The position numbers were made by a program, and so were the translations under genes. The notes beneath the pieces were generated by a model. It was not told the DNA's origin. It made no database searches and saw only the letters and a list, made by a program, of their open reading frames with translations. Source: Jaenimonas drosophilae (Eukaryota > Euglenozoa > Kinetoplastea > Trypanosomatida > Trypanosomatidae). Taken from it: a DNA stretch of 50,369 bases. The stretch spans positions 1 to 50,369 of the forward strand of contig JASAON010001541.1 of the NCBI GenBank assembly GCA_030849065.1. Direction: 5' to 3'. Positions 1 to 50,369 of the stretch are shown in pieces. Position 1 is the first letter of the stretch. Every line of letters begins with the position of its first letter.

Positions 1-2
1 CA

Positions 3-317
3 CGTCGCGCGCGTACGCCGCCACGCCCGTGGAGCGGAGATGATGTTCCTCTGCGCGCACGCATGACGGTGCGATGTGTGAAGGGCGTCGCCGGCCAACA
101 TCATTGGCGATGCGTGCAGTGCGAGGATGATCTATTTGATGCGCTACACAACACCGTACCTCAACGAGTGGTGGAGGAGATGGCTCCACGCACATGCACC
201 CACAACAACACGAACACGAACAACATCATATATCCATCTTCCATAGACGACGTACTACAGTGGCTTGATGAGGTGCAGGCGAAGCGTGGCCGCCGCCTCA
301 CCAAAACGCATGCATAG
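3..317 (+). CDS. C-terminal fragment of an unknown protein, cut by the window edge
   Basis: The reading frame is open from the first bases of the window to a TAG at 315-317. The visible 104 residues are therefore the tail of a gene that starts upstream; the first in-frame ATG (position 63) is probably internal. The fragment is Arg-rich at its left end, has a Cys-x-x-Cys pair in WRCVQCEDD, a short Asn/Thr-rich stretch from ACA/AAC codons, and a basic end (KRGRRLTKTHA). No family is recognised. The CxxC pair alone is not enough to call a zinc site. It is on the same strand as every other gene here, consistent with membership of the same polycistron. Confidence 0.6.
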   Translation, partial: RRARTPPRPWSGDDVPLRARMTVRCVKGVAGQHHWRCVQCEDDLFDALHNTVPQRVVEEMAPRTCTHNNTNTNNIIYPSSIDDVLQWLDEVQAKRGRRLTKTHA

Positions 318-420
318 AAATCCAAACCAAAATAATTTTTGTTTATGTGTGCTGATGTTGTTGGGATCATTGTACGTTGATGAATGCATACACACACTTT
401 CACCTCTTGTGTTGTAAATC

Positions 421-463
421 CTATTTTTTTTTTGTTTTGTTGTTGTTGTTGTTGTTGTTGTAG
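421..463 (+). promoter_or_regulatory. Predicted trans-splice acceptor (T-rich tract plus AG)
   Basis: A T run followed by repeated TTG ends in the first AG at 462-463, 21 nt before the ATG at 485. This matches the polypyrimidine tract plus AG that receives the spliced leader in kinetoplastids. Inferred from pattern only. Confidence 0.6.
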
Positions 464-484
464 GCATCACGAATAGAGGTCGCA

Positions 485-2392
485 ATGACATCTCACAACA
501 CGGCACAGGCAGTGGAGCGCAGCCTCCAGTTAGAGAACCTTAGTAGTAGCAGCAACAGCTATTCCTGTGAAGAAGATGATGATGATGCAGATGGTGTTGA
601 TGGCGTGAGCGCAAGCCGTTCATTTCGTGTTGGGGGGCACTCCGCACATAGCCTCAGTGCTGTTGGAAGCTCACTCTCCCATCAACACCAACAACATCAT
701 CTTCCGCACACACGCAAATGTGTTGGACCCCTTCCGGGAAGCCGTTTGCACGAGGAGTTTCTTCTTGATGATCTCCGCACGTGTGATGAGGAGAGCGTTG
801 CTGATGTGCTCCAGACCTGCACCCGCGGCTCCTTGCACAGAGAGGAATCATCCATTCACCGATGGGATGGGCTCCTCTCGAGCATCGTGGACCAGAGCAG
901 CTCACACAACACAACACATGATGATGCCGATGTGAATGATGATGATGATGATGATAATGATGATGATGATGATGTTGATGATAATGATGTGGAGGTGAGT
1001 GGTCGTCCAAGCCTTCTTCGTGTGAAGGCGTTGGCACCGCCGCCACCACCGCCTCCGTTGAGGAGCTGCTCCACGCACAGCAAAACCAGTTGTGTGGGGA
1101 TGGAAGCCGAAGATGCATCTGCACATCCTGGCTGCTCATCGAGCTCACCTCGAGTGGATCCAATGCGGGAAAGTCGTGAAGCCAGCCGCCACACACAACA
1201 ACATCAGCAACATGCTCCATCCTTTGTGCTCCTCTCTCCTTCTCAACTGTGGTTGGGCTCGGATGAAGCGGCCTTTCAGCTGCACCGCTATCAACCACAT
1301 CAGTGCGATCTCAGACGAGCAGTGAGCAGCGAAAAACATGCGCCATCATCATCAGCACCACGAATGCATCTAGATGATGGTCGCCGGAGCCGAATGCTGC
1401 TCTGCCCACCTGTTCCATCACCTGACGTGGATGCACAACAACGCAGGGATGTGTTGTTGATGGAGCTGAGCCATGTGAGTGAGCAGCACCACGCCACCAC
1501 CACCTCGGCGAAGGGGGCATTCGTGGATGACGCCGATCAGCGCTTTCGCGGGGAGCTCGCCACCTCACTTGTATGGAGCAGAGCATCATTTTCAGCGGAG
1601 CGAGCAGGCGCAGACACATCTCCATTGCCCATCCATCCAGGATTTGGCTCGCTGAGCCTCTTCAATGCCACAAACGGCAAGAACAAGAACAACAACACCG
1701 GTGTGGCTGAGAGTGTAGCGGTGGAACTGCAACATCGCCCGCTCCGCCCTCCGCCATGCCCTAGTGAGCAGGACGAGGACGAAGACGCATCATCATCATC
1801 ACCATCATCATCCACGAAGAAGATGAGTGTGAAGGAACTACGTTGTGAAGCAATCACACTACGGCGGAAGCTCCAGGCCGCTGAGGATGCCTGCCGAACG
1901 CTTGCACAAGCGCAAACAAAAGTATGTGCTACGCTGCGATCAGTCCTGCCTCTCTCAGTTGAGGAGGAGGAGGAGGAGAAGGATGATGGTGATGATGATG
2001 CAGTTGCTTCGGCGTTGCGTGTGGCGGGCCAACTTAGCATCGCCATTCAAGGTTTGTGCGACGATCATCAACGCCTTGCGCAGGAGCTGAGCCGAGTGAA
2101 GGTGGTGGCGGCGCAACAAGCCGCTGCGCTGGATCGCGCTGCGCTTCCCTCATGTGTGCCTGGGCCATCTCTTCCTCTCACGGAAGTACATGCGTTGAGT
2201 AGCAACACAGCGCCAATGGAGGCACTTCCTCCTCTGCCTCCGCCTCCGCCTCCTGCGGTGCTACGCCGCAGCGTCGGGAGCCCGTTGAAGCCCGTTGGAT
2301 CAGTTGCGGTGAGCTCCTCCGCCACCTCACGCAACGCCAAGCGGCCCGTCGTGGAGGAGAGTCCGGGCAAAGAGAACTCAGCTCCGATTTAG
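485..2392 (+). CDS. Low-complexity acidic coiled-coil protein, function unknown
   Basis: A 635-residue protein with no recognised catalytic domain. Visible in order: a Ser-rich and acidic N-terminus (about 18-40), a nearly pure Asp run (about 147-170) encoded by a GAT microsatellite, a poly-Pro patch (about 184-191), a long Ser/His/Gln-rich disordered middle, two coiled-coil-like segments (about 444-480 and 500-553) split by an EEEEEE-DD patch, and a second poly-Pro stretch (about 582-590). The end reads SPGKENSAPI, so a KEN-box-like degron lies at residues 629-631; that is suggestive only. The ATG follows a strong predicted splice acceptor by 21 nt. It could be a cytoskeletal scaffold, but nothing in the sequence proves it. 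Confidence 0.8.
   Translation: MTSHNTAQAVERSLQLENLSSSSNSYSCEEDDDDADGVDGVSASRSFRVGGHSAHSLSAVGSSLSHQHQQHHLPHTRKCVGPLPGSRLHEEFLLDDLRTCDEESVADVLQTCTRGSLHREESSIHRWDGLLSSIVDQSSSHNTTHDDADVNDDDDDDNDDDDDVDDNDVEVSGRPSLLRVKALAPPPPPPPLRSCSTHSKTSCVGMEAEDASAHPGCSSSSPRVDPMRESREASRHTQQHQQHAPSFVLLSPSQLWLGSDEAAFQLHRYQPHQCDLRRAVSSEKHAPSSSAPRMHLDDGRRSRMLLCPPVPSPDVDAQQRRDVLLMELSHVSEQHHATTTSAKGAFVDDADQRFRGELATSLVWSRASFSAERAGADTSPLPIHPGFGSLSLFNATNGKNKNNNTGVAESVAVELQHRPLRPPPCPSEQDEDEDASSSSPSSSTKKMSVKELRCEAITLRRKLQAAEDACRTLAQAQTKVCATLRSVLPLSVEEEEEEKDDGDDDAVASALRVAGQLSIAIQGLCDDHQRLAQELSRVKVVAAQQAAALDRAALPSCVPGPSLPLTEVHALSSNTAPMEALPPLPPPPPPAVLRRSVGSPLKPVGSVAVSSSATSRNAKRPVVEESPGKENSAPI
938..988. repeat. GAT trinucleotide microsatellite coding poly-Asp
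   Basis: An interrupted (GAT)n array inside the reading frame of the acidic coiled-coil protein, giving a run of Asp broken by Asn and Val. The spacer after the gene (about 2400-2433) carries another GAT/ATG array. Confidence 0.85.
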
Positions 2393-2805
2393 ATGTACTT
2401 GATGATGGTGATGATGATGATGATGATGATGGCGTGAGATCAACGTTTCCGCCAGATACATGAATGCACCTTCTTTTTGGATTAGATTCATTCACACATA
2501 CTTTCGTCGTGGCTGCACACGATGAGCATCTGGATGATGTGTGCGTACGAGTTGCTGTAGCCACGACGTAGATGACGTACATTGCATTGCACCCCCAACA
2601 AACCACCATGATGATACTGCCCACATCAGCGACGTGTTCGATGTGTTCTTCTGTTGTTTTTCATGCACCTCAATCCTCATCCTCCTTCCTCCTTTCACGC
2701 TCTTCATGCTCATGCGCTGGTGATTAGTTTTTCTGTTGCTCGCACACACTCATCAGCCCTTACCTTTGCACCAACACATACACACACACACACAGACATA
2801 TAACC
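2393..2805. other. Spacer before the DEAD-box helicase gene
   Basis: No credible gene. It holds a GAT/ATG microsatellite just after the stop, a pyrimidine-rich stretch at about 2661-2745, and candidate acceptor AGs at 2726-2727 and 2755-2756, the latter 50 nt before the ATG. A CA repeat directly precedes the start codon. Confidence 0.5.
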
Positions 2806-4548
2806 ATGTCTAACTCCTACAGCCCCTTCTCGGGCTACGCCAACAACCGTGGAGGAAGTGCCAGCTCCAGCAACAACAAGCGCGCGCTCGACGGGGCAGC
2901 GGGTGGGATGGGTGCCGTGGATTGGTCGGCCAAGACGTTGGTGCCCGGCAAATGGAAGGTGGTTGACGTGAACGCCATCAAGAAGGCCGCACACAGCAAA
3001 GATGATCCATCTGCCCCGAAGGTGCAGCAACTCACCGATGACGAAGCGGCGGAGTGGCGCACCACACACACCATCACCGTCTCTGAGGCCAACTGCCCCA
3101 AGCCCATCACGGAGTTTGCGATGCTCAGCAACTACGTCATTCCGCACTATCTCCTGAAGAAGCTCACCGACCAGGGCTTCAAGAGCCCAACGGCGGTGCA
3201 GGCACAATCGTGGCCGATCCTCCTCAACGGCCGCGACATTGTTGGCGTGGCCAAGACAGGCTCCGGCAAGACCCTCTCCTTCATTGTGCCAGCGCTCGCA
3301 CACATTGCCATTCAGGATGCGCTACGTCCTGGTGATGGCCCCATGTGTGTGGTGCTCGCCCCCACTCGCGAGCTCGCGCAGCAAATTGAGCAAGAGACGA
3401 TGAAGGTGCTGCCACAGAATGTGCGCTGCGGCTGCATCTACGGCGGAGCACCAAAGGGCCCCCAGTTGGGCATGTTGCGTCAGGGCGTGCACATTCTTGT
3501 TGCTACTCCCGGTAGGCTCATTGACTTTCTCGAGATTAAGCGCGTGAATCTTCTCCGGGTGACGTACCTCGTCCTCGATGAGGCTGATCGCATGCTGGAT
3601 ATGGGCTTTGAACCACAGGTGCGTGCCATTTGCGGGCAGATTCGTCCCGACCGCCAAACCTTGATGTTCTCGGCGACGTGGCCCAAGGAGATCCAGCAGC
3701 TTGCCGCCTCATTTCAGCGTGATTGGATCCGCATCAACGTCGGCAGCACGGAGCTCCTCGCCAACAAGGATGTGGTGCAGCACTTCATCCTCACCCAGGA
3801 GTCATCCAAGTTTGATGAGCTCCAGAAGCTCATGAATAACTACCGCAACCAACGCGTGCTCGTCTTCTGCAAAACCAAGAAGACGGCCGACTACCTTGAG
3901 TATCAGCTGAAGCGCATCGGCGTGGATGCCATGGCCATTCACGGCGACAAGGAACAACGCCAGCGTGAGTTCATTTTGGAGCGTTTCCGTCGTGACAAGC
4001 GTTTGTGTTTGGTGGCCACGGACGTGGCGGCGCGTGGCTTAGATATCAAGGAGCTCGAGACGGTTGTGAATTATGATTTTCCGATGCAGATTGATGATTA
4101 TGTGCATCGCATTGGCCGCACAGGTCGTGCCGGGGCCAAGGGAGAGGCCTTCACCCTCATTACGAAGCGCGAGGACCAACTGAACCCTCAGGCCGTGCGT
4201 CAGCTCGTTGGCATCGTGGAACGTGCGCAACAAGCAGTGCCAGACTGGCTGAAAGATTGGTGCGAGCAGGGCGGCGGCTATGCTGTGATGAAGCGCAATC
4301 GCAACGTCACCGGTGGCTTTGCCGGACGTCGTGGAGCACCGCAGATGCGCATGCCCGGAGGTGGCATGGCCCCATCTTTTGATGCACGTTCAGGTAGCAG
4401 CAACAACAACAACAACAACACCTTTGGTCTTGGCGGCCACAAGGGTGGAGCGCAGCCCTTTGGCGGTAGTAGTGGAGGCATCCAGTACAAGCGCTTCGAT
4501 GATAGCGATGATGATGATGCGCCACCGGCCAAGAGGACCAAGGCTTAA
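2806..4548 (+). CDS. ATP-dependent DEAD-box RNA helicase, Dbp2/p68-like
   Basis: 580 residues with a complete DEAD-box core. Seen: Q-motif region (FKSPTAVQAQSWP, about 125-137), motif I AKTGSGKT (149-156), PTREL (187-190), TPGR (234-237), motif II DEAD (258-261), motif III SAT (289-291), VFCKTKK (about 353-359), ARGLD (409-413) and motif VI HRIGRTGR (434-441). The family unwinds short RNA duplexes with ATP. The N-terminal extension before the Q motif and the Gly/Asn-rich tail resemble the Dbp2/DDX5 branch, which acts in nuclear RNP remodelling and rRNA or mRNA processing. The tail contains a seven-Asn run from AAC codons and an acidic patch before KRTKA. The start codon is the first ATG after the predicted acceptor. 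The family assignment is firm; the exact orthologue is inferred. Confidence 0.96.
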   Translation: MSNSYSPFSGYANNRGGSASSSNNKRALDGAAGGMGAVDWSAKTLVPGKWKVVDVNAIKKAAHSKDDPSAPKVQQLTDDEAAEWRTTHTITVSEANCPKPITEFAMLSNYVIPHYLLKKLTDQGFKSPTAVQAQSWPILLNGRDIVGVAKTGSGKTLSFIVPALAHIAIQDALRPGDGPMCVVLAPTRELAQQIEQETMKVLPQNVRCGCIYGGAPKGPQLGMLRQGVHILVATPGRLIDFLEIKRVNLLRVTYLVLDEADRMLDMGFEPQVRAICGQIRPDRQTLMFSATWPKEIQQLAASFQRDWIRINVGSTELLANKDVVQHFILTQESSKFDELQKLMNNYRNQRVLVFCKTKKTADYLEYQLKRIGVDAMAIHGDKEQRQREFILERFRRDKRLCLVATDVAARGLDIKELETVVNYDFPMQIDDYVHRIGRTGRAGAKGEAFTLITKREDQLNPQAVRQLVGIVERAQQAVPDWLKDWCEQGGGYAVMKRNRNVTGGFAGRRGAPQMRMPGGGMAPSFDARSGSSNNNNNNTFGLGGHKGGAQPFGGSSGGIQYKRFDDSDDDDAPPAKRTKA

Positions 4549-5217
4549 TAAGAACTCCCTTTGTTGGCAAACGCTCGTGTGCGAGAATCTAATGATCTTT
4601 TTTTTTTCTTTGATCGGTTAAGTGTGAGTGATGCATCGTCGTGATGACGGAAATCTGCTGTATCGGGTTCGTTGCTGATAATCTGGAAGAGATGATGTTG
4701 ATGATGTTGGGTGACTGTGGCCTTGCAGACGGGCCATGTACGGGCCTGCGCCAAAGTAGGTGGCATCCTCAGCAGCATCTCTTCGTACCAGAAGGAATCA
4801 GAGATGATCACCACGTAATGAATCAGAACGTGTGTGGGTGATGTGTATGGGCACACTGAGCTCTATGGCACACTGTGCTGCTCATACATGTTTGGTACCC
4901 CGCCTTTGCCACCACGTTCACAACCGCTCTAAATTACTCAGTTTTTAGTCGTCACTGCATCCATGCACTCCACCATGTGCCATCCTTCACCATATTCTTG
5001 ATCTTCTCGCCCCGCATCCTACATGCTCTCCTCCACTTCATTCTCATTTGCAACGTAGCTTCCAAACTATTTTTTGGTCTTCTTGTTGGCCGTTAACCAG
5101 CACCCCCTCATCGTTTCGTGTTGCGCAACACATAAATACGTGGTCACGATCGTAGTAGTAGCACACGACTAAAAACAAACTTCTACGCACACCCACACAC
5201 TCATACACACCATCGCA
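4549..5217. other. Spacer between helicase and nucleotidase genes
   Basis: No convincing gene. A T run lies at about 4599-4612. The sequence then becomes pyrimidine-rich and ends with a tract (about 5069-5089) leading to an AG at 5099-5100, the likely splice acceptor for the next gene. A 65-codon ORF from ATG 4644 has no family resemblance and was not called. Confidence 0.5.
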
Positions 5218-6201
5218 ATGAGCCCCAACACCACTACGAACGCACCCCGTTCACTCTATCTCCTCATTGACATTGATAACACTCTCTATCGCTACGATGA
5301 AACAGGTTTTGGTTCTGAGATGCACAAGCGCATTCGTGAGTACGCCATAACCAAGATTGGCCTCTCCCGCGAGGAGGCAGACCCTGTGGCGAGCAACTAC
5401 TATCGCAGCTACGGCCTCGCCCTCCACGGCTTCTACAAGGACTATAAGATCAACGCGAAGGAGTACAGCGACTTCGTGCATCAGTGTTCTTACACGAAGC
5501 TCAGCCGCAATGCCCCGTTGGTGGAGATGCTGACGAAGTTGCAGTGTACGATGCACGCGGCAACACAGCTGCAGGGTGGGGCAACGCAGGGTGCGATGCA
5601 CCACCTCTACTTCTTCACCAACGCCAATCGCCCACACGCACGCAAGGTCTTGGAGCCACTGGGTCTTAAGCCCGTTTTCACCCGCCAACGTGCCGCGTCC
5701 TCCCCAACGATGGAGGTTCACCAAGCCTGTGATGATGAAGGCTTCGATGCTCAAGTGGAGTGGTGTGGCTTTGCGTACGAGGATCAGTGGCGCTTAACGT
5801 CTGGGGATGTGGCCAACAAGCCCATGGTGCGGGCCTACACCGCCGTGTACGAGGCGCTGGCGAAGGAGGTGGAGGAGGATGCACGTGTGATGCGCGATGA
5901 GTTCCACGATAACCCTCACTTCACCCACACGGCGGAAGAGGCTGGCCACCTGATTGCACACAAGCGCGCCACCCTGACGCCTGAGCGCGTGGTGATGGTG
6001 GATGATTCTCTCATGAATCTGGATGCACCACTGGAGCTTGGATGGAATGTGGTGTGGTGCAACCAGGGAGGAACGGGATCCTTCGCTGGAACGCCGCAGG
6101 CTCCCGTCTACGAGGCGGCCATCGCCGCCAAGCGAATGAAGGTCATCCATGATATTCTCGATTTGGGCCGTGTGGTGGAGGAATTCTCGCGAGGAGAATG
6201 A
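5218..6201 (+). CDS. HAD-superfamily pyrimidine 5'-nucleotidase (Sdt1/Phm8-like)
   Basis: 327 residues. The N-terminal HAD motif I is DIDNTLY, with nucleophile Asp18 and acid/base Asp20, followed by the helical cap segment with SNYYRSYG and LHGFYKDY typical of the Sdt1/Phm8 and plant pyrimidine nucleotidase group. Motif II is FFTNA (Thr134), the motif III lysine is probably Lys201 in NKPMVRAY, and motif IV is MVDDS (Asp262, Asp263). By family, it removes the phosphate from UMP or CMP, or from related mononucleotides, in the cytosol. The region between motifs II and III is longer than in yeast Sdt1 and is not recognised. All catalytic residues appear intact; the precise substrate is inferred. 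Confidence 0.9.
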   Translation: MSPNTTTNAPRSLYLLIDIDNTLYRYDETGFGSEMHKRIREYAITKIGLSREEADPVASNYYRSYGLALHGFYKDYKINAKEYSDFVHQCSYTKLSRNAPLVEMLTKLQCTMHAATQLQGGATQGAMHHLYFFTNANRPHARKVLEPLGLKPVFTRQRAASSPTMEVHQACDDEGFDAQVEWCGFAYEDQWRLTSGDVANKPMVRAYTAVYEALAKEVEEDARVMRDEFHDNPHFTHTAEEAGHLIAHKRATLTPERVVMVDDSLMNLDAPLELGWNVVWCNQGGTGSFAGTPQAPVYEAAIAAKRMKVIHDILDLGRVVEEFSRGE

Positions 6202-6548
6202 GCTTAGACACATGTCGGATGAGGAGTGAGACGTTACTCATCATTCATCAGCCTTTGATGCGGTTCCCTCCCCCCTCTCTCCGCCGCGCACAATTCTTGC
6301 GGTTGCGCGTGCGGATTTGCATTAATACAACCAAATTCACTGCTGCAGTTACCACAGCGTACCCCCACCTCCTCTCACAGACGTACTGCCATGCTCTCAC
6401 TTTCCTCTTCCTCTTCACTTGTTGTGTGCGTCCTCATAACCATTTATATTCACTAGTCTCCTTCTCAGTGATCGCTGATCTGGTTCATACCACAGCCTTA
6501 CCCTCTCTTTGATTCTCATTGCTATTGTTGTTGTGGTTGTGTAGCTCG
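6202..6548. other. Spacer before the p24 gene
   Basis: Pyrimidine-rich throughout, with no credible gene. It ends in a T/TTG-rich stretch and an AG at 6543-6544, four bases before the p24 start codon. Confidence 0.5.
6503..6544 (+). promoter_or_regulatory. Predicted trans-splice acceptor for the p24 gene
   Basis: A T-rich tract with repeated TTG runs to TGTAG; the AG is 6543-6544 and the first ATG is 6549. This fixes the start at 6549, because the upstream in-frame codons include only TTG and lie inside the tract. Confidence 0.6.
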
Positions 6549-7316
6549 ATGCGTTCTCATGCTGCGGTGGCCATCCTTGCCATCCTGCTCCTGGCGCTGA
6601 CAACCACGACCGATGCTCTCTACTATGCCTTCCAGGATTTAGAGCCTCTGTGCTTCGTGCAGGAGGTGATTGAATCCACGCGCACCATCACCGGCACCTA
6701 CCGCCTCTCTCCCGGCCCCCATGAGGAGTATGCATCAACCGAGGTGCTCCTCACCATCACGGAACCCTCTGGCCAAGTTAGCCACGAGAAGACTCTACAC
6801 ACCAGTGAAAAAGTGAGCTCCTTCCACTTCCCTGTGCAGCAGATCGGCTCCTACCTCATTTGCCTCGCACCCAAGAACACCTACCAGCCCCCCACCAGCA
6901 GCCGTAATGCCCCACTCACTGGCACCTTCGCCTTCGATCAGAGCCGTGAGGTTGGCGCCAAGCTACGCCGTCGTGATGAGGAGGTCTCTGCCGCACTCTT
7001 GAAGCGCAAACAGGTCAATGGGATGGATGTACTGAGCTTCACGGATTATGGTGGGCAAAAGAAGAACATCTTGCAACCACGCGAATACCTCATCAATCTT
7101 GATAAGTCATTGATGGACGCCACCTCTCACATGAGCACCATTGACGACTACACGCAGAGCATCATCAACGCTCAGGTTCAGAGTCGTAGCAGCTCTGAAT
7201 CCAGCTTCACAACTGTGTGGGTGTGCGCACTGCTCACAACCCTCATTGCCGTTGCCGTCGTGACGTGGCAGTTCCGCACACTCAAGATGACATTAGAACG
7301 CCGAAAACTTGTCTGA
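6549..7316 (+). CDS. p24 / emp24-gp25L family cargo protein
   Basis: 255 residues from the first ATG after the predicted acceptor. A signal peptide is visible (hydrophobic core about 7-18, likely cut after TDA near residue 23). The GOLD domain follows and includes the family-typical LCFVQEV near residues 34-40. A predicted coiled-coil stem precedes one C-terminal membrane segment (about 221-241) and a 14-residue cytosolic tail. This is the full p24 architecture. By family, p24 proteins cycle between ER and Golgi in COPI and COPII vesicles and help load cargo such as GPI-anchored proteins. The tail ends in RRKLV and lacks the usual diaromatic plus KKxx arrangement, so its retrieval signal is atypical. 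Confidence 0.9.
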   Translation: MRSHAAVAILAILLLALTTTTDALYYAFQDLEPLCFVQEVIESTRTITGTYRLSPGPHEEYASTEVLLTITEPSGQVSHEKTLHTSEKVSSFHFPVQQIGSYLICLAPKNTYQPPTSSRNAPLTGTFAFDQSREVGAKLRRRDEEVSAALLKRKQVNGMDVLSFTDYGGQKKNILQPREYLINLDKSLMDATSHMSTIDDYTQSIINAQVQSRSSSESSFTTVWVCALLTTLIAVAVVTWQFRTLKMTLERRKLV

Positions 7317-8129
7317 GGCATCTGCCGAACCTATGAACCCGTTTCCCCCAAAACAACACAACTTTCCACGACTCCTTCCAAAGCGAACACAACCCCGACA
7401 CATCCACATCTTTCTTCACCAGCATCTCTCTTCTTTTTCTACCACTCTTCATTAGCACCACTAGTACCATTCACTCACACTACACAACAAAACGCCGTTA
7501 TAATCCCGCTCTATGCGCCAACGCACTGCGGAGAGCGATTCATGCACGGCGCAGATTCTCTTGGGTAGCTAGCAGACCCAGACCCATTGGTGTTGCCACT
7601 GTCCTTTCCATGGGCGTGTGCTACACCGACCACACACAGGTGTGTGGTGTTTCCTGGCACTGCCTGGTGACTGTTCTCTCCCTTTCACTATAGCTTTCAC
7701 CTATTCACACACACACGCACGCACACATGTGCATATCCATGGCGGCAATGATTCAAACTAGCAATGTAACTCCGTTATCGGACGATGTGCTGACGAGAAC
7801 TATTGACAACAAACCAAGATCTGCTATGAGGTCCGCCCATGGATTGCTTTGTGTGTTTGCGAGCATGGGTTCGTGGTAACGTTAATGTATATCTTGTTTT
7901 GGTGTATGTTGTTTGTGGTAGTGTGCGTTGTGTAGGTGAGTATAGTGATGGTGTTTATTCTTCTATTTTGCGCTTTGCCTTTTTTTTAGATCTTGTGTTT
8001 AGGTCTGCAGGGAGTCTCAGCTTGTGAGCCTTCTTGTCCTTTTAGTTCATCTGTGCTGTGTGCTGCTGCATTGTGGTGGCAACGATTGGGTAGGCTTATA
8101 GAACATCTACATTTGAAGGAATCAGTGTG
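7317..8129. other. Long spacer between p24 and dynein light chain genes
   Basis: 813 bases without a firmly supported gene. There are two acceptor-like signals: a pyrimidine tract ending in AG at 7692-7693, followed by a 50-codon ORF from ATG 7727 (treated as a finding), and a tract at about 7957-7987 with AG at 7988-7989 that probably serves the dynein gene. A short hairpin (CCACACA/TGTGTGG, about 7630-7647) and a purine/T-rich stretch are the only other structure seen. Confidence 0.45.
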
Positions 8130-8498
8130 ATGGCCGACGAGGATGATTATGAAGAGGTTGAGCGCCAGCAGGTCGTGGTGGAGCGCCCGACTCGCGCTAT
8201 TCGCGTCAAGGATCATGATACGTTGAAGGATAAGACGGAAGAGATCATTGAGCTAACGCAGGGCATTCTGGATACGATGCCGGAGGAGTATTCCCACAAG
8301 GATATTGCCATTAAGATCAAGCGCAAACTAGACGAGACGCAGGGTGGCACGTGGCAGGTCATTGTGGGAACACACTTTGGTGGCAATGTTACCAATGAGG
8401 AGGGTACGCTGGTGAACTTTCAAATCAACGGCGTGTACTTTTTGGTGCTACGTTCTGGCCCTCCGGAGCGCCCGAGCAAGACCCAAGTGGAGGAGTGA
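8130..8498 (+). CDS. Dynein light chain, LC8 (DYNLL) type
   Basis: 122 residues from ATG 8130; the GTG three bases earlier is in frame but not used. The C-terminal 85 or so residues match the LC8 fold: a helix with SHKDIAIKIKRKLDE, then GGTWQVIVGTHFGGNVT and the strands ending YFLVLRSG. Canonical LC8 is about 90 residues, so this protein carries an acidic N-terminal extension of about 30 residues (DEDDYEEVE) and a short tail. LC8 proteins are dimeric hubs in dynein motors and other complexes. The extension and sequence divergence suggest an axonemal or otherwise specialised LC8 paralogue rather than the most conserved form; that part is inference. Confidence 0.9.
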   Translation: MADEDDYEEVERQQVVVERPTRAIRVKDHDTLKDKTEEIIELTQGILDTMPEEYSHKDIAIKIKRKLDETQGGTWQVIVGTHFGGNVTNEEGTLVNFQINGVYFLVLRSGPPERPSKTQVEE

Positions 8499-8862
8499 GG
8501 ATGACCAACACGAGCCTCTTCGTTGGCCGCCATCAGTGCAATGGGGGAGTGTTGGTGTAGCGGTTTCTTGCTATTAGAGGTGGAAGACGCCCGTACATGT
8601 AAATGATTCTGAAGAGGTTTGTTTTGGCTGTTTTTGTTTCTTGTGGCACGAATGCTTGTGTGTATGTGCGCGTGATGGACCTCATTCAGACTACGAGAAG
8701 GAGAAACACAGCCATCTTTCTGGATGGGTGGGTTGCGGAGGATGTGGTGCAGCTCCCATTGTTATTGGCGTTGGATGGACCCTTTGTTTTGTAAAGGATG
8801 TATATTCTTCTTCCTTCTTGTTTTTTTTTGCTTGTGTGTTTTGAAGGAATCGTCGTGTGTTT
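8499..8862. other. Spacer before the NSUN-like gene
   Basis: No gene seen. A T-rich tract at about 8805-8830 is followed by AG at 8845-8846, 16 nt before the next ATG. The 11-mer TTGAAGGAATC near this site also occurs just upstream of the dynein light chain start (about 8113-8123). Confidence 0.45.
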
Positions 8863-11019
8863 ATGGCACCCAAGAAGAACAAGTTGAAGCCCTTTGGCAA
8901 ACACGGCCGTGAGAGCCGTGTCTCCGGTAAGACCACCTACGATGCCGATGGAAACTGGGTGGCCACCCAGCACCAAGACAGCCTCCGTCAGCTGGAGAAC
9001 CCACTGTTTGATCGCTACTTTGGTGAGCTTCAGCGTCTGGGTGGGCTCATGATGCCACCGTCTGCCGAACCATCCGCGGAGGATGTTATGTTGGCCTGGA
9101 AAAAGGAGGTGGCGATGCTGCGCACTCCTTTACCCACGACGTTATGGATCAACGACACCGATCCCATGGCCCCAGCGGTGCGTTTCTTCATGGAGGAGCA
9201 GCAGCGCAAACAGCCACACCTCGTGGAGCCCATTGATTGGTACCCGCTGGAGGGTATGGCGTGGCGTATCTTGGCCGACAAGACGCAGTTCCGCAAGATT
9301 GAGGAGCTCAAGGAGTTGCGGCAGTTCCTCATTCGCCAAACCGCACTTGGCACCATCTCCCGCCAGGAGGAGGTCTCAATGATTCCACCCTTTTTGCTGG
9401 ATATTCAGCCTACTGACCGTTGCCTCGACATGTGTGCCTCGCCTGGATCCAAGACGGCGCAGATGCTCGTTGCGCTGGGACGCCACAAGACTGTGCCGGT
9501 GGATTCAATGGCCTCCCCCTTCCCCTTTGACTACGCCAGCGATGGTCTTGTGGTGGCCAATGAGCTGGACTCCAAGCGAGCCAACATGTTGGTGCACCAA
9601 GTGAAGCGCATGCGCCTGCTCTTCCCCTTCGCCCTCTTCACCAACCACGACGCCCGCTACTTCCCCGACATGGAGCTGGCCAACCCAACACAAGAGGGCG
9701 GTGAGTCGGAGCCGATGCGCTTTGATAAGATTTTGTGTGATGTCGTGTGCTCAGGGGATGGCACCATCCGCAAGGCCCCGCACATCTTCAAGATTTGGAC
9801 TCCACGTGAGGCCATGAACCTGCAAAAGCTGCAGATTCAGATTGCCATGCGTGCCTGCCACCTCCTCAAGGTGGGTGGCCGCCTCGTATACAGCACATGC
9901 TCCCTCAATCCTGTGGAGGATGAGGCCGTGGTGGTGCAGCTCATTCACAGAACCAAGGGTGCCATGCGCCTGGTGTCGGTACGTGATCGCCTGCCAAACC
10001 TCCGCTGTGCTCCAGGCCTTCAGACGTGGACGGTGACGGATGCGAAGGGGAAGATTGTAGAGCAGCCCGAAGGCAACATGCACGAGGCCGTATTCCCCCC
10101 ACACACCCCGGGCGGCTATCATTCACCCGCTGTGGATGAGGTGGACCTCCGCCACTGCATGCGGCTGCTGCCCAGCCACTGCAACGGCGGCGGCTTCTTC
10201 ATTGCGGTGCTGGAGAAGTTGGCGGAGTTCCGCCAGACGCGTCAGGAAGTCGAGGCGGAGTCTGAGACCACAGACTCTGGTGCCAAACGAGCACGTGAGG
10301 AGGTGCCTAATGCTACATCAGCCGTGGAGGATGGCGGTGAGCCGCCTGCCAAGAAGGCCAAGTCGGTGCCCCCACAGTTTGTGGCGGTGCCCGAAGCCAT
10401 TCACAGCACACTGCGCAACTTTTATGAGATTCCAAATTTCCCGATGGAGTACCTGGTGGTGCGAACGGCGACGGGTGAGCGTGAGGCACGCCTCACCCCC
10501 AGCTCCACCTGCAGCATCGTGTCCAAGGAGGCACGCAAGGTGTTGCAGCACAAGACCGATGCGCTGTTGGTGGTATCAGCGGGTCTTCGTGTCATTGCCC
10601 ACGAAACCTTGGATGGCGGCTGGCGTATTGTGAGTGAATCAGCCTCGCTCTTCTCCAAGTTGATGGTTGCGAGCAACTCCTCGCGGGTGGTGACGGTGCC
10701 CGTCAGTCTCGTGGAGGATCTGATTCTGCGCGGTGGCAAGCTGAAGCAGATGTTGCTCGAGGATATTCAGGACCCGGCCCTCAAGGCAAAGATGGAGAGC
10801 CTCTCACTGGGAACGGTGCTGGTGGCTATTGATGCCCCCGGTGCGGTGGGTGGCAAATTGTACTCGGTCATTCTGCGCGCGCGGTCGCGGATTCAGCTGT
10901 TGGTGGACCACGAAGAGATCACGGGACTTCAGCTGCGTTTGGGACTTGAGCCTCAAGACCCTTTGCCGGAAGAAGAGCGTGTTGTGGATGGTGCCGCACA
11001 AGAGAACACAGCTGAGTAG
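8863..11019 (+). CDS. NSUN2: RNA cytosine-5 methyltransferase, NSUN2/Trm4-like
   Basis: 718 residues from ATG 8863; an in-frame GTG at 8857 is ignored. The start MAPKKNKLKPFGKHG is basic. The Rossmann methyltransferase core shows the SAM site LDMCASPGSKT (about 188-198), the motif IV region DVVCSGDGT with Cys296, and motif VI STCSLNP with Cys346. NSUN enzymes use two cysteines, one as nucleophile in the TC motif and one for product release in the PC motif; both cysteines are kept, but the usual Pro before Cys296 is Val. The lineage-specific segment KAPHIFKIWTP matches NSUN2/Trm4, and the length fits Trm4. A Lys/Arg-rich linker (about 470-510) precedes a C-terminal domain of about 210 residues. 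Expected role: m5C in tRNAs, probably nuclear. Confidence 0.93.
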   Translation: MAPKKNKLKPFGKHGRESRVSGKTTYDADGNWVATQHQDSLRQLENPLFDRYFGELQRLGGLMMPPSAEPSAEDVMLAWKKEVAMLRTPLPTTLWINDTDPMAPAVRFFMEEQQRKQPHLVEPIDWYPLEGMAWRILADKTQFRKIEELKELRQFLIRQTALGTISRQEEVSMIPPFLLDIQPTDRCLDMCASPGSKTAQMLVALGRHKTVPVDSMASPFPFDYASDGLVVANELDSKRANMLVHQVKRMRLLFPFALFTNHDARYFPDMELANPTQEGGESEPMRFDKILCDVVCSGDGTIRKAPHIFKIWTPREAMNLQKLQIQIAMRACHLLKVGGRLVYSTCSLNPVEDEAVVVQLIHRTKGAMRLVSVRDRLPNLRCAPGLQTWTVTDAKGKIVEQPEGNMHEAVFPPHTPGGYHSPAVDEVDLRHCMRLLPSHCNGGGFFIAVLEKLAEFRQTRQEVEAESETTDSGAKRAREEVPNATSAVEDGGEPPAKKAKSVPPQFVAVPEAIHSTLRNFYEIPNFPMEYLVVRTATGEREARLTPSSTCSIVSKEARKVLQHKTDALLVVSAGLRVIAHETLDGGWRIVSESASLFSKLMVASNSSRVVTVPVSLVEDLILRGGKLKQMLLEDIQDPALKAKMESLSLGTVLVAIDAPGAVGGKLYSVILRARSRIQLLVDHEEITGLQLRLGLEPQDPLPEEERVVDGAAQENTAE

Positions 11020-11332
11020 CCTCCTTGTGGGTGTGGCTCTCCTGATGTGTAGTGCGTGAGAGGCGAGCATGCTTGAATGTTTGACCTCGCTTCCCTCTCC
11101 TATCCATATGCTGGCACACACGCCCATTCTTGCATGAACGAACGAGTAATTCTCCTAAAATTAAATTGTGAAAACACAACAATGATGGTCCCTGCGTGTG
11201 TGTGTGTGCCCAACAACTGTGGGCAATGAATGTTGTTTCCCCTCAGTCGTGGTTGTATGACAATGATGCACATCCTTCACTTCTCATGCTTGTAGTTGTT
11301 ATCATCAGGACTCTTCATTTCAGTAGTGCTTG
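11020..11332. other. Spacer before the tyrosine phosphatase gene
   Basis: No gene seen. It carries a short GT repeat near 11194-11206 and ends in a pyrimidine-rich patch with CAG at 11321-11323, nine bases before the ATG. Confidence 0.45.
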
Positions 11333-12478
11333 ATGCCCTCGGATCAGTTCGTCCCTTATGGACGCCATCGTCTTCCACTGTCTGAGCTCTTTGATTTGCT
11401 CGAGTCGGAGTACATTGAGCTGGAGCGCGCCACAATGAATCCGCGCAGCTTCTCCTTCGCCACTTCGATGGATAACATGATGAAAAATCGCTACTTCAAT
11501 ATCCTGGCAAACGAGGATACCCTCTTCCCGCCCTTGGCGGCCCCATCCGCCACACCACCCGCCGCTCCTACGCCCTACATCAACGCCAACGCCATTGACT
11601 TGCAGGTGAATCCACTCTTTGTCGCTTCGCAGGCCCCAACTCCGTCCTGCATGGCCGATTTCTTCACCACGTTGCTGGAGCAGCGCATCTCACTCATCAT
11701 CATGCTGACGGATACCGTGGAAGGTGTTATGCCCAAGGCAGACCCGTACTGGCCCCTTGACTCAACCGATCAACGTCTGGCGGCCGGTGCGGCGCCGGAG
11801 GAGGAGATGAGTGTGCCGGGAACCAACATTGTGGTGTGCAAGGATCCGCAGCGCCCCTTCACACGCGATGATAAACTTGGGCTGATTTGGCGGCCGATGC
11901 TCCTGAAGCAGCCAGACCGCAGCCCACATCGGCTGCTTCAGGTGCAGTATGTTGGCTGGCCCGACCATGGGGTTCCCAGCACCACAGAGGGCTTTGACCG
12001 ACTCATTGAGCTGACGAGGAGCTACTCAGACCTGAGTAGTTACCAGCAACAGCAACAACAAAAACAACAACAACCGTCGAGTGAGGTTGTGAGTAGCAGC
12101 CCCGAAGTGGATGCCAACCTCGCCCAGCTGAACGCCACGGGGCCGGTGCTAGTACATTGTAGCGCAGGCATTGGCCGAACGGGCACCTTCATTGGTGCCT
12201 ATACGGCGATCAGTCGCTTAGCAACGAAGCGGTTGTCAGAGAAGACCATCCAGCAGGTGGTCTTGAAGATGCGCCGTGCGCGCTTTGGTATGGTCCAGCG
12301 CTTTGAGCAGTACATATTCATTCATCAGGTGACGATGAATGCGCTTGGTGCGGATACGAGCAGCTTTGCCGCCATGGCTCCACGCCGTGCGATGGACTAT
12401 GACGTGAAAGTCATGCAGGCCATGAAGGTTATGAAGGAGCGTGAGGCGTTGAAGAGGCAGGTGCAAGGAAAGCCTTGA
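11333..12478 (+). CDS. Classical protein tyrosine phosphatase
   Basis: 381 residues from ATG 11333, nine bases after a predicted acceptor AG. Landmarks of a classical PTP are present: KNRYFNIL near the N-terminus, YINANAID, FVASQAPT, the WPD loop GWPDHGVP with general acid Asp211, and the P-loop VHCSAGIGRTG with nucleophile Cys276 and Arg282. It should hydrolyse phosphotyrosine by the cysteinyl-phosphate mechanism. Two segments are longer than usual: a Pro/Ala-rich insertion after LFPPLAAPS (about 63-80) and a poly-Gln/Lys/Ser stretch between WPD loop and P-loop (about 237-262) encoded by CAA/CAG repeats. The catalytic set looks complete. There is no membrane segment, so it is a soluble PTP. 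Confidence 0.93.
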   Translation: MPSDQFVPYGRHRLPLSELFDLLESEYIELERATMNPRSFSFATSMDNMMKNRYFNILANEDTLFPPLAAPSATPPAAPTPYINANAIDLQVNPLFVASQAPTPSCMADFFTTLLEQRISLIIMLTDTVEGVMPKADPYWPLDSTDQRLAAGAAPEEEMSVPGTNIVVCKDPQRPFTRDDKLGLIWRPMLLKQPDRSPHRLLQVQYVGWPDHGVPSTTEGFDRLIELTRSYSDLSSYQQQQQQKQQQPSSEVVSSSPEVDANLAQLNATGPVLVHCSAGIGRTGTFIGAYTAISRLATKRLSEKTIQQVVLKMRRARFGMVQRFEQYIFIHQVTMNALGADTSSFAAMAPRRAMDYDVKVMQAMKVMKEREALKRQVQGKP

Positions 12479-13190
12479 CACTGACAGACCAGGGACCTGC
12501 TGCCACTATTCCGTAGATGAAAAAAAGAAGGGTGAGGGAGTGAGTTGTAGTCATGACCATGTATCTCTCTGACGTGCACTGTTACGACGTGGCACGCCAC
12601 GAGTTGCATGGAGAGCTGATCTCCATCGAGCGCTCTTTTTGTTGTGGTGGCCACTGTGAGCTCCTGGGCTCTTGTTTAGCAAACACGGCTTCAAGAAGAA
12701 ACGGTGTCTTCGGTGAGTGGGTGAGTGATAGGAGCTCACTTGACGAGCGGGGCATTTGTTGTCATGATTGAAAGAGGCAAAGTAATTCGGGAATGTATGG
12801 CAATGCTCCTGGAGTTGCATGCGCACCTCCAGGAGCTTCTGTTTGTGTGTCTGTGTTTGTGTTTGTGTCTGTGCGTGCGTGTGTGTGTGTTGTGGTGTGA
12901 GAGCTAAGTACTTCGATAACGAATCCGTCGCATCGCTGGAGCTTCTGGGGTAGGCGTCTTTACTCGCCACCTCCTTCCAACAAATCGCCAACAGCATCTT
13001 GTGTGCCATGGTTGGGTAAGCATTCTCCACGTGTAGCTCCTACTCATATCACCCACGAACCTCTTCATTCCCACTTTCATTGACGCATTACTTTGTTCCT
13101 TGTATTCAACACGTAGAAGCTGAAGAGGCCCAGAGGTCTGCAGAGCTCCGTACACTGCCGTGCGTGTGTGTGTGTGTGTGTGGTTCCATC
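12479..13190. other. Long spacer with a strong hairpin, before the PDZ gene
   Basis: 712 bases without a supported conserved gene. A 72-codon ORF begins at ATG 12553 and its first 27 or so codons use mostly G or C at third positions, but it shows no family. A perfect 10-bp stem-loop lies at 12805-12836, followed by a GT-rich run (about 12841-12892). The end is pyrimidine-rich with AG at 13115-13116, the likely acceptor for the next gene. Confidence 0.4.
12805..12836. repeat. Perfect stem-loop (10-bp stem, 12-base loop)
   Basis: GCTCCTGGAG at 12805-12814 is exactly complementary to CTCCAGGAGC at 12827-12836, leaving TTGCATGCGCAC as loop. It lies in the 3' half of a spacer just upstream of a GT-rich run. 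It could fold in the 3' UTR of the phosphatase mRNA. Confidence 0.8.
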
Positions 13191-14555
13191 ATGGATAGCG
13201 GCCAGCGCCGGAGGCAGTACATCGCCCCGCACTACTCCATCATCCCCGCCGACACCAACCACCACTCTGATGCTTCTCAGCACGTGGGCGTGAAGCGTGG
13301 CCGACCTCTCACGGTTGAGCCACTTAGCGACTCCACCACTTCTCCTACGGATGCTGATGTTGATGTCTTTTACGTTGCACTACAGCGAAAAAAAGAGGGC
13401 AAACGTTGGGGGTTTCTCATTGTTTCACAACGCTTTCCGTTGGAGGTGGATACCATTCATGCCACCCAACTTCATCTCCTACACGGTGCGGAGCTCCATC
13501 ACCACATGCAGGATATGCACATGCGACCGGAGGTGGTAAATACATCCAACCCTGTATTGCGTGTGGGGGATCGCATCTTTTCCATCAATGGCCAACACCC
13601 ACAGAGCTACGCCGAGGCCCTCAAGCTTCTGCACGATGCTGGCACAGTGCTCCTCCTCGAAGTGGGCCGAAGAACCACACCACAAACCTCTCCGTCAGTG
13701 GATGAGGTGCCCATGGTGGCAGCTTCATCACCCACAGATCTAACCTCAGCTACACCACCACCACCACCCTGTGGGCCCACCTCATCTTCTCTCAGCACCT
13801 CAGCTCAACCACTTGTTGCTCAAGGCCCGGAGGGCACTCCGCGTTCTTCACTGCCGCACCCGCTTCGACCATCGCAACAACTACTGCAAAACGCTGCGAC
13901 AAGGCCATGCGAGAAGAGCAAGGTGGAGCGTGAGTGGCTGGAGGAGGCGCAGCGATGCCATCAAGCCACAGAGGCCCACACCAACCTTCGTGATGCCCGG
14001 TGGCTCCGTCAGGAGTGCAAGCGTGCAGCACACACAACACCCTCGCCATCATCCAGCCCCTCTCAGGTGGATGAACTGAGGACCTCCTCATCCTCCGAAG
14101 TGCAGAAGCTTCTTGCCGCTGCGTGGAGCGCGGAGAAGCAAGGCGCCATCTACGATCGGCATCACTGCCCATTTTCCAGGGAGGACGGATTCACCGACGC
14201 ACTCCACGAAGAACTGCAATCGCTCCTCACCGGGCTTGCGCTGAATCCCTCTCTGCGTGGGGGTACATCACGCATGGGCAATAGCCAACAACTAGCACCA
14301 CCATCAACATTTCGTGAAGCGGTGATGAGGCCGTCCTTCTTAGACCCCACTTCACTCTCCATCAAGACGGTTGTTGAAGCAGCGCAGGCCTCCTTTCTGC
14401 CACGCTCGATCGCTGCACAGGATAAGCTCGAGATGTGCGCCAAGGCGGCGGAGGAGCGACGGCATGATCTGAACAAGTTTTGCATCTACAGCCAGAAGAA
14501 GACCATGACGAAGCGGCAACGACGGCAGGCTGGACGCCAGGACCATGTGTTATAG
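13191..14555 (+). CDS. PDZ-domain protein with disordered C-terminal region
   Basis: 454 residues from the first ATG after the predicted acceptor at 13116; the frame is open upstream only through TTG and a CGTG repeat. A PDZ-like domain spans roughly residues 58-158. It begins at VDVFYVALQRKKEGKRWGF, where WGF sits in the carboxylate-binding loop position, and continues with VLRVGDRIFSINGQ, a typical PDZ core, then YAEALKLLHDAG and VLLLEVG. An insertion of about 30 residues separates the loop from the core. The rest is Ser/Pro-rich, with charged helical stretches and a basic end (KKTMTKRQRRQAGRQ). PDZ domains bind C-terminal peptides and serve as scaffolds. No enzymatic domain is seen and the partner is unknown. 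Confidence 0.75.
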   Translation: MDSGQRRRQYIAPHYSIIPADTNHHSDASQHVGVKRGRPLTVEPLSDSTTSPTDADVDVFYVALQRKKEGKRWGFLIVSQRFPLEVDTIHATQLHLLHGAELHHHMQDMHMRPEVVNTSNPVLRVGDRIFSINGQHPQSYAEALKLLHDAGTVLLLEVGRRTTPQTSPSVDEVPMVAASSPTDLTSATPPPPPCGPTSSSLSTSAQPLVAQGPEGTPRSSLPHPLRPSQQLLQNAATRPCEKSKVEREWLEEAQRCHQATEAHTNLRDARWLRQECKRAAHTTPSPSSSPSQVDELRTSSSSEVQKLLAAAWSAEKQGAIYDRHHCPFSREDGFTDALHEELQSLLTGLALNPSLRGGTSRMGNSQQLAPPSTFREAVMRPSFLDPTSLSIKTVVEAAQASFLPRSIAAQDKLEMCAKAAEERRHDLNKFCIYSQKKTMTKRQRRQAGRQDHVL

Positions 14556-14706
14556 CCCAGCATCCAACACCACCATGGCCATCGTTGTGGGCGTGGTAGT
14601 GTAGTCCTCTACACATTCAGACGTACGCAGGTGAGTTGCGGCTTCATCACTCCACACGACTTGGTTCTCTGGACTACTTTCCTGCACGTGTATTCACGTA
14701 CATGCA

Positions 14707-14763
14707 TGTCTTTCATCTTCTCTTTCTTCCCTTTTTTGTTTATGTGTATGTGTATGTTTGAAG
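14707..14763 (+). promoter_or_regulatory. Predicted trans-splice acceptor
   Basis: A long CT/T-rich tract (14707-14740) is followed by the first AG at 14762-14763; the ATG of the next gene is at 14810. Confidence 0.5.
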
Positions 14764-14809
14764 TGAGTGCAGAAAAACAACACGTTGAGGTAGGTGAGGG
14801 CCCTGCGGT

Positions 14810-16273
14810 ATGGAGGCGATTCAGTACAGCCTTGAAGGGTGCCGCAGTGCAGAGGAGCGTCATGCCGTGTTGGAGCAGGCGTGTTTGGCATTTGTGGCGC
14901 TGCCAACGTGCCGACGTGATGTTCGCCTCATCGCCATCCAGGTGGCCATACCAAAGCTCTCCGACTACGTTGCGGCTCCTCCGGAGGACTCAGGAAAACG
15001 TCAGCGCAAGATGCCATCATCATCATCATCATCATCATCAGCTGCGCGGTTATCCGGACTACGCCGGTGTGCCGAGGAGGCAGAGCGACGCATGAACCAG
15101 GCGGTGGAGGATGCGCAACATCTCAACCGGTGGCTGCGGCGGCACTCGTGCAGTGTCACGGCGCGCAGCTCCACAGAAGAGTCAGGTGAAAAAGTGTTGC
15201 CAACACCCTCAACGTCTGCCACCGGCACACATCCTTGTGTGGTGGTCGCAGCCACGCTGAGCCCATCCACCTACACGGACCTTCTCGTGTACGGCGGCTG
15301 GCAGACGATGCCCTTGGCGAAGTCGCGCTCTCCTCTACGTCGTGCAGAGATCATTCACGTGGCCTTCACACCAGAAGGCCTCCGTAATGTATGCGATGCT
15401 GTTGTTGCCGATGGAGCACAGCCAACAACCACAACCGCCGTGGAGTTGGATGCACTCGTGCAAGCACATCAAAGCTTGCTCTTCGATCTCAGCTTTGCCA
15501 TCCAGGAGAGGACCGGCACCTCCTCCAACACATCACGTAAGCCTGTCCGCACCAGCGATCTTCAACGCCTGTTTGTGGAGGTGCTACAGGCCAAGATCCA
15601 CGTGGCCAAGGGCCGCACCGCGCTATGGCTGCCGTACAACGGTCTCGTTGGCCCTTGTTGCTCCGACAATGAAGATGACTTTGCGGAGCTCCACGCACAA
15701 CTTGCTGCGCTCTACACCGCCCTCTTTGGGCGGAAGGATTCGATGGGGCGCACACATGTGTTGCGTCTTCTCACCGGCTTTGGCGGCCCTGCCACGGATT
15801 TGCTTCAACCGCTGTTGCCATGCGTGGTGAAGGATGGGGAGGCGGGGCCCGTTGCCGCTCTTCTTCAGACGCGCAGCCTGCGCGATGCACATGCGCTGTT
15901 GGCGGTGGTGTTGGGGGCAGATCGCACGGACTTGTATAACGAGGCGGTGACGGTCTGCCGGGCGATACAACGCCGGATGAGTTGTGGGCATCATCTTCAC
16001 TTGTGCGCGCATGCCGCAGCAGCAACACCCATGTCAGCCAAGCAGATGGAGGGGGTGATCAGTGGTGTCGCTGTCTTCTTGCGGGATAAGATGAGATTGG
16101 TGCGAAGGAGGCGGCAGGATGCCGCGCAAATGGGCAAACGGCGTGCAAGAATCCTCACCAAACATGGCGAGGGACGTAAGCGCCGTCGTGCGGGTGGAGC
16201 TCTGCCCGCGGCACGACGCGCGCGTGTGGAGGTGCCGTCTGAACCACAGTTGGAGTGGTCGGAGGTGTTGTAG
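14810..16273 (+). CDS. Unknown protein with a YGGW-like motif and basic tail
   Basis: 487 residues, no recognised family. An all-helical N-terminus is followed by an eight-Ser run (about 69-76) from a TCA microsatellite and a helical Arg/Glu-rich stretch. Then comes a segment VVVAATL...LLVYGGWQT (YGGW at about 161-164) and RRAEIIHVAFTP. This segment resembles the C-terminal YGGW module of the two large proteins at 40.8-45.8 kb, but the match is short and here it is internal. The C-terminal half is helical and Leu-rich. The end is strongly basic (KRRARILTKHGEGRKRRR), a plausible nuclear localisation or nucleic-acid-binding tail. The start follows a predicted acceptor by 46 nt. Confidence 0.75.
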   Translation: MEAIQYSLEGCRSAEERHAVLEQACLAFVALPTCRRDVRLIAIQVAIPKLSDYVAAPPEDSGKRQRKMPSSSSSSSSAARLSGLRRCAEEAERRMNQAVEDAQHLNRWLRRHSCSVTARSSTEESGEKVLPTPSTSATGTHPCVVVAATLSPSTYTDLLVYGGWQTMPLAKSRSPLRRAEIIHVAFTPEGLRNVCDAVVADGAQPTTTTAVELDALVQAHQSLLFDLSFAIQERTGTSSNTSRKPVRTSDLQRLFVEVLQAKIHVAKGRTALWLPYNGLVGPCCSDNEDDFAELHAQLAALYTALFGRKDSMGRTHVLRLLTGFGGPATDLLQPLLPCVVKDGEAGPVAALLQTRSLRDAHALLAVVLGADRTDLYNEAVTVCRAIQRRMSCGHHLHLCAHAAAATPMSAKQMEGVISGVAVFLRDKMRLVRRRRQDAAQMGKRRARILTKHGEGRKRRRAGGALPAARRARVEVPSEPQLEWSEVL

Positions 16274-16623
16274 TGTAGTGACTTCTGCACTTGCACATCC
16301 TCCTGAAGCCAACCTAACCACAGCAAGTACATTAGCAATGCATGTTATCTTCTTCATCTTCATCATCGTCTATGAATCGGCACCCACAACTCCTTCTTCT
16401 TCCTGCTCCTCGTGTGATGACTTAGTATAGCGAGTCCGTTACAGCAACAACACATTCTTTTCTTGTGTCTTCACTGACGTATCCCATCCGTTGGTCAGCG
16501 CTACGATCATCTCACCCACCTCATCTCCACCCAAACACCACATCTTATAAGCATCCTCGTTGAAACCTCCCCCTCCTCACTTAAAACACAAACACAAACC
16601 CAAACACAAATCACTTGAGAAGC
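16274..16623. other. Spacer before the transporter gene
   Basis: Pyrimidine-rich with CTT/CCT runs (about 16347-16412, 16563-16580). No gene seen. The sequence immediately before the next start is an ACAAAC-rich stretch. Confidence 0.4.
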
Positions 16624-18165
16624 ATGACCACCAAGTTCCTCAATGACAGTGTGCAGGACGACAGCGGCAAAAATGGCTGGTACAGCGGCAACAGCCAATC
16701 TGAGAAGCCCGGCATTGCGCCGCAGTCTGGCATCTCACTTGGATGGCAACAAGCACCACAAGGCATGTATCCAGAGGCGGCTCCCGCAGCACAACCGAAC
16801 GCGTACGCCGACCCCGTGGCAGGAGAGCCCCTGTATCCTGATGGAGATGCAAAGCTCGCACGTTTCGAGAAGCATGGCTACAAAGATGTCTGGGCAGCAG
16901 TTATATTTCTTATTGTTCTGCTCTTCACAGTCATTTACGGCATCGTCAACGCCGCCACGTACAAGGTCATCAAGGAGGAGCACAAGCATGATGATGGTAC
17001 GGACAGCTTTGAATCGAAGCTCTTCAAGTACTCCAGCGTGGAGTTGGTCTTCATTCTCCTCCTGACCTTTGGTGTGTCGGTGGTGGTGTCCTTCCTCTTG
17101 TTGGCGTTGATGTCATGCATGCCAAAGGTGATGATCATCGTCGGCAACGTCTTCAACATTCTCTGTGCCGTCGCCGTTGCCATCCTCTCCTTCATTGAAG
17201 GGCAAGTGTGGATGGGGATCTTATTCTTGATTCTTGCCGCACTCAGCGCACTGTGGCTCTTTCTTGTTCGTGGCCGCATTCCCTTCTCCGCGGAGCTACT
17301 TCGTGTAGCCTGCAAGGTACTCATGGCCAACAAGATGATCTACGTCATTAACTTTTGTTTGGCGGTCCTGTACTACGGCATCATGGTGTTGTGGTGCTTT
17401 GCGATGCTTCGGCCCGTTGATCGCATCTCCAACAACGTTGATGACGGGTTCGATAAGTTCTGCGCCGTCTTCCTCGTCCTCGTCTTTTTTTGGATCTCGC
17501 AGGTGATGCCCAACCTGATGCACGTCACTACATCTGGTGTGGTGGCAACATGGTACTTTGCGGGGACGAGCAACATGCCCTCCATGCCCGCGGTGCGGTC
17601 CTTCGTCAGAAGCGTCACGACGAGCTTCGGCTCTATTTGCTTTGGCTCACTCATTGTGGCCATTATCCAATTTCTACGCTTTTTGGTGGAGTCATGCATG
17701 CGCGACAGCAACGACTTCCTGCGCTGTATCGTTTCATGTCTTCTGCAGTGTTTGGAGCGTCTCGTGGAGTACTTCAACAACTACGCCCTGATTCACGTGG
17801 CCATCTACGGCTGCGGATACATTGAGGCCGCCAAGCGCACCTTCCATTTGTGCAAGCAGTGCTTCTTCGCGGCCTACTTCAACGATGCACTCATCGCCCC
17901 CACCATCAACATGCTGACGTTCGTCATTGGGGTGTTGCTCGGCGTGTTGGTTGGTCTTATCTTTTGGTCGTGGCCCATTGGAGTTGCCGCTGCACTTGTG
18001 GCGCTGGTGGTGATCTCTCTCATCCTCTCCACCGTTACGAGCGCCGTCTCAACCATTTTTGTGTGCTTCGCCGAAGTACCCGACGGTCTTCAGGCGAGCG
18101 ATCCGCAGCTCTACGATACCATCCGCGCATTGGATGCTGGAGAGACGAACAACGGAGCTGCGTAG
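16624..18165 (+). CDS. Choline-transporter-like membrane protein (SLC44/Pns1 family)
   Basis: 513 residues from ATG 16624; the in-frame TTG at 16615 is not used. A hydrophilic Gln/Pro/Ala-rich cytosolic N-terminus of about 85 residues leads to the first membrane segment (about 88-110), and about ten hydrophobic segments follow. Family landmarks are clear: PNLMHVTTSGVVATWYF, SFGSICFGSLIVAIIQ, and the NNYALIHVAIYGCGYIEAAK region characteristic of Pns1/CTL proteins. Animal CTL1 transports choline or ethanolamine; fungal Pns1 has no firmly known substrate. In a kinetoplastid it could supply phospholipid precursors at the plasma or an internal membrane, which is inference. No truncation is evident. 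Confidence 0.92.
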   Translation: MTTKFLNDSVQDDSGKNGWYSGNSQSEKPGIAPQSGISLGWQQAPQGMYPEAAPAAQPNAYADPVAGEPLYPDGDAKLARFEKHGYKDVWAAVIFLIVLLFTVIYGIVNAATYKVIKEEHKHDDGTDSFESKLFKYSSVELVFILLLTFGVSVVVSFLLLALMSCMPKVMIIVGNVFNILCAVAVAILSFIEGQVWMGILFLILAALSALWLFLVRGRIPFSAELLRVACKVLMANKMIYVINFCLAVLYYGIMVLWCFAMLRPVDRISNNVDDGFDKFCAVFLVLVFFWISQVMPNLMHVTTSGVVATWYFAGTSNMPSMPAVRSFVRSVTTSFGSICFGSLIVAIIQFLRFLVESCMRDSNDFLRCIVSCLLQCLERLVEYFNNYALIHVAIYGCGYIEAAKRTFHLCKQCFFAAYFNDALIAPTINMLTFVIGVLLGVLVGLIFWSWPIGVAAALVALVVISLILSTVTSAVSTIFVCFAEVPDGLQASDPQLYDTIRALDAGETNNGAA

Positions 18166-18961
18166 GCTCACGTCGGATGACGCCGCTCATCATCATCATC
18201 ATCATCTCCCCGCGTTCATTGTTGGTTGCACTACATCCAGCCGGCCCCCCCCTCTTTTTTTTTTTAGGATTGCGTTGAAAATGGAGGCCGTTACTGGCTG
18301 ACAGTGAGAGAGAGAGAGAGGATGTTGATGCCGTGCAAGAGGCGGTGCTGCATGGATCCCTTCACTGGGGACATTGCCATCTCAACAATGTCCTTCCTTC
18401 TCTGATTTCTCTAGTAGCGCTCACTAAGGCATTACCTATGATGTTTTTGTGGTGATGGTGGTTCCTCCTCTTTTATGCTTTGTTGCAGAAGCGTCGTGAG
18501 CCCGAAACACACGCGACTGTGGTGTACCGACCCCTCTCCTTGTAGTGACTTCCTCTGCATGCAGCTATTCATGATGATGATGATCATCATCGTTGGTACC
18601 TTGGCTGATGGCTGCGGCAGGCAATTGCAGTGAGGATGAGAAGTACCTGACTGTAGCAGCTGTGATGGAATGGCATTTATACTTGGCCACAAGAAAACAA
18701 CACCAGCAACAGCATGTGGTGCGTGTATGTGTGTGATGAAGTATGTGTGCAGGGGGGCGATGTGCATCTCCATTTGCGACAGGCCACCAATGACCTATTT
18801 TTTTTTTTTTTGTTGAGCACCGATTTGTGAATGAAAGGCGTCGCTGGAAAACAAGAGAGATGATCGTGATGTAGAAGAGATGGGGGGAGTCTCTGACATT
18901 TGATGGATCACATGTTTGCTAGTTATTAGGATGATTGCGCTGGTTTCTTTTATTCTAGTGG
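18166..18961. other. Gene-poor spacer left of the palindromic element
   Basis: No gene seen. Contents: a CAT run (about 18188-18206), a T run (about 18255-18265), an AG repeat (18304-18321), one copy of a roughly 50-base imperfect direct repeat (18373-18422), a GAT/ATC palindrome near 18570-18590, and another T run (about 18798-18811). Confidence 0.5.
18373..18422. repeat. Direct repeat, left copy, flanking the palindromic element
   Basis: This stretch aligns by eye with 19887-19936. A 14-base block CCTTCCTTCTCTGA is identical in both, and CATCT, AACAATG and GTAGC match around it, with scattered substitutions and a small indel. The copies lie on either side of the inverted repeat and have the same orientation. 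Confidence 0.6.
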
Positions 18962-19832
18962 GATCGGAAACCGAAGAGACGTGAATGATCAGAGACGCTG
19001 AATGAGTGTGAAATGAATGGTCTACCTGTCCTCATCTGGTCTACAGATAGTCAGTGCTCCGCGTTTCCTGCGGGGAAAAAGAAACAAACAATTTTTTTTA
19101 GGGACTTGCACGATGACACTTCGCCGATGGCAGCAGTGTAACCATCTATCCACCATCATCTACGGTGCGATGGCCATAATTTGCAGTGATGGGCCCATGC
19201 CCTTGTCCATATGGGATGCCAACCCCCATGGGATCCCATCACGGGTAGAAATCCTTTACCCAGACGAGGACATCATGAGCACCATCGAAGGGTTCATTGC
19301 GCAACCGGAGCACCTCGGGTTGTTACGGGAGCCGGCAACAATGAAGAGCGCAAACGCCGACTTCGTGCACTTCATTCAAAGTGCGTGTATGAAATACACA
19401 CACAGGGCAGAACCGCCGACATGGCCAGAGTTATTGGCAGACTGGCACAGGGGGCCCCACGACCCCAGGACAAGGTTCGTGGTGGGACCGAGGGTGCCGT
19501 ACGCGTCCTCAAACACGGCGATAGTAATGCCGTTGGAGGTGGTCTCTCCCAGGACATCTGTCCGTTGGCCCTTGGCGTCCCATATGGACAAGGGCATGGG
19601 CCCATCACTGCAAATTATGGCCATCGCACCGTAGATGATGGTGGATAGATGGTTACACTGCTGCCATCGGCGAAGTGTCATCGTGCAAGTCCCTAAAAAA
19701 AATTGTTTGTTTCTTTTTCCCCGCAGGAAACGCGGAGCACTGACTATCTGTAGACCAGATGAGGACAGGTAGACCATTCATTTCACACTCATTCAGCGTC
19801 TCTGATCATTCACGTCTCTTCGGTTTCCGATC
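18962..19832. mobile_element. Palindromic element: 261-bp inverted repeats around a 349-bp core
   Basis: 18962-19222 and 19572-19832 are inverted copies; comparing the two by eye I found only one mismatch (T at 19217 against the complement of G at 19577). Each arm encodes the same protein start, read outside-in (ATG at 19017 on +, and at 19777 on -). The outer ends read GATCGGAAACCGAAGAG. The only ambiguous base in the window, N at 19833, abuts the right arm. No clear target-site duplication touches the ends. It may be a TIR or foldback element, a segment produced by fold-back DNA synthesis, or an assembly or library artefact; the sequence alone cannot separate these. The type label is the nearest available, not a firm claim. 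Confidence 0.55.
19223..19571. other. Unique core of the palindromic element, coding-like
   Basis: The + strand frame stays open through the core as part of a 205-codon ORF (19017-19634), and the - strand frame is open into the core as well (19376-19777). The + frame core has normal-looking composition, with segments such as YPDEDIMSTIEGFIAQPE and PPTWPELLADWHRG, and many G or C third positions. Its Arg and Gly codons (AGG, GGG) differ from neighbouring genes. No family is recognised. It may be a gene fragment captured between the arms. Confidence 0.35.
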
Positions 19833-19886
19833 NTGAGTGAGCCATGAGCGATGAAAAACGGGGGATTGAAACTGCGATCGTGGAAA

Positions 19887-19936
19887 AATGGCATCTTAAC
19901 AATGCCCTTCCTTCTCTGACGTCTCGCTCGTAGCAC
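19887..19936. repeat. Direct repeat, right copy, flanking the palindromic element
   Basis: Partner of 18373-18422. It lies 54 bases beyond the N that ends the right arm and upstream of the BRCT gene's splice acceptor. Confidence 0.6.
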
Positions 19937-19978
19937 TCTCTTCGCGCGTGAATGCATCCAACCACAACACCACTCTAC

Positions 19979-20022
19979 TTCAATCATCTTCATCAACTCC
20001 TCATCTCTGTGTTTTTTTTTAG
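19979..20022 (+). promoter_or_regulatory. Predicted trans-splice acceptor for the BRCT gene
   Basis: A CT-rich tract ending in nine or more T is followed directly by AG at 20021-20022; the ATG is at 20065. Confidence 0.6.
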
Positions 20023-20064
20023 AGCTACACACTTGACAGTGTCGGGCGTACGTGACGTGGAGAG

Positions 20065-20516
20065 ATGCTCTGCGGGCACGTCTTCGTGGGCCACCGTGCA
20101 CGTCTGCGCCAGACCACCATCGATCTCATCCACGCCGAGGGAGCTACCCTGGTGGAGAACATGAGCAAGAACAACAACGTCACGTGCGGCATCGTCTCTG
20201 CCTGCTCTTCTGGCAAAGATGATGATGATGCACCACGTTGGTTCCGCATTCTTCAACGTTTGCGGATGCCGATTGTTTATGAAGATTGGCTGCACGCTCG
20301 TGTTGCTGGCCACGACGATGCATCCTCCAGACGTGGTGCCCTTATTTGTTTTGACCCATCACTCATGGACCACATCATCTTCACAACAACTCAGCTTCCG
20401 CGCTTCGTGAAGATGAATGTTGTGGCAGCAATGCAGGCAATGGGCGCTCGATACTCACGCCACCTCACCAGCGACACCAACTTCCTCGTGTGTTGCCCTG
20501 TCATGGACAACACAAC

Positions 20517-20552
<36 letters not shown>

Positions 20553-21060
20553 GTCCGCAGATGGAGCACAAACGAAGTTGTTGATGGCCAAGAAGCTGGG
20601 GTTGGCCATGGCAACACCGCGTTGGGTCCATCGATGTTTTTGTGAGGGAAGATGGATACCAGCCGACGGCGGCAACGCCTCCACCACAACGATTGCCACA
20701 AAGGCGGCTGACGCTCATGCACGCACATCATCGCCGGAGCCATACCGCAGAGATGTGTTGCACGATGCTGCGACCATGTCAGTGGTTACCACACCACCTC
20801 CCAGCTTACGTGCCGCACCAGCGGTGGATGAGGAGCTGGAGCGCTTCGTGGATGATCTTCTTCGCCCCGCCTTTGCGCGCAGAACACACAAACGTGGTCG
20901 TGCGTCGAGCACGAGCGCTGCTCGTCTTCCCGACGCCATTTCGGAGCAGTCGTCGCGCGAACGCAGCCGCTCCCACACCCCACACCAGCCCATCATCATC
21001 AGCAACAACAACAACAACAACAACAATTGTTGCTCATTAAGTACATCTCCAGCTGCGTGA
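20065..21060 (+). CDS. Tandem BRCT-domain protein
   Basis: 331 residues. Two BRCT-like repeats are visible. The first (about 3-90) runs from HVFVGHRARLRQTTIDLIHAEGATL to RMPIVYEDWLHARV, with the conserved Trp in the last helix. The second (about 100-200) has MQAMGARYSRHLTSDTNFLVCC and ends MATPRWVHRCFCEGRW. A 13-residue Asn run from AAC repeats sits inside the second repeat, between strand and helix. The Ser/Arg/His-rich tail holds another Asn run (about 313-320). BRCT pairs bind phosphopeptides and act in DNA damage signalling or replication; whether this is a Rad4/TopBP1-type or other member cannot be decided. The protein is probably nuclear. The ATG lies 42 nt after a strong predicted acceptor. 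Confidence 0.78.
20515..20549. repeat. AAC trinucleotide microsatellite coding poly-Asn
   Basis: Uninterrupted AAC units in frame inside the second BRCT repeat. A shorter array of the same unit lies at 21003-21026 near the end of the same gene. Confidence 0.85.
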
Positions 21061-21360
21061 TGATGGATGCACACAGAGAATAGATGCCGAAATCATAGAT
21101 TTACTTCCCAACTACTCCGCACACTCTACACTCCAATGACTGCATCCATGAATGAGGTACGTACGTGGCTCATCAACACATTCGCGTACGTCATGATGAT
21201 GTTTCATCACGCACAACCATGCTACCTCCCTGTTTCTTTGTTGCATCTCATTCACACACACACACACACCTTCAACGCAAGCATACACAAACAAGGCATA
21301 GCACAGATTGTAGTACGCCACAACACCCCTTCTTCTTGTTGTTGTTGTTTTGTTATCTTG
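21061..21360. other. Spacer / 5' region of the VPS45 gene
   Basis: An in-frame ATG at 21067 makes the VPS45 frame open across this spacer. The encoded residues are low-complexity (CCCC, HTHTHT) and include a CA repeat (about 21253-21270) and a pyrimidine tract (about 21329-21359), so it is treated as untranslated. Confidence 0.55.
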
Positions 21361-23127
21361 ATGTCGCTGGCTACACAGCCACTGTGGGCGGCGGCGGCGG
21401 CGTCTTCACCTGCCGAAGCCACCTCGTCGGTGCCATCCTTAACGCGCATGGTGTCGGACTACATCAACCACATCATTCCAAATGATGAATCCATGAAGGT
21501 GTTGCTCGTTGATGAAGCAACGCTGCCAAGCATCAGCATGGCCTTCACGCAAACCGCGCTCCTCTCGCGTGGCGTCTTTCTGGTTGATCGCATCGACCGT
21601 CATCGCGTAAATCACTCCATCAAGACGATGCGCTGCGTGATGTACGTACGTCCTGACGCCGCCAACATCGAGGCCATGTGCGCTGAGTTGCGCATGGCCA
21701 AGTACAGCGCCTATGACATTGTGTTGTGTGGCCCCATCTCTCGCGATCAGATGGACCGCCTTGCCTCTGCCGATGCTCACGCTCTTGTGCAGAAAGTGGA
21801 GGAGGTTTATTGCGACTACTGCCCGGTGAATCATGACGTCTTCTTGATGGAACCACTGCGCCGAATGGGCGGTGTAGGGAGTGTGGGTGGCACATCATCC
21901 AACGACGAGGTGTTGCGCATCGCAACGGGATTGGCCTCGCTCATGATTGCGCAACGCCAGAAGCCCTTCATTCGTTATCAGGGAAGTAGCCACACCGCAC
22001 ATCGCGTGGCTACGGAGCTGATGCGCATCCTGCGTTCAGATCCAGAGCTCTACAACTACCGGAACCGATCCACCACATACCTCTTGTTGGATCGCACCAG
22101 CGACCCCATCACACCCTTGTTGTTGCCGTGGACGTATCAGGCGATGCTCCACGAACACATTGGCCTTGACCACAACACACTACGTCTGCCACGTACTAAC
22201 GTGGGAAGTACTGGAGGTGGTTCTTTAGATGATGACAACGAGGAGGGCTACGTCTTCTCACAGGGCGAGGATAGCTTCTTTGCTGCCAACATGTATGCTG
22301 ATTGGGGAGAGGTGTGCTCCACCGTCAAGGCACACGTGGAGAGGTATCGCGCCATGGCCAACATCCCGGATCGCAGCACCGCCACACTCGAGGAGCTCAA
22401 AAATTATTTACAAAAGATGCCAGAAACGAAAAGTCTGGCCGCCTCCGTCATGAAGCACGCCGCCGCCACCACCTATCTCTCCAGCTTGATCCAACGGCGC
22501 CACTTGTTGGAGGTGGCGCTGCTGGAGCAAAACATGGTTGCGACGAGCGATGCCAACGGCCACCTCAGCCGCTTGCAGGACCTCGCCGCCAAGAACATCC
22601 AAATCATGGATCTACAACGTCTGTGCTTGATCTATCACATGCGCTATGAAGGTGCGGGCAAGGCATCGCGTGTGGCACCGCTGTTACACAAACACCACTG
22701 CGCCGACATCCTCCGCAAGCTGCGCATGTACTTTGGCAGCGATCGCAACACGGAGTCGCTCTTCGCGGAGACTGGCATGATGGCCTCCTTGGCCAAGACA
22801 TTTGGTGATGATGCGGCGGGCAGCTCCTACACACAGCATGAGCCCGTGATGAAGGAAACGCTGCGGCAGATATTTTCGGGCAAGCTGGACGAGATGAGCC
22901 ATCCATATTGCACCGACATCTCCACCGACAAACCGCGAGAGGTGGTGGTGTTTATGTGCGGAGGATTCACGTACGAGGAGGCGGCGTTGGCACACCACAT
23001 CAACAGCGGAACAGCGTACAAGGCCAACGACGTGGCACAGTTTCCTGCGGGCGGCGCACGTGTGTTGTTGGGGGGAGATGCAACATTGAGCAGTGAGCTC
23101 TTCGTGCATCAATTGGGGAGGCTGTAA
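21361..23127 (+). CDS. VPS45: Sec1/Munc18-family protein VPS45
   Basis: 588 residues from ATG 21361. The SM-protein fold is evident from VSDYINHIIPNDESMKVLLVD through MAFTQTALL and VFLVDRID. The VPS45-type segments are YLLLDRTSDPITPLLLPWTYQAMLHE, where the other SM families differ, and VVVFMCGGFTYEEA near the C-terminus. VPS45 binds Tlg2/syntaxin-16-type SNAREs and controls endosome-to-Golgi fusion. The start is uncertain: a pyrimidine tract ends two bases before 21361 and its first AG is 21376-21377, which would make ATG 21448 (559 residues, closest to typical VPS45) the first codon. An upstream acceptor near 21280 would allow 21361. An acidic Gly/Asp insertion near residues 280-300 is lineage-specific. 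Confidence 0.9.
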   Translation: MSLATQPLWAAAAASSPAEATSSVPSLTRMVSDYINHIIPNDESMKVLLVDEATLPSISMAFTQTALLSRGVFLVDRIDRHRVNHSIKTMRCVMYVRPDAANIEAMCAELRMAKYSAYDIVLCGPISRDQMDRLASADAHALVQKVEEVYCDYCPVNHDVFLMEPLRRMGGVGSVGGTSSNDEVLRIATGLASLMIAQRQKPFIRYQGSSHTAHRVATELMRILRSDPELYNYRNRSTTYLLLDRTSDPITPLLLPWTYQAMLHEHIGLDHNTLRLPRTNVGSTGGGSLDDDNEEGYVFSQGEDSFFAANMYADWGEVCSTVKAHVERYRAMANIPDRSTATLEELKNYLQKMPETKSLAASVMKHAAATTYLSSLIQRRHLLEVALLEQNMVATSDANGHLSRLQDLAAKNIQIMDLQRLCLIYHMRYEGAGKASRVAPLLHKHHCADILRKLRMYFGSDRNTESLFAETGMMASLAKTFGDDAAGSSYTQHEPVMKETLRQIFSGKLDEMSHPYCTDISTDKPREVVVFMCGGFTYEEAALAHHINSGTAYKANDVAQFPAGGARVLLGGDATLSSELFVHQLGRL

Positions 23128-23449
23128 GGGGCGTGAAGGAGCTCTGACACAGACACATACTCATCCTCCTCCGTGATGATGGCGCATGATGCACATACCA
23201 ACAAAACATCAGCCGCCTTCATCACCAACACGGGTGTAGTTGCATCATTTTTTTTTGTGTGTGTGTGTGTGACGGATGACGTTGAGTGATTCCCCATCCA
23301 TGCTCATCGTGCTTCTTTTTGTGCGTTGCATTCATCACGAAGTGCAGCTCTGCATGTACTAGATAGACTCCACGAATAGCAAACTGAATTACGGAGCACC
23401 CCCAACGCTCCATCACATCATAGATACGATAGTTGTTGGTGGCAGAGAG
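23128..23449. other. Spacer before the GCP6-like gene
   Basis: Nothing beyond a T run and TG repeat (about 23249-23271) and a GGCAG at 23441-23445 that could be a late splice acceptor only a few bases before the ATG at 23450. Confidence 0.4.
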
Positions 23450-26400
23450 ATGCTGCGCGATGATGAGGAGGATGGTGGACGTCCTCCGCTCTATCGTGGC
23501 GGCCTCATCCATCATCCTCGACCAGCAACCACACAACACATGTTGATGCAGTCGCACCTCCACGACGTCAGCACCATTGATCTCATGATTGCGCTGCCCT
23601 ACGCACTCTCGCCTGCACTTCCGCATGAGGAGGCGTGGAGTCGCTGCCGTCATGCCGCGCTGAATCGCATCTTCAATCCAATCATGGCCACACACATGAG
23701 CTGTCGCGGTGTTGGTGCCATGCGCTCACGGCTTGAGCAACTCATTGTGCAGGCGAGGCATACGTTGAGAGAAACACAATCGGCGTCACGTCTGTGCGCC
23801 TTTGACTTGCTGGCTGCGAGAGTTGATGCTCCGGGTGGTGTGCGGGGCGATGCATCTGCGCAGCGCTCACGCTGCATGAATCACGATAGCGCCACCACCT
23901 CAAATGTTCGTGGAATTCTCAAGGCCACATCGCAAACAGACGACATACAACAACAACAACAAAATCATGATGGAGATGATCTCAGCCTCGCACAGAAGCT
24001 TCTCTACGTGGTGCTACGGACCAGCGCTGTGGATCATCGTGATGATGCCATTCGGCAGCCATCATCATCTTCATCATCATCATCATCATCAACATTCACC
24101 ACAACAAATAAAGAACGCCTTAGTGATGCAAACGAAGGTGCAGCAAAACACTGGTGTATAGAGCCATTCGCCAACTCATCGTGGCCATCCACATCATCTT
24201 CACTACAGAAAACATCATCACCAACAACAACAACAACGTCCTTCTCGATGATGATGAAGCCGAGTACATGTTGGCTCTCGCCATCGATGATTTTCATCTT
24301 GGAACGTTCAGGGGAGATGCGCGATGCACTGCGATGGTCAACGGACCCCGATCTCATCGTGTTGTCTGTACTCACGCAATCATCATCACCGCACAACAAC
24401 ATCAGCAGTGCGTGGATGATGGATAATCATGGTAGTGCTCCATCCATCACATCCGCCACCACAAGTGAGTGGGGCAGTGCGGAGAGCAGCGATGTGGTGC
24501 GTCTTGTTGGCGATGCGCCACGCCGTCGTCGTGCCTCATCCACGTCGATGAAGCGATTGGCGAGTACAACACGTGTGGCGGTGGATCCAACACCTGCCAA
24601 CAACAACAACACATCAAGCAATCACACAGACATACGCAAACGCCCACATGCCGCCTTGTTTTCCATGATGTCGTCGGTGTACTCCTCCGATGTCTGTGGC
24701 ATTCTCTTCGTGGCGCTGCATCGATGTGTTGTTGGTGTGGCAGATCCATATCAACTCACAGAGGTGGTGGAGCGCAACACATCATCACCAACATCTTGCG
24801 AGGTCTTCATGACTGTGGCAGCATCTTTCTTGGGCTCTCCCAACGATGCGGATGATGATGATGATGATGATGATGCACCAACGATGCATGCACGTGTTGT
24901 TGCGCTTCAAGGAAAAATATCTGCTGACGTACCACGAAAACGTAGGAAGCGTGATGCCGCCAATCCTCCAACACCATCCAAAACAACAACAACAACATCC
25001 ATGAACGCAGCATCATCACCAAACAACGAGGATCGTCGTCTGCGCCATCGTGCATGTACGCGTGGTGTGATGGCCATGCTGCAGTGGGGGTGCTCATGTG
25101 GGACCCTCTTCCTTCGTCTTCAGCACTTGTGTGTGTTGGCCGAACAACCTCATCAACGCGTTGGCCTTGGTGTATATGGTGTGTGTGCCGTGGCGGCACT
25201 GCGAACATGCCTCGCCGTCCTTCGTCGTCAAGCCGTGGAGCTCAGTGTTCGTCCAGGCGGTCCGCACGGTATCCGTTTTTCGGAGCTCATCGATGCCTAT
25301 CAACGTCTGGAGCATGTTGAAGAGGGCGTCCTGGTGCTCGCCAACTACTTCCACGTGCGTGCGTCGGGGGATTACGATGCCCGCGATGCGATTCGGCGAT
25401 TATCATCCGCGACGTTGTTGTCGGAAGGATTTTCGCACTTTTCGGCGCGCTGCATCAACAGCCTCGGCAGGTATCAGTACGGTGTTGGTGATTGCCATGC
25501 ACAGGTGGAGCAGATGGAGATGGAGCGCGCGTGGAGAGAGCAACAACCATCACCAACAACAGCAGCAAGAGAGGATGAGAGCAGTACGGCACGTTGCGTG
25601 GCGGCCGCCAACTACGTGAATCGTGCCAATCACCTCTCCGCCTCCATTGATGTGCTCGGCCACCTCTTCACCTCCTTGTTGGCGCCATTTCACCGCATGA
25701 CGCAGACGTGGATGCAACACGGCCGTCTCGCCGATCAGCTGGATGAGTTCTTCATTGTGCCATCCTACGGCAGCACCGCGAGCGGCTTCATGATTGATGC
25801 ATCAACGCACCGTCTTCCATGTTTTGTGTCGGTGGACGCGGCAGAGGCGGTGTTGCAGGCCGGCATCAGCCGACGTGTTGTTCGCGCGGCGGCTGCGCAC
25901 TTGGTGGAGGCGGCACGTCTCTCAGAGGTGGCGTGCCGTCGAGCGCAACAAGGTGCGTGTGCCAATGACGAGATGATGGAGGAGTGTGAGTATGATGATG
26001 CCCATCATCATCAACAACAACATCCATCACGTCGTCCGTGTGCTGCGGATGCCCACGTTGGGTCGTGGCTCGTGGAGGAGTTTTTGGATGCACTGGATGG
26101 GAGACGGGTGAGCCCATTTCCAGCGCTCCCGCGCATCGATCCGGTGGATGAGCGCGGCACGTTGCGATATTGGCGCGCCTTTCATGGCGCGTGCAACACA
26201 CTTCTCCTCTCACGTGTGGAGGCGGAGCTGAAGGAGGCACGTGCGGAGGTGGTCGCGGATATGGCAAAGACGACGAAACAAAAGAAGTCTGAGAGTGAGG
26301 ATGTACGTCATTCTGTTCCTGCATCGGTGAGTGCGGCACATACACCGCAGGAGGATAATGAAGAGGCTCCTCTTGCCGAAGCCAACACATGTGCATCGGA

Positions 26401-29400
26401 GGATGATTCGCACATCAGCATCGAAGTGGTGATGAATGATGAGGATGAGGATGATGATGTTGGGATGTTGGCTCCCCCTCGTACCTCGACGGATGATTAT
26501 GTGGAGATCTTTCTTGATGGTCTCAGCGTAGCTCCGCTTGCAGAGAATGAGGATGAGGATGAAGAGGAGGAGCCGATTCACTCCGCCACAGCATCAACGG
26601 CTTCGAGTGTGCTGGGCCTGCGACGTGTGGTGCCACAACGCAGCGGCTCCAGCTCCACGTTGAGCTCGCAGTCTTCGCACGCCGCATCGGCGCTCTACGG
26701 CGCGATTGCGGAGGAGATGCGGCAGGTGGCGATTGTGCGCGAGGATGTGGAGGAGGCATCGATGCACGTGAAACATGCGATGCAGCACACCTACACACAA
26801 GACGTGCGCCACTTTTGCTGGATGAAACGCATGAAGGCGTGGAAGGATCAACGCATGGCGCTCTGCCCACTTCGCAGCGCGGCGGTGCGTCAGACGGTGG
26901 ATGAGCTCCGTGCGCTGTACGACGCACACACAAGCACGTTGGGTGATGATGGAGATGAAGAAGGATCGACGCAACGTTTGAAGTTTGTGGTACCTTTCTC
27001 ACGTTGCCCGAGCCCAACACCTCCTCCGGTGGAGCTCTTCCCGACGTTGGCGGATGAGAGCTCCAAGACTAAACACGTTGGCGTGTCTTTCTTGGTTCCA
27101 AAATCATCATCATCATCATCATCATCAAGACACGAGAAGGATGAAGAGATGATGCAGATGGAGGAGGAGCCTCCATGTACTGATATAAATCGCTGGGCCA
27201 ACGAAGTTGTGCCAGTGACGGATGAGACGAATGCAACAAGCATACGTGGTGGGACATTGCCAGAAGCAGCTCATCCTCATCTTGCTGCAGCAGCAACAAC
27301 AACATCTCCCGCACTTTTGGATGAGGCAGGTCTGCCACATCCGGCAGAGTGCTACGTTGTGGATGATATTAACGACGAGGAGTACTTTCAGCAGCGTGTT
27401 GGTCCAACGAGCCATCGACGTGCAGAGTACGAAGCATTAATGGCACACATGGCAGAGATGGAGGCGCACATGCAAACGGTGGATGTGCATTCAAGCTTCT
27501 ATCGCAACTTTTGCTCGAGCATTGCTCGTCAGCGTCTTGGCTTGTTGGCGAAGGAGGAGGTTGGCACATCAACGTGCAATGAAGATGAAGATGCACCACA
27601 ACATTGTGGTGGTGTTGCAGGTTTGCCAAGCTCCGTTGCTACCGCAGCCACACGTGCCAGCGCGTGGGACGACGACGATCCGCGCATCGCCGAACGCACG
27701 TGGAGCTCCGATGCCACATCCACACACAACAACAACAAAAACACCACCAATAGCACCGATGAGCCAGCAACATCGTGGCCACGTACGCACGTCCTCGGTG
27801 ATGATGAGCTCGGCGCGACGTTGACGGAGACAATGCGCCTCACCCCCGCCGCAGCCGAGGCGTTGCAGAGTTGTGGGGCATACCTCCACATCATTGCCCA
27901 GCACAACGCCATGTATATGACGCACAAGGCACTTCAACTGGCACTCCTACCTCCGCACGGATCCATCTTTCAGGTGCTGCAACAAATGATGAATGTGTGC
28001 TTGTTGCAAGGAGGAGGGTTGGTCTTTGGCCTGCTGGAGATGTGGGATAGACGTGTGGAGGCCGCGTTGGATTCAGCCGCCTCGCCACATCATCATCATA
28101 ATCATCATCATCATCCGGTGGATGCGTGGGCAACATTGTCGGAGCTCAACGAAGTTTTTGGTGCGGCGTGGTCCGCCTCGTTGGTTGGTGGTGCAGGGCG
28201 ATCGGTGGAAGTTGCGTGGGTGCTGAGCGAAGCTGATGCGCGCAATGGCGCCACCCTCGCCCGCGCACGCATGTTGGATGAGATGGGATGGGAGGCGGAG
28301 GAGGAGGAGAGCATGATGATGATGATGGATGATGGTGGTGATGATGCGCATGATCATCATGTTGCTGTGCCATCAAACCTCTTTGAGTTCATCGCGTGTC
28401 TCACCCTTCGTTGCCAACGTGCATGTGGTGGCATGTGGCTCCTCCCGCAAGGTGTCGTGGAGGATGTTGGGGATGTGTGCAGCACACTACTCCTGTGGAA
28501 GACCTTGGAGCGTGTGGTGTTGCGTACGTGGCGAGCTGGGATGGACTCTGGCATGCCCGAGGTGTTCTTCTTTTGCAATGTGGCGCGTCAGACCTTCACA
28601 TCTCTCCAACAACACACGTGGCACACCATCTCATCGGTGGTGAAGTCGTACCGCGCATCCTTGGAGCTCTTGTCTGGCGTGTTGTACGCATTCCACGCCT
28701 TGAGTGAATTCACCGCGGCAACAGAGCTCTTCTTGGCGGAGCTCCGACTGGCCGCCATCCTTGCAGAGCCCTTGTGCTCATGTTGGGATCCCATCTACGT
28801 CATGCTGCGTGAGCTGGAGGAGGTTGAGCGTGTCGCGCGCTTTGTTGCACGAGAGCGGCGGAGTGCGATGCTCTATCACCGCAATGCCATGGACGCCATT
28901 GCGGCATTAGCGGAGGATGTGGTGACTGGAGGCGGAGGCATCGCGCGAAGCAAAGATGCGCTCGCCGCGGTGCGTTTGGCGCAGTCGCTCATTGCGCGCA
29001 CCGCGCCGGTGCCGCTGGCGGCAGATGTTGCCGTGGCGGGTGTGCCTCCACCCCTCTCCGATCAGGAAATGTCATCCATGTTGCATGACTCAACCACACA
29101 ACATGATGATGATGATGATGCGTCACTACCACCACCACCACCACGTAAACGTACAGGTGGCAAACGTCGTTTGGCCAAGTCGGCGAGCACATCCACAAAA
29201 GAGCGACGCTCACGCAAGACGAAGCGTTTATCCCCGACGGCACCAACTCACGTCAAAGTTGGTTGGCGAGGTGGCACAAGTGCCACTGTTGCCACAGACA
29301 GACGTGCCGTTGTGCGTCGTTTGCGGCCATCACGATCCAACAATGTTGCTAGTGGTACCACAACGAAGACCAACACACACGTGGATGCCACTCGCGGAAC

Positions 29401-29836
29401 AACATTTGGTGGTGCGGCAAAACGCCGATTAATGAAGGGCGTTGTGCCACGATTGCAGCGCGAGACGACGATGATTCTGGAGGAGGAGCTCCAACGTCAG
29501 CGGAATGTGGCCCATGCTGCGATTGCCACGCGATTGTGCAGCTTTGGCACCACACTCGAGCGTTTGGTGGAGTACTTGGATGAAGCTCGTGATGCGCTCA
29601 ATGCAGAAGATGCGGTGCAGCGTTTCTTTCAGACCTCAACAGCTGATGAGGTGGAACGTGGCGAAGATGCTGATGCTCATCGTGGCTCCAGCCGGATGGA
29701 GGAGGCAAAGATGTGGCGCCAACAGAAGCAGGCGGCACAACGCCTGAGTACCTCGATTGCGTCGCTCACCGCACAACTTCAGCTGACGCTCTCCGCGATT
29801 CACGTGAAGACGAGAACAGAAGGCAGTGATGGATGA
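23450..29836 (+). CDS. Very large gamma-tubulin complex component, GCP6-like (divergent)
   Basis: 2128 residues. Gamma-tubulin complex proteins share a GRIP1 and a GRIP2 domain. The best GRIP1 anchor is LAPFHRMTQTWMQHGRLADQLDEFFIV (about 745-771) followed by the PCFVSVDAAEAVLQAG element; this reproduces the family's 'LxxxWxxxGxLxDpxxEFFI' and 'PxFLxxxxAxxIlxtG' pattern. A GRIP2-like region starts near 1475 (AYLHIIAQHN, then a Gly-rich 'LLQGGGLVFGLLEMWD') and ends with a helical block containing LYAFHALSEFTAATELFLAEL. About 650 acidic, low-complexity residues separate the two, as in GCP6, where a long insertion splits the halves. Ser, Asp, His and Asn runs come from microsatellites. The C-terminal 150 residues include a basic, RK-rich stretch. 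Expected role: gamma-TuRC at basal bodies. The call rests on remote similarity. Confidence 0.65.
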   Translation: MLRDDEEDGGRPPLYRGGLIHHPRPATTQHMLMQSHLHDVSTIDLMIALPYALSPALPHEEAWSRCRHAALNRIFNPIMATHMSCRGVGAMRSRLEQLIVQARHTLRETQSASRLCAFDLLAARVDAPGGVRGDASAQRSRCMNHDSATTSNVRGILKATSQTDDIQQQQQNHDGDDLSLAQKLLYVVLRTSAVDHRDDAIRQPSSSSSSSSSSTFTTTNKERLSDANEGAAKHWCIEPFANSSWPSTSSSLQKTSSPTTTTTSFSMMMKPSTCWLSPSMIFILERSGEMRDALRWSTDPDLIVLSVLTQSSSPHNNISSAWMMDNHGSAPSITSATTSEWGSAESSDVVRLVGDAPRRRRASSTSMKRLASTTRVAVDPTPANNNNTSSNHTDIRKRPHAALFSMMSSVYSSDVCGILFVALHRCVVGVADPYQLTEVVERNTSSPTSCEVFMTVAASFLGSPNDADDDDDDDDAPTMHARVVALQGKISADVPRKRRKRDAANPPTPSKTTTTTSMNAASSPNNEDRRLRHRACTRGVMAMLQWGCSCGTLFLRLQHLCVLAEQPHQRVGLGVYGVCAVAALRTCLAVLRRQAVELSVRPGGPHGIRFSELIDAYQRLEHVEEGVLVLANYFHVRASGDYDARDAIRRLSSATLLSEGFSHFSARCINSLGRYQYGVGDCHAQVEQMEMERAWREQQPSPTTAAREDESSTARCVAAANYVNRANHLSASIDVLGHLFTSLLAPFHRMTQTWMQHGRLADQLDEFFIVPSYGSTASGFMIDASTHRLPCFVSVDAAEAVLQAGISRRVVRAAAAHLVEAARLSEVACRRAQQGACANDEMMEECEYDDAHHHQQQHPSRRPCAADAHVGSWLVEEFLDALDGRRVSPFPALPRIDPVDERGTLRYWRAFHGACNTLLLSRVEAELKEARAEVVADMAKTTKQKKSESEDVRHSVPASVSAAHTPQEDNEEAPLAEANTCASEDDSHISIEVVMNDEDEDDDVGMLAPPRTSTDDYVEIFLDGLSVAPLAENEDEDEEEEPIHSATASTASSVLGLRRVVPQRSGSSSTLSSQSSHAASALYGAIAEEMRQVAIVREDVEEASMHVKHAMQHTYTQDVRHFCWMKRMKAWKDQRMALCPLRSAAVRQTVDELRALYDAHTSTLGDDGDEEGSTQRLKFVVPFSRCPSPTPPPVELFPTLADESSKTKHVGVSFLVPKSSSSSSSSRHEKDEEMMQMEEEPPCTDINRWANEVVPVTDETNATSIRGGTLPEAAHPHLAAAATTTSPALLDEAGLPHPAECYVVDDINDEEYFQQRVGPTSHRRAEYEALMAHMAEMEAHMQTVDVHSSFYRNFCSSIARQRLGLLAKEEVGTSTCNEDEDAPQHCGGVAGLPSSVATAATRASAWDDDDPRIAERTWSSDATSTHNNNKNTTNSTDEPATSWPRTHVLGDDELGATLTETMRLTPAAAEALQSCGAYLHIIAQHNAMYMTHKALQLALLPPHGSIFQVLQQMMNVCLLQGGGLVFGLLEMWDRRVEAALDSAASPHHHHNHHHHPVDAWATLSELNEVFGAAWSASLVGGAGRSVEVAWVLSEADARNGATLARARMLDEMGWEAEEEESMMMMMDDGGDDAHDHHVAVPSNLFEFIACLTLRCQRACGGMWLLPQGVVEDVGDVCSTLLLWKTLERVVLRTWRAGMDSGMPEVFFFCNVARQTFTSLQQHTWHTISSVVKSYRASLELLSGVLYAFHALSEFTAATELFLAELRLAAILAEPLCSCWDPIYVMLRELEEVERVARFVARERRSAMLYHRNAMDAIAALAEDVVTGGGGIARSKDALAAVRLAQSLIARTAPVPLAADVAVAGVPPPLSDQEMSSMLHDSTTQHDDDDDASLPPPPPRKRTGGKRRLAKSASTSTKERRSRKTKRLSPTAPTHVKVGWRGGTSATVATDRRAVVRRLRPSRSNNVASGTTTKTNTHVDATRGTTFGGAAKRRLMKGVVPRLQRETTMILEEELQRQRNVAHAAIATRLCSFGTTLERLVEYLDEARDALNAEDAVQRFFQTSTADEVERGEDADAHRGSSRMEEAKMWRQQKQAAQRLSTSIASLTAQLQLTLSAIHVKTRTEGSDG
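24061..24091. repeat. TCA trinucleotide microsatellite coding poly-Ser
   Basis: In-frame TCA/TCT units in the GCP6-like gene. Similar arrays occur at about 27104-27127 in the same gene (Ser) and at 15019-15041 in the YGGW-like gene. Confidence 0.8.
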
Positions 29837-30273
29837 TGCTGCCAATCATCTACGCGACACAAGGATTGATGAATTCTCATGACTGTATGTGTGTATGTGT
29901 GTGTGTGTGTGTATGTGTGTATGTGTGTATGTGAGCATCAGGTTTGTTGCAAAAGTACCTTCTTTCTTCTTCACTTTTTTTGTTGTTGTTGTTATAGTAG
30001 TGCCTTGCATAGGCAAAGAGGACTCGCTTGTTGGATTGAACCTACTCACAGCGAAGACGGTACGGGTTGCTGCTGAGCACGCACACACACTCCTCCTGCA
30101 TCTGCACCGCCAACACCAAACACTTCCAAACGCTTTCGTTGAGCTCCGAGACGCTGTGATTCAGCGCTCATCACGATTCTTCTTCCTACACCACAGAAGA
30201 AGACTACTCCGTGTACCCAACTCGGGTGAGTACATCTCAACACACAACACACACACACACACACACATTCATC
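29837..30273. other. Spacer and long 5' UTR of DRG1
   Basis: A GTAT/GT repeat (about 29883-29932) is followed by a CT/T-rich tract and the acceptor-like AG at 29996-29997. From there to 30274 no ATG occurs, so the 276 bases are best read as the DRG1 5' UTR. A second CA repeat lies just before the start codon (about 30243-30267). Confidence 0.55.
29956..29997 (+). promoter_or_regulatory. Predicted trans-splice acceptor for DRG1
   Basis: The tract with CTTCTTTCTTCTTCAC and T/TTG runs ends in TTATAG; the AG is 29996-29997. The first downstream ATG is the DRG1 start at 30274. Confidence 0.55.
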
Positions 30274-31383
30274 ATGTCTGCCAATCTTCAGAAGATCAAC
30301 GACATTGAGGCGGAGCTCGCCCGCACCCAGAAGAACAAGGCCACCATGGCGCACATTTGTGCGTTGAAGGCTCGTCTGGCGCAGCTCAAGCGCGAGCTCA
30401 TTGCCTCCGACTCCAAAAAGGGCGGCGGCAAGGGCGATGGCTTTGACGTGCAGAAGACTGGCGATGCACGCATCGGCTTCATTGGCTTCCCCTCCGTGGG
30501 AAAATCCACCTTGTTATCCAAAATGACCTCCACACACTCCGAGATTGGCGCGTATGAATTCACCACGCTGACGTGTGTGCCTGGCGTCGTTAACTACCGC
30601 GGTGCCAAGCTGCAAATGTTGGATCTGCCTGGTATTATTGAGGGCGCCAAGGATGGCAAAGGTCGTGGTCGTCAGGTGATTGCCGTGGCGCGTACATGTT
30701 CGTTGATTCTCATTGTGCTGGATGTAGCTAAGCCGTTGCAGCACAAGCTGATTATTGAGCGTGAGCTAGATGGTTTTGGCATCCGCCTGAACAAGCAACC
30801 TCCCGATATCACCATTCGCAAGAAGGATCGTGGCGGCATCAGCATCTCCTCCACAGGACCACTCACGCAGTTAGACGAGGAGACGATCAAAACCATTCTT
30901 GGTGAGTACCGCTACTCCAACTGCGATGTTATGTTCCGTGGCGATTATAACGCCGATGAGCTCATTGACGCCATCGAGGCCAACCGCATCTACATTCCAT
31001 GCGTGTACGTGCTTAACAAGATTGATCAGATCTCGATTGAGGAGCTTGACATCATTGCACGTCTGCCACACAACTGCCCCATCAGCGCGCACCACGGGTG
31101 GAACCTGGATGGGTTGTTGGAGTGCATCTGGGATCATCTAAACTTCATTCGCGTGTATACGAAGCCAAAGGGGCAGGTGCCGGACTACGACGAGCCCGTT
31201 ATTCTGCGCCGTCTCCCACAACCTTCGGTGGAGATGTTCTGTGATAAGATTCACCGTCAGTTGATGCGCAACTTCAAGTACGCATGGGCGTGGGGCTCCT
31301 CCGTGAAGTATCAGCCACAACGTGTTGGCAAGGATCATATGTTGGATGATGAAGATGTCGTGCAGGTGGTGAAGCGTGTGTAA
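30274..31383 (+). CDS. DRG1: Developmentally regulated GTP-binding protein DRG1/Rbg1
   Basis: 369 residues, matching the 365-370 of eukaryotic DRG1. Starts [15 protein letters not shown] and shares the family's ARTQKNKAT segment. GTPase motifs: G1 GFPSVGKST (71-79), the [12 protein letters not shown] switch region, G3 DLPG (117-120) with [14 protein letters not shown], and G4 NKID (248-251). The C-terminal TGS domain runs from about 295 ([15 protein letters not shown]) to the end [11 protein letters not shown]. By family it binds a DFRP partner, associates with ribosomes and helps translation, probably in stall rescue. A GTG codon opens the frame upstream at 30211, but the first ATG is 30274. 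It is one of the best-conserved genes in the window, with no insertions. Confidence 0.97.
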
Positions 31384-31973
31384 GTCTCACACACACACAC
31401 AACACACACATACACCTCGTTATGTTTCTGCCCAACTACTCAATAACACCACTCGATAAAGACACAAACAAAAAAAAATTTTGAATGAACTGAACTCTCA
31501 TTGACGATGATGTTGGATGAATGTTGCACCTGTAGAGCTCCTGCCCTCTAGGTGTTGGCATTCATTGGGCACACGTCATTGTGTTGTTTTCCCTCCAGAA
31601 GTCCGAAAGAAAGCGTCTCTTGTTGTTGGTACGTTTTGTTGTGCTGACATGCACCATACGCAGATGATGTATACCACCCTACCACCATCGTTGCTCTTCC
31701 ACAATAATTCTCACCTTCTTCCAACCCTCTCTCTCTCATCACAAGACGTTGGCGGACCATCAGAGGAGAAGCGATTGCCGTGGTACGAGGCCAGAGCTCA
31801 AGCATCTTCATCGTCAATCTAGTGTATCGGCACAACCGTTGCATGAACGTCATTGCCTCCAACAACAGTTAGCGCTCTTCTCTTTTGTCTGTGAAGCACC
31901 CAGGGAACCTACTTAACTTCGTCTTCAGAGTGCATTGCATCCTTCTCTCTTCACACACTGAAATAAAGATTTG
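31384..31973. other. Spacer before the guanylate kinase gene
   Basis: No supported gene. CA repeats follow the DRG1 stop, then an A run (about 31471-31479). A 101-codon ORF from ATG 31517 has UTR-like composition. A bulged hairpin (CACCT..AGAG / CTCTAGGTG, about 31527-31557) is visible. CTTCAG near 31923-31928 is a candidate acceptor. Confidence 0.4.
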
Positions 31974-32234
31974 ATGATGTCGGCGTCTTCCGTTGCACGT
32001 TTGGCGGATGTTCTCTTGTTTGTTGGCCCAAGTGGTGGCGGCAAATCCACGCTCATTCGTCGTCTTCAGGCAGACTTTCCTGCGCTCTTTGGCTTCAGCA
32101 TCAGCCACACCACACGTGCTCCACGTGCCGGAGAGGCGGACGGCATTCACTATCACTTCATTGATGTGGATGCATTCAAGTCCATGATTGATAAACAAGC
32201 CTTCGTGGAGCACTCTACGCTTGAAGTGGTGAAT

Positions 32235-32265
<31 letters not shown>

Positions 32266-32729
32266 GCTCCACGTGCACGCGGAGCACCGCAACCAGCACG
32301 ACTCAATCACTCCAACGTGAGCAACCCAACAGCTACGGCACCAGCAAGGATGCGCTGATGTCTGTCTTGGCGGGAAACAAGATTGTCTTGATGGATACCG
32401 ACGTTCGTGGAGCGAGCAACGTGCGTGCGTACTGCTCCTCGACCGTGGCGGAGGCAACACAACGCCCGTTGGTGTGCCGCGTGGTGTTGGTGGCACCGCC
32501 ATCGATGCAGGCGCTGGAGGAGCGATTGCGGAGCCGCGGGAGTGAAACGCCGGAGTCGTTGGCTCATCGCATGGCGGTGAGCACGCAGTGGATGCGCTTC
32601 TTCGATGATCATCCAGAGTTTTGCGATAAGCGCCTTGTCAATGAGGACCTCGAGAGGTGCTACGATGAGCTGCGGCACTACGTACACCAACATGTTGTGG
32701 GAGGTGGTGCCCCGGTAAGCCACTTGTAG
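31974..32729 (+). CDS. GUK1: Guanylate kinase with poly-Asn insertion in the GMP-binding region
   Basis: 251 residues from ATG 31974; the preceding in-frame TTG is ignored. The P-loop GPSGGGKST (18-26) is followed by SISHTTRAPRAGEADGIHYHFI, the GMP-binding signature of guanylate kinases, and later NSYGTSK (119-125) and VLMDTDVRGASNV (usually 'DIDxQG'). The enzyme converts GMP and ATP to GDP and ADP. Between FVEHSTLEVV and NSYGTSK, where other family members have only a few residues, there is an insertion of about 30 residues: eleven Asn from AAC repeats, then Ser/Thr/Gln-rich sequence. It sits in the GMP-binding lid, so activity may be altered or the loop may simply be extruded. Family assignment is firm. 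Confidence 0.92.
32233..32264. repeat. AAC trinucleotide microsatellite coding poly-Asn
   Basis: Ten AAC units after an AAT, in frame inside the guanylate kinase gene. Confidence 0.9.
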
Positions 32730-33279
32730 AGTGCTGTTTTTTCACTCTCACCTCCATCAAAAAAAAAAAAAAGATACGTATTAACGCTCTTCTCTCTTGA
32801 ATTCAGTGAAGATTCACTTGAACTCCTCTCCCCCATCCCACACACTCCACGACGCGGCTGACGTTCCACCGCCGTCCTTCGCCCTCCGCCCGTGCGTAGA
32901 TGCTCCTCACCCTCCTCCTCCTTCTACTGCGTTGCGATGGTTGTTTGGTGGGCAGCTCAACGCCATGTGGAGCTCAGCTTCACGCATTAATCAAGTTGAT
33001 GATAAATACGACTTCTGACTACATATCGTACACGCACATACATGAATGATGTGTTTCACTACAGAATGCTGAATGCATGACTGTTTTTGTGTCGTACTCA
33101 TGCTGTCTTTTCTTTGCTACAATGTTGTTGTTGTTGTGGAAGTACTCGTCAACCAAGCTCATCTTGGTGCTCTTGGCCTACCCGTCCCTACGTGCTCCTC
33201 CTTCACGAGCGTTTGTGTAGAAGTATATCATTGAGCGTGTGTGTGTGTTGTGTTGTGTGGCATCTTCCTGACAAAACAC
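32730..33279. other. Spacer with poly-A run
   Basis: An A run lies at about 32759-32772. A CT-rich tract with CAG near 32804-32806 precedes a 49-codon ORF with a hydrophobic start (32900-33049), judged too weak to call. A second pyrimidine tract with TGTAG near 33215-33219 probably serves the gene at 33280. Confidence 0.4.
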
Positions 33280-34629
33280 ATGTCTGAGATCTCCACTTCC
33301 AGCTCCACCACCGTCCTAACCCCAGGAGAACAACAAGTAGTGGATGAGCTCGGCAATGCGTGCAAGACCAATAATGGCTATAGCGCCTGGACCACTTTCC
33401 GTGCCTTGTTTCAACGACGCCACCTCTCACCCAAGCTCGGACGAGTGAAGCCGGAGGATGAGCGCCGCGCCTTCATCTTCTTCTTCGAGGCCTTTCGTGT
33501 AGGGCCACGTGGTGGGCATGATGCGGAGGTGGCGAAGGAGTTCAACAAGCTCCTCCTGAAGCTGATGGAGCGCTACCAATGCGATCCGCTCAGCAACGAA
33601 GGACGTGTGGTGCTGCTACAAATGGATGCGCTCTACGGCAGTGGCTCGCATGAGTCGGAGCCAAGCTCCAGTGCGCTGCTCGATTTGCTGAACCTCACTC
33701 ATCAATATCATCGCATGGGCAGTGGGTGTGCCTCTCCGCGCATGATTTACCCCGACTACATTGTGCCGCCACTTCCTTCACAGGAAATGAGGGTGGATAA
33801 CTTTCGGAGGCTCGCGTGTTGGCGTGGGGCGCAGCTTGACTTGTACGAGCTCCTCATTGAGTACATGCATCAGGCCATCGTGGCAAGCGGATGCCGGGAC
33901 CCGGAGGAGAAGCTGGCGGAAAGCAGCGAGGCCAGTTTATGGATGTCACGTGCATATCATTGTGCCTACCAACATGTTCGGCAGATGCAGACACTAATTC
34001 AGGTGTATATGCGAGAGGAGGCGGCGGAGTCGGAGGTGGCGGAGCTCTTCGGCGCCCTGAACGCCTCGGTGATGATGGTTATCCACTGGAGCTCATGCGG
34101 CCATCAGGCTATTCAGCAGGTTGAGGAGGCGAGCCGGCTCATCTTCAACAGCCACCTCGCCAACTTCTCCGAGTGTGAGTGGATCTTGGCCATGTACGTG
34201 TACGAGGTGCTCGCAGGACGTATCTTGGCACTACGCCAGCCCACTGTGGGCGGCATCTCGTTGACCGAGGAGCGCGTTGTGCTACGCCAGCAGCTCGCGC
34301 ATCCGCCCAGCTTGATGGAGACCAGCCCCGTTCTGCGTCTTGGGGCCTTCCGCACCACCTTCGATGCCATTCGTGCCGCCCAAGCCATTCTTCGTGTGTC
34401 AGAGGCTATACTTGCTGGTGAAGAATCACGACGCTGGCCAACTTTTCTGCGTGCATACTTGGCACTCATCAGCAGCAACTCCGTTGGCACCAGCTCCTCT
34501 TCTCTGCGCAGTGATCCGGCACGCAATGCTTATGGAAGCGTTGTGGCGGCCCTGTGCCAGCCGAATCAGCTCCTCCTGCAAGAGCTACCCAACCTGAAGT
34601 GGGAGCTGCTGGCTGTGGAGCTCTCCTAA
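33280..34629 (+). CDS. Conserved-looking helical protein, function unknown
   Basis: 449 residues from ATG 33280; the frame extends upstream only through GTG. After a Ser/Thr-rich start, the protein is almost entirely alpha-helical in composition, with Arg/Glu/Leu-rich amphipathic stretches (for example DERRAFIFFFEAFRVG near 58-73 and AEVAKEFNKLLLKLMERY), few low-complexity segments and no signal peptide or membrane segment. The helical-repeat character could suit a scaffold or adaptor. No motif or catalytic residue pattern is recognised. Its even composition and high third-position GC support a real gene. Confidence 0.85.
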   Translation: MSEISTSSSTTVLTPGEQQVVDELGNACKTNNGYSAWTTFRALFQRRHLSPKLGRVKPEDERRAFIFFFEAFRVGPRGGHDAEVAKEFNKLLLKLMERYQCDPLSNEGRVVLLQMDALYGSGSHESEPSSSALLDLLNLTHQYHRMGSGCASPRMIYPDYIVPPLPSQEMRVDNFRRLACWRGAQLDLYELLIEYMHQAIVASGCRDPEEKLAESSEASLWMSRAYHCAYQHVRQMQTLIQVYMREEAAESEVAELFGALNASVMMVIHWSSCGHQAIQQVEEASRLIFNSHLANFSECEWILAMYVYEVLAGRILALRQPTVGGISLTEERVVLRQQLAHPPSLMETSPVLRLGAFRTTFDAIRAAQAILRVSEAILAGEESRRWPTFLRAYLALISSNSVGTSSSSLRSDPARNAYGSVVAALCQPNQLLLQELPNLKWELLAVELS

Positions 34630-35191
34630 CACCATTGTGAGATCAACGCTCTGGTTGTTGCTGAGCCACCGCCACCACCGCACGACGCACGTACCCTATT
34701 ATGTGTTGTGCTGCTCCGAATCCATCTCACTGCTTGAGATCTCACCACTGTGGCGCCCACGTGGAGCAATGAACGCACACAAGAAGAACGTACTAATCAC
34801 CCCCCCCCTCCCTACCCCCTACCTCCCCCACTCCATCATTGAAACGCATGTTCTCATTTCAACGTTTGCGAAGGCACACAGACGAGATCGTCGTGGGAGC
34901 ATCATCACATTCGTCTCATGGAGAGCAAACAAACAGACAACAGCGAAACACAGAACAACAACAACAAAACAACAACCACACTTGAACCTCACACGACGTC
35001 TGTTCGCCATCAGATGAGGTGTGAAGCGCCATACGTTGCGCGTGAAGAAGGCTGGAACTGGAACACCAGCCCAAAGGTGTGCCATGCACGGAAAACGCAA
35101 CAAGACGTGGGTAGATTTGGCAGATGGCTGCGATCTGAGTAGAAGCTGCTACAACATATGGTGGCATGCATCACTCTGAGTTTCTATTTTT

Positions 35192-35371
35192 ATGGAGCAA
35201 CAATCTGATATGATGGGGAGGCCACCTTTCTCCAACCTCTTCTGCAGTATTCACTTGGTGCAACAGCTCAGCACCACTGGGTTGGTGTTGCTGAAGGAGC
35301 GCAACCTCATCCAACCTTTCGTAGCTTCACGAGGCAGCGGCCCACATCTTGCTTTTGCGCCGTATGCCTGA
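35192..35371 (+). CDS. Possible small protein gene, 59 residues, unknown
   Basis: An ATG-to-TGA frame in the longest ordinary spacer. The central 28 codons (PFSNLFC through RNLI) have mostly G or C at third positions, like the real genes here, and the protein has a normal mix of residues without low-complexity runs. An in-frame stop lies five codons upstream of the ATG, so it is not the end of a longer gene. No clear pyrimidine tract immediately precedes it, and two short upstream ATGs (near 35158-35168) would compete, which lowers confidence. No family resemblance is seen. Confidence 0.3.
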   Translation: MEQQSDMMGRPPFSNLFCSIHLVQQLSTTGLVLLKERNLIQPFVASRGSGPHLAFAPYA

Positions 35372-35940
35372 CTTAACAGTCATGTGTTGTTAGTTATCTA
35401 CTATTTTTGCTGTTGCTGTGTGTATGCCGGGCGGGACGGGAAGGGGTTCCGCCAGAGGTGGCGAAACACACACATCACCAACCTCTCAACATCAGCGCCA
35501 ATGGTACTCTCTTTCTTCTCTTTTGATGGCTGCAGACATGGAACTCCCCCTTACCCCCTATACACTACACTCACATACACACACGCGCACAAAGTATCTG
35601 TGGTTGTTTCGGTTGTACTTCGTCATGATGATTCTATATGACCACTCTTGTTGTTCTCACCCTCTTCTTCTCCTTTTGTGTTCCTGCTCACACACACCAC
35701 CATGAAGGGTGGTCGAGCTCACTTACTTTATATCCCCAACTTGTGCTCAAGGGTATCATCATTCTTGGGCAGTGCTCCACACGCACACAAGCACACACTT
35801 ATACCGCACCAACGTTGCCTTCTCAGTGGGCTTAACCTGTACCACCATTCTTGAAGAGGCCTAGGTAGAGGCCTCAATTTGCAAACAACAGCGGCTGTGG
35901 AAGTGATCGTCTGACACAACACAACAACGAATAGTGAGTG

Positions 35941-35991
35941 CGTCTTTTTCTTTCTAATATTCTTCGCGAGGGTGTGTTGTGTGTGCTCTAG
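35941..35991 (+). promoter_or_regulatory. Predicted trans-splice acceptor for BBS4
   Basis: CT-rich tract at about 35941-35965. The AG of CTCTAG is at 35990-35991, two bases before the ATG at 35994; an alternative AG lies at 35969-35970. Confidence 0.45.
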
Positions 35992-35993
35992 CC

Positions 35994-38123
35994 ATGACCC
36001 AAGTTGCGGATGTTCCAAGTCCGCAGGTGGCTAACGGACGCGCCCAGGCACAAAGTTTTTCTGGTGTTGATGATTTACGGCAGAGCTCGGCCCAACAGAG
36101 CACATCGAAGGGCTCTCCGCTCCTACCCATTGCCCCCATTGCTCGCCAGGATGTGGTGCCGGAGAGACGCAACTGGCTCATCCATGAGCTCTACGTACGG
36201 AAGGAGTACAGCACCTGCCTCGCACTCATTGAAACACAACTTCGTGAAACGGGTGGCTTGTGTGAGTACGCCCTTTACGTGAAGGGTCTGCTCCTTCGCA
36301 TGGAGGGTTCACTGACGGAGTCCTTCAGACTGCTCCAGGCCGCGGTGGCCGTGAGCCCTGACAACGCTGCCAACCGAAAACAGCTTGGCCGAGCCCTCTT
36401 CCTGCTGGGGAAGCACCGAGAGGCCATCGACGCCTTTCGTGAGGCCGAGAGTGTTCGTGCCGCCAAGGGTGCGGGCGATGATTGGGAGCTGTTGAGCTGC
36501 ATTGGTGCTTGCTACGTGTACCTGCATGACTATCCCAAGGCGGTGGAGGCCTTCACGCAGTCTCTGGCCCTTCAACGCCACGATGCCACCTACCTCCAGC
36601 TTGGCCAAGTGCTCGTTCTCCAAGGTGAGTACCAGACCGCGGTGGAGGTGTACGAGCTAGCCTTGAGCTTCTCCCCAGGTAATGCAGAGATACTCACGTT
36701 GCTGGGCCAACTCTATCTGAAGCAGGGTGTTCGTGGACGTGCGTTTGACTGCCTTGGGCAGTGCCTCACCATTGACTACACCAACTCCAGCGCCATGATG
36801 GCGGCGGCGAGTATGATCCAGGACGCCGGGGACTACGATGTGGCCCTCAACAAGTACCGTGTGGCGGTGCAGTATATACCAGACTCAGCACAGCTGTGGA
36901 ACAACATTGGGGCATGCTTCTTTGGCAAGAAGCACTACTACGCCGCCGTTGCTTCACTCAGGAAGTCCATCTTTCTGAGCCCACTGGAGTGGATCACCAA
37001 CTACAACTTGGGCATCGTCTATCTCGCCATGCGCCGCAGCGTCTCGGCCTACCGCTTCCTCACCAGCGCCATTAGTCTGCACGCCGACTACGCCCCGGCC
37101 TACATGCTCCTGGGCATCTGCCTCTCTCTGCTCAACGACATTGAAAACGCTCGCCAGGCCTACAACAAGGCGCGTGAGATGGGCAGCGACTTCTTGGTGG
37201 ATCTGAATTATGCCATCACTCTCTTCAACAGCGGCCTTTTGGATGAGGCCACGGCACAGTTTTCGTGCGTACAGCGGGTGTGGGATCGTTGGACGCCAGA
37301 GATGCGCCATGAGCAGCCCATGTCCGTGCCAGTGACTCTACGGATGCTCTCAACCGCCTTGGCCGCCGCATCTTCTCCGTCGGCCGCGGAACCACACGCC
37401 CCCACCGCGGTGGCGCAGCAGCAGAACTCCGTTGGCCCCTCCTCACCCATTTACAATGACCAACTTCATCAGCATCATTCATCATCATCCATGGTGGGGG
37501 AGGTGCCAGCGGCCGCTGCAGAGTTGCCGGTGCAGACCCCAGAGCGGCAGAGCCCTACACTTCGACCTGTGCCCAGCCCAACCAACGCACTTCGGTCAAG
37601 GCCCTCACAACACCGCTCCGATAGTAGCAATGACCTCACCATGCGGGAGGATTCCCCAGAGGAGAAGGCGCTCCCCCCAGACCACGTTGCCGCTCGTGAT
37701 GATGAAGATACGCATTTGCGTACCTTGACAGATGATTGTACCATTCGTTCCGACCCACGATCTCCCTGGTACAACACCTTTGATGGTAGTCCAGCAACAC
37801 GTACTGTATTTGCGAGCAACGCGTTGAGTGCGATGGGTGAGGTGAATCAGCTACCACCACCCTCGAACCCAATAGACATGCCGACGCAGGATGAGCTCGT
37901 TCCAGTGGATGCTCCACACGCGGAGGCGTTGCGCTTCCCGCAACACAACACATCTGCGGAGGAGGAGGTACCAGTAGACGTGGAAGGTGCGTCCGTGGAA
38001 GAGGTGGTGAATGACCCGCAACAACCGCCACTCCCCGTCCCTGTTGATGCGCAAGATCTCACCGCGGAGGATCATTACAGCCCATCGGTGAGTGGACCCA
38101 GTGGCGCGAGCTTGTCAGAATAA
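35994..38123 (+). CDS. BBS4: Bardet-Biedl syndrome 4 protein homologue (BBSome subunit)
   Basis: 709 residues from ATG 35994; the frame's upstream GTG is not a start. Tandem TPR repeats fill roughly residues 57-430. BBS4-specific segments include NWLIHELYVRKEYSTCLALIE, LWNNIGACFFGKKHYYAAVASL (from about 302), NYNLGIVYLAMRRSVSAYRFL and LLGICLSLLNDIENARQAY. BBS4 is a core subunit of the BBSome, the coat that moves membrane proteins out of cilia and flagella with IFT. The C-terminal 270 or so residues are Ser/Pro/Glu-rich and look disordered; human BBS4 (519 residues) has a much shorter tail. Presence fits a flagellate. Confidence 0.92.
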   Translation: MTQVADVPSPQVANGRAQAQSFSGVDDLRQSSAQQSTSKGSPLLPIAPIARQDVVPERRNWLIHELYVRKEYSTCLALIETQLRETGGLCEYALYVKGLLLRMEGSLTESFRLLQAAVAVSPDNAANRKQLGRALFLLGKHREAIDAFREAESVRAAKGAGDDWELLSCIGACYVYLHDYPKAVEAFTQSLALQRHDATYLQLGQVLVLQGEYQTAVEVYELALSFSPGNAEILTLLGQLYLKQGVRGRAFDCLGQCLTIDYTNSSAMMAAASMIQDAGDYDVALNKYRVAVQYIPDSAQLWNNIGACFFGKKHYYAAVASLRKSIFLSPLEWITNYNLGIVYLAMRRSVSAYRFLTSAISLHADYAPAYMLLGICLSLLNDIENARQAYNKAREMGSDFLVDLNYAITLFNSGLLDEATAQFSCVQRVWDRWTPEMRHEQPMSVPVTLRMLSTALAAASSPSAAEPHAPTAVAQQQNSVGPSSPIYNDQLHQHHSSSSMVGEVPAAAAELPVQTPERQSPTLRPVPSPTNALRSRPSQHRSDSSNDLTMREDSPEEKALPPDHVAARDDEDTHLRTLTDDCTIRSDPRSPWYNTFDGSPATRTVFASNALSAMGEVNQLPPPSNPIDMPTQDELVPVDAPHAEALRFPQHNTSAEEEVPVDVEGASVEEVVNDPQQPPLPVPVDAQDLTAEDHYSPSVSGPSGASLSE

Positions 38124-38500
38124 TGACGGAATGTGTGTGTGGTGTGTTGCCATGGACGTGGACCCCCCCTCTCTTCCCACACACACGCACTTCAGCCATG
38201 AATAGAGAACACACATTGTCTGGCCCTCGTGGTCATGCACACGCCATACAACATACAACAGGCATCTGATGTGGGATACATCGATTCCGTGCTGCCGGTA
38301 CGTCTACTCGTCTTGTTCTTTGATGTTTCGTGGTACAATGACTCCTGCAGTGGATGCTGCTCTACTCAAGGGCACTCTCTCTCTCTCACATACACACACG
38401 CCAACAAATACCTCTGACTTCTATCAATCCCTATGGTACCCTTGGGCCTTCGTTGTTGTGCTTCTTGTCTTGTGCCACTAGTTGCTAGACTCGAGGGTGC
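38124..38500. other. Spacer before the membrane-protein gene
   Basis: No gene seen. It contains CT/CA-rich runs (about 38380-38400). A pyrimidine-rich stretch at 38445-38475 leads to AG at 38480-38481, the likely acceptor 20 bases before the ATG. Confidence 0.45.
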
Positions 38501-39421
38501 ATGACCTCACCCTCGTACCCCGCAGCACATGAAGTGATTGAAAAGCTTGTTTGGTATCTTGACTGCGTGAATGCCGCCATCGACGACGTTTCATGCAGAG
38601 AAGAGGAACGAGCGTACGCCGACGGCCAACACATCTTTGCCTTCCCCGATGTATGGGAGCTCTCTCAAGAGGTGTTGCCAGCCTTGATCAAAATGATCAT
38701 TTGTATCTACTGCATAAAGGCATCATGGTCGCGACTGCAGCTTCGGTGGCGGCTCGTGCAGCACTACCGTGAGGTGCTGGCCACCAACAGTGCCATTCGC
38801 AGTGCGGAGGAGCGGCGGGTCCTCACCGAGGCGGGTTCTGCGCGTGAATGCTCAAAAAATATGTGGTGGTCGATGATGTATACTCTCATCGCCATCATTG
38901 CCATTCTCGGCTTCCTCAATCCGCTACCCACCGTGCATCTTGTGTGGTACCTCTCTAGAGGCGATGTGGTGCTTGTGGGTCAGGAGCTCTACACGATGAG
39001 CCGTGGTGCCTTGGAGCACACACTTAGCAAGAACCGATGGGGAACAGGCGAGATATCTGTGGAGGAGGTACCAATGATCGTGGCACTCTTCACCCGTGTG
39101 AGCTCCTTCTGCGTCCAGTGGGCGTGGCTGTCGTTGGGTATGCTCCCCATGGTGCGCTTCCTACTCACCGCGAGCAGCGGCATCGCCCAGGAGGTGATTG
39201 ATCGTCGGGTGGCTGTGGCGAAACCGCTCGAGCTACACGTGCGCCGTTTGGTTGAGGTACACTGGAGGTCTGCCTCATCCGCTCCGGCTCTAGAGGGACC
39301 AAAGTCGGCTGCTGCGATTGCGGCGAGCGCAGAACATTCCGTGGAATGTGAGGTGGTGAAGGATCATGATGATGATGAGGACCATAGCTCACCTGAGGAT
39401 GAGCTCAGCCCATCATCATAG
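38501..39421 (+). CDS. Putative membrane protein, function unknown
   Basis: 306 residues. Two clear hydrophobic segments: about 125-145 (MMYTLIAIIAILGFLNPL) and about 198-226 (SFCVQWAWLSLGMLPMVRFLL). A weaker one lies near 60-73 (LPALIKMIICIYCIK). The N-terminus is hydrophilic without a signal peptide, and the C-terminus is acidic and Ser-rich (DHDDDEDHSS). The pattern resembles peroxisomal membrane proteins of the PEX11 type in size and in having helices near the middle and end, but I see no diagnostic motif, so this is only a possibility (glycosome biogenesis would fit a kinetoplastid). Confidence 0.75.
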   Translation: MTSPSYPAAHEVIEKLVWYLDCVNAAIDDVSCREEERAYADGQHIFAFPDVWELSQEVLPALIKMIICIYCIKASWSRLQLRWRLVQHYREVLATNSAIRSAEERRVLTEAGSARECSKNMWWSMMYTLIAIIAILGFLNPLPTVHLVWYLSRGDVVLVGQELYTMSRGALEHTLSKNRWGTGEISVEEVPMIVALFTRVSSFCVQWAWLSLGMLPMVRFLLTASSGIAQEVIDRRVAVAKPLELHVRRLVEVHWRSASSAPALEGPKSAAAIAASAEHSVECEVVKDHDDDEDHSSPEDELSPSS

Positions 39422-39504
39422 TATACATACGTACACCTCGATGCATGCCCCCATCATCAAATACGCACATGCACTTCATTGAACCTCCAATACCTCACAG
39501 ACCT

Positions 39505-39537
39505 TGTTGCTCCTTCTTTGTGTGTGTATGTATTCAG
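39505..39537 (+). promoter_or_regulatory. Predicted trans-splice acceptor that sets the bS18m start
   Basis: A T/CT-rich tract ends in ATTCAG with AG at 39536-39537. The first ATG after it is 39622, which moves the start 59 codons downstream of the longest frame (ATG 39445, inside the spacer). Confidence 0.6.
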
Positions 39538-39621
39538 CTTCTCCCCACGTTGATACCCCCCTACGTAGTATTAGGTCCCTCACGCATTGGACGGCGGCGC
39601 ACGTGCTTCATTCATTTACCA

Positions 39622-40596
39622 ATGAATCGCCACGCCGCGGCAGGACTGAGCAATGCTCCCGTCTATGCCTCCGCCCTCTCGCACTTCTCCTCCTGCAGGC
39701 AGCCGTGGAGTGAGTACATTAGCCTCCTCACAAAGCAAGACTCTACGCCATACCACGTGGAGCAGCAGGAGAAGCCGGCCTACCGCGGCCGCAAGCGTGG
39801 ACGTGAAGGCTGGCTCTTTGGCCAGCAGGTGCAGCTCCACTATCATCGTTTCCCCGATGAGCAGCTCTTCACCAACCTCACCCGTTGGCGCACCGGAGAC
39901 ACCGTCGGTGATGTGGCGATGCAGCAGTTTCGCAACGCCCAGCCCTTTGACATTGAAGAGAAAGACCCACGTGGCTTTCAGCGACCCTCACCCGAGGTGT
40001 ACATGAAGCTGAACTACAAGAACCCCGCCACCATCTCGCGCTTTCTGACACGAACCGGCCACATGTACCCGCAGGACATCCTGCCACTCCACCCGGAGGC
40101 TGTGATGAAGCTGCGTGTGGCCAAGGCCCAGGCCATCCGCATCGGCCTCTACCCACGTTTCGGCAACCCCTTTTGGTATCGCTCCCAGAAGTACCGCCCC
40201 AAGGCCTACCAGGAGAACTACGACCCCACGACCTACTCCACCAAGCACACCATGGAGCACTTCGCCTACAATTGGGTGCAAACAGATCGTATTCGGCAGT
40301 ACTTCCGTGGTCTGGAGGAGCTGCACGCTGGTCGCCGCCATCAGGGAAGTGGTGGCGGTGCGACGGCGGAGTTACGGCAGCAGGAGCAGTTCTACTCGCC
40401 AGAGAATCAGCCACTGGATATGCATCGTGGTACGGAGGGCTACACAGCACAGGTGGAGCGCTCCATCAAGAACCCCACGGTTCCTGGCTTGATGTCCACC
40501 AAGGGTATGAAGAAGAAGTTTCACAACTTGTACTCCTCCACATCCACCAAACGTATGGGCTTCTCCAACCCTACGCTCGGCATTAAGAAGGTATAA
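39622..40596 (+). CDS. Mitochondrial small-subunit ribosomal protein bS18m-like
   Basis: 324 residues from ATG 39622, the first after the predicted acceptor. A bS18-like core lies at about 137-181: PATISRFLTRTGHMYPQDILPLHPEAVMKLRVAKAQAIRIGLYPRFG. It aligns with the bacterial S18 pattern of 'LxxFIxxxGxILPRRxTGL...QRxLxxAIKRARxxxLLP'. Bacterial S18 has about 75 residues; the large N- and C-terminal extensions are typical of kinetoplastid mitoribosomal proteins. The N-terminus (NRHAAAGLSNAPVYASALSHF) has the weakly basic, Ala/Ser-rich look of a mitochondrial targeting peptide. Further segments are rich in Tyr, Arg and Trp, suitable for rRNA contact. The role is inferred from this core similarity. 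Confidence 0.8.
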   Translation: MNRHAAAGLSNAPVYASALSHFSSCRQPWSEYISLLTKQDSTPYHVEQQEKPAYRGRKRGREGWLFGQQVQLHYHRFPDEQLFTNLTRWRTGDTVGDVAMQQFRNAQPFDIEEKDPRGFQRPSPEVYMKLNYKNPATISRFLTRTGHMYPQDILPLHPEAVMKLRVAKAQAIRIGLYPRFGNPFWYRSQKYRPKAYQENYDPTTYSTKHTMEHFAYNWVQTDRIRQYFRGLEELHAGRRHQGSGGGATAELRQQEQFYSPENQPLDMHRGTEGYTAQVERSIKNPTVPGLMSTKGMKKKFHNLYSSTSTKRMGFSNPTLGIKKV

Positions 40597-40768
40597 GAAG
40601 GTGTCTGGAGGCAGACATGAGGAGGGGGTGCTTTCTCACCTCTTCCCCCCTCCTTCTGTGTTCTCCATCATGAGAGCTCACATAGTCAATGATGAACGAG
40701 TGTGTGGCTTATACCACCACACTTCACCTTGAGTTTGAAATTATCATTCTGTGTGACATAGATGAATC

Positions 40769-40811
40769 TACCTCTTCTCTCATCTTTTGCTCTGCATTCA
40801 TGTGTACGTAG
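40769..40811 (+). promoter_or_regulatory. Predicted trans-splice acceptor
   Basis: A CT-rich tract (40769-40797) is followed by TACGTAG with AG at 40810-40811; the ATG is at 40833. A second AG lies directly before the ATG. Confidence 0.5.
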
Positions 40812-40832
40812 GTATAATCAACATCGTTGTAG

Positions 40833-43715
40833 ATGTCGGAACCACGTGAGCAGTCTGCTGCCGACAGTACTCAGGCCATCATGGATGAATTCAGCAGCCG
40901 GGCTGCGAAGCTCCAGGTGTCATTGGGCATGTCGGAGGCCATCCGAGACACCATCGCACATGGCCGCACCTGCTCGGAGGTCTTCCTTCAGCAAGCTTCG
41001 AAGTCGTTGGACTGGTCGGCGGTGTCGGTGGCCTTGGAGAAGATTGCAACACGCGCCAAGAACAAGGCCTTCCTCATGACCGACTTCGAGCCAGTGCAGC
41101 AGTTCAAGGAGTACATTGATCTCAGCCGCTCCATGTGGGAGACCGTTTGCGACTTGGTGAGCCAGGCGGATGCACGCGTGGTGAAGGACATTGATGGCCC
41201 ACTCCGTGAGCGCATCGTGGAGGGCGATGCCATTGATATGCGCTCCAACACTGTGTTGGGTGCCTGGAAGGCGCGCCAGCAACTCCTCGCTCGGGCGGAT
41301 ATGTACTGGGTGAGCGTGCAACAGGCTCTGGAGGTGGCGGTTGATCACTACTTGCTGATGTTGCAGCACAGCTTTCGAGACAAGAGCACCAACTCCTACT
41401 TTCTCCACTGCATTGAGCTGGAGGAGGTCTTTGCTGGAGCCGTGGAGGCGTGGTACCACCTGCAGATGAGCCTCGCCGATCCCGAACACAATGCACCATG
41501 CCCGACGGTGGCTGCCCTCGCACCCGTGGAGGTTCCACCTTTTCCGACGACGATGGAGGATGTAGAAACGTGTTCGAGCCCTTCGGCCGCCGGTGCGACG
41601 GAGGCACCCGAGACGGAGGAACCCACCACCGATGCTGTACGTGGTCAAATTGTAGTGCCGAGCGTGGAGCTCCATCCCGCCACCGCCATGACCGCCGCGC
41701 GCGGAACGTGGCGCTATGCAGACTCCATCGCGCTCCCAACGTCCTCGGGCCTCACTGCGGCTGTAGCGGAGGTGGAGCTTATCCTGGAAGCGGCCAAAGA
41801 GCGCGTGGAGGAGGCGGAGACGATGGAGGCCTTGGCTGCCATCGCCACGTTTATGGAATCCAACCTGTGCTGCGTGGCGGAGGCAAATGAGCGTACCCGT
41901 GTGGCACTCACTCAGTTCATCTCAACCCTAGAGCCACAAGGAAACGATGGCACCCCGGATGATTTTGGCAAGATTGGGGCCGTCACCGCATCCCAATTTC
42001 AGTTTTTAGCAAAGAAGGTGATGCTGCCGCCGGCCAAGGTCCTGCGCGGTGCCTTTGATCAGACCTTAATCAAGTCCTACGTGCCCAACCTGCGGATTCT
42101 CCAGCGCTTTTTCCGACTGTTGTCGAGGTGTGCGCTGCTTGCGGAGCATCCTCGAGAGCACTTCGTCAGTTTCCAGACGCAGGAGACCTCTGTAGATGTT
42201 ATTCGCAAGCTCATTCGGAGTGATGCCCCGCTGGACGTGAATGCCGACGCCATCTTTCAGAAGGAGCTTCTGGAGATCATCACCTACTTCCGCATGACTC
42301 CGCTCTCGACCCCGGTACGCGTGGCCACACTCGGAACGGTGCGGAAGCCCACCAAAAACGAGGACTTGCCCATCCGCCCCATCATCAAACATGTTCTGAA
42401 GCTCTTCACACACGCCCCACTCAATACCATTAGTGAGTACCTCCGCAATTCGAGCGCGATTTGGAGGTCGCTGCAGGCCCCACTCGTCTGCACCACAACG
42501 GCGTGGCATACCATGTACAGCTCCGTGATCAAGCCGGGAGCGCAACCCACCACATCCATCATGAAGAATCTCCAACAACACATGCAAACCACCGTGGCCA
42601 CTTTCAGCATTCTGCGCGAGTACTACAGCTCCGCCCCGTCGGTGTACAGGCTCCTAAACACCCTCTGCCACTACCCCAATGATGCGCCAGTGGGCTACGA
42701 AGATAGCAGCCTCAGTCCCACCGCCTTTCCTGGCGTGGATGCCATGCGCTCAGCCATGCTGGCCGCCGGTGAGGCGGTGGTGATGATGGCACACTGCTGC
42801 GATGGGCCTGCCAGCTTCCGCAGTGAGCGTGAGTACGCCTTGGCGATGGCCTCGGCACGACTTGCGCAGCTCACTGAGAGTGTGGAGGAGGCAGACACAC
42901 TTCGCAAGCTTCAGGATGCGGGGTTGGTGGAGCTGCAGAAGCTGCTTGGTGGGGGAGAGAAGGAGGCAAATGAGGAGGAGGATGCCACTCCCGCACAGCC
43001 AACCTTGCAGACCTTCATGGAGTGCTACAAGGGCATGACGGAAGCGGATTTGTTGTGGGGCCGCCTAAAGGGGGTAGCGGGGAAGGCCGCACAGCTGTGG
43101 TTCCTTACGGAGAGATACCTTGGTGCTGCACATCACCCCACGAACACCGCCCCAGTTAGTCGGATTGGCCCAAGTACGCCCATGAGCAACTATGAGATGC
43201 ACATGAAGGCGCAACTCAGAACTCTCAACTTCTCCCGCGACGAGGCTCTCTTCACGGCACAACAGACAACGTTGGCGGAGGTGCTTCATCGTCGTATGTG
43301 CTGCTCCTGCCCGGAGGAGGTCTCTCCATCTCTGCTGCTGTTGCCGACGCTGATTCCCAACTACCATCCACACACCAAGCCCGAAGAGCGTGCCGTGGTG
43401 GTGGAGCCACACCTCCTCTACGTGCCTCCCAAATCGACCGCGGAGGGTGAGACTCCGTCGGATGCGGAAGCAACGGCTTCGGTTTGCCGAGCCTTTGTGT
43501 TCTGTGCCGGTTCCACCGTTGCGTTGAGTGCGGAGGAGGTCCGTGGATATCAGGCGGTGGAGCGATATGGCGGCTGGACGACGACGCAGGGAGAGCACGA
43601 CCTGATGGACGTCCCGCAGGCAGACGCTACAACCGAGGTGGAGCAGCTCTGGCTTCCACGGATAGCGGTTCATACTGTACGCTACCCTGATACCGTAGTG
43701 GGCTACATCTTGTAG
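40833..43715 (+). CDS. Large helical protein with C-terminal YGGW module, unknown (paralogue A)
   Basis: 960 residues, no known domain recognised. The protein is mainly helical: an N-terminal helical region (about 1-215), a Pro/Thr/Glu-rich linker (about 225-275), a long helical middle (about 290-780), then a C-terminal region shared with the next gene. Shared features: a segment LFTAQQTTLAEVL that matches LFADQQWELAEPML of the neighbour, an AAQLWFLTERYL block matching AAQWYTLQKKV, and a final module with GYQAVERYGGWTT (YGGW near 912) ending in VHTVRYPDTVVGYIL. The neighbour ends TTIRFPENVLAYLL in the same positions. No signal peptide, membrane segment or enzyme motif is seen. Probably a structural or adaptor protein of a kinetoplastid-specific family; function unknown. 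Confidence 0.87.
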   Translation: MSEPREQSAADSTQAIMDEFSSRAAKLQVSLGMSEAIRDTIAHGRTCSEVFLQQASKSLDWSAVSVALEKIATRAKNKAFLMTDFEPVQQFKEYIDLSRSMWETVCDLVSQADARVVKDIDGPLRERIVEGDAIDMRSNTVLGAWKARQQLLARADMYWVSVQQALEVAVDHYLLMLQHSFRDKSTNSYFLHCIELEEVFAGAVEAWYHLQMSLADPEHNAPCPTVAALAPVEVPPFPTTMEDVETCSSPSAAGATEAPETEEPTTDAVRGQIVVPSVELHPATAMTAARGTWRYADSIALPTSSGLTAAVAEVELILEAAKERVEEAETMEALAAIATFMESNLCCVAEANERTRVALTQFISTLEPQGNDGTPDDFGKIGAVTASQFQFLAKKVMLPPAKVLRGAFDQTLIKSYVPNLRILQRFFRLLSRCALLAEHPREHFVSFQTQETSVDVIRKLIRSDAPLDVNADAIFQKELLEIITYFRMTPLSTPVRVATLGTVRKPTKNEDLPIRPIIKHVLKLFTHAPLNTISEYLRNSSAIWRSLQAPLVCTTTAWHTMYSSVIKPGAQPTTSIMKNLQQHMQTTVATFSILREYYSSAPSVYRLLNTLCHYPNDAPVGYEDSSLSPTAFPGVDAMRSAMLAAGEAVVMMAHCCDGPASFRSEREYALAMASARLAQLTESVEEADTLRKLQDAGLVELQKLLGGGEKEANEEEDATPAQPTLQTFMECYKGMTEADLLWGRLKGVAGKAAQLWFLTERYLGAAHHPTNTAPVSRIGPSTPMSNYEMHMKAQLRTLNFSRDEALFTAQQTTLAEVLHRRMCCSCPEEVSPSLLLLPTLIPNYHPHTKPEERAVVVEPHLLYVPPKSTAEGETPSDAEATASVCRAFVFCAGSTVALSAEEVRGYQAVERYGGWTTTQGEHDLMDVPQADATTEVEQLWLPRIAVHTVRYPDTVVGYIL

Positions 43716-44273
43716 AAGCATTAGTGGGCTCACTCTGAGTGTGTGTGTGTGTATGGAGAGAGAGAGACTGCATCATTGGGTTCATACCCACGTACGTACC
43801 GATGTACAAATATTTGTTTGCGATGACGGTGAGGATTGGAAGGCACAATGCCGACTTGGGTTCCTGTTGATGTACAATGACCTACCCTGGCATAGCTTAT
43901 GGGGTGGTATCAATGCAGACCAACGCTGTGTCGGCCACTGCTATTCGCAGCTGAAGTAGTGAACTCTTCTTCTGCTTGCTGCGACGTGATGCCCAAATGC
44001 GCCATTCAGGGAATCCTCTCGCAACGTCACGCTTCACGATTCATTCCAACTCACTCTCTCCTACGCAGGCCTTGACGGTAGTGGAGCACCATCCTGTCTT
44101 GCTGAGAGCTGCACACACTTCTCTTTGTACCTCTATTTTGTCTCAATCCAAGAGCCGTCTTGGCTACTCGAAGCCCTCTTCACCCCTCGCGTCTTTGGAA
44201 GAGAGACGGAGGCATCACACACACACACACAAGCACACTCACCCACACAATTCTGTTTATTAGCAACCACACC
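43716..44273. other. Spacer between the two paralogues
   Basis: No supported gene. A GT run and AG run (43739-43768) precede a 68-codon ORF from ATG 43753, rejected for lack of signals. The right part is CT-rich and ends with a CA repeat (about 44216-44232) before the start codon. Confidence 0.4.
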
Positions 44274-45842
44274 ATGAACGGACTTACCGTCGATGGTTCC
44301 ACGGGCACCGCGGCCAATGGCCAGGACGCTTCTAGCCTACTCTCCGCCAGCTTAGATCGCGTAGATGTCAAGGTAGTCACCCTTCGTCGCTCCATTGGAC
44401 GTGCCTGTGTTTCGCTCATGACCCTTCAGGAGGGCTACCAGCGCGCTGACAACAGCCTCTACCGCGTGCGCTATGTTGTGTCTTTGCTAGAGACCTGCTT
44501 CCAGGCTGTGGGTGATTCTCTCAAACACACCCTTCCTCGCATTCCTCACGTTCGTGGCAAGGAGCCGCTGACGGTGGCACTCACGGGGGCACACACCCGC
44601 TGGGCCTCATTCTACGCATGCAAGCAGCATGTGGATAAGCTCCACGCCAATATCGAACATGTGCTCGCAAACCCTGCTGATTTTTCCATGCGCATGCACA
44701 TGGTCTCCCAGCTGCAGAAGCACTACGCCGAGATGACCCCAACACTGGAGAAGGCCGATGCGGAGTGGTGTGCCATGCAAGGCTTTCTCGAAGATGCCTC
44801 ACGTTTTCTGCATACACTGAATCCACGCGAGGGTATTCTGAGTGAGATCTTCATGGAGGTGGTGGATGCCAGCAATGCCTGCCAGGAGGTACCCATGCAG
44901 ACCTCGGAGAGGGGCCCGGTTAGCTACTGGTTCAAGCTGCAGCAGTTCTTGCTCGATGCCTCCATTGTGCGGAACTCGATGCAGTCGTTGTTGCTTGCGG
45001 CCATGGATGGGATTGAGGCCATGGAAGATCACATGAGCAACGCCCATAGCTTCCTCAACCACGCCCGCAGTTGTGTGGTGGTGGCTGATGCCATGACCAA
45101 TGCAGTGGCCGCTCAGATGCACCTGGAGGATGCGACGAATCAGTGGCCGTCGGTGAAGCAGAACCTCGTCGATGCGGCGGCGCAGTGGTACACGCTGCAG
45201 AAGAAGGTGGAGGAGGACCCTCCCATTGCGTCCGAGAAGCCCCCCGCCTACAAGAAGAAGGAGGGCCAGCTCTTTGCCGATCAGCAGTGGGAGCTTGCCG
45301 AGCCCATGCTGCAGAACGCACGACGTGAGTGCGTCATCAGCCCCAACTTCCCCCCACACATGGCCCCCAAGGCCTACCGCCTCTCACACAACGGCGTCGT
45401 TCGGGCCGACATCGTGGGCTACAACCGCGAGGTGGTGGTGATTCAGAAGGATAAGGTGGCACCACTGAAGCGTTCGGCCGATGCCACCGCCCCGACGGCG
45501 GCCATTCTCGCCACGGAGGACCCGACGGAGCTCTGCAAGCGCCGTCGTGGGTACGACGACGATGAGGTCATCACACAGAAGCTCGCCCTCATTGTCGAGG
45601 CGGCCAGTGCTAGTGGTGCCCTGACAGTGTACCAGTCATCTGGTGAGGATATGACCTCCCGCCCCAAGTACCACATCTTCAAGTGTGAATCCACCGCCAC
45701 GGAAGGCTACGACGCTAGCACTGACCTGGGCTACGCGACGATTCAGCGGTATGGCGGTTGGAACTCCCCCGATGAACGTCTTCCCCCTGCCAGGGTGACG
45801 ACGATCCGGTTCCCCGAAAATGTGCTGGCATACCTCTTGTAG
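44274..45842 (+). CDS. Helical protein with C-terminal YGGW module, unknown (paralogue B)
   Basis: 522 residues from ATG 44274; upstream in-frame codons include only TTG. Mostly helical, with a middle block NQWPSVKQNLVDAAAQWYTLQ and LFADQQWELAEPML that align with paralogue A. An extra Lys/Arg-rich linker (KRSADAT, CKRRRGYDDDE) precedes the C-terminal module: YHIFKCES..., then GYATIQRYGGWNS (YGGW near 493), then TTIRFPENVLAYLL at the very end. Paralogue A has the same order (FVFCAG, GYQAVERYGGW, VHTVRYPDTVVGYIL). The pair probably arose by tandem duplication and then diverged in length. Nothing indicates catalysis. Confidence 0.87.
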   Translation: MNGLTVDGSTGTAANGQDASSLLSASLDRVDVKVVTLRRSIGRACVSLMTLQEGYQRADNSLYRVRYVVSLLETCFQAVGDSLKHTLPRIPHVRGKEPLTVALTGAHTRWASFYACKQHVDKLHANIEHVLANPADFSMRMHMVSQLQKHYAEMTPTLEKADAEWCAMQGFLEDASRFLHTLNPREGILSEIFMEVVDASNACQEVPMQTSERGPVSYWFKLQQFLLDASIVRNSMQSLLLAAMDGIEAMEDHMSNAHSFLNHARSCVVVADAMTNAVAAQMHLEDATNQWPSVKQNLVDAAAQWYTLQKKVEEDPPIASEKPPAYKKKEGQLFADQQWELAEPMLQNARRECVISPNFPPHMAPKAYRLSHNGVVRADIVGYNREVVVIQKDKVAPLKRSADATAPTAAILATEDPTELCKRRRGYDDDEVITQKLALIVEAASASGALTVYQSSGEDMTSRPKYHIFKCESTATEGYDASTDLGYATIQRYGGWNSPDERLPPARVTTIRFPENVLAYLL

Positions 45843-46206
45843 TGTGATACAGACCTGGTAGTAGTTGTGAAGGAACGTTGTTTGCCGTGGAGATGTACAT
45901 AGAATCTCCATACATGTATGCTAGAAAGCCTGATGGGCGTTTCTCTTCATCTCGTCAAGTGAATGTGGAGGGTATTGGTGGAGCTGCCGCCACCATGGGC
46001 TCATCGTGCTCGACTCACTGCCATTAAAAAAAAAAAAACATGCGTGTATATCCTCTTCATTGAATCTTCTTTGCTTCATGTGCTGTGCTGGTGCTGATGA
46101 AGGCTCTTCACACTACACACTGCTTTTGTCATATCCCAGCTGATCTTGCATCACGACACATTGGGCATCTGCATTGCCATCGCCAGTACCCTCTTAGTAG
46201 ACGTAC
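45843..46206. other. Spacer before the endonuclease V gene
   Basis: No gene. An A run lies at about 46026-46038. CTCTTAG near 46190-46197 is a candidate acceptor about 10 bases before the ATG. Confidence 0.4.
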
Positions 46207-47223
46207 ATGGTCGATCCTGATTCCTGCAACGACGATTTTCAACATCTTCAGGTGCAGTGGGCTGCTACACAGGTTGCGTTGGCTTCCCAGGCGAAGGTAC
46301 CCAGCTATGAGCTCCATGAATTCTGTGGTTCTGTGGTGAATGACGTGGTAGGTGGAGGCTACGTACACAGTGACTTCCTTCTCCCATGGGACGTGATGGA
46401 TCGTGCTGTTTCGGCACTGTCGATGTGTGCCACGACCAAGAATGAGACGCGCCCGCATCCATTTTTGCAACAACTGCAGCATGATCGAGTTGCACAGACC
46501 GCTTATGCTGCTTCACTCGGTGCATCCACGAAGCTCCCTGACCTCACCATCGTCGGAGGCATTGACGTTTCCTTTATTCCAGACTCCAACGACGGTGTTG
46601 CGTGTTTGGCTGTCATGGCGTACCCATCCATGACACTGTTGCACTGTTATGTGAAGCGGTGCACCCTCACGACTCCCTACGTGAGTGGATTCCTCGGAAT
46701 GCGCGAGGTTGAGCCGGTGGCTGCCTTGATGGACGCTGCCCGCTCAGACCTTGACACGCGAGGATGGATGCCACAGCTTCTTGTGGTGGATGGTGGTGGT
46801 GTTCATCATCCTCGCCGCTGCGGCTTCGCTACCCAGCTTGGCATTCTCCTTGGCATTCCAACCATTGGGTGTGCCAAGAAGATGTTGGTGGTTGATGGCC
46901 TCACCCGCGAGGTGGTGCAGCAGCTCTTTCAACACGACGATAGCGGTCCATCATCAGCCGTCGCCCTTCACCCCATTGTAGGCATGACCTCGAAGCAGTT
47001 GTTTGGCTACGCGCTGAAGACTGGCAGTAGCACACAACGCCTCACGTTCGTCTCTCCCGGTCATCGACTGGGTTTTGCCGTGTCAGTGGCGCTAGCACTT
47101 ACCATGGCGGAACACCGTGTTGTGGAGCCCATTCGTGTTGCCGACCTCAGCTCACGGGCCTTCATTCGTTCCATGAGTGGCACCACGCAAGGTAGCGTCT
47201 CCACGCAGATGTCAGTGGTCTGA
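46207..47223 (+). CDS. ENDOV: Endonuclease V (inosine-specific)
   Basis: 338 residues. The EndoV core is clear: VGGIDVSF with the metal-binding Asp120, TLTTPYVSGFLGMREVEP with Glu167, LLVVDGGGVHHPRRCGFATQLG with Asp195, and IGCAKKMLVVDG. The late HRLGFAVS segment fits the conserved His region near 284. By family it cleaves one nucleotide 3' to inosine (deaminated A), in DNA for the bacterial enzyme and in RNA for the human one. The usual DGNG motif reads DGGG here. The first 100 or so residues form an N-terminal extension with one helix-rich block (WAATQVALASQAKV), which in the family precedes the core. Active-site acids appear intact. Confidence 0.93.
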   Translation: MVDPDSCNDDFQHLQVQWAATQVALASQAKVPSYELHEFCGSVVNDVVGGGYVHSDFLLPWDVMDRAVSALSMCATTKNETRPHPFLQQLQHDRVAQTAYAASLGASTKLPDLTIVGGIDVSFIPDSNDGVACLAVMAYPSMTLLHCYVKRCTLTTPYVSGFLGMREVEPVAALMDAARSDLDTRGWMPQLLVVDGGGVHHPRRCGFATQLGILLGIPTIGCAKKMLVVDGLTREVVQQLFQHDDSGPSSAVALHPIVGMTSKQLFGYALKTGSSTQRLTFVSPGHRLGFAVSVALALTMAEHRVVEPIRVADLSSRAFIRSMSGTTQGSVSTQMSVV

Positions 47224-47281
47224 CGCAACGACGCAACGAGGTGAAGATTGACTGGACCACGGACGTGCGGTTGTGGGGTCT

Positions 47282-47330
47282 CCCCCCCCCCCCAACACAC
47301 ACACACACACACACACGCTCAAAAAAAAAC
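47282..47330. repeat. Poly-C, CA repeat and poly-A in tandem
   Basis: A run of about 13 C, then a CA repeat, then an A run, all within 50 bases of the spacer after endonuclease V. Such tracts are prone to sequencing and replication slippage. Confidence 0.85.
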
Positions 47331-47398
47331 AATTGAGATGCCACACTATGGTCCACCATGAGTTTCCCTCCCGGTACACCCTCTACACTAGTATCAAT

Positions 47399-47426
47399 CT
47401 TCTGCACTCTCTCTCTATTTGCCTAG
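47399..47426 (+). promoter_or_regulatory. Predicted trans-splice acceptor for the SDR gene
   Basis: A CT-rich tract ends in GCCTAG with AG at 47425-47426; the first ATG is 47470. Confidence 0.55.
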
Positions 47427-47469
47427 AGAGGGGCCCTGTTTCCCCACCACACAAGACTGCCAAGGCCAC

Positions 47470-48471
47470 ATGATTCTCCTCTTCTTTCTTGTGGCCATTG
47501 CCTCACTGCTGTGGTCTGCCTACCGATTTGTGGCATACCGCCAAAAGGATTGCCGTGGAAAGACGGTGCTCGTCACGGGGGCCACCTCCCCACTTGGCGT
47601 CGCTCTCTGCCGTGCGTGGAGCCGCGCTGGGGCCCACATCATCGCATGGGATTACAGCCGTGGACGGTTGGAAGAGCTGAAGGTGGCCCTACAGCTGCAT
47701 GAACCATCTGATGCACCAATGACGCGGGGCGGACAGGAGGACTCCACCTCCAGTGCCGCCGATGTTCTCACTTACAAGGCCATTGACTTGGCATCTCGCG
47801 CACAGATCCGTCAGGCTATCAATGAACTTCCTGATTGCGTGGATATCGTTATTCACGTGGCTCTGGTGCGGCCCAACGCGGACTTGGAGTCACGTGATGG
47901 AGATTCATGCGACCGCGTACTCTCCACCAATCTTCTTCTTCCTATGCTGCTTGCCAAGGGCGTCATGCCACGGATGATGGAGCGGCGAGTAGGTGGGCAG
48001 TGGGTCACGGTGGTGCCAACGGGCGCTGCGGTTGGCCACGTCGACGCCCATCCCGACTTCTGTGCCTCCCAATGGGGGTTGCAAGGCCTCCACTACAGCC
48101 TCCGTCACTGGGCTACACAGCATCATAGGCGGACCCACACCCCTGGAACTGTTCGTAGCACGTTGATCTACCTAGATGACCATCTCTGGGAGCGTCATGG
48201 CACCCGCTCGCCTGAGTCCTCTGTTGCATCCCGCAGAGGTGGTGATGGTAGCGGCGTAGATTCACCCTCCAGCAGGGGAACCGGTGCAGCCCGTCACCCA
48301 CACAACATGGAAGAGGTGGCGGAGTCCTGCCTCTCTGCCGTGAGCCGTTCTGTGGAGCGCATGTCGATGACTACATGGGGCCATGGAGTGAGCTTGTCGC
48401 TGCTCCTGCCTATTCCGTGGGCGGAGGCGATAATGGAGTGGTCTGGGGCCATTAGGGGGCATCGACGCTAG
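47470..48471 (+). CDS. Membrane-anchored short-chain dehydrogenase-like protein, likely catalytically dead
   Basis: 333 residues from ATG 47470. An N-terminal hydrophobic anchor (about 1-17, ILLFFLVAIASLLW) is followed by a Rossmann core: KTVLVTGATSPLG (31-43), CVDIVIHVALVRPNA (about 123-137), a THR/ALA strand VVPTGAAVGH (181-190) and the helix around FCASQWGLQG (197-206). The arrangement resembles membrane-bound retinol/17-beta-hydroxysteroid dehydrogenase-type SDRs. Key residues are changed: the middle Gly of TGxxxGxG is Pro41, the NNAG motif is absent, the catalytic Tyr of YxxxK is Phe197 and Lys is Gln201. The gene is otherwise intact. It may bind a nucleotide or lipid without oxidoreductase activity, or have shifted chemistry. 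Confidence 0.85.
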   Translation: MILLFFLVAIASLLWSAYRFVAYRQKDCRGKTVLVTGATSPLGVALCRAWSRAGAHIIAWDYSRGRLEELKVALQLHEPSDAPMTRGGQEDSTSSAADVLTYKAIDLASRAQIRQAINELPDCVDIVIHVALVRPNADLESRDGDSCDRVLSTNLLLPMLLAKGVMPRMMERRVGGQWVTVVPTGAAVGHVDAHPDFCASQWGLQGLHYSLRHWATQHHRRTHTPGTVRSTLIYLDDHLWERHGTRSPESSVASRRGGDGSGVDSPSSRGTGAARHPHNMEEVAESCLSAVSRSVERMSMTTWGHGVSLSLLLPIPWAEAIMEWSGAIRGHRR

Positions 48472-48667
48472 ACGCCCCCACTCGCTGCATCCCCGTTCCT
48501 CGCCAGTCAGTTGCCCCACTCACGCCACACATGATGATGTGCTATCACAGCCACACTGTGCTCATGTCACATATCCATGCACGATGCCCCCTTCAATACT
48601 GTACATTCACTTCTTCCTTGACCAACATCATATTTCACTCTTCTTACGTTTGTCTTGATGTGACTAG

Positions 48668-49711
<1,044 letters not shown>

Positions 49712-50369
49712 GTCACAACGCATTACAGCTCCGCCCTCACCCCGGCACCCCTGTAAAAGCACATAACAATGATTGTTCCACTGCAGCGACAACACGGATT
49801 GAACCGCCATAACACCAACAATCCACGCCAACACCATCCAAAAGAAAACGACAGAAAACTCTTCCTTCTACCACCATCATTCTCAACACAACTACGAGGA
49901 CGTGCGACGTACTCCCTTTCCCTTCCACTCCACCACCAACGCACTTTCGATGGCCAGCAATACGCTAATTCCATTCGACGTTAACTCGTTGTTTTCTCTA
50001 TTTCCGAAAGACCCACAACCTCCTCCCCGTGAGGCCATTTTCTAGACACAACGTCATTACATGCTAATCGTTAGAACGAGTCTTCAACTTCTCTCCTCCA
50101 TGATCAAAATTTATAGAGGTAGTTCAACCAGATATCTATCATAGGACCACACACCCTGATACAGTTCAGTCACATACATTGGGCACGAGACTTGACGTCT
50201 TTCTCTTTTATGTGAGCGTGTGTGCGCTGCTGCATACTGATGATAAACTTGCATCATGTAACTCGGGAAAACTGACCACGTTGATGAGTTTTCTGGAAGA
50301 ATCGTTAGATAGTAAATCTGACATGCAGCAGCTGTGGTGTTGTTTGTTGCGCGCTGCGCATAGTTGTTT
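49712..50369. other. Terminal spacer of the window
   Basis: 658 bases with no supported gene on either strand. ORFs here are short and low in coding character. The last 150 bases are AT-richer and include TGATGATAAACTTG. Pyrimidine-rich patches (about 49910-49932, 50091-50101) could be part of the next gene's signals. Confidence 0.4.

What the first reader, a model, noticed from the sequence alone, without database searches (positions are those of the whole stretch)
18962..19832. Near-perfect 261-bp inverted repeat with a single N at its edge
The arms match at all positions but one and enclose 349 bp of unique DNA, so the strand could fold into a long hairpin. Long inverted repeats are rare in single-copy kinetoplastid spacers, but in Leishmania they are known to seed extrachromosomal amplification. 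The only ambiguous base in the window abuts the right arm, which hints that the assembler struggled here. The candidates are a real foldback or TIR element, a duplicated segment, or a library chimera.
Basis: partly seen in the sequence, partly recalled or inferred. Interest (0 to 1): 0.75.

Follow-up and report, generated by a model that had tools for sequence, protein, structure and literature searches.

The report
Mobile-element inverted repeat inside another repeat
The mirror-image DNA is made of two copies of the front end of an old mobile element, sitting inside a second repeat; it is probably a real rearranged insertion of a familiar sort in these parasites, but only sequencing reads can rule out an assembly error.

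Summary
The inverted repeat is as described: 18962-19222 against 19572-19832, 260 of 261 bases, spacer 349 bp, the window's only N at 19833. The arms are not single-copy. Their first ~140 bp are the 5' end of a small dispersed family ("S", short form 474 bp) found on five other contigs (C229, C199, C210, C185, C282). Beyond it each arm enters its own coding-like frame; only the right one continues, for 29 bp, collinear with the C185 copy. The unit lies inside one copy of a second repeat ("R", ~450 bp): R-left ends at 18954-18958 against several copies, and R-right aligns from 19834 with C25 (from 19849 with C282, 19866 with C263), with ~176 bp of R missing. So both flanks belong to one locus and both borders are at or near S 5' ends. 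Best reading: a degraded retroposon-like insertion with two convergent 5' ends, kept or made identical by recent inverted duplication or conversion. An assembly error in the right arm or spacer orientation is not excluded. T. brucei has seven near-identical long inverted repeats, all siRNA sources (PMC3447711), so the kind is known.

The parts
18962..19222 (+). left arm: S-family 5' end followed by the start of a coding-like frame (ATG at 19113)
   Evidence: ATG position read from the sequence printed
19572..19832 (-). right arm, reverse copy of the left arm (1 mismatch)
18956..19099 (+). stretch matching S positions 1-144 (short form on C229), 94%
19695..19832 (-). stretch matching S positions 7-144, 94%
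19223..19571 (.). spacer, 58% GC; left part coding-like on +, right part coding-like on - (with a weaker signal in another + frame)
19017..19634 (+). open frame of 205 aa through left arm and spacer into the right arm; no protein relative found
19379..19777 (-). open frame of 133 aa from the right arm into the spacer; collinear with the C185 copy for about 10 residues past the arm edge (includes QRTDVLG)
19833..19833 (.). single N between the right arm and R-right
18804..18957 (+). left part of a copy of repeat R (matches C25:11158-11318, 73%)
19834..19943 (+). right part of the same copy of R (aligns with C25:11495-11612; E 5e-8 to C263 and E 2e-4 to C282 for its inner part)
18257..18411 (+). 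second, shorter R-like piece upstream

Best explanation
The inverted repeat is a degraded insertion of a low-copy retroposon-like family (S), lying inside another dispersed repeat (R). Shown: both arms are S 5' ends pointing inwards; the unit starts at an S 5' end and stops at position 7 of one; R lies on both sides in order and orientation with about 176 bp of R missing; each arm is followed by its own coding-like frame. Inferred: S copies in opposite orientation were fused tail to tail with loss of their 3' ends (or one copy was duplicated in inverted orientation during break repair or replication), and the arms stayed identical because the event is recent or because the arms convert each other. 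If the polycistronic transcript runs through, it would carry a 261-bp RNA hairpin.
For: S relatives of the arms on C229, C199, C210, C185 and C282. Short form 474 bp on C229; C15 carries its flanks without the element. Of eight genomic hits to the 20-base S 5' word (up to 3 mismatches) six have at most 1 mismatch, and four of these six form two convergent pairs (window, C185); the reversed-pattern control gave 0. R-left ends at 18957 against C25, 18954 against C263 and C251, 18954-18958 against C282; R-right aligns from 19834 with C25, from 19849 with C282, from 19866 with C263. C25, C282 and C263 carry R uninterrupted. Coding-like composition on + about 19200-19410 and on - about 19410-19650. 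The right arm's relation to C185 runs 29 bp past the arm edge.
Against: Identity over 255 bp contrasts with 75-94% to the nearest genomic relatives, and the N sits on the right junction, so an assembly artefact stays open. That R-right is flush with the N rests on the C25 alignment alone; searching the genome with C25's R found only the left part in the window. No target-site duplication and no S 3' end in the unit. The left arm's inner junction is unsupported by any relative. Codon composition is also mildly positive in a second + frame over about 19380-19590. No autonomous partner of S was found.
Confidence: 0.6

Rival explanations
1. Assembly artefact: the locus holds one S 5' end, and the second arm was added by a misjoin at a collapsed repeat or by a chimeric fragment.
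For: Single N at the outer edge of the right arm; 255 identical bases although the nearest relatives differ by 6-25%; single Ns recur in this assembly.
Against: Both flanks are parts of one R copy. The right arm's inner edge is collinear with C185 and the left arm's outer edge with C229 and C199, so each arm has a supported join, unless the spacer is flipped. In the 1 kb left of the five other single Ns examined no inverted pair of this length was found; one pair of 65 bp lies there on C185.
Confidence: 0.25
2. A foldback element that inserts as one unit with long terminal inverted repeats.
For: Unit borders lie at S 5' ends on both sides, next to R; C185 also has convergent S 5' ends, 457 bp from end to end.
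Against: No target-site duplication and about 176 bp of R missing; the two short S copies with both ends read, C229 and C199, have non-inverted ends TAGTG...TTATTC; no second copy of the whole unit in the assembly.
Confidence: 0.1
3. A remnant of two members of a host gene family with a shared 5' part, unrelated to mobile elements.
For: Frames of 205 and 133 aa open across the arms.
Against: The shared 5' part also stands at the head of short forms with a fixed 3' end; no protein relatives found.
Confidence: 0.05

Closest known systems
Long near-identical inverted repeats of Trypanosoma brucei (IR1-IR7; PMC3447711, passages read)
   Same: Pairs of nearly identical arms (99-100%) in a trypanosomatid; there two were checked by PCR and all seven give small RNAs.
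   Different: Those arms are 422-10,011 bp; here 261 bp, traceable to a mobile element, and small RNAs are untested.
SIDER / RIME / NARTc short retroposons of the ingi-L1Tc clade (PMC2323293, PMC4748587, PMC4035085, passages read)
   Same: Short dispersed elements whose 5' end is shared with coding-type copies; CGTG at +25 to +28, the position given for the Pr77 DPE, in 3 of 4 S ends that contain position 1.
   Different: First 15 bases match the L1Tc Pr77 primer at only 3-4 of 15; the tail is ATT-type, not A-rich; no similarity to the ingi-like copy on C305.
VIPER / SIRE (PMC6681497, abstract and two sections read)
   Same: Short element made of the 5' part and the 3' part of a longer coding element.
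   Different: No tyrosine recombinase over the cut-off in this assembly, one match below it; split direct repeats were not looked for.
Inverted repeats that seed linear amplicons in Leishmania (PMC4256157, PMC4028189, passages read)
   Same: Paired inverted repeats in a trypanosomatid chromosome.
   Different: Those discussed there are kilobases apart; here 349 bp. Amplification untested.

Membership tests
ingi/SIDER clade retroposon | 79-bp / Pr77 signature at the 5' end | tested here: inconclusive
   CGTG at +25 in 3 of 4 ends, at +29 in the fourth; 3-4 of 15 bases to the L1Tc primer printed in PMC4748587; full signature not at hand
ingi/SIDER clade retroposon | A-rich 3' tail | tested here: not met
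   3' ends read ...GGATTATTC, or an ATT run on C185
ingi/SIDER clade retroposon | target-site duplication | tested here: inconclusive
   TACTCA on both sides of the C282 relic; none clear at C229, C199, C185 or at the window unit
ingi/SIDER clade retroposon | HDV-like ribozyme at the 5' end (not in all members) | tested here: inconclusive
   No Rfam match at gathering threshold in window, L009-L011 nor up to E 0.5 in L075, L076, L004; RNA fold of two S ends no better than shuffles; whether Rfam holds the L1Tc type was not checked
VIPER/SIRE | tyrosine recombinase partner in the genome | tested here: not met
   PF00589: 0 matches over cut-off, one at E 0.018 below it
foldback / TIR DNA element | terminal inverted repeats with target-site duplication | tested here: not met
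   arms present, but no duplication seen and about 176 bp of target missing
siRNA-producing trypanosome inverted repeat | small RNAs from the arms | not testable with these tools
   no RNA data

The most novel reading that the evidence does not exclude
The S family has a recurrent foldback form: convergent 5' ends arise repeatedly (window, C185), and the transcribed hairpin would be a natural source of double-stranded RNA that silences the remaining S copies, which would explain both the low copy number and the arm identity.
Probability: 0.07. Interest if true: 0.6.

Novelty: new member of a known kind. Interest (0 to 1): 0.33.

Why it matters
It shows how a near-perfect inverted repeat in a compact trypanosomatid genome can trace back to nested repeats, and gives a small, PCR-sized locus at which arm homogenisation, hairpin stability and hairpin-derived small RNAs could be examined. 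It also describes two repeat families (S, R) of this genome; whether they have been catalogued elsewhere was not tested.

Tried and rejected
A tRNA or known RNA in the arms: none (on three loci). A known protein domain in the frames: none reported by Pfam up to E 10 (the program's filters drop most weak matches). No protein relative of the 205-aa frame: 65 candidates, none at E 0.001. A link to the ingi-like copy on C305 (RT, weak RNase H and C2H2 matches): no similarity to S. A VIPER/TATE-like partner: no tyrosine recombinase over the cut-off. RVT_1 gave five matches, three over the cut-off; four of the five neighbourhoods, one of them only in part, were compared with S, without a match. An HDV-like fold at the S 5' end: no better than shuffles for two copies. 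A target-site duplication of the whole unit: none seen. My arm printout was out of register by one base; the comparison was redone. I could not survey inverted repeats or Ns over a random genome sample; rarity rests on 133 kb chosen for other reasons, where the only other inverted pair of 60 bp or more (at E 1e-10) is the 111-bp, 85% pair on C185. The codon test used 17 window frames as training, and the gene shown as calibration is one of them.

Full report
Observation. The window compared with itself has one long inverted pair, 18962-19222 and 19832-19572, 261 bp with one mismatch. The mismatch (19217 against 19577) is six bases from the inner edge, the outer 255 bp are identical, and homology ends right after the arms (16 of 38 bases match). 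The unit folds far better than its shuffles and no other exact inverted match of 30 bp or more exists in the window. The N at 19833 touches the right arm. Single Ns are frequent in this assembly, six in 133,251 bases of 11 separate stretches (of 12 held at that time); one of the other five, on C185, also lies among S-family pieces.

Setting. The genome is 18.79 Mb in 370 contigs. The unit lies between a choline-transporter-like gene ending at 18165 and a BRCT gene starting at 20065; the next gene is Sec1/Vps45-like. Named trypanosomatid relatives of that last protein are 44-49% identical and outrank all other named hits, so the kinetoplastid guess holds; the species is not known.

The arms belong to a family. 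Searching the genome with the unit, and then with relatives, found copies on C229, C199, C210, C185 and C282. The short form on C229 is 474 bp, from TAGTGAGATCGG to GGATTATTC; C199 matches all of it at 86%, C210 positions 167-474 (it starts at a contig end), C282 positions 26-381 in reverse at 64%, between end words in the forward sense and with TACTCA on both sides. C15 carries the flanks of the C229 copy without the element. C185 is composite: a forward 5' end, then a reverse piece in which S position 474 abuts S position 1, then a forward 3' end with an ATT run. With up to 3 mismatches the 20-base 5' word occurs eight times, six with at most one mismatch, four of those six as two convergent pairs (window and C185); the control pattern gave none. 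'S' and 'R' are my labels. Copy counts are lower bounds, as the search tool says.

Coding part. Beyond S position ~144 the arms and the C185 copy share a frame (MTLRRWQQ... in the window) that the short forms lack; on C185 it holds two TAG stops. From the right arm the relation to C185 continues 29 bp, about 10 residues, past the arm edge (QRTDVLG); from the left arm the frame runs into a different sequence. Codon composition trained on 17 window frames favours one + frame over about 19200-19410 and one - frame over about 19410-19650; a second + frame is mildly positive over about 19380-19590, so the signal is not clean. This looks like two coding fragments tail to tail. No relative was found for either beyond the S copies (the protein-database search was run for the 205-aa frame only; one match at E 0.34 is taken as chance).

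The unit sits inside a second repeat. Its left flank aligns with R on C25 (18804-18957 to 11158-11318), C263, C282 and C251, always ending at 18954-18958. Its right flank aligns with C25 from 19834 (11495-11612), with C282 from 19849 and with C263 from 19866; the database-style E-values are 5e-8 (C263) and 2e-4 (C282), while the C25 alignment is a pairwise one without an E-value. C25, C282 and C263 carry R uninterrupted. A genome search with C25's R gave 14 matches including itself, six of them nearly full length; in the window it found the left part only. S and R do not match each other on C282, where both occur. So the unit replaces about 176 bp of R. The left border is S position 1; the right border is S position 7 plus the N, flush with R if C25 is the guide. 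This makes it likely that the two flanks are true neighbours and that the right arm's outer edge is an element edge rather than an arbitrary break.

How it arose. No target-site duplication and no S 3' end are seen, so one clean insertion does not explain it. Fusion of two convergent S copies with loss of the 3' halves, or inverted duplication during repair, does. The left arm alone carries S 1-6; the right arm alone carries the C185-like continuation. If the spacer were flipped, all this family sequence would fall on one copy and the other arm would be a plain inverted duplicate. Reads shorter than the arms cannot tell these isomers apart, nor exclude that one arm is an assembly error.

Known context. 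Passages of PMC3447711 report seven long inverted repeats in T. brucei with 99-100% identical arms, two of them checked by PCR, all giving small RNAs. Near-identity of arms is thus not by itself a mark of error. Passages of PMC4028189 and PMC4256157 report many repeats in both orientations in Leishmania and linear amplicons formed at inverted ones kilobases apart. For membership: S has CGTG at +25 to +28 in three of four ends that contain position 1 (+29 in the fourth), the position given for the Pr77 DPE (PMC4748587, passages), but the first 15 bases do not resemble the L1Tc primer, and the tail is not A-rich. No tyrosine recombinase passes its cut-off, against a VIPER/SIRE relation. S therefore stays unassigned, retroposon-like.

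Verdict. Real sequence feature, mobile-element origin well supported, likely a real rearranged insertion of a known kind, artefact not excluded. No claim is made that S or R is unpublished; only the paper searches were made, and no repeat library was compared.

Noticed in passing
window 18257-18411: A second, shorter piece of repeat R lies about 550 bp upstream of the copy that holds the inverted repeat.
   Followed up: partly
L010 (C185) 4253-5671: An S copy contains a reverse piece in which the S 3' end is joined directly to the S 5' end, as if taken from a tandem or circular form.
   Followed up: partly
L067 (C282) 4584-4933: An S relic whose interior is inverted between end words in the forward sense, flanked by TACTCA on both sides.
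   Followed up: partly
L064 (C305) 3590-7743: An ingi-like LINE remnant: separate open pieces with reverse transcriptase, weak RNase H and C2H2-finger matches; two shorter partial matches elsewhere in the assembly.
   Followed up: partly
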